Shown here in pieces: positions 1 through 34,475 of a DNA stretch of 34,475 nucleotides. Below the pieces are notes generated by a model. That model was not told where the DNA came from, did no database searches, and was given only the letters and a program-made list of their open reading frames with translations. Origin of the DNA: a virus. The position numbers were made by a program, and so were the translations under genes. The first letter of the stretch is position 1; each line of letters opens with the position of its first letter. The stretch is taken from the IMG/VR virus record IMGVR_UViG_3300025099_000008, positions 1 to 34,475 of that record; one strand, 5' to 3'.

Positions 1-127
1 AAATAGAAGTGTTTGCATTTGATGTTAAGTCAGATTCAAAGTTAATTTACCAACCTTATTTTTCTTTTCAATCTTTAGGTGTTACACTTAATCCTTCTGC
101 AACAAGTGGTAGTGGTGCTACATTAAC
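1..127. repeat. Left copy of 127-bp terminal direct repeat (circular contig overlap)
   Basis: Bases 1-127 are identical to 34349-34475. The repeat lies inside one gene and keeps its frame, so it reflects closure of a circular or circularly permuted assembly. It does not look like a true integrase-type or long terminal repeat. The exact length of 127 equals a common maximum assembly k-mer. Confidence 0.95.
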
Positions 128-1787
128 AACAAGTGCTGCTTATTGGGATACTACAGGAAGTCAATCAGGTGGTGATTATCCAAGTTCTTTGCACGTTGGT
201 ACTACTATTAGGTATCATGGAGCAGAAATAGAAATTACTTCTGTTCAATCTACTACACAAGCTACTGGCACTATACTTGATTCTTTAGAACAAACATTAG
301 ATGTAAATGCTTTTAGAACAACAGATGGTTCTGCTGAAATTATTGTTACTCACGTTAAGCATGGGTTAGCAGTTAATGATGTTCTTGTTGTTTCTAAAGC
401 TGCTGCTGTTGGCAATATATCTTCTAGTAATCTTAATGGTTCAAGAACAGTTACTTCTATTGTTGATGATAATCATTATACTTTTGATGCAGGTGGTTCT
501 GCAAATGCAAGTGTAGATGGTGGCGGTGCGCCAGTAATGACAACACACGCCGCTTCTCAAAACTGGTCAGAGCAATCATTCTCTGCATTAAGGGGATACC
601 CTGCTGCTGTTGCTTTTCATGAAAACAGATTAATATTTGCAGGAACTATATCACAACCAGATTCTATATTTATGAGTAAGTCTGCTCAGTATTATAACTT
701 TGACGTTGGTACAGCAGAAGATAATGATTCAATACAAATTACAGCAAGTATTGGTGAGATTAACCAAATTAGACATTTAGTATCTAATCGTGATTTACAA
801 ATATTTACCGCTACATCTGAAATGTATATACCTTCATTTCAAAATAAACCATTAACACCAACAACAATAACAGTAAAAAGGCAAACACCATTTGGTAGTG
901 ATTTTGTTAGGCCGCAAGTTATAGATGGTGCTACTGTGTTTGTGCAAAAAGGTGGTGCTATTGTTAGAGAATATTTATTTACTGATTCTGAATTAGCTTA
1001 CTCAGCAGGATCAGTATCGGCACTCTCTGCACATCTTATTAAAGCACCAAAGGAAATGAATATACTTTATGGAGCAATAGATAGAACTGAAAGTTATATA
1101 TTTGTTTTAAATAACGATGGCACTCTTGCAGTATTTAATTCTAACAGAAATGAAAAACGTGCAGGATGGACAGAGTTTACTTGCCAGGGAAGATTTTCTT
1201 CTACTGTAACTATAGATGATAGAGTGTTTGCTAATGTAATTATTAATACTGGTGCTGGTACACACCAAATATTTCTTTGTGAATTTCAAGCTGCACTTAA
1301 TACTGATGTTGCTAAAGTTTATACTGGTAACGCAGGTGTCTTTGATGTGTCTGCTACATATGCAAATGGTGCAGTTGTTGATGTTGTAAACGGTACAAAC
1401 TATCTTGGACAGTTTACTGTAGCTGGTGGGAATGTAGATGTTTCTGCTGTAGAAACTACTTCTGTAGCTGAGATAGGTTTAAAGTTTGATGTTAATTTAA
1501 AAACAAATCCATTAGATATTGTTTCACAAAGTGGACCAGTTACAGGTGAACCAAGAAGTTTAGCAAGTGTAGTTGTTGACTTAAACACTACTCTATCTGT
1601 AAGTGTAAACGGAACAAATCTTTTAATTAGACAGGTAACAGATGATTTTTCTTTGCAACAAGCACCAGTCACAGGGAAGAAAGAATTTAGGTTACTTGGT
1701 TATAATCGTGACCCACAAGTCACAATAAGTCAATCAGCACCATTACCAATGCAGGTTAATGGTCTTATAGCGGAGTTAGTATTCTAA
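1..1787 (+). CDS. Tail tubular protein B (T7 gp12-like), 3' part, split by window ends
   Basis: This is the C-terminal part of the nozzle protein that forms the distal tube of a short podovirus tail. The frame is open from base 3 and is the exact continuation of the gene beginning at 33529. Joined through the 127-bp overlap, the full gene is 2607 nt (868 aa), close to T7 gp12 (794 aa). The GTG at 9 is internal and not a start. The sequence is rich in beta-strand, Ser, Thr and Asn, with the Arg-Gly-Tyr-Pro / 'HENRLIFAG' stretch near codon 200 that is typical of marine gp12 relatives. The stop TAA at 1785-1787 overlaps the next ATG by one base (TAATG), so the following internal virion gene is coupled. 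Assignment rests on recognised sequence character and position after tail tubular protein A. Confidence 0.88.
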   Translation, partial: IEVFAFDVKSDSKLIYQPYFSFQSLGVTLNPSATSGSGATLTTSAAYWDTTGSQSGGDYPSSLHVGTTIRYHGAEIEITSVQSTTQATGTILDSLEQTLDVNAFRTTDGSAEIIVTHVKHGLAVNDVLVVSKAAAVGNISSSNLNGSRTVTSIVDDNHYTFDAGGSANASVDGGGAPVMTTHAASQNWSEQSFSALRGYPAAVAFHENRLIFAGTISQPDSIFMSKSAQYYNFDVGTAEDNDSIQITASIGEINQIRHLVSNRDLQIFTATSEMYIPSFQNKPLTPTTITVKRQTPFGSDFVRPQVIDGATVFVQKGGAIVREYLFTDSELAYSAGSVSALSAHLIKAPKEMNILYGAIDRTESYIFVLNNDGTLAVFNSNRNEKRAGWTEFTCQGRFSSTVTIDDRVFANVIINTGAGTHQIFLCEFQAALNTDVAKVYTGNAGVFDVSATYANGAVVDVVNGTNYLGQFTVAGGNVDVSAVETTSVAEIGLKFDVNLKTNPLDIVSQSGPVTGEPRSLASVVVDLNTTLSVSVNGTNLLIRQVTDDFSLQQAPVTGKKEFRLLGYNRDPQVTISQSAPLPMQVNGLIAELVF

Positions 1788-2302
1788 TGTGTTTTGGTCC
1801 AGAGTTACAATTAATTTCTGCTATTGGAGGCACTATGGTAAAAGCAGGAGCGCAAGCTCAAGCAGGTGCAGAGCGTCAAAAACAAGCAAATGAAAAAGCA
1901 AAACAGTTAGAAGAAGATGCTCAAATATCTGCCTTAGAATCTAAACAAAAATCAAGAGTTATGTTTGAACAATACCTTCAAGATAGCAATGCAAATCAAG
2001 CATTTTTTAGTTATTTAGGAATAGAAGGAAGCGAAAGTATTAAAGCTTTTGAAAAGAGACAAAAAGAATTAATTAATGAACAGGAATTAAGAAGAAGAAC
2101 TCAAGATACTTTACAACAAGCTAAATTTAGATCCGAAGCAAATACATTAAGAGCAAGTGGCAGAGCCTCTTTAGCAGCAGGACATATAAATGCCGTTAGT
2201 ACAATAGGAAGTGGTATAATGGGAATAGGAGAAAGCACTAATCTTTCTAGCACTCTAGCTGATATAGTAGTTGGTCCTTTTGATTTAGCAGGGAGCGCAT
2301 AA
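1787..2302 (+). CDS. Internal virion protein, T7 gp14-like
   Basis: A 171-aa protein lying between tail tubular B and two giant internal virion proteins, the position of T7 gp14 (196 aa). It starts with a short hydrophobic Gly/Ala segment (about residues 8-25). A long charged Ala/Gln/Lys/Glu-rich helical region with coiled-coil character follows (about 30-125), and the end is Gly/Ala/Ser-rich and mildly hydrophobic (about 130-171). In T7, gp14 is ejected first and forms a pore in the outer membrane; the same role is inferred here. The start ATG overlaps the previous stop (TAATG) and its own TAA at 2300-2302 overlaps the next ATG in the same way. Confidence 0.7.
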   Translation: MCFGPELQLISAIGGTMVKAGAQAQAGAERQKQANEKAKQLEEDAQISALESKQKSRVMFEQYLQDSNANQAFFSYLGIEGSESIKAFEKRQKELINEQELRRRTQDTLQQAKFRSEANTLRASGRASLAAGHINAVSTIGSGIMGIGESTNLSSTLADIVVGPFDLAGSA

Positions 2303-5300
2303 TGTCAGTTATTAAACAATCAGATAGACCTCAATTTTTTAATCAACGTATTGGAATTAATAGATTTGACACTAATAGTCAGGAACCTTGGGAAGCTATT
2401 AGTAATGCAGCAGGAAATGTTGCTTCAATAGCAATTAAAAAATTATACGATAATGCATTAGAATCTGGAGAGACTAAAGGACAAGCAGCAAATTTAATTA
2501 TTACTGATGCAGGTGGTGCGCCTAAAGCTTTAACACCACCTAAAAATTTAAGTCCAACAGAACAAAAAGCTTATCAAAATATTGTAAATCAAAGATATTT
2601 ATTTAATATAAATAATGCCTTAAAAAATAAATCATTAGAATTAAAAACAAAACATCCTTACGATGTTAATGCTTTTTCTAAAGCTTTTTCTACATTTGCA
2701 GATGGGCTTGCAAAATCATCTGGAGAAAAATGGGGAGGAAGAGTAAATGACATAGCTATTAATATGCTTGCAATGAATAAATTAGATATCGAATCTTCTA
2801 CTTCTACAAAAATATTTGAAGAAACAAAAGAAAATTCAATTAATGATATTAAAGGATTAATTGGACAAGTTAGTGAATATGCAAAAATGGGACAAGCTCT
2901 TAGCGATCCAGATGATCCATTAAATGTTCCTATAGGAGTTGCTCATCTTGCTCAATTAAATGAATATTTAAAAACAATGGTAGAAGCAAATTTTATAACT
3001 ACAAAAGAAGCGCAAGAATTTAAACAAGAAGCTATAACAAATATGGCTCTTGGTTCTGTTGATATTTTATTAAATAAAACACAAAACAAAATACAAAGAG
3101 ATATTTTAGAAAGTTTTATTATAAGCGGAGATAGTTCTGGATTTAATTTATTACCAGATGGTATGGCAAATAATTTAATTGAATTAAAACAATATGTTAA
3201 TTCTAATAAAGGTGGAAATTTAGGTGAAATATCTTCTAGAATAACAAAAGTAAGAAACCCATTAGATGATAAAGAAGCTTTTGTTTTAGCGGAAAATGAA
3301 AAAATAAGAAAATTTGAATTAAAAAAAGCAAACCAAAGATCAGAAATAAGAACAAATATAGCAAAAGCAGAAAGAGAATTAGCTATAGAACAAGAAAAAG
3401 TTAGATTAGAATCATATAAAATTAGTACAAAAGCACAACTTGATAGATTAAAACAGATTGAAAAAGATTATAATGCTGCGGAAAAAGAAGCAGCTGTAAA
3501 ATATTATTTAAGAGGTGGATTAACATCAGGTATTGATCTTGAAGTTTTAACTTTGAAAAAAACATTACAAAATTTTGATGAGTTAGAATCATTTTATTAT
3601 TTTGAATCAATGTCTAATGGTGTGACTAATATATTAAATAATCGTTTAGAAGAAATTGATAAATTTACAACTGAAAAAAAAGCTCTTACTTCAGACGAAA
3701 GAAAAGAAGCATATAAAAATGTTAAACAAACATTAGCAAAAAGCGTTTTAAATATTTTTGGCAATGGAATTTTATATGAACCTTCAAAATTAAATCAATT
3801 TAAAGATGTTTTAAATGGTATTGATTTGCCTAGAAATGAAAATGATTTTTATGCAATGCAAATAATTAACAAAATTTATAATAACATTGACTACGATATA
3901 CAAAAATTTACTAAATCTTTCCAACCAAGTACAAGACAAACACAATTAGAAAAAGAAAGAACGATTACTAATTGGAATAATCTTATAGATTTAGCAGAAA
4001 ATATAGATCCAACAAATTTAGATCAAATGGCAAAATTAAATGCTTTAATAAAAGATTTTGAAAAGCAACCTTCTTCATTATTTATTACCGCAGATATGAG
4101 AAAAAAAGCTAACGATTCATTAACGTTGCTTCGAGCTAAAGAAACGGCATCAAACAGTGTTATGGCGTTGTCATCTAATGATGTTAATAATTTAGAATTG
4201 CTTAATTTAAATCAAATGCCAAGAAATTTTGACGCAAACGATTTAACAAATAAAAATCTTCTTAAGGTTTCTGCTAAACTTAAAAATTCTGGTGCTGATA
4301 TAACAAAAATAAATACTTATCTTTCTAATATAAAACAAGATAAAAAAACAAATGAAATTAATGAATTAGAAACAACAAAAAAAGTTGAAATAAATTCCGC
4401 TCTTGCAACAGGAGTTAAGAATGAAAATTATTCTGATGAAGATCATAGAAAAGGCGTAGACAATATAGTTATAGAAATTGGGAAAGACGAAATTTTTAAA
4501 CAAATGAACGCAAGCCCAGAGTTAAATAATTTAATAAATACATTTGGTAGTAATATTATAATGGATACTTATAAAGATATTATATCTGGAAATACTCTTA
4601 ATATATCAAATGATGTTATAACAGAAGCAATGACAAATTATGCTTCTAATTCAAAAATAAGAAGAGATGAAAAAACTCCATTAATTAATAATTATGTTAC
4701 TCAAGGATATTTAACTCAATCTGAAGCAGATAAATTAGATTTAATGCTTTTATTAAAACAACAAAAAGGAATGGAAACAAGAAGTTATGCTGAGCTTTCT
4801 GTATTAATAGATAGCTCAACATCACAGGAAAATTTAACTATTGAATATAGTAACGATGGTTCTAGTCAAGATAGATTAAAAAAAGTAAATGCAAGACAAT
4901 TACTTTTGCTTTCTATGGGTGCTAGCTCAAGGTCTTTAAGAAAAAAACCTCCAGCATTTGCTCAAGTAATAAATCCAAGCCAAGCTGAAAAAAATTATAT
5001 TACAAAATACGAACCAATTATTAAAACTTATATGGCAGCAGGACTTGGTGCTGATGCTATTATAAATCATTTTAGTAAAAAATTTAAAGATGAATACGAA
5101 ATGGAAAGCGAATTTGTTTTTGAAGATAATGGTATAAACAATTTTTCTAATATAAGAAAAAATCAAAAATTTAAAACACAATATCCTATTGGAAATTATT
5201 TTCAAACTGAAGATGAAACTAATTGGTATTTAGGCAAAATAGAAAATAATTTAAACACACAAGGTTTTACTTTGTATGCAGACAATACACAATATGAAAG

Positions 5301-5652
5301 AGTTGTTTTAAAACCTTATATAAAAACAGACAGTCCAATACAAATTTTTAATCCTTATAAATTGACAGATAATAATGTTTTAGAACCTGCTTATTATAAT
5401 CTTCGTGTTAGTAGTCAACAAGATCCTGATGAAACAGAAGGATTAACAGATACAGAAATAATAATTCCTCATTTCCCAACAAATTTTAGAGAACTTTATG
5501 AATACAGAGCAGAACAAAAAGAAAAAATAAGAAATAAAATGTCAGAAGAAATTTTATCTGGCGTTGGTGAAAACCAAAAAATGAAATTTGGAATGCATTT
5601 ATATAGAGGTTTTGTTTTTGGAACAACTGCTACAATACCAGGGAAAAAATAA
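2302..5652 (+). CDS. Internal virion core protein, gp15-like (1116 aa)
   Basis: A very large, hydrophilic protein, strongly enriched in Lys, Asn, Ile and Glu and extremely A+T-rich at the DNA level. No catalytic motif was recognised. Charged helical stretches with coiled-coil character lie roughly at residues 335-400 (many Lys, Glu, Gln). Its place between a gp14-like and a gp16-like gene suggests it is the T7 gp15 counterpart, a core protein that helps build the ejection tube across the periplasm. It is longer than T7 gp15 (747 aa), so some other ejected function could be included. It is coupled to the upstream gene by a TAATG overlap, and the next ATG follows its stop by 2 nt. Confidence 0.65.
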   Translation: MSVIKQSDRPQFFNQRIGINRFDTNSQEPWEAISNAAGNVASIAIKKLYDNALESGETKGQAANLIITDAGGAPKALTPPKNLSPTEQKAYQNIVNQRYLFNINNALKNKSLELKTKHPYDVNAFSKAFSTFADGLAKSSGEKWGGRVNDIAINMLAMNKLDIESSTSTKIFEETKENSINDIKGLIGQVSEYAKMGQALSDPDDPLNVPIGVAHLAQLNEYLKTMVEANFITTKEAQEFKQEAITNMALGSVDILLNKTQNKIQRDILESFIISGDSSGFNLLPDGMANNLIELKQYVNSNKGGNLGEISSRITKVRNPLDDKEAFVLAENEKIRKFELKKANQRSEIRTNIAKAERELAIEQEKVRLESYKISTKAQLDRLKQIEKDYNAAEKEAAVKYYLRGGLTSGIDLEVLTLKKTLQNFDELESFYYFESMSNGVTNILNNRLEEIDKFTTEKKALTSDERKEAYKNVKQTLAKSVLNIFGNGILYEPSKLNQFKDVLNGIDLPRNENDFYAMQIINKIYNNIDYDIQKFTKSFQPSTRQTQLEKERTITNWNNLIDLAENIDPTNLDQMAKLNALIKDFEKQPSSLFITADMRKKANDSLTLLRAKETASNSVMALSSNDVNNLELLNLNQMPRNFDANDLTNKNLLKVSAKLKNSGADITKINTYLSNIKQDKKTNEINELETTKKVEINSALATGVKNENYSDEDHRKGVDNIVIEIGKDEIFKQMNASPELNNLINTFGSNIIMDTYKDIISGNTLNISNDVITEAMTNYASNSKIRRDEKTPLINNYVTQGYLTQSEADKLDLMLLLKQQKGMETRSYAELSVLIDSSTSQENLTIEYSNDGSSQDRLKKVNARQLLLLSMGASSRSLRKKPPAFAQVINPSQAEKNYITKYEPIIKTYMAAGLGADAIINHFSKKFKDEYEMESEFVFEDNGINNFSNIRKNQKFKTQYPIGNYFQTEDETNWYLGKIENNLNTQGFTLYADNTQYERVVLKPYIKTDSPIQIFNPYKLTDNNVLEPAYYNLRVSSQQDPDETEGLTDTEIIIPHFPTNFRELYEYRAEQKEKIRNKMSEEILSGVGENQKMKFGMHLYRGFVFGTTATIPGKK

Positions 5653-5654
5653 TT

Positions 5655-8600
5655 ATGGAATTTGGTGAAAATGCATTAAAAAATAAAGTTTATCCACTTA
5701 TTCATAATCAACCTAAAATTGGTGAAGCGTTAATTGCCAAACCTACATCTACTTGGTCAGAAACATTTCAAGGTTTAATGGGTGATAATTGGGGTTGGGT
5801 AGAACAAGAACAAGGAAGATTTTTTCCAGAACTTTATGATAATGAAATGCCTAGTAATTATAGTATATATGGCCCTGCTGAGCCAATTATACTTAATGTT
5901 GATCCAGAATTTAAAACACAATTAGCAGATGATTTTAAATCAGGTAAAATACCAGAAGAAGATTTAAGATATTATCCAGTAACAAAATATGCAACTGATC
6001 AAGAAGATTATAACCGTTTATTGCGGTTTCAAAAACAATTAACTTTAGATAAAGAATTAATAAATAATTCTGAATTTTATAAAATATTTTTAACAAGTAC
6101 TTTATTGCCAGAAAATATGTTTTTATTGCCAATGGGTGGATATGCATCAAGTACTTTAGGTTATACTTTAAAAGGTTTTTCTACTGCTTTTCTAGGTATG
6201 TTAGCACTTGAATCTTCTTTAGAAGCTATAAGATGGCCTTATGATGCAGAGTCAAATTTTAAAGAATCTGCAATAAATGTTGGCATAACTTCTGCTGCGG
6301 CAGGTTTTTTAAACGCAGGTATTAAATTTGGAACAAGAACTTACTCAAATAAAGTTTTAAAAAATACTGTTAATAACATTAATGAAATGAACAAAGTTTT
6401 ATTTGATAATGCACAACCAACTCCAGAAAAAATAGCAACTCAATTAACTTTTAATAGAAAAAAAACAATAGCTAAAGGTAAAGATTTTATTGAGAAAAAA
6501 ATTCCAGAACGTAGCACGAAAATTTTTACTAATAACAATCCTATAAAAAAGTTTTTTCTGACTAGTTTACCATCTCCTTACAAAAGTTGGAACAACAATT
6601 TTAAAGGCCAAAAAACTTTTGATTATATGGCTATGCTTATAAATGATCATTCTATGATTACTGCAGGAAATATGGCAGGTTTTGCAACTCCTAACTCTGT
6701 TTATACATTATCAAAAATAAGAACAGGCTCAACTGTTTGGAAAATAAATAATGAATTAAATGATTTGTGGGCGTTAGAGTCTGGAAGAATGCCAAATACT
6801 GTAACTACTGCTGGAATTAATTTATCAAATATAGGAGCAGGAATAAGAAGTAGTAAAGCTGTTACTAAATGGAAAGGAGCCGATCAAAGTATAGGTACTG
6901 TTGATGATTGGTTAACAATGGTAAATTATAAAGCTATTAAAAATCCTAAACTTTTAAAAGGCCCAAATGAAAAACGTGCAGCTAAATTAATAAATGAATA
7001 TTTTACAGAATGGGAACCATTATTAAGAGAACGTGGATTAATAGGTTCTGGAAAATATTGGAAAACAAAAGTTTTTAAATTAGAAAAACAATTAACAAAT
7101 TTAGAAACAAGATACAAAACAACAATTAAACAATATCAATCTGGTAAATTACAATCTGACAAAAGAATAAAAATGTCAGAACAAGAATATATTAATTATG
7201 TAAATAAAGAAAAAAGAAGATTAGAAATTGAGTTAGAAGATGCTCGATTATTTTTTGAAGAAACTAAATTACAAAAAGTACAAGCTAAAAATGATCCACA
7301 TTATTTTGCAAGGTATTGGAGTAATACAAAAATTATGCAAAATAGAGATGAGTTTGAAGGCATTTTAGTTAATTGGTATAGAAATCAAACGCCTAAAATT
7401 GACCCTAAAACAGGAAAACAAATATTTAGAACAGAAGATGATTTAAAATTAGAAGCAAAAAAAACAACAGATTTAATTTTAAATGAAGCAAACGATGGCG
7501 TTAACGTAAATGAATTACATATTGCAGGAAATGTGTCTAAACACTCTAAAGGAAGAGAGTTAACTATACCAAATCATTTAGTTGTAGATTTTATTGAAAC
7601 AAATCCAATGGCTGTTATTCGTAGTTATGATCAAAGAATGACACCTAAATATGAATTTGATGTTATGTTTGGTGGAAAAACTATAGATGATCTTATTCAC
7701 GAAATAGTAGAAGATGGTCTTGAAAATGGTATGAGTTTAACTTCTGCAAGAGCGCAAGCTAAAAATTTTAGACACAGTTACGATGTTTTGTTACGTCAAA
7801 ATAACAGAAATCCTGCTAGATGGGATACAAAAGCTTTTAAAGTAGCAACAGATATAGCTGGTTTATGGTATTTGCCTAATGCAGCGTTAGGAACTATAAG
7901 TGAGCCAGCAATTATTGCAATGAATCATGGTTGGAGAAGTACTAGTAAAGCTTTGCTAGCAAATTTAAATTTAATGAACCCTGAAATAAGTGCAATAAAA
8001 CAAAACATGCCTAAATGGACAGGCGAAGCTATGGAGTTAGCTTTTTTTGGAGCGCACCATAGATTTGATGGTAACTCTAATTTTGCCAGTCCAGTTAGAA
8101 GTGGTTGGGAGAACATTGTAAATTCTTTTTATGTTTTAAATGGATTAACACACGCAACTCATTTTCTTAAAAATTGGGAAGCTTTAACTAGAGCTCATTC
8201 TATAATTGATTATTCTAAAAAATGGTCAAAAGGCCAAGCTTCTGAATTTGAACAACTATTTTTATTAAGAGGTGGCATTGATGAGAACGCAGCAAAAATT
8301 ATAGCTGCCGCACCTACTCAAAATACAAAAAAAGATGGGAGCGGATTGTATTTAGCGAACATAGATAAATGGCAAGGCAAAGTTAACGACGAAATTATAA
8401 CAAGATTTCAAGCGCATATGAGTAATGGAATTTTAAATGCTATTATAATGGCTACTCCTGCTGATAGGCCAATTATAATGGATAATGTTTTGTATGTAAG
8501 AATGAGTTTAGCTAAATTTATTCCAGGATTAAAAGAAGATCCAAAATTTACAGGTTATGCAAGGGTAGAAAGTGCAGTATGGAGTAAACCATTACAATTT

Positions 8601-9125
8601 TATTCTTATCTTTTAGCTGCAACTACTAAAATAACTGGTGCTGTTGCTCAAGGCATGATTTCTAACAAACAGGGTGATTTTGTTTTTTTAGCTGCATTAG
8701 CTTTTGGTGCAGGAAACTTACAATATCAATTAAGAACCCCAAATTGGAGAGAGGAACAAGCTTCGTGGGCAGATGTTGTTGCTAGGTCTTTAGATTATTC
8801 TGGTATGCTATCTATTTATAGTGATGCTCTTTATCAAGGATTACATTTTGCTGGCGAAATGGGTTTTAATCCAACTTATGAAACTCCTTTAGGGGAAATT
8901 AATCCTAAATTTAACACAACAGATCCAGCTTTTGGTAAGGTATCTGCTGTTGCTGGACTGTTTGGTGCTGTTCCTTCTTTAATAGAAGAACAAGCAGAAA
9001 TAGTAAGGTTAATTTACAATGGTCATTATGGGGAAGCTGGCGCGCAATTTTTAGGTCGAGCTCCATTTTTAAATCTATTTATGTTTAATAAATTTACTCA
9101 AACAATAGGAAAAGTTTTAAGGTAA
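5655..9125 (+). CDS. Internal virion protein, gp16-like (1156 aa)
   Basis: The third and last of the internal core genes, comparable in size to T7 gp16 (1318 aa). Residues about 155-225 contain hydrophobic Gly/Ala-rich segments, and the C-terminal 250 residues again hold hydrophobic stretches (for example around 980-1010). That fits a protein threaded into or across the inner membrane at DNA ejection. I could not find the Glu-containing lytic transglycosylase signature that T7 gp16 carries at its N-terminus, so peptidoglycan cutting is not supported. The gene is very A+T-rich like its upstream neighbour. Its stop TAA (9123-9125) merges with the recurrent ATTGTGCGTTG element. Confidence 0.62.
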   Translation: MEFGENALKNKVYPLIHNQPKIGEALIAKPTSTWSETFQGLMGDNWGWVEQEQGRFFPELYDNEMPSNYSIYGPAEPIILNVDPEFKTQLADDFKSGKIPEEDLRYYPVTKYATDQEDYNRLLRFQKQLTLDKELINNSEFYKIFLTSTLLPENMFLLPMGGYASSTLGYTLKGFSTAFLGMLALESSLEAIRWPYDAESNFKESAINVGITSAAAGFLNAGIKFGTRTYSNKVLKNTVNNINEMNKVLFDNAQPTPEKIATQLTFNRKKTIAKGKDFIEKKIPERSTKIFTNNNPIKKFFLTSLPSPYKSWNNNFKGQKTFDYMAMLINDHSMITAGNMAGFATPNSVYTLSKIRTGSTVWKINNELNDLWALESGRMPNTVTTAGINLSNIGAGIRSSKAVTKWKGADQSIGTVDDWLTMVNYKAIKNPKLLKGPNEKRAAKLINEYFTEWEPLLRERGLIGSGKYWKTKVFKLEKQLTNLETRYKTTIKQYQSGKLQSDKRIKMSEQEYINYVNKEKRRLEIELEDARLFFEETKLQKVQAKNDPHYFARYWSNTKIMQNRDEFEGILVNWYRNQTPKIDPKTGKQIFRTEDDLKLEAKKTTDLILNEANDGVNVNELHIAGNVSKHSKGRELTIPNHLVVDFIETNPMAVIRSYDQRMTPKYEFDVMFGGKTIDDLIHEIVEDGLENGMSLTSARAQAKNFRHSYDVLLRQNNRNPARWDTKAFKVATDIAGLWYLPNAALGTISEPAIIAMNHGWRSTSKALLANLNLMNPEISAIKQNMPKWTGEAMELAFFGAHHRFDGNSNFASPVRSGWENIVNSFYVLNGLTHATHFLKNWEALTRAHSIIDYSKKWSKGQASEFEQLFLLRGGIDENAAKIIAAAPTQNTKKDGSGLYLANIDKWQGKVNDEIITRFQAHMSNGILNAIIMATPADRPIIMDNVLYVRMSLAKFIPGLKEDPKFTGYARVESAVWSKPLQFYSYLLAATTKITGAVAQGMISNKQGDFVFLAALAFGAGNLQYQLRTPNWREEQASWADVVARSLDYSGMLSIYSDALYQGLHFAGEMGFNPTYETPLGEINPKFNTTDPAFGKVSAVAGLFGAVPSLIEEQAEIVRLIYNGHYGEAGAQFLGRAPFLNLFMFNKFTQTIGKVLR

Positions 9126-9135
9126 TTGTGCGTTG
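9125..9135 (+). promoter_or_regulatory. Recurrent 11-mer ATTGTGCGTTG upstream of tail fibre gene
   Basis: The motif begins at the stop codon of the gp16-like gene, and its 14-base context gtaattgtgcgttg is identical at 28050. Here it also forms a small dyad, TGTGC-GTT-GCACA (9128-9139). TTGCAC (9133-9138) could act as a -35 box with GATATAAG (9152-9159) as a poorly spaced -10. The tail-fibre ATG lies 45 nt downstream, preceded by an AGAGG-type ribosome site. It is interpreted as a late promoter or regulator site. Confidence 0.4.
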
Positions 9136-9179
9136 CACAGAAAAAGCTTGCGATATAAGGCAGAAAAAAGAGGTTAAAT

Positions 9180-10883
9180 ATGACTATTAGTTTATCAGAC
9201 AATACACCGCGTATATCATATACGGTAAATGAGGGTGCAACTCAGACAGCATTTACTGTGCCATTTGAGTTTTTTGCTGAAGCTGATCTTAACTTCTATG
9301 TAGATGGTACTAAGAAAACTTTAACAACACACTACACAATATCAGGTGGTAATGGCTCTACTGGCACTATAAATACTACATCTGGTAATACTGTAACTGG
9401 TGCAAGTGGTGGAAGCACCGTTGTTATTACAAGAAGCATTGCTTTATCAAGAACAACAGACTTTCCAGTATCAGGTTCGTTTGCTATAGATACCCTTAAT
9501 ACTGAACTAGATAGATTTGTTGCTATTCAAGCTGACAATGACGATACAATTGATCGAGCATTACACTTAGCGGATTCTGATACAGCAGTAAGTATGGAAT
9601 TACCTCTTGTTGCAGTAAGAAAAGGAACTGTTCTAGGTTTTAATGCAAGCACTGGTGCAGCAGAAGTTGGCCCTACTATAGCTAATGTTAACTCTCTCTC
9701 TGCAATTACAGCTAATATAAACACAACAGCAGGTATAGCGGCTAATGTTACAACTGTTGCTGGTATAGCTAGTAATGTAACAACGGTTGCAGGAGTCGCT
9801 AGTAATGTAACGACTGTTGCAGGTATTGCAAGTAATGTTACTGCGGTTGCGGCAGATGCTACTGACATTGGAGCGGTTGCTGGAAAAGCTACAGAGATAG
9901 GAAGACTCGGAACAAGTGAATCTGTTACTGCTCTTGGAGTTTTAGGAACAACTGCGGCGGTTGCTGATATGGCAATACTTGGAACGTCAGCAATTGTTGA
10001 AGATTTATCATTGTTAGGTACTGCGGCAGTTGTAGAAGATATGTCTCTCTTAGCAACAAGCGCAGTTATAGAAGACATGGGTTTATTGGCAACGTCGGCA
10101 GTCATTGAAGATATGGGTTTACTAGCCACATCTGCGGTAATTGAAGATATGGGATTACTTGCAACAAGTGCGGTCATTGAAGATATGGGCTTGCTTGCTA
10201 CGAGTGCAGTTATCGAGGACATGGGTTTACTAGCAACGAGTGCAAATGTTACCGCAATGGGTAATTTAGGAACAAGCGCAAATGTTACTGCAATGGCGGC
10301 TCTAAGCGCATCGGCAGTTATTACAGACATGGCAATGTTGGCAACCTCAGATATTATTGCTGACATGGCGTTGCTTGCTAATGCAGATGTTATTTCTGAT
10401 ATGAATACTTTGGCAACAACGGATATTATTTCAGACATAAATACACTTGCAACATCCGCTATTGTAGAAGATTTAAATCTTTTAGCTACTAGTTCAGTTA
10501 TTGCAGATATGGCTTCACTTGCTGGTTCTGGTGCTAATCCAAATATAACAAGTGTAACTGCCTCTGGCGCAGTGACTGCTGGGTCATTTGTTATTGGAAG
10601 TGCAAACATAAGTGAAGCGGAACTAGAAACAATTGATGGCATTACTGCTGGAACGGTAGCGGCAAGCAAGGCTGTAGTTGTTGACGCGAATAAGGATGCT
10701 AGTTCGTTTAGAAATTTAACCGCAACAACTGTAAATGCTACTACGGTTGATTTAGGAAATTGGACTATCACTGAAAATAGTGGGGTTTTATATTTTGCCA
10801 CAAGTGGTACAAATAAAATGAAGCTTGACGCTTCTGGAAACTTAACAATCGTTGGCGATTTAAATGCAAATGGGAGTATGTAA
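9180..10883 (+). CDS. Tail fibre protein with T7-type N-terminal domain and 12-residue repeats
   Basis: The first ~130 residues match the T7 tail-fibre N-terminal domain family (Phage_T7_tail), which docks the fibre on the tail tube. Visible features are an opening VNEGATQTAFTVPFEFF stretch, then VITRS and an ending like DTLNTELDRFVAIQADN. A repetitive shaft follows: four 10-residue Asn-Val-Thr repeats (about 181-220), then ~16 copies of a 12-residue repeat (about 254-446), five of which are perfect (290-349). The C-terminus (about 455-567) resembles a trimeric beta-structured tip. Total length is 567 aa, like T7 gp17 (553 aa). The tip sequence is unlike T7, as expected for a different receptor. 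The start ATG at 9180 has an upstream AGAGG-like site. Confidence 0.88.
   Translation: MTISLSDNTPRISYTVNEGATQTAFTVPFEFFAEADLNFYVDGTKKTLTTHYTISGGNGSTGTINTTSGNTVTGASGGSTVVITRSIALSRTTDFPVSGSFAIDTLNTELDRFVAIQADNDDTIDRALHLADSDTAVSMELPLVAVRKGTVLGFNASTGAAEVGPTIANVNSLSAITANINTTAGIAANVTTVAGIASNVTTVAGVASNVTTVAGIASNVTAVAADATDIGAVAGKATEIGRLGTSESVTALGVLGTTAAVADMAILGTSAIVEDLSLLGTAAVVEDMSLLATSAVIEDMGLLATSAVIEDMGLLATSAVIEDMGLLATSAVIEDMGLLATSAVIEDMGLLATSANVTAMGNLGTSANVTAMAALSASAVITDMAMLATSDIIADMALLANADVISDMNTLATTDIISDINTLATSAIVEDLNLLATSSVIADMASLAGSGANPNITSVTASGAVTAGSFVIGSANISEAELETIDGITAGTVAASKAVVVDANKDASSFRNLTATTVNATTVDLGNWTITENSGVLYFATSGTNKMKLDASGNLTIVGDLNANGSM
9720..9839 (+). repeat. Four 10-residue repeats in the tail-fibre shaft
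   Basis: Four 30-nt units encode the pattern TTVAGIASNV and close variants, at residues about 181-220 of the tail fibre. The protein units are nearly identical while many third codon positions differ. Confidence 0.85.
9939..10517 (+). repeat. 12-residue (36-nt) repeat array in the tail-fibre shaft
   Basis: About 16 units of the form LLATSAVIEDMG run through residues 254-446. Units starting at residues 290, 302, 314, 326 and 338 (DNA 10047-10226) are identical at protein level but written with different synonymous codons. Flanking units have drifted. The array is coding and is not CRISPR. Confidence 0.9.
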
Positions 10884-10887
10884 TTAA

Positions 10888-11430
10888 ATGAGAGATGGGT
10901 GGCAGATGTGGCGTGGCGAAGATGGTTTTAATAAAGAACAAGTTGAAGCTGTTATTAACGCTGGCATAAAAAATCAACCCGACAAGGCAACTACATTTAA
11001 CGCGCAAAATGATGCGCGCTCAAGTCGTGTTTCTTGGGTTAATAATGAAGCCTGGATAAGAACAGCTTTGTATGAGTATATAAAAATAGCTAATAGAAAT
11101 GCTTTTAATGTGCGTGTCGAAAACTATGCTGACTTGCAATATACAGAATACCATGCCTCAGAAGAAGGTCATTATGATTGGCACACTGATGTATTCTGGG
11201 GTGAAACAAAACCATTTGATAGAAAACTAAGCATCACAGTGCAACTGTCTGACCCTTCTGATTATGAAGGTGGGGATTTTGAATTTTCAGAAGTGGAAAC
11301 ACCAGCAAATTCAAAGCAAAAAGGTACAGTATTAATATTTCCAAGTTATTTAAGTCATAGAGTTTTGCCTATTACGAGTGGTGTAAGGCGTTCTCTAGTA
11401 GCTTGGTTTGAAGGACCGAGATGGAATTAA
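10888..11430 (+). CDS. 2-oxoglutarate/Fe(II)-dependent oxygenase (PKHD-type hydroxylase)
   Basis: A 180-aa protein with the full iron-binding facial triad: H99 and D101 in DWHTDVFWG and distal H157 in FPSYLSHRV. R167 (GVRRSLVAW) is placed to bind the 2-oxoglutarate carboxylate. The family hydroxylates amino-acid side chains or small molecules using O2 and 2-oxoglutarate, and such genes are frequent in marine phages. The prolyl/PiuC-like type is the best match from the GGDFEF and HRVLP segments. It sits between the tail fibre and a collagen-like fibre full of Gly-Pro-Thr, so hydroxylation of Pro in that fibre is an attractive inference, not shown. It starts at ATG 10888, 4 nt after the fibre stop. 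Confidence 0.85.
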   Translation: MRDGWQMWRGEDGFNKEQVEAVINAGIKNQPDKATTFNAQNDARSSRVSWVNNEAWIRTALYEYIKIANRNAFNVRVENYADLQYTEYHASEEGHYDWHTDVFWGETKPFDRKLSITVQLSDPSDYEGGDFEFSEVETPANSKQKGTVLIFPSYLSHRVLPITSGVRRSLVAWFEGPRWN

Positions 11431-11461
11431 CGCTAATAGTTAGAAGTAAGGAGTAACGAAG

Positions 11462-12313
11462 ATGGCGATTAAAGTTGGTGGTACAGAGGTTATTGATGGT
11501 AGTAGAAATATTACTACCGACATTGGCACTGTTGACGGTAGAGATATAGCAACTGACGGTACAAAACTAGATACTGTTGCTACAAATGCTGATGTAACTG
11601 CAACGGCTTTAACTGCAAATGCTACTATTACTTCTGTAGCTTCAAATGATTTAGTTCCTGTCTATGATACTTCTGCAAGTGCTTGGAAAAAAGCTACTGT
11701 AGCTAACGCAGGAACATCTGGCCCAACAGGTCCAACAGGTCCAGCAGGTCCAACTGGACCGACAGGTCCAGCAGGTAGCACTGGTCCAGCGGGTCCAACA
11801 GGTCCAGCAGGAGATGATGGAAGTGATGGGGGTACTGGGCCAACAGGTCCAGCTGGGCCAGCAGGCCCAACAGGTTCAGCAGGACCAACAGGTTCTACTG
11901 GGCCAACTGGTCCAACAGGTCCAGCAGGAAGTAATGGTTCTAATGGCTCAACAGGTCCAACAGGTCCGACTGGACCTAGCGGAGGAACTGGCCCTACAGG
12001 TCCAACTGGTTCTACTGGTCCAACAGGTCCATCTGGAACACCCTCAACCAGTGCTGGCACCGTTGGTTCTTATGCCGTAGCCTATATACGTCACGACTCC
12101 AGTTCTTACCCCGTAGGCCACGGTAGTACGTGTAGTGGTGCCGATATCTTTGCAAGTAGTACTGCTGGTGCAGGCGACTTCACTGCAACTTACAGCAACC
12201 CTGTTTGGACTTACAGTGGAACTAACTTTTCGGGTACTTGGAGAAACATGGGGTTTACATCATCAAGTGGCGGTGACGGAAGTAAGAAATCGCTTTGGTG
12301 TAGAATATCATAA
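11462..12313 (+). CDS. Collagen-like fibre protein with receptor-tip-like C-terminus
   Basis: Residues 1-83 contain a phage-fibre-type head, including [16 protein letters not shown], a pattern seen in many tail-fibre shafts. Residues about 84-192 are an uninterrupted run of roughly 36 Gly-X-Y triplets dominated by Gly-Pro-Thr, Gly-Pro-Ala and Gly-Ser-Thr, predicting a collagen triple helix. Residues 193-283 form a small globular tip ending in a Trp-Cys-Arg-Ile-Ser motif, as found at the ends of marine phage fibre proteins. The start ATG at 11462 follows a strong AAGGAG. It is most likely a second receptor-binding or decorating fibre. DNA repeats inside the collagen part are nearly identical, unlike those of the tail fibre. 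Confidence 0.8.
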
Positions 12314-12326
12314 AGGATTATAAAAA

Positions 12327-12731
12327 ATGGCAATAGCAATATCAGAGTGTAGAAATGCAAAATACGTTAGAAGTGACAACTCACTTATAGACGTAGAAAT
12401 AAATCATCCTGAGTTTGGTTGGATACCTTATACAATAAACGACGATGACACAGACACAACAATAAATAATGCAAGTTTAAAAACTTTAATAGGTAGCGAC
12501 ATAGCGGCCTTTACTGGTCAAACTGACAAAAATGCAATGATAAGTCTGAGGTCTATAAGAAATGGGCTATTAGAAGGAGAAGTAGACCCAATAGTTAGTA
12601 ATCCTTTACGCTGGGATGCGTTATCAACTTCTAAACAAAATGAGTGGAAGGCTTACAGAACGGCTTTACTAGATATAACAGCTCAATCAGGCGCACCGCA
12701 AAGCGTTACCTGGCCGACAAAACCAAGTTAA
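12327..12731 (+). CDS. Tail fibre assembly-like protein
   Basis: A 134-aa acidic protein. The C-terminal ~45 residues (about 92-134) carry the pattern RWDALSTSKQNEWKAYRTAL followed by a short Pro-rich end (WPTKPS). This is typical of the phage tail-assembly-chaperone / tail-fibre-assembly family (Phage_tail_APC type) found beside fibre genes in many tailed phages. The N-terminal half is less conserved in that family. Placement directly after the two fibre genes supports a role in fibre folding or attachment. Its stop TAA overlaps the next ATG (TAATG at 12729-12733). Confidence 0.68.
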   Translation: MAIAISECRNAKYVRSDNSLIDVEINHPEFGWIPYTINDDDTDTTINNASLKTLIGSDIAAFTGQTDKNAMISLRSIRNGLLEGEVDPIVSNPLRWDALSTSKQNEWKAYRTALLDITAQSGAPQSVTWPTKPS

Positions 12732-13336
12732 TGATAAAAACTTTTACATATATAGCTTGGGCATTCTTAGCATTATTATTTTTAATGGTGCTAGTTCCTA
12801 TGGCTTACGCTGAAGGGTGTGACAGCACTACTAATGCTAATTGTATAGAGACTAATAGTAATACAACATCTTCTGTTAACTCTACTTTAAGTTCAGAAAC
12901 TACAGTTAAGTCACCTCCACCCTCAGCAATGTCACCTACAATAAATAATTCTAACTCAGACTTATGCACAGTAGGTATGTCAGGTGCAGTTCAAACACAG
13001 ATACTAGGTATTTCAATAGGTGCTACAACAAGAGATATGAACTGCGAAAGATTAAAGAACGCTAAAGTTCTCTATGATATGGGAATGAAAGTTGCAGCAG
13101 TTAGCGTACTTTGCATGGACAAGCGTGTGTTTGAAAGCATGATGAATGCTGGAACACCATGTCCATTTGATGGCCTTGTAGGTCAGCCAGCTAAAGACGC
13201 ATGGAAAAATAACCCACACTTAGTTCCTGATGCTAAGACAGGAGCAAAGGAGGAATGGGATGATGATACCAAGAACACCGCAACAGGTGCTGGTGCTGTT
13301 ATTGGTCTTTTCTTGGCCCTCTTGTTTATATTCTGA
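12731..13336 (+). CDS. Exported protein with N-terminal signal and C-terminal membrane segment
   Basis: A 201-aa protein starting at ATG 12731, chosen because it overlaps the previous stop (TAATG). A longer in-frame start would bury the signal sequence. Residues 1-28 are a signal peptide or anchor with an Ala-Tyr-Ala-type cleavage site. Residues ~30-75 are a Ser/Thr/Asn-rich linker. Residues ~80-150 are a compact domain with four conserved-looking Cys (in CTVGM, NCERL, VLCMD and PCPF), and residues ~182-201 are a hydrophobic membrane segment. I recognise similar proteins only as unnamed proteins of marine phages. It heads a run of exported proteins. Its 3' end overlaps the next gene by 77 nt. 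Confidence 0.72.
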   Translation: MIKTFTYIAWAFLALLFLMVLVPMAYAEGCDSTTNANCIETNSNTTSSVNSTLSSETTVKSPPPSAMSPTINNSNSDLCTVGMSGAVQTQILGISIGATTRDMNCERLKNAKVLYDMGMKVAAVSVLCMDKRVFESMMNAGTPCPFDGLVGQPAKDAWKNNPHLVPDAKTGAKEEWDDDTKNTATGAGAVIGLFLALLFIF

Positions 13337-14156
13337 TTACACATATGGCAGAACAAACAATGTAGCTAAGAATAAACACACTTGGAATATGACAGATGTG
13401 TTGCCACCCGAAGCAGGATTAGAAGTCCAAGGAATATTTCATAAGTATACAATAAATAAAAGTAGCAGTGCAGATTCTACAGTTTCTATTGTAAATAAGA
13501 ACAGCACCGGAACTGGTAATATATATGAAAGACACGATAACTGGGATCAGTTACCAAGCAATACTAAGATAGGATTTGATGTTGTTAATCCTTCTCTTGG
13601 CACTAAGTGGGGAAAAGGAAGTATTACAGCTAGTAATGGTGCAACACTTAGCGATGTAATAGTAGCGTACAATTATAAATTTGATCCTTGTTATATTCCA
13701 CTCTCTGATCCTAGCTGCCCTAACTTTAAAGATGCTTTGTATCAGTATCTTTTAGACAATGATCTGCTTAATAATGAGCCAGCAATAGATGATCCTTACT
13801 ATGATGAATGGGTTCAGTATCAACTAGATCGTAAGACAGAAGAACAAGAAGAAGAGCAAGCCGCAAAAGAAAAGAAAGAAGAAGAAGAACAAGAAGAATT
13901 AAAAATGGAAAGAGCATTGTCTGTTGCAGGAGCGGCAGAACAAATAGCAAATCCAACACAACAACTAGCAATGATGCAGCAAATGGCTGCGGCTGGCACA
14001 TTAGATGGTTATTATAGTGCAACTATAGAAGGTGGTAAGTATGAAGAAACAATTAAATTAGTAGATAGTACCATAAAAGATAACGGTAAAGCGTTAAGAA
14101 ATTTAAAACAGGATAAGCTCCACAAAAAAATAGTTAGATCACAATATAAAGATTAG
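13260..14156 (+). CDS. Exported protein with signal peptide and charged coiled-coil region, unknown function
   Basis: The start was set at ATG 13260, 6 nt after a strong AAGGAGG; an upstream in-frame ATG at 13230 lacks a ribosome site. This gives 298 aa. Residues 1-30 look like a signal peptide (hydrophobic VLVLLLVFSW core). Residues ~35-145 are a beta-type domain. A CYIPLSDPSCPNF segment with two Cys follows, then a very acidic/basic coiled coil of Glu, Lys and Gln (about 195-230) and an Ala/Met/Gln-rich helix. The first 77 nt overlap the upstream gene in another frame, so the signal peptide and the upstream membrane segment share DNA. No function was recognised; it may work with the secreted neighbours. 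Confidence 0.7.
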   Translation: MMIPRTPQQVLVLLLVFSWPSCLYSDYTYGRTNNVAKNKHTWNMTDVLPPEAGLEVQGIFHKYTINKSSSADSTVSIVNKNSTGTGNIYERHDNWDQLPSNTKIGFDVVNPSLGTKWGKGSITASNGATLSDVIVAYNYKFDPCYIPLSDPSCPNFKDALYQYLLDNDLLNNEPAIDDPYYDEWVQYQLDRKTEEQEEEQAAKEKKEEEEQEELKMERALSVAGAAEQIANPTQQLAMMQQMAAAGTLDGYYSATIEGGKYEETIKLVDSTIKDNGKALRNLKQDKLHKKIVRSQYKD

Positions 14157-14164
14157 GAAATGAC

Positions 14165-14659
14165 ATGAAAAAAATAGTACCATTAATATTTTTATTATCA
14201 GCAACTCCTGCAATGGCAGTTGATTCTCCCATTACAGGTCAAGTACAACCCAAGTGTTCTGTATGGACAGAAACCTCTGGTGTTTATGGACACCCCCTCC
14301 CTTACAAGCTGTCCACAGTACCAGCAGATGGTGGCGTTCCAGCTTCAATTAGAATTGATGTAGCCCAGGCAGATTATTATAAGGCAAAGTTTACACACCC
14401 TAATAGCTTTTCATCTAGTCCAACACTTAATGATGCAGTAGCATGGACAGGTAGTACAGTTGTAGGACAAGTAAGCGTCACAGCTATGAGTGGATACGAA
14501 GCCGCTAAGGTTACTTACAATAATGTAACTGAGTTTAACTTAACATTAGCTGGTAGCACTTGGTTTACTGTAGCTTCTACTGCTCAGTATGGTAGCACTA
14601 AGTCCTTACCTGCTGGTAACTACACAGCATTAATTAAAGCAGAATGTATAGCAAAGTAA
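14165..14659 (+). CDS. Secreted beta-sandwich protein, pilin/spore-coat-U-like
   Basis: A 164-aa protein with a clear signal peptide (MKKIVPLIFLLSATPAMA, cut after Ala). The mature part opens with a GQVQPKCSVWTE-type segment and closes with Cys near the C-terminus (C161). The rest is short Thr/Ser/Val beta strands. The layout resembles bacterial pilin or spore-coat-U-type subunits, with a disulfide joining the two ends, but similarity is by general pattern only. The next gene resembles a periplasmic chaperone and overlaps this one by 16 nt, strengthening the idea of a subunit-chaperone pair. An outer-surface or periplasmic location in the infected cell is inferred. Confidence 0.65.
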   Translation: MKKIVPLIFLLSATPAMAVDSPITGQVQPKCSVWTETSGVYGHPLPYKLSTVPADGGVPASIRIDVAQADYYKAKFTHPNSFSSSPTLNDAVAWTGSTVVGQVSVTAMSGYEAAKVTYNNVTEFNLTLAGSTWFTVASTAQYGSTKSLPAGNYTALIKAECIAK

Positions 14660-15018
14660 TAATAGCTGTATGTTTGTGTAGTTCGTTACACGCACATGAG
14701 ATGACACCAGCTTACCCAAAGCTGAAGTCGTCTTATGTAGAGGGTGTATCAGTAGCAAACTTAAAAATATTTAATCGCAGAAGTGATGTGTCCTGGTATG
14801 AGATAGGTGTCTTTACTGATAACTGGAAGCCAGTACCGTTTGCATCTACTGCTAATATAATAGAGGTAGGATATAATAAGAAAAAAATATTTGATGTATA
14901 CATAAGGTCAAGAGACATAGCTAAAGCTGTTTACATTTGCACTGAATCAAAAGTATTTAAAGGTAAAGAGCAGGTTACATTGATAGCTTCACGCATATGT
15001 TCTAAGATAAAAAAATGA
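14644..15018 (+). CDS. Secreted periplasmic chaperone-like or Ig-fold protein
   Basis: A 124-aa protein with a signal peptide (about 1-18, ending CSSLHA). The mature part (alternating strands such as VANLKIFNRRSD and KKIFDVYIRS, two Cys at about 98 and 119) looks like a single immunoglobulin-fold domain, weakly reminiscent of the first domain of pilus chaperones. Its ATG (14644) overlaps the end of the pilin-like gene, and its own stop overlaps the next start by ATGA, so translation is coupled on both sides. Function is unproven. Confidence 0.62.
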   Translation: MYSKVIIAVCLCSSLHAHEMTPAYPKLKSSYVEGVSVANLKIFNRRSDVSWYEIGVFTDNWKPVPFASTANIIEVGYNKKKIFDVYIRSRDIAKAVYICTESKVFKGKEQVTLIASRICSKIKK

Positions 15019-15422
15019 GAATAATATTATTAATAGTATTAGTATTATTTATCTCTGGTTGTACTGCAATAATAGCTTTGGCTGATTCTGCATCTAACTC
15101 TTTGAATCTTTCTTTACCTAACGCAAATCAAAACTTTCAAGCAGATAAGTTTAGAGCAGGGGAATTAGATTGTTCTAATGCTATAGGGTCAGCAACTAAT
15201 TGGGAGTTTGGTGTTACAGGTATTATACAAGGAAAAGATAATAGCAAACAAACTGGTGACATAGGTGTATACAGTAGGATAACAATACCTCTTGGTGCTA
15301 GGGCTAGATCAAGAATAGATTGTAATAGATTGTATGAACTAGAATTACAGAAGAAAGAACTAGAAGTATTAAAGTTACAGAAAGAAATTAATCAACTAAG
15401 AAGTTTATCATTTGAAAACTAG
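15015..15422 (+). CDS. Lipoprotein with C-terminal coiled coil
   Basis: A 135-aa protein. Residues 1-16 form a lipoprotein signal ending FISGC (lipobox, lipidated Cys16). A beta-rich middle (DIGVYSRITIPLG, with Cys at about 53 and 101) leads to a Leu/Lys/Glu/Gln heptad helix at ~105-130. The protein is expected to be anchored to the inner or outer membrane. With the following membrane-anchored coiled-coil protein it could form an outer/inner spanin-like pair, though gene order and the middle domain are not classical. It is coupled upstream by ATGA. Confidence 0.66.
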   Translation: MRIILLIVLVLFISGCTAIIALADSASNSLNLSLPNANQNFQADKFRAGELDCSNAIGSATNWEFGVTGIIQGKDNSKQTGDIGVYSRITIPLGARARSRIDCNRLYELELQKKELEVLKLQKEINQLRSLSFEN

Positions 15423-15431
15423 GAGTGTGAT

Positions 15432-15989
15432 ATGGCTGAAGTAGAAATAGCAGGAGCAAAGATAAAAGGTGGCAAGTTAATGTTACTTGTACCAATTGTT
15501 TCGGCACTTGGCGGTGGATTGTGGGGTGGCTTTGAAATTTACAAAGACTACATGGACATGAAAGGCATTATACAAAATATAAATATTAGTGCTATTAAAT
15601 CTCAGAACACACTAATCCAAACAAAACTAGATAGTGCGTTGGAGTACAGCAAAGACATTAAGAATAATCTGCGTGATGATATATTAAAGCTAGAAGGTTA
15701 CATAGATAAGATAGATAACAAGGTAGAAAAATCTTCTGAAAAAATTAAAAACACACAAGCATCAATAGATTTAATGGTAGAAAATACACTAGCTGAGATG
15801 AACCAGTTAAATAAAGATGTTAATTCTTCTCTTCGAGAAATAGAATCTTTGAATAGAGAAACAGAAAAAGATGTGCGTGATACAATGAGAGATACAGAGG
15901 AGCGCATTGATTATAATTTAAAACAATTAGAAGATAGATTAATTGAAAGATTACAAGAAGCATTAGACAATCCATTAGTAGGAAATTGA
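15432..15989 (+). CDS. Membrane-anchored coiled-coil protein
   Basis: A 185-aa protein with a short cytoplasmic head and one transmembrane segment at ~15-35 (LMLLVPIVSALGGGLWGGF). A continuous charged coiled coil of ~140 residues follows, with Ile/Leu heptads and Glu, Lys, Asp and Asn. It has the form of an inner-membrane spanin, a tethering protein or a pore partner. The coil is longer than in typical spanins. The start ATG has an AGGAG 5-9 nt upstream. It is directly followed by the metallothionein-like mini-gene. Confidence 0.68.
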   Translation: MAEVEIAGAKIKGGKLMLLVPIVSALGGGLWGGFEIYKDYMDMKGIIQNINISAIKSQNTLIQTKLDSALEYSKDIKNNLRDDILKLEGYIDKIDNKVEKSSEKIKNTQASIDLMVENTLAEMNQLNKDVNSSLREIESLNRETEKDVRDTMRDTEERIDYNLKQLEDRLIERLQEALDNPLVGN

Positions 15990-15990
15990 C

Positions 15991-16074
15991 ATGACTTGTA
16001 AATGCGGAGATAAATGTATATGCAAAGAATCATGCGCTTGTATAGACAAGTGTATTTGTAAGGAAAGAAAGTGA
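15991..16074 (+). CDS. 27-aa metallothionein-like protein with four CxC repeats
   Basis: An ATG at 15991 opens a 27-codon gene ending in TGA at 16072-16074. Eight of 27 residues are Cys, set as four evenly spaced Cys-X-Cys pairs at 3/5, 9/11, 15/17 and 21/23, a 6-residue repeat with Lys, Asp and Glu between. There are no aromatic residues and no hydrophobic core, as in metallothioneins; size and spacing recall fungal copper metallothioneins. A TAGGAA site lies ~8 nt upstream. The stop overlaps the GTG start of the metallophosphoesterase (GTGA at 16071-16074), a classical coupling arrangement, so it is very likely translated. Metal binding (Zn, Cu or Cd) is inferred; supplying metal to the next enzyme or detoxification are both possible. 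Confidence 0.75.
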   Translation: MTCKCGDKCICKESCACIDKCICKERK

Positions 16075-17174
16075 CACCAAAACAACAAGAGGCACTTGAT
16101 GCTGTTGTTAAGTATGGTAGCCAAGTCAAAGCGGCTAAGGCTCTAGGGATTAGTCGCTCTGCTCTAAGGCATAGAATAAATTCAGCTAAGAAATATGAAG
16201 AAGTTGATGACGGTATAAAGTATGCCATGAATGAAACAGGTATGGCAAACATTAATGCTGTACATTCTGGTTGGATTAAGACTGATGATGTTAGTTTATA
16301 TTTTAGAAACGAAACAGATAGCTTAAATACAAACGATATAGCGGAATCAATAAGAGATGTTATAAATGGAATCGTTCTGTGTGAGATTGTAAAGCCTCCT
16401 AAGGTGGTGGAAGATAACTTGCTTACCCTTTACCCTATCGCTGACGCACACATAGGCATGAGAGCGCACGCTAGCGAGACTGGTGAAGAATATAATTCTG
16501 ACATTGCAGTAGAAAGAATTAGAACTGGGATGGCTAAGTGTGTTGCTAGTTCACCACAATCTAAATATGCATTGGTGTTAGATGTTGGTGATCTTACTCA
16601 CGCTGATGATAACAATGCTCAGACTCCTAGAAGTAAACATCCACTCGATGTCTCTGAAAGATTTTTTTATTCTCTAAGGTGTGCAATAACTGCGTTGGCT
16701 TCGGCAATTGATTGTGCGTTGCAGAAACATGAGCAGGTAATATGCAGAGTACTGCGTGGTAATCACAACGAGACTTCTTATTTGGCTGTGATGTTTGCAA
16801 TCGCGGAGCGGTACAAGAATAATATTAGAGTAACCGTTGAACAAACGTCTGCTGATTTCTTTGTGCATGAGTTTGGAAGTGTTATGATTGCCGCGCACCA
16901 TGGAGATAAAGCTAAGGCAGATAGACTTGTTATGCATATGGCTGATGCCTGGCCTGATATATGGGGTAGAACTAAACATAGATTTTATTTTACTGGACAC
17001 CTACACCACACAATGATGCGTGAGATAGGCGGTGTTCTTGTTGAACAGCTACGTGCAGTAACAGGTAAAGATTCCTATGCTTCTAGTCATGCATATAGCA
17101 GTCGATCACAGATGCAGGGGATTACATATCATAAAGAAGAAGGTGAAGTAAGCCGCGTAAAGGTTTGTTTATAA
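16071..17174 (+). CDS. Calcineurin-like metallophosphoesterase with N-terminal helix-turn-helix
   Basis: A 367-aa protein starting at GTG 16071, coupled to the preceding mini-gene. Residues ~1-42 form a Fis/homeodomain-like helix-turn-helix (KAAKALGISRSALRHRI). Residues ~115-340 contain all metallophosphoesterase blocks: D125-x-H127, G173-D174, G230-N231-H232-N233-E234, H276-H277-G278-D279 and G309-H310-x-H312. These bind two metal ions (Mn, Fe or Zn) and hydrolyse phosphodiesters or phosphomonoesters. Together with the DNA-binding head this suggests a nuclease or phosphatase acting on DNA. Similar proteins are widespread in marine phages without known substrate. The stop TAA overlaps the next ATG. 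Confidence 0.86.
   Translation: MTPKQQEALDAVVKYGSQVKAAKALGISRSALRHRINSAKKYEEVDDGIKYAMNETGMANINAVHSGWIKTDDVSLYFRNETDSLNTNDIAESIRDVINGIVLCEIVKPPKVVEDNLLTLYPIADAHIGMRAHASETGEEYNSDIAVERIRTGMAKCVASSPQSKYALVLDVGDLTHADDNNAQTPRSKHPLDVSERFFYSLRCAITALASAIDCALQKHEQVICRVLRGNHNETSYLAVMFAIAERYKNNIRVTVEQTSADFFVHEFGSVMIAAHHGDKAKADRLVMHMADAWPDIWGRTKHRFYFTGHLHHTMMREIGGVLVEQLRAVTGKDSYASSHAYSSRSQMQGITYHKEEGEVSRVKVCL
16711..16721 (+). promoter_or_regulatory. Recurrent 11-mer ATTGTGCGTTG inside the phosphoesterase gene
   Basis: An exact copy of the motif found at 9125, 24286 and 28053, here within coding sequence and in a frame different from the near-copy at 31658-31667. No gene starts shortly downstream, so it may be a chance copy or an internal regulatory site. 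Confidence 0.25.
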
Positions 17175-17380
17175 TGTGGATTATGGCTATGATATATTGC
17201 GCTACCTTTTCTCAAGGTGATATGTGTAAGGGATGGGTTCCTCCTATTGCAGAAACAACACAAGAAAGATGTGAGAAAAATATTAAGAAAGCAGTCTATG
17301 CTATGGCTAATGCTATAGATGATAGAGGTGGTGAATTATTTTATATTGATTGCCAGTGTATCAACGTTAAACATCAATAG
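17174..17380 (+). CDS. Small Cys-rich exported protein, last late gene
   Basis: The start at ATG 17174 overlaps the phosphoesterase stop (TAATG), giving 68 aa. A short hydrophobic N-terminus (about 1-12) could be a weak signal or anchor. Five Cys lie at 9, 18, 33, 60 and 62, the last two as another Cys-X-Cys. No family was recognised. Its stop lies 14 nt inside the convergent minus-strand gene ending at 17367, leaving no room for a terminator between the late and early transcripts. Confidence 0.55.
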   Translation: MWIMAMIYCATFSQGDMCKGWVPPIAETTQERCEKNIKKAVYAMANAIDDRGGELFYIDCQCINVKHQ

Positions 17381-17570
17381 AATTTTTCCTTATTCTTTCT
17401 AGTTCATCATTCAACATAATAACTGTAGTGCATAAATCACCAACCTCTTGTGCTAACTGCACTAAGAACTTGTCACTTGTTATTACTCTATCATATGGAT
17501 AGCCATTCTTAGGTACGTTAGCTTTATCCATACGCTTAAGAAACTTTACGATTGTTAATTCTGTCATCAT
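17367..17570 (-). CDS. Hypothetical early protein (67 aa), last gene of leftward operon
   Basis: A small soluble protein, mostly helical, with Lys and Val/Ile patches and a Leu-rich C-terminal helix (LVQLAQEVGDLCTTV...). No family was recognised. The ATG at 17570 overlaps the stop of the upstream gene (ATGA), supporting expression. Its 3' end overlaps the convergent late gene by 14 bp. Confidence 0.55.
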   Translation of the reverse strand: MMTELTIVKFLKRMDKANVPKNGYPYDRVITSDKFLVQLAQEVGDLCTTVIMLNDELERIRKNSIDV

Positions 17571-17905
17571 TTTACTTCATATAAAACATATCTATTTTTA
17601 TTTAAATTAGGTAATCTTTTAACTTTATTTTGCCTTGTTAGTTTATGTATAATATTTTTTGCACCTTGAATAGTTTGAAAGCCCATAAAATTTTGTAACT
17701 CAACTACTGTTAATGGCCCAAACTCTTCTATAATATCATAAGCTTCTTTTCTTCTACCTTCAAACCTTTTATTTTGTGCTTCATATACATTGAGCTGAGG
17801 TAGTTTAGGTTGCTGACCCATGGCAATAGCTGATGCTTTCATTAGCTTACCATAAAGTATCTCTTGTTCTTCTGTTATTTTAAACTTCTGTACTGTTGCT
17901 TTCAT
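17567..17905 (-). CDS. Early protein with C-terminal winged-helix-like domain (112 aa)
   Basis: Residues ~45-110 read as a small winged helix: a helix (AYDIIEEFGPLTVVELQNFM), then GAKNIIHKLTRQNKVKRL and a strand-rich end (NRYVLYEV). This suggests nucleic-acid binding or transcription control. The N-terminal ~40 residues are helical and charged. The start overlaps the newly recognised 56-aa gene at 17880-18050 by 26 nt, and its stop overlaps the next start (ATGA). Function is unknown. Confidence 0.62.
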   Translation of the reverse strand: MKATVQKFKITEEQEILYGKLMKASAIAMGQQPKLPQLNVYEAQNKRFEGRRKEAYDIIEEFGPLTVVELQNFMGFQTIQGAKNIIHKLTRQNKVKRLPNLNKNRYVLYEVK

Positions 17906-18050
17906 TTAATTTATCCTCCAATACAATGAGCAATGCTAGTAATTCATCACCTCTGTTTCTAACTCCTGCTCTGTTTTTTTCAAGAGCATCTACCTGTATA
18001 ATACTAGCTACTCTTTTAAGTCTGTCAATTATCTGTTGTGTATTAGTCAT
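17880..18050 (-). CDS. Hypothetical early protein (56 aa)
   Basis: An ATG at 18050 overlaps the preceding gene's TGA (ATGA at 18047-18050) and opens 56 codons to a TAA at 17880-17882. The product is a two-helix, charged protein rich in Leu, Ile, Arg and Asn (start MTNTQQIIDRLKRV). It is short, but tight coupling and filling of an otherwise 140-nt gap support it. No function was recognised; a small DNA- or protein-binding accessory is possible. Confidence 0.58.
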   Translation of the reverse strand: MTNTQQIIDRLKRVASIIQVDALEKNRAGVRNRGDELLALLIVLEDKLNESNSTEV

Positions 18051-18331
18051 CTGAATTTATCCGCAATAAAAAAGTCTAGGAAACTTTCAGTGATTGTAGG
18101 TTTTCGTTCAGCTTCTAAGGCTTGATCTATTTTATCTGTCACTTCTTCGTAATAATGATTTATATACATTTCATGAGGAGTAGGTTGCGGTTTTAGTTTA
18201 TACAAAACATAACGCAATTGTCTGTCAGTTAGCTTTAATTTTTTAGCTATCTCTTTGTTAGGTACTTCAGTTTCAAATGCTAGCTTGTGTGCTTTTGTTA
18301 CTAAAGAGTTTGGATATTTTTCTTTCTTCAT
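18047..18331 (-). CDS. Helix-turn-helix early protein (94 aa)
   Basis: A basic N-terminal half with a clear helix-turn-helix pattern (about 14-46: HKLAFETEVPNKEIAKKLKL then TDRQLRYVLYKL). An acidic helical C-terminus follows. It is probably a DNA-binding regulator. The start ATG at 18331 is preceded by a weak purine-rich site. The 93-nt leader in front of it holds two strong stem-loops (18347-18380, 18387-18418), so it may be expressed separately from the upstream recombination genes. Confidence 0.62.
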   Translation of the reverse strand: MKKEKYPNSLVTKAHKLAFETEVPNKEIAKKLKLTDRQLRYVLYKLKPQPTPHEMYINHYYEEVTDKIDQALEAERKPTITESFLDFFIADKFR

Positions 18332-18346
18332 TGGTTCCTACTATAC

Positions 18347-18380
18347 GGAGCGGCTTGCCCTTTGGGTGGGCCACCGCTCC
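18347..18380. other. GC-rich stem-loop between early genes
   Basis: GGAGCGG (18347-18353) pairs perfectly with CCGCTCC (18374-18380). Inside, GCCC (18357-18360) pairs with GGGC (18368-18371). In the minus-strand transcript this lies in the leader of the helix-turn-helix gene. There is no U tract after it, so a simple intrinsic terminator is unlikely; attenuation, RNA processing or protein binding are options. Confidence 0.55.
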
Positions 18381-18386
18381 TGTTAT

Positions 18387-18418
18387 GTGGGTATATAAGT
18401 ACATACTTAAAAACCCAC
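18387..18418. other. Second stem-loop next to the SSB-like gene end
   Basis: GTGGGT (18387-18392) pairs with ACCCAC (18413-18418), with an inner AAGTA/TACTT stem (18397-18401/18404-18408). In the minus-strand transcript the stem follows the SSB-like stop (18425) by about 6 nt. It may be a 3' stabilising or termination structure. Confidence 0.5.
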
Positions 18419-18424
18419 GACAAA

Positions 18425-18811
18425 TTAAAATGGTATTTCATCTCCTAAATCATCTGATAAAGATTGGTTAACATCAGGTGTCTGATTCATCTTCTCTGAA
18501 ATTTTCATAGAGATATAAGAGTTACCATCTTTCTCACGTTTCCAACCTGCTAAGTTCATATCTTTATTGGTAGCATAGTCATCAAGAGAGCCACTGTAAT
18601 TAGGTGCTTTTTCATTCATGCTATCATTTTCAAACATAACACCTAGCTTTTGATAGGCTTTGATAATTCTTTTACCTGACTTGGTTGTGTCAGTAATAAG
18701 AACTACATCTCGTTCATTACCTTCAAGGTTTACTTTACCTTGCAGTATTAACTTCATGTTATCAAAAGGTTTGAAGGCTGCACCTGTGTTGGTATTATCG
18801 TAGTCACTCAT
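18425..18811 (-). CDS. Single-stranded DNA-binding-like protein (128 aa)
   Basis: The start was set at ATG 18811, just after the annealase stop (TAA 18813-18815) and with a GGGGA site upstream; a longer frame reaching 18880 would overlap that gene. The C-terminus is acidic and ends DDLGDEIPF, the hallmark tip that bacterial SSB proteins use to recruit partners. The body has a beta-type pattern (residues ~15-110: KLILQGKVNLEG, VVLITDTTKSG, then SGSLDD...NLAGWKRE...SYISMKIS) resembling DUF736-type small DNA-binding proteins. Neighbours are an ERF annealase and an exonuclease, so a recombination-replication role is likely. Confidence 0.7.
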   Translation of the reverse strand: MSDYDNTNTGAAFKPFDNMKLILQGKVNLEGNERDVVLITDTTKSGKRIIKAYQKLGVMFENDSMNEKAPNYSGSLDDYATNKDMNLAGWKREKDGNSYISMKISEKMNQTPDVNQSLSDDLGDEIPF

Positions 18812-18812
18812 A

Positions 18813-19235
18813 TTAGAAATCCCCTTTGGATTGTGTTGATTTATTTTTAGACGAGGCAACTGCCGCATTACCATCATCATCTTCTGGTGCTATTCCTGCC
18901 ATACCTAGCAAACCATAGCGTCGAGCGTAGGTAGTAGCTGAACCATACCCTTGCATATCTTGCTTACCTAATCGTAGGTAAACTTTAGATTTAAATGAGA
19001 AGCCAGAGTTATGCATAAGTATTGTTTCTACATAATCACCTAATTCATCTGCTCCATTAGGTTGTGTAACTGCAAACCCATTGGCTAAGAATGCTGGCAT
19101 TGCTGCTTCTACAACAGACTTTAAATCTGCGTAGCTACTTCTGAAGTGTGGGTTGGTGGCGTTCTTCAACGCCTTACCCATTTCTTGTTGTGCTTTGTTT
19201 AAAGCTTTGATTGCTTGTACTTTATTATCGCTCAT
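18813..19235 (-). CDS. ERF-family single-strand annealing recombinase
   Basis: A 140-aa ERF-superfamily protein. Signature blocks are NPHFRSSYADLKS (28-40), YVETILMHNSGFS (68-80), YGSATTYARRYGLLGMAGI (97-115) and an acidic DDDGN turn (119-123). ERF proteins anneal complementary single strands and drive recombination-dependent replication. It forms a two-component system with the exonuclease just upstream in the operon, overlapping by ATGA (19232-19235). The ribosome site AAAGGAGG is inside the exonuclease gene end. The length is at the short end of the family. Confidence 0.88.
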   Translation of the reverse strand: MSDNKVQAIKALNKAQQEMGKALKNATNPHFRSSYADLKSVVEAAMPAFLANGFAVTQPNGADELGDYVETILMHNSGFSFKSKVYLRLGKQDMQGYGSATTYARRYGLLGMAGIAPEDDDGNAAVASSKNKSTQSKGDF

Positions 19236-20020
19236 GATTTTTCCTCCTTTACATGAACTGTTAATGCGCCACGTTTGTTGCGCCTGATTGTTAGCTGATC
19301 GCAGTATACTTCCCTTTCGTTATGACCAACCATTTGTTTTAAACTTTTCTTTGCACCCTCAAATATTTTAGCACTCCCTTGGTGCTCGATATAATCATGT
19401 GCTACTGACACAAACTCATTGTCTAAGTTAGCGTCACGTTTTACCATGTTGTCTATTGGTATGCTATCGTGTTTTAATATTACATCTGTTGTATGCGGTG
19501 GCTCTGTATCGCTTTTAACATAACTCCAGAACTCTTTAATAACTTCAAGCAATTTTACTATGTAACTAGGATTCTTCTCAATATACACACACTCCCATTT
19601 ACTATTGCCAAAGAATACAGATAGATAACAACCACTTGCTCTTTCAAGATACATATATAGCTGCACTTGCGGCATATAATATGAGATAACTTTTTCCATA
19701 TTATTAAATGCGTTAGTGTGTTTGCATTCTATAATATCATTAGTGCGTATTACTGTGCCATCGAGTGTACCTTTAATTGGTGGCATAGTATCTGTACCAC
19801 CCATAAGTATTTCATACTGGCGATTGATAACATCTTTATTATACTCTTGCTCGAACCAACTAATGTTAAAGTCCTCAGTTAGTATACCCATTTGTACTGC
19901 TAAGTTTTTACTAAGATCAGGTGGCTCTTTTCTACCTGTCTTAATTTCCCATAGTTCTATCCAATCACCATTCATAATTGTGACGGCATCAGATCCTCCA
20001 ATAAATCCTTTTCTCTCCAT
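19232..20020 (-). CDS. YqaJ/lambda-type 5'-3' exonuclease
   Basis: A 262-aa PD-(D/E)XK exonuclease. The start was set at ATG 20020, 5-6 nt after GGAGG; an in-frame ATG at 20032 just precedes this site. Core residues are GGSD (8-11), an acidic residue at E49, D87 in KGTLDGTV, E98-x-K100 in IIECKHT, and the YYMPQVQLYMYL helix with Q118 and Q120. Such enzymes resect double-stranded DNA ends to give 3' single strands for the annealase. It is coupled downstream to the ERF gene. The C-terminal ~80 residues look like the usual helical cap. Confidence 0.82.
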   Translation of the reverse strand: MERKGFIGGSDAVTIMNGDWIELWEIKTGRKEPPDLSKNLAVQMGILTEDFNISWFEQEYNKDVINRQYEILMGGTDTMPPIKGTLDGTVIRTNDIIECKHTNAFNNMEKVISYYMPQVQLYMYLERASGCYLSVFFGNSKWECVYIEKNPSYIVKLLEVIKEFWSYVKSDTEPPHTTDVILKHDSIPIDNMVKRDANLDNEFVSVAHDYIEHQGSAKIFEGAKKSLKQMVGHNEREVYCDQLTIRRNKRGALTVHVKEEKS

Positions 20021-20068
20021 TACTTCCTCCATTTTGTACAAAGATTATAATATATTTTACAATATACT

Positions 20069-20431
20069 TCAAGGCTTTTTTGCTACACGTTGAAATGTAG
20101 CCATTACTTCTGCTGATATTTTTCTGCGTTGTTCTACACTGAGTCGTTCCTCCTGTGGTTGTGGTTGTGGTGGTTGTGGTGCTTGTCTTGGCTTGTGTTT
20201 GATTATGTATTTTCTAATCATGCCCTCGTTGGGTGTGATATTTGGACTGTCTCTTACATGAGCCGCCATTGCGTCAGTAATCTCTTGCTTAGTATATATC
20301 TGCAATGCATCAGCCCAGGATATCATGTATGCTTTGTATATTTCTGGGTCTAATCTAGGTGCATAGAACTTAGCACGTAGTGCAGCTACTTGTATTACAA
20401 TCCACTCTCTGTGTTTCTTAATGTCTTCCAA
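20069..20431 (-). CDS. Putative replication accessory / loader-like protein (120 aa)
   Basis: Helical N-terminal ~80 residues (EWIVIQVAALRAKFYAP, then ISWADALQIYTKQEITDAM and PNITPNEGMIRKYIIKH), a Pro/Gln linker (about 82-94) and a short C-terminal helix. The pattern resembles phage replisome-loader-type proteins that are encoded after a helix-turn-helix initiator, but I cannot name the family. It starts at TTG 20431, 5 nt after AGGAGG; an ATG out of frame lies between. Upstream is a 15-bp palindrome (20446-20460). Confidence 0.55.
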   Translation of the reverse strand: MEDIKKHREWIVIQVAALRAKFYAPRLDPEIYKAYMISWADALQIYTKQEITDAMAAHVRDSPNITPNEGMIRKYIIKHKPRQAPQPPQPQPQEERLSVEQRRKISAEVMATFQRVAKKP

Positions 20432-20445
20432 TCATTCCTCCTATG

Positions 20446-20460
20446 GTGACATGGTGTCAC
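20446..20460. promoter_or_regulatory. 15-bp palindrome GTGACA-TGG-TGTCAC, copy 1
   Basis: Perfect 6-bp half-sites around TGG, in the gap between two replication-type genes. An identical copy lies at 20503-20517, 57 bp away, centre to centre. The pair may be an operator pair, or iterons of an origin lying in or near the initiator gene as in lambda. Confidence 0.5.
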
Positions 20461-20461
20461 T

Positions 20462-20770
20462 CTAACCATTAACTATATTATAATAATCTATACTTGGTTC
20501 GGGTGACATGGTGTCACAATGTATAGTATAAACGTTGGGCTTATTCCACCCTGCTCGATAGACAGATATTAATTTGTCTGCCTCTAATTGTTTTATTATT
20601 CTCATGATCTGACGTTCTGATAAAAGAGTATCGCCAGATAATGTTTCAATACTAGGCCAACACATACATTTTTTGTTAGCATACCTAGCTAGCGCAAGAA
20701 GAATTAGTTTACTACTAGGATTTTTTAGTTGCGTCGCCCATATATTTTCTGCTAATTTTGTGGTGAACAT
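20462..20770 (-). CDS. Helix-turn-helix replication initiator-like protein (102 aa)
   Basis: Residues ~18-80 match the helix-turn-helix family common in phage and plasmid replication proteins: SSKLILLALARYANKKCMCW, then PSIETLSGDTLLSERQIMRI and IKQLEADKLISVYR. This winged helix usually binds origin repeats. Fittingly, the palindrome GTGACA-TGG-TGTCAC lies in its 3' end (20503-20517) and again just after it. The start ATG at 20770 has GGGAGG 5-6 nt upstream. It is short for an initiator, since only the DNA-binding half is present; it may need the following protein as partner. Confidence 0.7.
   Translation of the reverse strand: MFTTKLAENIWATQLKNPSSKLILLALARYANKKCMCWPSIETLSGDTLLSERQIMRIIKQLEADKLISVYRAGWNKPNVYTIHCDTMSPEPSIDYYNIVNG
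20503..20517. promoter_or_regulatory. 15-bp palindrome GTGACA-TGG-TGTCAC, copy 2
   Basis: Identical to 20446-20460, including one extra G on the left. It lies inside the coding sequence of the helix-turn-helix gene. Confidence 0.5.
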
Positions 20771-20799
20771 ATTTCCTCCCTGTTCGTATGTTCATAGTG

Positions 20800-20831
20800 T
20801 CCTAGCTAGGTTCCTCCATGCCTAGTTAGGA
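20800..20831. promoter_or_regulatory. Paired CCTAGCTAGG-type palindromes in leader of helix-turn-helix gene
   Basis: TCCTAGCTAGG (20800-20810) and CCTAGTTAGGA (20821-20831) form an 11-bp inverted repeat with one mismatch. Each half is itself a palindrome or near-palindrome. Centre spacing is about two helical turns. The sequence could be a double operator or an RNA hairpin ahead of the 20770 start. Confidence 0.45.
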
Positions 20832-21035
20832 TGCTAATTTATAAAATGTTATTAACTTATTATTATCTGGCGATACATAATCAGTATATGTTTCTATATT
20901 TAAACCTATTTGTTTAAGATCATAAACTCTAGCTGCTAATCTAAAGCAACCATAATCTATTAATGCATCTAATGCTGATATTGATTTACCACTTTCAAGA
21001 TGTTTGCGTATTTTTTTTGTCTGTGATTGTGACAT
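20826..21035 (-). CDS. Winged helix-turn-helix protein (69 aa)
   Basis: The start was set at ATG 21035, 6 nt after GGAGG; this lies inside the nuclease gene (41-nt overlap). The body (KIRKHLESGKSISALDALID, YGCFRLAARVYDLK, QIGLNIET) matches the small helix-turn-helix family often found in phage replication regions (HTH_55-like). It is probably DNA-binding. The C-terminal ~20 residues form a short beta wing. Confidence 0.66.
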   Translation of the reverse strand: MSQSQTKKIRKHLESGKSISALDALIDYGCFRLAARVYDLKQIGLNIETYTDYVSPDNNKLITFYKLAS

Positions 21036-21351
21036 TACTGTCCTCCATGAGTTGTTTGAATTGATCACCACTAAGGATGACTAGGGTTTGAGGAGTACCT
21101 GTTCTCCTCTTATAAAAGGCTATGTCTCTGCCTTCTAATACTTTGAATGGGCTAGGGAAGTTAGACTTATCCCTATACTTTACTTCACCCACCAGTTTTC
21201 TTCCTCCGATTTCAAGGTGGATGTCTCCTGAGTATTCTCCTCCGAGCGCACCACTGAGCGGTACTCTCTTGGCTTGGATGCCGATTGCTTGGAGCCATTT
21301 GACGAACCAGTTTTCGTGGTAAGTTCCTTTAAGTTTATTTTTGTTTGCCAT
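20995..21351 (-). CDS. PD-(D/E)XK nuclease, Holliday-junction-resolvase-like
   Basis: A 118-aa protein starting at ATG 21351 with AGAGGG 6 nt upstream; an in-frame ATG nine codons earlier lacks a site. It has a helical start with E13, then GALGGEYSGD(43)IHLE, a beta hairpin, and E56-V-K58 in LVGEVKYR. This is the D...ExK catalytic core of archaeal/phage resolvase-like PD-(D/E)XK enzymes. The expected role is cutting branched DNA formed by the ERF/exonuclease pathway before packaging. The C-terminus overlaps the next gene. Confidence 0.75.
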   Translation of the reverse strand: MANKNKLKGTYHENWFVKWLQAIGIQAKRVPLSGALGGEYSGDIHLEIGGRKLVGEVKYRDKSNFPSPFKVLEGRDIAFYKRRTGTPQTLVILSGDQFKQLMEDSNVTITDKKNTQTS

Positions 21352-21509
21352 GTATCCCTCTGATAGCAGTCTAAACATATGATATAATGTTTCACTGGTT
21401 CTATACTAGCTAGTATAGCTACAAATAAATCAGTTACAATATCACACGCTTCACAAGTAGCGGATTCTTGCCTAAGTTTTTTTGAAGTTGATCGTGATCT
21501 CGCAGCCAA
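21180..21509 (-). CDS. Possible Cys4 zinc-ribbon protein overlapping neighbours (uncertain)
   Basis: An open frame beginning at TTG 21509, just inside the Xre-like gene. Residues ~19-52 contain CEAC and CLDC, about 25 residues apart, a zinc-ribbon-like pattern. The C-terminal half overlaps the nuclease gene by 172 nt and looks like low-complexity shadow sequence. It may be a real small gene with an overlapping tail, or only partly coding. Without it, 21352-21471 has no gene. Confidence 0.35.
   Translation of the reverse strand: MAARSRSTSKKLRQESATCEACDIVTDLFVAILASIEPVKHYIICLDCYQRDTWQTKINLKELTTKTGSSNGSKQSASKPREYRSVVRSEENTQETSTLKSEEENWWVK
21401..21418. promoter_or_regulatory. 18-bp perfect palindrome
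   Basis: CTATACTAGCTAGTATAG is a perfect palindrome centred on CTAGCTAG, immediately downstream of the Xre-like gene in its transcription direction. Other CTAGCTAG octamers lie at 20685, 20802 and 21798. It is a candidate operator for the Xre-like protein. Confidence 0.4.
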
Positions 21510-21651
21510 GCGCGTCTAACCAACAAGTAAACAAGAACCCAGAAGGTACTCGTTTATGTTGTTCCCATTTATGAATGAGTGATGAAGCGCATCCAATCCT
21601 ATCTGCAAGTTCTTCTTGAGATATTCCGAGTTTGTTCCTGTGAAATACCAT
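21472..21651 (-). CDS. Xre/Cro-CI-type helix-turn-helix regulator (59 aa or longer)
   Basis: A frame from ATG 21651 to TAG 21472-21474 encodes a classic Xre domain: LGISQEELADRIGCASSLIH, then KWEQHKRVPS and a CWLDALGCEI helix. Relatives usually have ~10 more N-terminal residues, and the in-frame upstream codons do read like such an extension (YTKLIDA before MVFHRN). That extension has no start codon in frame. The good AAGGAG site instead serves ATG 21686, which is in another frame, so the true start or a frameshift is unresolved. It is expected to bind operators and regulate the early operon. Confidence 0.7.
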   Translation of the reverse strand: MVFHRNKLGISQEELADRIGCASSLIHKWEQHKRVPSGFLFTCWLDALGCEITINFKKT

Positions 21652-21697
21652 TGCATCAATAAGCTTGGTGTAAGACCCAGTAACATAAGTACTCTCC

Positions 21698-22000
21698 TTA
21701 TAGTTTGGAAACCTCTTTATCTTTTATCTCACTTGCTAATGCTAGATAACCTATTGCATCTACGATAGAATCTTCTTTGTACCCACCACTAGATATCCTA
21801 GCTAGTTTCATTTGCGCTAACATAACAGGTACTTGCCATGTTTGTACAGTGTGTCCTAGTAATTCTGACCAAGCCCTTGAAATCATTAGCATATTTGTAT
21901 GCGGATCACCGTATTGCTTGTTCCTATCCTGGCTAATTAATTTATTAGCTTCATGTAATACCTTATCTGCGCGTGACATAAAGATTGGTTCTGGATTCAT
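21698..22000 (-). CDS. DUF6378-type phage protein (100 aa)
   Basis: The start was set at ATG 22000, which overlaps the upstream stop (ATGA) and follows AAGGA. The body (QDRNKQYGDPHTNMLMISRA, WSELLG, MLAQMKLARIS, DSIVDAIGYLALASE) matches DUF6378. This is a small all-helical family common in phages, with a MazG-like look (Asp/Glu on the last helix). A nucleotide-pool role is possible, though unproven. Confidence 0.72.
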   Translation of the reverse strand: MNPEPIFMSRADKVLHEANKLISQDRNKQYGDPHTNMLMISRAWSELLGHTVQTWQVPVMLAQMKLARISSGGYKEDSIVDAIGYLALASEIKDKEVSKL

Positions 22001-22206
22001 ACTGGATGTCCTTCTATGTTGTTGTGTCTTTCCCATCGTTCTTGACATAACACTAGAAAATCTTCTTGTGTGTAGTAGTCAGGATCTATGTTAAATTTAT
22101 AGAACTCTTCAACGTGTTCTGCAATATCTGTTATGTAAAGAGTTGGTACAATCTTAGTTAGATATAAATCTAATGCTTCTGTTGGTATACTAGTTACTTT
22201 TTTCAT
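21997..22206 (-). CDS. Hypothetical early protein (69 aa)
   Basis: A small acidic helical protein (start MKKVTSIPTEALDLYLTKIV) with no recognised family. It overlaps the DUF932 gene end by 17 nt and the next gene start by 4 nt (ATGA), so it is translated as part of the early operon. Confidence 0.55.
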   Translation of the reverse strand: MKKVTSIPTEALDLYLTKIVPTLYITDIAEHVEEFYKFNIDPDYYTQEDFLVLCQERWERHNNIEGHPV

Positions 22207-23095
22207 AATTTCTCCATGTATCTGAGCGCATTGCTTGCGCTATTTGTGCTGAACGATTGCGTCTACTATTCTCTGGCATAGCGCAGTCATCTGTATGTGT
22301 AGCCCAATGTGTCATAGTATTATACAAAGCCCATAAAGTTCCACCTAATTCATGCATTTGATGAGTTTGAATACGCATTAAATTTTCTAGTTGTTTTTTA
22401 TTAAAGTCATTATGATCTTTATATTTGCGATAGGATTTAACAAGATGTTTCTTAAAGAAACTTTCTGCTTGTCCAGGCATAATTGGTATAGAACAATATG
22501 ATTGCCATTTATCTTTGTTATTAAAGAAGTTTTCTAAGCCTTGTTTAAATAGGTAAGCACCAGAATCTAATCCTATTGCACCATTCTTAGTATGTTTGGT
22601 ACGTTGGTGACTGATTGTATCTGGTGTAGTGCAGCCATTATCGCACCATAATCTAAGACCTTGTGCTGCTTGAGACAACGCCCATGTTGCATCGTAACTA
22701 TTATATACTAAGCCTTGGAATCTAACATAGTCACCTACTTGTGGTTCTATTGTTAAGTCAGGGAATATAATATCTATCTTTAATTTCCTGCCATTGTCGT
22801 AGTCATAAACTTTAAAGTTAAAGTCACTACTTATATCTGCACGTTTTACTGCATCATAAGTAGAGTTAACAACATCTTCGTGTGATATTATTTGATAACC
22901 GTTACCGTGTACTGCTAATACTTCTTCTGTATCAGTACGAATGAGAGCTTTGTGAGATTTAATTTCTGATCCATTACTTGCAACTAAATCTATTAGCTCT
23001 GTTTGAAAAAATGATTTTGCACTTGTAGATAATAAATCTATCTTTTTGCACTTGGCGTCTGGCAAGGGTTGGTTGTGTGTTGTGTCTAATGCCAT
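22190..23095 (-). CDS. DUF932 phage/plasmid-like protein
   Basis: A 301-aa protein starting at ATG 23095, 5 nt after GGAGG. Family hallmarks are HGNGYQIISHEDVV (about 64-77), VRFQGLVYNSYDATWAL (about 124-140), and LRLWCDNGC (about 147-155) followed by RTKHTKN. DUF932 proteins are frequent in phages and plasmids with recombination modules, often expressed early, and have no firm biochemical role. C-terminal helices are Arg/Asn/Gln-rich. Its upstream leader (23096-23220) contains a strong stem-loop. Confidence 0.82.
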   Translation of the reverse strand: MALDTTHNQPLPDAKCKKIDLLSTSAKSFFQTELIDLVASNGSEIKSHKALIRTDTEEVLAVHGNGYQIISHEDVVNSTYDAVKRADISSDFNFKVYDYDNGRKLKIDIIFPDLTIEPQVGDYVRFQGLVYNSYDATWALSQAAQGLRLWCDNGCTTPDTISHQRTKHTKNGAIGLDSGAYLFKQGLENFFNNKDKWQSYCSIPIMPGQAESFFKKHLVKSYRKYKDHNDFNKKQLENLMRIQTHQMHELGGTLWALYNTMTHWATHTDDCAMPENSRRNRSAQIAQAMRSDTWRNYEKSN

Positions 23096-23189
23096 AGTAT
23101 CCTCCATGTTGGCAATTAAAATTGTAAGTAGTTTCTCAACATACTCAGGTTGGATCAGTTTATATCAGCCATGATCGGGCGTGGTTTAT

Positions 23190-23214
23190 GGAAGCCCAGT
23201 GAAACCGGGCTTCC
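23190..23214 (-). terminator. 8-bp stem-loop between first and second early genes
   Basis: GGAAGCCC (23190-23197) pairs perfectly with GGGCTTCC (23207-23214), with a 9-nt loop. In the minus-strand transcript it follows the stop of the first early gene (23221-23223) by 6 nt. A U tract is weak on that strand (ataaacc), so it could be a partial terminator, a processing site or a stabiliser. Confidence 0.45.
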
Positions 23215-23220
23215 TATTAG

Positions 23221-23712
23221 TTAATTTGTAATAGTACCTTTGATTAGCTGATCTGCTAATGCTGATCTATCTTTTTGTGAAGCTAGATGTTTTAGTTTAG
23301 CTTGTGATCTAGCTTTATCTTTAGAGGGTGCGATCCAGTCTGATCCTGCGACTTCTCTATAAATTGTAAGATTTGCTTGATGCTGAAAGCGCATTTCTAG
23401 CAGAGTATTGATCGCATACTCAACAAGCTGTGCTTGTTTGTCTATGATTATGCTATCTACTGTTACGTTAGAGCCTTGATTATCTGCTTCTTGCTCTTCC
23501 GTTTGTGAGAGTTGCATGGCTCTCTCATCTGCCAACTTTTTGTTGGCTTGAGTGAGCATGTAATGGGTAGCATTACATTGAGACCAAGCGAAATTCTTTC
23601 GATCCCATTCTGACTCTATTAGTTCGGCTCGTATGCGAGCTGAACTGGTTACATCTGTGATGTAATCATTTACGATTTCAGTTTCTTGATTTTTAGTTTG
23701 ATTCTTTCTCAT
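23221..23712 (-). CDS. First early gene, hypothetical protein (163 aa)
   Basis: A hydrophilic, helical protein rich in Gln, Ala, Asn and Glu with no recognised domain. The central acidic stretch (SQTEEQEADNQGS) may be a linker between two helical halves. The C-terminus is basic (KDKARSQAKLKHLASQKD). It is the promoter-proximal gene of the leftward operon, starting at ATG 23712 with AAGGA-type site GGATAAAGAA upstream. Such first early genes often act on the host, which here is only a guess. Confidence 0.6.
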   Translation of the reverse strand: MRKNQTKNQETEIVNDYITDVTSSARIRAELIESEWDRKNFAWSQCNATHYMLTQANKKLADERAMQLSQTEEQEADNQGSNVTVDSIIIDKQAQLVEYAINTLLEMRFQHQANLTIYREVAGSDWIAPSKDKARSQAKLKHLASQKDRSALADQLIKGTITN

Positions 23713-23733
23713 TTCTTTATCCTTTATAAATAA

Positions 23734-23749
23734 ATTATATTAATATAAT
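23734..23749 (-). promoter_or_regulatory. Early promoter candidate with 16-bp palindrome
   Basis: ATTATATTAATATAAT is a perfect 16-bp palindrome ending in a consensus TATAAT on the minus strand, ~22 nt ahead of the first early ATG (23712). No good -35 is seen 16-18 nt upstream. It could be a -10 overlapped by an operator. Confidence 0.4.
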
Positions 23750-23790
23750 CAACACAGAATATGCTAATTATATCTCCTCCCACACTTTTC

Positions 23791-23952
23791 AAAACAGGTT
23801 GTTGTCAAGCACGCGGTATGCGCCAGCTTGCTGGGACACCGACTGATGTTACGTCAGCTCGTCTGACGTTACGTCACTCAAGGTGGATGCTTGTTGAGCG
23901 GAGAAGGGTGTGTCTGCACAACTGAACGACGAGACGACAACGTACCTGTTTT
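23791..23952. repeat. Long-range inverted repeat enclosing GC-rich segment
   Basis: AAAACAGGT (23791-23799) pairs with ACCTGTTTT (23944-23952). Next to it, GTTGTC (23801-23806) pairs with GACAAC (23936-23941). Together they give a 15-bp helix broken by one small internal loop, closing 129 nt that contain the ACGTCAG/CTGACGT hairpin (23851-23869) and CCAGC/GCTGG (23823-23834). This can form a cruciform or a folded RNA on either strand. Confidence 0.5.
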
Positions 23953-24033
23953 TAAAAGTATATCTTTTTGATATAAAATTACTTTAGCATATTGCTGTGT
24001 TGTTATATTGTCCAAGTGTCCATACGGGTATCT

Positions 24034-24213
24034 TGTCTGCTTTTAAGTCGGAGCGACCGAAGGGAGTCGGAGCGTGCAGACACGTTGCCAACTCGTGTGA
24101 ACGACAAGCAAGTAGATGACATGATGTAATCATGTTAGCCTTGTGCAGTCGTTGGCGTGAGGTGTTAAGGGCAACGGAGGGCGAAGCCCGCACCGCAAAG
24201 TCGCGTCTTGCGG
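24034..24213 (+). ncRNA. Candidate structured RNA in the control region
   Basis: Seven non-crossing helices can form in one 180-nt stretch. They are 24034-24040/24076-24082 (7 bp); 24083-24089/24170-24176 (7 bp); 24100-24105/24148-24153 (6 bp); 24106-24108/24140-24142 (3 bp); 24117-24125/24129-24137 (9 bp with one GU); 24179-24182/24186-24189, a GGGC-GAA-GCCC mini-hairpin; and 24193-24198/24208-24213 (6 bp). The stretch is GC-rich in an AT-rich genome, as structured RNAs often are. There is no match to a known RNA class that I can recall, and DNA-level roles (origin, packaging site) remain possible. Confidence 0.35.
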
Positions 24214-24285
24214 AAGTGATCAGGATGGAAGCCTTTGGTCGAGACAATTTATTGGCTCGATTTACGACAGCCTGTTAATCACCCT

Positions 24286-24296
24286 ATTGTGCGTTG
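24286..24296 (+). promoter_or_regulatory. Recurrent 11-mer ATTGTGCGTTG; late promoter candidate
   Basis: This copy continues into TTGACA (24294-24299), a consensus -35, with TTTATT (24316-24321) 16 nt further as a fair -10. The terminase small subunit ATG lies 64 nt after the motif. It is the best candidate for the main rightward promoter. Confidence 0.5.
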
Positions 24297-24324
24297 ACAT
24301 AGAGTATATTAGACGTTTATTTAT

Positions 24325-24342
24325 GGGGGGATTACAGGGGGG
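24325..24342. other. Two G6 tracts ahead of the small terminase gene
   Basis: GGGGGG (24325-24330) and GGGGGG (24337-24342) are separated by 6 nt. A third G6 lies at 24729-24734 just after the gene. Such tracts are rare in this AT-rich genome and flank the terminase small subunit. They may be part of a packaging recognition site. Confidence 0.35.
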
Positions 24343-24359
24343 TAACGATAGGAGATTAC

Positions 24360-24719
24360 ATGAAGCTGACTGACAAACAGAGAGCATTGGTTGATACTAT
24401 AGTAGCAACAGGATGTAGCATTACACACGGAGCTAAAGTAGCTGGGTATGCGAAGGGCGAGAGTGGTAGAGTGACTGCTAGCAAGGCGTTGAAGCTTGCC
24501 CATGTGCAACAGTATATGATGACGAGAGTGCAGGAGACTATAGGATTGAATGCTACGAAAGCGGTACAGCAGGTGGCAAAGCTAGCTACAGGAGCGAAGA
24601 GCGAGTATGTACAGCTAGAGGCAAGCAAAGATATACTAGACAGAGCAGGATATAAGCCAATAGATAGAGCGCAAGTGCAAGTAGCAGGTGATATACGGGT
24701 GCAGATAGATTTGGGTTGA
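24360..24719 (+). CDS. terS: Terminase small subunit
   Basis: A 119-aa protein. Residues ~1-60 are a helix-turn-helix of the terminase-small type (LTDKQRALVDTIVATGCSIT, then HGAKVAGYAKGESGRVTASK). A helical oligomerisation region (about 55-95) and a short C-terminal tail that may contact the large subunit follow. It recognises phage DNA at the packaging site. The start ATG at 24360 has AGGAG 7 nt upstream. It is the first late gene and is separated from the large terminase by lysis-like and small basic genes. Confidence 0.75.
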   Translation: MKLTDKQRALVDTIVATGCSITHGAKVAGYAKGESGRVTASKALKLAHVQQYMMTRVQETIGLNATKAVQQVAKLATGAKSEYVQLEASKDILDRAGYKPIDRAQVQVAGDIRVQIDLG

Positions 24720-24742
24720 TATAGTGGAGGGGGGTCAAAAAC

Positions 24743-24762
24743 TGCTTCACTGTGCTTCACTG
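24743..24762. repeat. Two tandem 10-bp repeats after terS
   Basis: TGCTTCACTG is present twice head to tail (24743-24752 and 24753-24762), 9 nt after a G6 tract. The 116-nt gap 24720-24835 otherwise shows only the ribosome site (AGGAG) of the next gene. Confidence 0.6.
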
Positions 24763-24835
24763 TGGTCTACAACAAACATTTTTCTTGAAAAAGGTTCGAT
24801 GTCTGTTAAAAGAAAAACACACGCAGGAGTTTGTG

Positions 24836-25375
24836 ATGGAATATTTACCGTATGAACAACAGCCAGCAGTAACTTGGGAAGACCGCGCAGCTGAACGTAT
24901 TATGCAGTTAGAAGGTTTAAACTATTCGTTTAAGGCTATTCATCAGCGTGAGGATTATAGTCTAAGACCTAGCGGCAGGGTAACTGTTTCTTATCCAGAA
25001 GAAAATGGTACATACTCAAAAGACTATGGTGATAACAGTGCTAGACCAAATGAATATAGCACAGAATTAGATGCCGAAATAAACTTAAAAAATAGACTTA
25101 TTCCAGAGTATATTGAAAGAAGCAGAGAGCTATTTCCTAACTACGACAATTATTCTGAGAATCTTAGAATAGAACTGTTGCAATCTGTGTTTCGCGGTTG
25201 GACTAGTCCTAAAACACGAGGTCATATAAACAATGGTAATTTTATTTTAGCTGCTGAAGAGTTTTTAGATCATGATAATTATAGAGATGCTATTGCTCCT
25301 AATTCAAACACAAGAGGTGTAGCTTTAAGAATGGAAGCTTTGTCTACAGCATTATTAAGAGAGGCAGGTTTATAA
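24836..25375 (+). CDS. Putative endolysin, lysozyme-like (179 aa)
   Basis: The start was set at ATG 24836, 7 nt after AGGAG; an earlier in-frame start has no site. Residues ~104-170 (NYSENLRIELLQSVFRGW, SPKTRGHINNGNF, AAEEFLDHDNYR, GVALRMEALS) match the C-terminal lobe of phage lysozymes of the T4/GH24 kind. The N-terminus has an LEGL segment with E26 that could be the catalytic Glu, but the usual Thr-x-Gly-x-Gly loop is not evident. It is followed directly by a holin-like gene. Peptidoglycan cleavage is likely though not certain. Confidence 0.52.
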   Translation: MEYLPYEQQPAVTWEDRAAERIMQLEGLNYSFKAIHQREDYSLRPSGRVTVSYPEENGTYSKDYGDNSARPNEYSTELDAEINLKNRLIPEYIERSRELFPNYDNYSENLRIELLQSVFRGWTSPKTRGHINNGNFILAAEEFLDHDNYRDAIAPNSNTRGVALRMEALSTALLREAGL

Positions 25376-25818
25376 TGGGATTTCCGTTAGAGTTAGTAAC
25401 AATGCTAGGCTCTACGCTCTTAGGCGGTGTTATGTCTTTGTGGGGTCAGGCATTAAAGGCAAGGATGGAAAATAATAAGATGTTACTACAGCGTGGCGAG
25501 TTCCGCGCTGGAGCGGCAAGTGCAGCTAGGGAATACGGTAGTAAAGACAAACATTTTGCCTGGACACGTAGGCTCATTGCTCTTGGTGCAGTGTTTTCTA
25601 TTATTGTATTACCTAAAATAGCTGCAATATTTTACCCAGAAGTAGGTGTTATAGTTGGTTATTCAGAAATACAAGGAAATATATTTTCTTTCTTAGTAGG
25701 TTCTGATAGTGAAAAAGTTATTTGGAAAGAAGCAGCAGGGTTTGTTATTACACCCCTAGATACACACATTGTTAGTGCTATCGTTGGGTTGTATTTTGGT
25801 GCAGGATTTGCAAAATGA
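25375..25818 (+). CDS. Putative holin (3 transmembrane segments)
   Basis: A 147-aa protein. Hydrophobic stretches lie at ~5-25 (LVTMLGSTLLGGVMSLWG), ~66-88 (LIALGAVFSIIVLPKIAAIF) and ~127-146 (IVSAIVGLYFGAGF). A basic amphipathic segment (KARMENNKMLLQRGEFRAG) lies between the first two. The size, three segments and position after an endolysin-like gene fit a holin of the type seen in marine and GTA-like phages. The ATG overlaps the endolysin stop by 1 nt (TAATG), and the next gene overlaps its end by ATGA. Confidence 0.6.
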   Translation: MGFPLELVTMLGSTLLGGVMSLWGQALKARMENNKMLLQRGEFRAGAASAAREYGSKDKHFAWTRRLIALGAVFSIIVLPKIAAIFYPEVGVIVGYSEIQGNIFSFLVGSDSEKVIWKEAAGFVITPLDTHIVSAIVGLYFGAGFAK

Positions 25819-26108
25819 AAACAGAAGCGTGGACTAGAAAAGCAGGTAAAAACCCTAAAGGCGGCCTTAATGCAAAGGGTCGAGCAAGTTATAAAAAGGG
25901 TACACTTAAACCGCCAGTTAAGAGCGGTGATAACCCTAGACGCGCTTCTTTCTTAGCAAGAATGGGTAATATGAAAGGCCCAGAAAGAGATTCTAAAGGA
26001 AAGCCAACACGTTTACTTCTTAGCCTTAAAGCGTGGGGTGCATCTTCTAAAGCGGATGCAAAGAAAAAGGCTAGTATGATTAGCAAAAGGAATAAAAAGA
26101 ATGCCTAA
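25815..26108 (+). CDS. Basic DUF6321-like protein (97 aa)
   Basis: A very basic protein opening with TEAWTRKAGKNPKGGLNAKG and containing PPVKSGDNPRRASFLARMGN, features of the DUF6321 family common in marine phages. A Lys/Ala-rich C-terminus follows. It probably binds nucleic acid or the capsid interior; its role is unknown. It starts at ATG 25815, overlapping the holin stop by ATGA, and its stop overlaps the next ATG by 8 nt. Confidence 0.72.
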   Translation: MKTEAWTRKAGKNPKGGLNAKGRASYKKGTLKPPVKSGDNPRRASFLARMGNMKGPERDSKGKPTRLLLSLKAWGASSKADAKKKASMISKRNKKNA

Positions 26109-26208
26109 TGTAAAAGGAAAGAAGTTCGCATACACACCTAAAGGTATAGCAGCTGCTAAGAAAGCAGCAATGCCAGTTAAAAAGAAACCAGCAAAGAAGA
26201 AAAAGTAA
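26101..26208 (+). CDS. Tiny Lys/Ala-rich basic protein (35 aa)
   Basis: ATG 26101 to TAA 26206-26208. After MPNVKGKKFAYTPKGIA the sequence becomes Ala/Lys/Pro repeats ending in a Lys run, resembling histone-like tails. It overlaps the DUF6321 gene by 8 nt and the next gene by 1 nt (TAATG), which supports translation. It may condense DNA or help packaging; no experimental family is known to me. Confidence 0.62.
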   Translation: MPNVKGKKFAYTPKGIAAAKKAAMPVKKKPAKKKK

Positions 26209-26342
26209 TGGCTAAAGGTTTATACGCAAACATAAATGCTAGAAAAAAGAAGGGTATTAGTAGGCCAAAGTCTAAGAGTACTATTACTGACAAGGCATAC
26301 AAGAATATGAAAGCTGGGTTTCCTAAAAAGAAAAAGAAATGA
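26208..26342 (+). CDS. Tiny basic protein, conserved in marine phages (44 aa)
   Basis: ATG 26208 to TGA 26340-26342, overlapping the genes on both sides (TAATG and ATGA). The start MAKGLYANINARKKKGISRP and the Lys-rich end match a short protein often found near terminase genes of marine phages. Charge and position suggest DNA binding. Function is unknown. Confidence 0.65.
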   Translation: MAKGLYANINARKKKGISRPKSKSTITDKAYKNMKAGFPKKKKK

Positions 26343-26533
26343 GTTTTATATCTACATTATCTCCACAGGAGCTAGAGGTTTTAAGAACGGTTGTTAAGAC
26401 TGTAAACTTTAAACACTACCCTAAAGATTTCTGCACAAATTATGAAGCAGATAAACTTATTGATTCTCTAGCCCCTGCCACTGTAGAGAAGATAATGCGT
26501 GTGGGTGTAGATTCTGGAATTGTGAACAAGTGA
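26339..26533 (+). CDS. Hypothetical protein upstream of large terminase (64 aa)
   Basis: A small acidic helical protein (LSPQELEVLRTVVKTVNF, then TNYEADKLIDSLAPATVEKI). No family was recognised. The start overlaps the previous stop by ATGA, and its own TGA overlaps the GTG start of the large terminase (GTGA at 26530-26533), so it is probably needed for balanced terminase translation or may bind the terminase. Confidence 0.6.
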   Translation: MSFISTLSPQELEVLRTVVKTVNFKHYPKDFCTNYEADKLIDSLAPATVEKIMRVGVDSGIVNK

Positions 26534-28053
26534 TTGACTTTAAATACAAGCCTGATGGAGAAACCCTAAAACAATTTATGAAAGATGATACCTTCTTTCG
26601 TGGTATACGTGGGCCAGTAGGATCTGGTAAATCTGTTGGGTGTTGTGTTGAAGTCTTTCGAAGAGCCTTGATGCAAAAGAAGAACGCACAAGGTATTAGG
26701 CGCAGCCGATGGGCTATTATTCGTAATACGAACCCACAGCTTAAAACAACAACAATAAAAACTTGGCTTGATTGGTTTCCAGAAAGCGATTGGGGTAAGT
26801 TTACTTGGTCTGTTCCATACACTCACAATATTAAAAAGGGCGATATAGAGTTAGAAGTTCTATTCTTAGCCCTTGACCGCCCTGAAGATGTCAAAAAATT
26901 GCTATCCCTCGAACTCACTGGCATCTGGATCAATGAAGCTAGAGAAATACCTAAGAGTATTATTGATGCGTGTACCATGCGCGTGGGGCGGTTCCCTTCT
27001 ATGCGTGAAGGAGGCCCAAGTTGGACTGGTGTTATTGCAGATACTAATGCTCCAGAGGAAGATCATTGGTGGCCTATTATGTCAGGCGAAGTTCCGATAC
27101 CAGATCATATACCAAGAGAGCAAGCAAAGATGCTTGTTAAGCCTGATAACTGGATTTTCTTTACACAACCTTCTGGAATGACTGAAAAGCTTACTAAAGA
27201 AGGCGAGATAGATTGTTACGAAATAAATAAAAAAGCAGAAAATTGTAACAATATGATGGACTCCTACTATCCTAACCTTATACAAGGTAAGACAAAGAGT
27301 TGGATTGATGTCTATGTAATGAATAGACTAGGAACAATTAAAGACGGAAAGCCTATATATCCTATGTTTGTAACAGAAACACACGTTGCTAAAGAAGAAA
27401 TACCAGTCGCAGCAGGTAATCCGCTCTATATTGGGCTTGACTTTGGGCTAACACCTGCGGCAGTTCTTGGTCAAAAAGTAAGAGGTAGATGGTTTGTACA
27501 GTCAGAAATTGTTGCGTTTGATATGGGTATTGTTAGGTTTGCTGAAGTTCTTCGTGAAGAGATTGCCACTCGGTTTTCTGGGGTTTCTGAAGTTCTTATA
27601 TATGGCGATCCTGCTGGTGATTTCCGCGCGCAAACCGACGAGTCCACCCCTTTTCATGTCCTTAGAGGTGCTGGTCTTAGAGCATATCCCGCTCCGTCTA
27701 ATTCCGTTGACCTTAGACTTGAGTCGGTCAATTCGCAACTCAACAAAATGTCTGAAGGCAAACCTGCGTTTCTGGTAGATAGACGTTGCGCGCAGTTAAT
27801 TAAAGGCTTTGAAGGTGGGTATCAGTATCGAAGGATGGAAGTATCTGGAGAAAGATACGCTGATAAACCAGATAAAAATATGTACTCACATATACACGAT
27901 GCATTGCAGTATATGCTTCTTGGTGCAGGAGAAGGTAGAGCATTAATGAACAATCAAGCTGCTGCAAAACCTACAATAGCTAGAACTAGTTTTGATATTT
28001 TTGCTAAACGAAACGCTCCAAGACGTAGGCAAGGATTATGGTCGCGTATGTAA
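26530..28053 (+). CDS. terL: Terminase large subunit
   Basis: A 507-aa packaging motor starting at GTG 26530. The Walker A is GPVGSGKS (28-35), Walker B GIWINEARE (131-139, catalytic E136), and the nuclease carries D304 (GLDFG), D360 (YGDPAG) and D457 (HDALQ). It pumps DNA into the prohead and cuts the concatemer. Domain order and length are normal. Circular permutation of the contig would fit a headful-type enzyme, but cohesive or fixed ends cannot be excluded from the assembly. Its TAA stop runs into the recurrent 11-mer. Confidence 0.93.
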   Translation: MIDFKYKPDGETLKQFMKDDTFFRGIRGPVGSGKSVGCCVEVFRRALMQKKNAQGIRRSRWAIIRNTNPQLKTTTIKTWLDWFPESDWGKFTWSVPYTHNIKKGDIELEVLFLALDRPEDVKKLLSLELTGIWINEAREIPKSIIDACTMRVGRFPSMREGGPSWTGVIADTNAPEEDHWWPIMSGEVPIPDHIPREQAKMLVKPDNWIFFTQPSGMTEKLTKEGEIDCYEINKKAENCNNMMDSYYPNLIQGKTKSWIDVYVMNRLGTIKDGKPIYPMFVTETHVAKEEIPVAAGNPLYIGLDFGLTPAAVLGQKVRGRWFVQSEIVAFDMGIVRFAEVLREEIATRFSGVSEVLIYGDPAGDFRAQTDESTPFHVLRGAGLRAYPAPSNSVDLRLESVNSQLNKMSEGKPAFLVDRRCAQLIKGFEGGYQYRRMEVSGERYADKPDKNMYSHIHDALQYMLLGAGEGRALMNNQAAAKPTIARTSFDIFAKRNAPRRRQGLWSRM

Positions 28054-28063
28054 TTGTGCGTTG
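28053..28063 (+). promoter_or_regulatory. Recurrent 11-mer ATTGTGCGTTG upstream of the head gene block
   Basis: It shares 14 bases (gtaattgtgcgttg) with the copy at 9122, again with the upstream stop TAA as its left part. The next ATG (28115) is 52 nt away. It is a candidate promoter for the head genes. Confidence 0.42.
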
Positions 28064-28078
28064 AATTATTATTTATTC

Positions 28079-28095
28079 TATGCTTATCGAGCATA
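28079..28095 (+). other. Small hairpin after the large terminase gene
   Basis: TATGCT (28079-28084) pairs with AGCATA (28090-28095), loop of 5. It lies between the 11-mer and the ribosome site (AGAGG) of the next gene. The function is unclear: operator or leader structure. Confidence 0.4.
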
Positions 28096-28114
28096 AACAA
28101 CAAAGAGGTTTATT

Positions 28115-28678
28115 ATGTGTTTGACTGGTGCAAAGCCTACAAATCCTGGGAGCTATGAGGAATACAGAGTAAGAGAAGCAACAGCAGGTGGTGATCCATC
28201 AAGAAGAGGTTATGATGCTGCTGTAAAAAGGTGGCAAAATTCTGATGAGTTTAAAGAGCAGCAAAAATCTAAAGCAGCAGAGTCAGAAATAGATGTAGCT
28301 GAAAAAACTGAAGCGCAAAAAACTGCTGAAGCTAAAGAAAAAGCTATGGAAGAAAAGATAGCTACAGTAACAGCTCCAGTTTCTACTATGGAACCAAAAG
28401 CACCTGCAAAAAGAAGACAAGAAGAAACTAAACTTTCTATTGAGCCTCCTAAATCAGAGTCAACAGCAGTTTCTACAGAACCATTAGTAGAAGAACCAGC
28501 AGCTGCAGAAATGGTAGCTGATACACCAGAAGGCTCATTAATTAAAAAACGAAAACAAAAACAAATGGATTTGATTTCTGGCCTTTCGAAGAAAAGAAGT
28601 AGAGCTAGAGGTAGAAGATCACTTATTACTGGTAAATCTGGTGGTGGTATTGGGTATTACAGTAGATTCTTTACATAG
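28115..28678 (+). CDS. Hypothetical protein with disordered middle and basic C-terminus (187 aa)
   Basis: An N-terminal helical segment with YDAAVKRWQNSDEFKEQQ-type sequence, a long Ala/Glu/Lys/Pro-rich low-complexity middle (about 55-145), and a basic end (KKRSRARGRRSLITGKSGGG followed by IGYYSRFF). Proteins with such an end are common just before T7-like portal genes in marine phages and may be minor head proteins. ATG 28115 has AGAGG 6-8 nt upstream. Confidence 0.6.
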   Translation: MCLTGAKPTNPGSYEEYRVREATAGGDPSRRGYDAAVKRWQNSDEFKEQQKSKAAESEIDVAEKTEAQKTAEAKEKAMEEKIATVTAPVSTMEPKAPAKRRQEETKLSIEPPKSESTAVSTEPLVEEPAAAEMVADTPEGSLIKKRKQKQMDLISGLSKKRSRARGRRSLITGKSGGGIGYYSRFFT

Positions 28679-28686
28679 GATAAAAC

Positions 28687-30249
28687 ATGATAGAAGATCC
28701 GATTGCAAAAAAATACCTTGAGCAATATGAAAGAGCCAAGGTTAAGAGAGAAAATTTCGTACCACTATTTGAAGAGTGTTATGAATATGCGTTACCTCAA
28801 CGAGAATCTTTTTATAATGAGACAATAGGTCAACGCAGAGACGATAAAATATTTGATGAAACTGCTGTTGTAGGCGTACAGGAGTTTGCATCAAGATTAC
28901 AATCAGGTCTTGTTCCTAATTTTGCTAGGTGGGCTGATTTAACGTCTGGTTCTGAAGTTCCTAAAGCAGAGCGAGATTTTGTTAATAATGAACTAGATGA
29001 GGTAACTGAATATGTTTTTGAAGTTTTACAAAATTCTAACTTTTCCCAAGAAGTGCATGAATCTTTTATGGACTTGGTTGTTGGCACTGGTGTCTTGGTT
29101 GCGGAAGAAGGTGACGCGCTAAACCCTATTAGGTTTTCCGCAATACCACTACCCCATGTAATACTTGATACTGGACCTGATGATCGCATTGATCATGTGT
29201 TTAGAGAAAGAAAAAATATAAGATTTGACCAAATAAAAATATTATATCCCGACGCTACATTAAATGAAAAAATACAAAATATGATGAGCAGCAATACGGA
29301 TTCAACAACAACAGTTCTTGAATTAATATGTCGTGATTACTCTAAGTTAAATGAAGAAGCATATCTTAGCTATGCTTTCTGTATGACTACAAAATCTATT
29401 ATTTATTTTAAACAAATGTCAGGTGTAGGTTCTAATCCATTTATTTGTTTTCGTTGGGGTAAATGTGCAGGTGAAGTATATGGGCGTGGGCCATTAATGA
29501 ACGCACTCTCTGCAATTAAAACAACTAACTTAACAATAGAGCTAATACTTCAAAATGCACAAATGGCTATATCTGGAATTTATCAAATGGATGATGATGG
29601 TATTGTAAATGTTGATACAATACAACTTGTTCCAGGTTCTATTATACCAAAAGCTATAGGATCAGCAGGACTACAGCCAATACAAGCAGCAGGTAGATTA
29701 GATTTTGCACAATTTAATTTAAGTGAGATGAGAAATAATATTAAAAAAGCATTATATAACGATATGTTAGGCAATCCAGATAAAACTCCTGCATCTGCTA
29801 CTGAGGTTGCGGAGCGCATGGCTGATTTATCAAGAAGAATTGGCTCGGCATTTGGTAGATTACAAGCAGAGTTAGTACAACCAGTATTGCAAAGAGTTAT
29901 TTATATACTAAAAAAACAAGGCAGAATAGATTTACCTACTGTTAATGGTAGAGAAGTTAAAATTAAGTCTGTTTCTCCGTTAGCGCAAGCGCAAGCTAAC
30001 CAAGATATTACTTCTGTTGCTAGGTTCTTAGAGCTTATTCAAGGTAGGTTTGGCCCAGAATTAATGCAGCTTCTTATTAACCCTGAGGAAACTGCTGCTT
30101 TCCTTGCTAAAAAATTTGGTGTACCTGATACCTTGATTCGTGATGAGAATGAGCGTAAGCAATTAGTTGCAATGGCACAACAAATGGCTCAACAGCAACA
30201 AATGACGCAAGGGGAGCCGCAACAACAGGAGCAAGTAGTTGAACAGTAA
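28687..30249 (+). CDS. Portal protein (T7-like head-tail connector)
   Basis: A 520-aa protein of the T7 gp8-type head-tail connector family (T7 gp8 is 536 aa). A recognisable block lies at about 38-77: PQRESFYNETIGQRRDD, IFDETAVVGVQEFASRLQSG, LVPNFARW. Twelve copies form the ring through which DNA enters and leaves the head and on which the tail is built. The C-terminal ~30 residues are a Gln-rich tail. Its end overlaps the TTG start of the next gene. Confidence 0.92.
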   Translation: MIEDPIAKKYLEQYERAKVKRENFVPLFEECYEYALPQRESFYNETIGQRRDDKIFDETAVVGVQEFASRLQSGLVPNFARWADLTSGSEVPKAERDFVNNELDEVTEYVFEVLQNSNFSQEVHESFMDLVVGTGVLVAEEGDALNPIRFSAIPLPHVILDTGPDDRIDHVFRERKNIRFDQIKILYPDATLNEKIQNMMSSNTDSTTTVLELICRDYSKLNEEAYLSYAFCMTTKSIIYFKQMSGVGSNPFICFRWGKCAGEVYGRGPLMNALSAIKTTNLTIELILQNAQMAISGIYQMDDDGIVNVDTIQLVPGSIIPKAIGSAGLQPIQAAGRLDFAQFNLSEMRNNIKKALYNDMLGNPDKTPASATEVAERMADLSRRIGSAFGRLQAELVQPVLQRVIYILKKQGRIDLPTVNGREVKIKSVSPLAQAQANQDITSVARFLELIQGRFGPELMQLLINPEETAAFLAKKFGVPDTLIRDENERKQLVAMAQQMAQQQQMTQGEPQQQEQVVEQ

Positions 30250-30517
30250 AAAACAAACGAAGCAAATTAATGTTGGGATTGACGGATATCAAAGATCAAA
30301 AGAACTAGATGAGCAAATAAGTCAAAATGTAGCGCAATTATTTACATCCGATACAGGGCAAGCAGTTTTAAAATATTTAAGAACAATTACTATTGATTTA
30401 GTTCATGGTGCTAATGTAAGCACTGAAGAGTTACGTCATATAGAAGGGCAAAGATTTATTGTAGGTCTTTTAAATGCAAGAATAAACCATGCACACAAGG
30501 TAAAAACAAATGTCTGA
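30239..30517 (+). CDS. Bbp19-like small protein (92 aa)
   Basis: It starts at TTG 30239, 7 nt after AGGAG inside the portal gene end. The helical body (QNVAQLFTSDTGQAVLKYLR, RHIEGQRFIVGLLNARI) matches the Bbp19-like phage family often placed between portal and scaffold genes. Role unknown; probably a head assembly factor. Its stop overlaps the scaffold start. Confidence 0.68.
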   Translation: MNSKKQTKQINVGIDGYQRSKELDEQISQNVAQLFTSDTGQAVLKYLRTITIDLVHGANVSTEELRHIEGQRFIVGLLNARINHAHKVKTNV

Positions 30518-31211
30518 AGAAACATCTCAAGAAACACTTATACAAGAAACACCAGCAGAAGCCGCGCCAGAAAGACCTGAGTGGCTACCAGAAAAGTTTA
30601 ATGATCCTGCTGAATTAGCTAAATCATATAGCGAATTGGAATCTAAACTTGGTGCTAAACGTGATGACATTATAAAAGAACATGATGCAGAAAGATTTAT
30701 TAACCGCCCAGAAACTAAAGGTGATTATGAGCTTCCTGATATTATAGATTCAGAATCAGCAACAGATAATGAACTTCTTAGCTGGTGGTCTGAACACGCT
30801 TTTAATAATGGTTTTGGTCAAGATCAGTTTAAAGAAGGTATAGAAATGTACGCCAAAGCTATTGATGCGGCAATGCCTAAGAATGATTTAGCAGCAGAGC
30901 AAGAAAAGCTAGGAGATAATGCTAACACAAGAATAGAAGCTGTTAGTATGTTTGCCAATAAATACTTTCCAGATGAATTAAGCGGTGCTGTAGAAAGATT
31001 AGGCGAAACAGCAGAGGGCATTATGCTTATTGAACATATTATGTCACAAAATAAAGACACTCAAATTTCTGCTGAATCTTCTCCTGTCGCTACATTTGGA
31101 GAAGCAGACCTTCAAGCTATGATGCAAGATGAAAGATACTGGAACGCAACAAGACGAGATCCTCATTTTGTTAAACAAGTAGATGATGGTTTCAAAAAGT
31201 TATATGGATAA
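30510..31211 (+). CDS. Capsid assembly scaffolding protein (T7 gp9-like)
   Basis: A 233-aa acidic, helical protein. Residues 22-48 hold the T7-type scaffold motif (RPEWLPEKFNDPAELAKSYS, ELESKLG). The C-terminus ends in basic residues that usually bind the capsid protein. It directs prohead formation and is later removed. It lies between portal and capsid genes as in T7, although here a gp13-like gene intervenes. Confidence 0.82.
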   Translation: MSEETSQETLIQETPAEAAPERPEWLPEKFNDPAELAKSYSELESKLGAKRDDIIKEHDAERFINRPETKGDYELPDIIDSESATDNELLSWWSEHAFNNGFGQDQFKEGIEMYAKAIDAAMPKNDLAAEQEKLGDNANTRIEAVSMFANKYFPDELSGAVERLGETAEGIMLIEHIMSQNKDTQISAESSPVATFGEADLQAMMQDERYWNATRRDPHFVKQVDDGFKKLYG

Positions 31212-31722
31212 AGTTCTTATAAGTCATGGGAACTTACAAATGGTTCCCATGCAAAAACGCCATGTAATTCCTATGTACAGCACAATGAGTACAGAAAATT
31301 TATTTGAAGCTGAAGCTGTATATAAAGTTGATTTAATGAAAACTCTTATTGAATACTCAGAAACACCTGATGTTTTTGCTATAGAGAATAGTAAAGAACC
31401 TTTAGCTATTGTAGGTATAACAGGTATTACACACCAAAAAGCTATAATGTGGACAGTATTTTCTGAAAAAATGAAAGATAATTGGTTTTCCTTTGTTAAA
31501 GCATCTCCTAAATTAATTGATTACTTACACACCCACTATCATGAAATTATTGTAGACACTTGGGAGGGTAACCATAAGATGCTTCAATGGTTAAATTGGT
31601 TAGGTTTTGATCTTACAGAAATGTATTGTAATGAGCATGGTTTTAATATGGCTCATTTTGTGCGTTGCAATCAACGTAGAAAGAATGTTTACGCTTTTCC
31701 ATCAAGACCCGTAATTCATTGA
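31204..31722 (+). CDS. T7 gp13-like protein (GNAT-type fold)
   Basis: The start was set at ATG 31204, overlapping the scaffold stop by 8 nt (172 aa); an ATG at 31249 is an alternative. The central part (PLAIVGITGI, KAIMWTVFSEKMKDNWFSF, HYHEIIVDTWEGNHKMLQWL, NWLGF) matches the T7 gp13/DUF2833 family, which has an acetyltransferase-like fold but no proven activity. In T7 the gene follows the tail tubes; here it sits between scaffold and capsid. A role in virion assembly is likely. A near copy of the recurrent motif, TTGTGCGTTG (31658-31667), lies in its 3' part. Confidence 0.68.
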   Translation: MDKVLISHGNLQMVPMQKRHVIPMYSTMSTENLFEAEAVYKVDLMKTLIEYSETPDVFAIENSKEPLAIVGITGITHQKAIMWTVFSEKMKDNWFSFVKASPKLIDYLHTHYHEIIVDTWEGNHKMLQWLNWLGFDLTEMYCNEHGFNMAHFVRCNQRRKNVYAFPSRPVIH

Positions 31723-31806
31723 GCAGCCCGTAAGGATACCTGCATTGATATGACAGAGCGGACACTCAAGATACTTTAAATGCAACTTAAATAAGGAACT
31801 GATAAA
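31723..31806 (+). other. 84-nt leader before the capsid gene
   Basis: It holds AAGGA 9 nt before the capsid ATG and a possible weak promoter (TTGATA 31745-31750 with GATACT 19 nt on). No hairpin with a U tract is seen. Confidence 0.3.
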
Positions 31807-32619
31807 ATGGCTAATACAATAGATACAGCCTTTATTAAGCAGTTTGAATCTGATGTGCATCTAGCGTATCAACGTATGGGTTCAAAGCTGCGGAATACTG
31901 TTCGTACTTCTAATGTTACTGGAAGTGTGGTCAGGTTCCAAAAGATTGGTAGTGCCGAAGCGACAACAAAATCACGCAACGGTAATGTTACACCAATGGA
32001 ACTAGCTCACACCACAGTCGAAGCTACAATGGCAGACTATTATGCTGCTGAGTACATCGACAAGTTGGATGAGTTAAAAGTCAACATTAACGAGCGTCAA
32101 GCTGTAGCACAATCTGCTGCTGCCGCACTGGGTCGTAAGACTGATGCCATTCTGTACGCAGCAATGGATGCAGGTGCAAGCTCAACTCAAATACATGATA
32201 CTGGTTCTGCTCTCGCAAAAGCTGATCTTATATCATTGTTTGAAACTTTAGGTACAAATGATGTTCCTGAAGATGGTCAGAGATATTTAGCAATGCACCC
32301 TAAAGGCTTTGCTGACTTATTCTTAATTGAAGAGTTTGCTTCTTCTGATTACGTTGGCGATAAAAACCTTCCGTTTGCAGGTGGCATGACAATGAAAGAA
32401 TTTTTAGGAATGAAAGTTTTCTCAACGTCTGCGGTTACTGCTGGTAAAAACATTGCTTACCATCAATCTGCAATTGGACTCGGTATAAACTCTGATGTTT
32501 CTACTGAGGTCAACTATGTGCCTGAGAAAGTTTCTCACCTTGCAACTTCAATGATGTCCATGGGCGCAGTCGTAATTAACGACGCTGGCGTTTATGAAGT
32601 CCTTGACAATAACTCATAG
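31807..32619 (+). CDS. Major capsid protein
   Basis: A 270-aa protein with a phage capsid (HK97-fold) pattern: N-arm MANTIDTAFIKQFESDVHLA, E-loop-like VVRFQKIGSAEATTKSRNG, A-domain strands around DLISLFETLG and HPKGFADLF, and the GGMTMKEFLGMKVFSTS segment near 197-213. It is shorter than T7 gp10 (345 aa), as in other small marine podoviruses. The gene is less A+T-rich than its neighbours, as expected for high expression. Its ATG follows AAGGA. Confidence 0.88.
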   Translation: MANTIDTAFIKQFESDVHLAYQRMGSKLRNTVRTSNVTGSVVRFQKIGSAEATTKSRNGNVTPMELAHTTVEATMADYYAAEYIDKLDELKVNINERQAVAQSAAAALGRKTDAILYAAMDAGASSTQIHDTGSALAKADLISLFETLGTNDVPEDGQRYLAMHPKGFADLFLIEEFASSDYVGDKNLPFAGGMTMKEFLGMKVFSTSAVTAGKNIAYHQSAIGLGINSDVSTEVNYVPEKVSHLATSMMSMGAVVINDAGVYEVLDNNS

Positions 32620-32633
32620 AGAGGAGTTTAATT

Positions 32634-32897
32634 ATGGCTTTTAGCGCAAGTGGACTAACTCGCATTGGTGGTGCATCAAATGCAAACTTGTGGTTCTACA
32701 CAAGTGCGGATGCGATTGCTACCGTAAACACAGCAGGTTACTTTAACGACGCAGCAAATATGCTTGCTGTTCGTGACTTGATGATTGTTTGCGATACAAA
32801 CACGCCAACAACTCACTTAGTTAATGTTCTTTCGAATACTGGCTCTGTAGTAGATGTTTCAGACGGCACTGCTGTCGTTGAAACAGATGGCGATTAA
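32634..32897 (+). CDS. Capsid decoration-like small protein (87 aa)
   Basis: It starts at ATG 32634, AGGAG 7-9 nt upstream, 15 nt after the capsid gene. It has a beta-rich pattern (SGLTRIGGASNANLWFYT, AVRDLMIVCDTN, VDVSDGTAVVE) shared by proteins that follow the capsid gene in many marine phages. It is probably a capsid-decorating or stabilising protein. The acidic end VETDGD fits an exposed surface. Confidence 0.66.
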   Translation: MAFSASGLTRIGGASNANLWFYTSADAIATVNTAGYFNDAANMLAVRDLMIVCDTNTPTTHLVNVLSNTGSVVDVSDGTAVVETDGD

Positions 32898-32899
32898 TA

Positions 32900-32935
32900 A
32901 AGGAGTGGGGGGTTAATAACCCCCCATTTATATAT
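32900..32935 (+). promoter_or_regulatory. Shine-Dalgarno and hairpin before tail tubular A
   Basis: AAGGAG (32900-32905) is 30 nt from ATG 32936. Between them GGGGGG-TT-AAT-AA-CCCCCC (32907-32925) forms an 8-bp stem with a 3-nt loop. Folding it brings the site to about 11 nt from the ATG. The same stem could slow or end part of the capsid transcript. Confidence 0.6.
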
Positions 32936-33529
32936 ATGGCAGTAATAAGCACTTCAGCAGATTCCCCTGTAGATGTATCTAGCAGGGCTTTAATATTGAT
33001 AGGCGCAGAGCCTATTACTTCGTTTGATGACGGAAACAATGAAGCACTCGTTGCTTCTAATATGTATGAAGACGTTGCTAGAGCTTCACTTGTAAATACT
33101 AGGTGGAGATTTGCAACAAACCAAGCTGTGTTAAATAAACTATCTGATGCACCTACTGGCAGATATGATTCAGCTTATCAAATACCAAGTGACTCACTTA
33201 TGGTCCATTCGGTAACAGTAAACGATTATCCAATATTGTACCAATCGTATGGCAATAAAATATTTTGCGATGCAGATTCTAGCGATGAATTAATACTAGA
33301 CTATACGTTTAGAGTTGATGAAGAGTTTTGGCCTTCTTATTTTGTGTTAGCTGTAGAGTATGCTTTAGCTAGTGTGTTTGCAGTAGCTTTAGCAAGAGAT
33401 GCAACTTTATCGCAACTTATGGAAGAAAAAGGTTTAATGGCTATGGCAAAAGCAAGAGGTTTAGACTCACAGCAACAAACAAATCGTACTCTAAATACAT
33501 CGAGGTTTATAACTCAAAGGCGTAGTTGA
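32936..33529 (+). CDS. Tail tubular protein A (T7 gp11-like adaptor)
   Basis: A 197-aa protein, the same length as T7 gp11 (196 aa). It has the family opening VSSRALILIGAEPITSFDDG, followed by NEALVASNMYEDVARASLVN and TRWRFATNQA. It forms the ring that links the portal to the tail tube. Translation probably depends on the hairpin-brought ribosome site upstream. Its stop TGA overlaps the next ATG (TGATG). Confidence 0.9.
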   Translation: MAVISTSADSPVDVSSRALILIGAEPITSFDDGNNEALVASNMYEDVARASLVNTRWRFATNQAVLNKLSDAPTGRYDSAYQIPSDSLMVHSVTVNDYPILYQSYGNKIFCDADSSDELILDYTFRVDEEFWPSYFVLAVEYALASVFAVALARDATLSQLMEEKGLMAMAKARGLDSQQQTNRTLNTSRFITQRRS

Positions 33530-34475
33530 TGCAAAAAGTACGAGTACCTATTACTAATTTCCAATTTGGAGAAGTAAGCCCTTCCCTATATTCAAGAACT
33601 GATTCTGATGTTTACACAGCTTCGGCTCAAAGAATAGAAAATTTATTTCTTAGAGCAGAAGGCGGTGTAATTAAAAGACCGGGCTTAGAGAATATTTATG
33701 AATATGACATTACTGTAGAAAGAACTACATTTACTATTACTGTATCTGACTATGCTAATATAGCAGCAGGAACACAAATTAAGTTTTATGACGCAGATGG
33801 TAATTTATTTACTTTACAATCAGAGACAGCAGGAAGTAGCTCGCCTTCTTCTGCATCTGGAAATATACATTTTTTTAGACCTAACACTTCAAATAATGTA
33901 ACAGCAGATAATATTTTTACAGCAATTAATGCTATAGATGGATTTACAGTAGCTAATCCTGGAGCTGCTGTTGTCACAGTAACAAGGGATAAACCTAATG
34001 GCGGTACTTATTTAGCCACAGAAAGCACAGACGCGACAAGATTAACTGTAACAAACTTTTCGGGTGGCTCTAAAGTACAATCAAGATTATTACCTTTTAT
34101 ATTTTCTGATGATGAACGATATATAATATCTTTAGAAAATGCTAAGGTAAGATGTTTTCAAATAAGCCCAACAACTGGAGCAGTGTCCTTAGTTGCTACA
34201 ATAACGGCTGATACTGATAGTGCTGCTTTACCATTTTCTGATACTTACTTGCATGAGTATACTTTTGCTCAAGCAGGGGATGTTATGTTTATTTGCCATC
34301 CACTGTTTATGCCAAGACAACTTGTTAGAACAAGCCTTACAACATTCCAAATAGAAGTGTTTGCATTTGATGTTAAGTCAGATTCAAAGTTAATTTACCA
34401 ACCTTATTTTTCTTTTCAATCTTTAGGTGTTACACTTAATCCTTCTGCAACAAGTGGTAGTGGTGCTACATTAAC
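33529..34475 (+). CDS. Tail tubular protein B (T7 gp12-like), 5' part
   Basis: ATG 33529 overlaps the previous stop. The open frame runs off the window end and continues at base 1 (see 1-1787), giving 868 aa in total. The opening (RVPITNFQFGEVSPSLYSRT, then RIENLFLRAEGGVIKRPG) is the typical gp12 start that binds the adaptor ring. Middle parts are beta-rich, and later codons such as FMPRQLVRTSL are characteristic too. It builds the distal tail tube of the short tail. Confidence 0.9.
   Translation, partial: MQKVRVPITNFQFGEVSPSLYSRTDSDVYTASAQRIENLFLRAEGGVIKRPGLENIYEYDITVERTTFTITVSDYANIAAGTQIKFYDADGNLFTLQSETAGSSSPSSASGNIHFFRPNTSNNVTADNIFTAINAIDGFTVANPGAAVVTVTRDKPNGGTYLATESTDATRLTVTNFSGGSKVQSRLLPFIFSDDERYIISLENAKVRCFQISPTTGAVSLVATITADTDSAALPFSDTYLHEYTFAQAGDVMFICHPLFMPRQLVRTSLTTFQIEVFAFDVKSDSKLIYQPYFSFQSLGVTLNPSATSGSGATL
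34349..34475. repeat. Right copy of the 127-bp terminal direct repeat
   Basis: Identical to bases 1-127. It marks closure of the circular contig; unit length is about 34,348 bp. Confidence 0.95.

Follow-up and report, generated by a model that had tools for sequence, protein, structure and literature searches.

A cysteine-rich mini-gene and its neighbours

The stretch of DNA analysed here, referred to as the window, comprises the 34,475 nucleotides of IMG/VR virus record IMGVR_UViG_3300025099_000008. The window has a GC content of 36%, and no tRNA was found in it. Among portal proteins, the nearest to its own is that of Pelagibacter phage EXVC031P (62.7% identity), followed at about 35% by others including that of OM43 phage MEP301. 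On the + strand, at 15991..16074, lies a mini-gene of 27 codons (ATG start, TGA stop) that encodes a Cys-rich microprotein of metallothionein-like appearance, MTCKCGDKCICKESCACIDKCICKERK. The window copy has a mass of 3.04 kDa and contains neither His nor an aromatic residue, while 8 of its 27 residues are Cys. These are arranged as four C-x-C pairs that recur every six residues, with Lys-rich spacers in between (X2-CXC-X3-CXC-X3-CXC-X3-CXC-X4).

The mini-gene is an internal duplication of a 12-residue unit. Unit 1 (C-K-C-G-D-K-C-I-C-K-E-S; codons 3-14, CKCGDKCICKES) occupies 15997..16032 and unit 2 (C-A-C-I-D-K-C-I-C-K-E-R; codons 15-26, CACIDKCICKER) occupies 16033..16068, both on the + strand, and the two are identical at 9/12 residues. 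In most copies the unit follows the consensus C-x-C-x-[D/E]-[K/Q/R]-C-x-C-K-x-x. A DNA pattern for the eight Cys has a single match in the window and no match in 100 dinucleotide-preserving shuffles.

The mini-gene is preceded by a gene for a predicted membrane-anchored coiled-coil protein (15432..15989, + strand; MAEVEIAGAKIKGG...), its coiled coil and anchor being judged from sequence. The last codons of this gene contain a Shine-Dalgarno-like AGGA (15980..15983, + strand) located 7 nt 5′ of the mini-gene ATG, and this site is preserved across the window clade. RNA structure around the mini-gene is ordinary (z = −0.64), and scans for promoters and terminators gave nothing better than chance. 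An antisense ORF of 113 codons spans 15911-16252.

The mini-gene is followed by a metallophosphoesterase (MPE) gene with an N-terminal helix-turn-helix (16071..17174, + strand; 367 codons, GTG start), whose Shine-Dalgarno-like AAGGA (16060..16064, + strand) lies within the mini-gene. The MPE is a clear member of PHROG 704 ('DNA repair exonuclease', E 6e-85), a calcineurin-like family, by both its profile match and its five metal/active-site motifs (DAHIG, GDLTH, RGNHNE, AAHHGD and TGHLHH in the window). These motifs (DxH, GD, GNHN, H, GHxH) are invariant in 22/22 full-length relatives tested. MPE homologues are common in phages (2043 records), and this one is an ordinary gene, peculiar to the window clade only in following a mini-gene. 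A preliminary description of this DNA had reported the 27-codon frame with four evenly spaced Cys-X-Cys pairs, a ribosome site before it, a GTGA stop/start overlap and the full set of phosphoesterase motifs. Each of these features is present as described, the TGA of the overlap lying at 16072-16074 and the GTG at 16071-16073.

The same description had remarked that the next gene also ends in a Cys-X-Cys pair. This small protein (17174-17380; 68 aa, hydrophobic N-terminus, 5 Cys) does literally end in DCQC, but the relevance of that ending is doubtful because similar-looking small proteins in other phages (L164, L215, L222), with some of their Cys in common, have no terminal CxC and end in KCF. 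Elsewhere in the window, a collagen-like glycine-proline-threonine repeat protein (11462-12313) follows a 2OG-Fe(II) oxygenase (10888-11430, PHROG 61); the two (10888-12313) are possibly a prolyl hydroxylase/substrate pair.

Conservation, selection and patchy distribution of the mini-gene

The preliminary description had suspected a conserved gene overlooked by gene callers, and the mini-gene was indeed found, unannotated, in 36 other IMG/VR contigs, which with the window gives 37 records and 18 distinct proteins. The gene product is 27-30 residues long across marine phages. A search with the eight-Cys-codon pattern alone returned, among the matches listed, low-complexity repeats, and sequence-constrained patterns were used thereafter. 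All eight Cys, and thus the four CxC pairs, are invariant in 18/18 distinct proteins (37 records), although the CxC positions were preset by the pattern search except in the contigs collected through the MPE. This MPE-based search yielded 28 loci; upstream sequence is available for 24, and the mini-gene is present in 23 of these. In the 13 distinct DNA versions of the MPE-based set, the eight Cys are all kept while their codons alternate between TGT and TGC.

Codon conservation, which had been suggested as a check, bears out a translated gene. Across the 13 distinct DNA versions, pN/pS is 0.24 for the mini-gene versus 0.10 for the MPE. On a parsimony tree of the 17 distinct 27-codon versions, Cys codons underwent 6 silent and 0 replacing changes (neutral P < 5e-5), and replacing changes overall numbered 25 against 31.8 expected (P = 0.009); these figures are approximate because the tree was built from the same short sequences. 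Diverged copies in other phages retain the spacers as well (CKCxxKCICxxxCACxxxCICKxRK, of which the CKC, CIC, CAC and CICK parts were preset in the earliest of the constrained patterns), and spacer conservation extends to phages with neighbour proteins just 48-55% identical. Freeing the pattern of its CKC and CAC constraints added a single contig (L178), and a third pattern added none. The mini-gene is therefore real and conserved, and selection acts on its translated frame.

The gene following the mini-gene differs among the 37 records: an MPE in 24, a pair of DUF5872-like genes in 7 and lysis genes in 6. In the seven DUF5872-like contigs the mini-gene ends in TAA, and the two DUF5872-like genes follow with no stop/start overlap. 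In the six lysis-cassette contigs, which have no MPE, it lies near a GH108 or phage-lysozyme endolysin that is preceded by a small membrane protein. These membrane proteins are called holin-like from where they lie, from apparent membrane segments and from a single sub-threshold GTA_holin_3TM match. The neighbour that stays the same is the gene for the coiled-coil membrane protein, found 5′ of the mini-gene in all lineages whose contigs reach it. Two contigs from the same sample, one with the MPE behind (L045) and one with the DUF5872-like genes behind (L169), encode an identical peptide. A small basic gene has the mini-gene on one side in contig L172 and on the other in L164, so that the mini-gene also moves locally.

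On a tree of the HEMTPAYP neighbour protein (75 rows), the presence of the mini-gene requires at least 4 changes, 2 of which are forced by well-supported branches, and a further lineage (L057/L177) has the mini-gene without this neighbour. The mini-gene is thus a patchy accessory gene, gained and lost among related phages, and its patchy distribution indicates that it is dispensable.

It is also independent of the MPE and not its constant partner. Thirteen contigs hold the mini-gene without an adjacent MPE, and one (L021) shows the reverse: its MPE has all motifs and a TTG start a few bases after the stop of the coiled-coil gene, with the mini-gene cleanly absent. The site of this clean absence lies upstream of position 3260 of that contig.

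Metallothionein-like form and a second microprotein family

The layout of the 27-mer is that of a minimal metallothionein, in line with the metallothionein-like label of the preliminary description. At 3.04 kDa and 8/27 Cys, it lies below 10 kDa with a high Cys content; its Cys are arranged as CxC, one of the CxC/CxxC arrangements of metallothioneins, in 18/18 proteins; and aromatic residues and His are few, with none in the window copy and one Tyr, at a single spacer position, in some relatives (L005, L155). This Tyr is unusual for a metallothionein, though compatible with one. The closest resemblance in form is to the minimal Cu-metallothioneins of Neurospora crassa and Agaricus bisporus (Binz-Kagi family 8), which have 26 residues and 7 Cys in the arrangement X2-CXC-X5-CXC-X3-CXC-X2-C-X3 (PMC4755600). 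The phage and fungal peptides are alike in having 26-27 residues with 7-8 Cys, mostly as CxC, in sharing spacers of 3 between pairs, and, for the window copy, in the absence of His and aromatic residues. The phage 27-mer differs in its strict six-residue period, its eight Cys in two duplicated units and its carriage by a tailed phage; homology between the two is not detectable. Bacterial metallothioneins such as the SmtA-like proteins and MymT are also small Cys-rich metal binders, but are about 50-60 residues long with different spacing of Cys (and His).

Homology to a described metallothionein family was not detected, as the 27-mer has no match in Pfam, PHROGs or NCBIfam and only insignificant matches in a PDB profile search (best E 0.22, no metallothionein), although such a test is weak for a peptide of 27 residues. 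The mini-gene is absent from 50,697 phage records, and neither the 27-mer nor the 26-mer had a meaningful match in the phage collection. It is likewise absent from 84,980 prokaryote genomes, where scanning picked up low-complexity repeats alone. The literature searched yielded no description of a metallothionein-like gene in a phage. A metallothionein-like character of the 27-mer is thus plausible, and well supported in form.

Related phages carry a second unannotated family, the CNCCDKCQC microproteins, of about 25-35 residues with a predicted basic amphipathic N-terminal helix followed by the motif. Among 72 usable loci, 20 have the 27-mer, 11 have the other Cys-rich microprotein (ten MSYLNRVLRAILAMPCNCCDKCQCNN or a close variant, one, L215, MKMYLKRVIKSLLNKGCDCKKCECE), 41 have neither kind near the HEMTPAYP neighbour, and none has both. 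The family was first spotted by a Cys-only search; a pattern scan, in which D/E-K was preset, found it in about 70 contigs (L222:7387, L225, L226, L227, L228, L232, L235, L241, L266, L218, L215:3920 and ~60 contigs among L278-L356), usually after a 54-residue membrane protein. In about half of the ~70 contigs the gene lies directly 5′ of a holin-like gene. Like the 27-mer, these microproteins have the C-x-C-x-D-K-C-x-C motif, are unannotated and lie among late and lysis genes; they have one such motif where the 27-mer has two, and the motif is the only sign of homology between the families. Sharing CxCxDKCxC, the two may have a metal site in common.

Proposed function and alternative readings

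We consider it probable that the mini-gene product is a phage metallothionein-like metal-thiolate microprotein, encoded by an independent late accessory gene, that buffers, sequesters or hands on a thiophilic metal. Its two tandem 12-residue units would present eight cysteine thiolates and, lacking a signal sequence, would remain in the reducing cytoplasm, where they would most likely take their fold by binding soft metal ions (Cu(I), Zn(II) or Cd(II)). The mini-gene belongs to the late/lysis region, apparently as part of a late transcription unit, with the gene for the membrane coiled-coil protein close by and lysis genes close by in several lineages. That it lies in the tail of the late gene block points to a role in the late phase of infection; the peptide would then be produced late, sequestering or buffering thiophilic metal inside the infected cell or passing it on. 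We infer metal binding, timing and physiological role alike, and the four CxC pairs could instead serve a redox or protein-protein role. Should the 27-mer bind metal, it would rank with the smallest known proteins of its kind and, going by the literature searched, would be the first from a tailed phage; how infected marine bacteria handle metal at a late stage would then become a question open to testing.

One tentative alternative, on balance unlikely, is that the 27-mer works as part of the lysis cassette and adjusts the timing of holin or endolysin in a metal- or thiol-dependent way, with the CNCCDKCQC microproteins as its functional counterpart. This role is consistent with the six contigs whose mini-gene shortly precedes a small holin-like membrane protein and an endolysin of the GH108 or phage-lysozyme type, with the absence of any locus with both microproteins, and with the finding that relatives without the 27-mer have the other CxC-x-DK-CxC microprotein, often immediately 5′ of a holin-like gene or in the vicinity of endolysins. 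However, no endolysin was recognised alongside the mini-gene in the DUF5872-like lineage or among the window proteins tested, and many copies of the CNCCDKCQC family sit before non-holin genes. The 41 related loci with neither microprotein indicate that lysis does not need the 27-mer, and the tail of the late operon also gathers unrelated accessory genes. A broader proposal, speculative and rather improbable, is that marine phages own alternative Cys-cluster microproteins sharing the CxCxDKCxC metal site among their lysis genes, and that a dedicated phage metal-thiolate peptide controls late functions such as lysis timing or the removal of Zn/Cu from host targets.

It is very improbable that the mini-gene encodes a regulatory leader peptide, in which Cys codons or metal sensing would arrest the ribosome and so regulate the gene behind. 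Bacteria do have Cys-rich leader peptides, and the mini-gene is short and Cys-rich and, where the MPE follows, shares bases with its start codon. Against this reading, the spacers are conserved across diverged phages with differing downstream genes, several of these genes have no overlap with the mini-gene, and the RNA structure is not unusual.

The preliminary description had proposed a metal-carrier/enzyme pair, and we find little room for a peptide that would be translated in coupling with the two-metal MPE and supply it with metal as carrier or chaperone. The GTGA overlap, the MPE ribosome site inside the mini-gene and the presence of the mini-gene in nearly all close MPE contigs with upstream sequence would fit such a pair, but gene order already contradicts it. 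The overlap taken as a sign of coupling is confined to the MPE-bearing arrangement, and in L021 the MPE is kept and the frame absent, the outcome that the description itself had set against its proposal. The stronger evidence is the reverse case, the 13 contigs with a mini-gene and no MPE alongside. In addition, none of four MPE homologues from isolated phages is preceded by a comparable mini-gene, and MPEs of this superfamily are not known to depend on a dedicated chaperone.

A functionless chance open frame, which the short length of 27 codons and the empty family searches might suggest, deserves next to no credence, as it is contradicted by the selection statistics, by conservation across diverged phages with the ribosome site retained, and by the lack of the pattern in shuffled sequence. 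Standard annotation, as these findings show, misses conserved genes of 25-30 codons in the late operons of marine phages.
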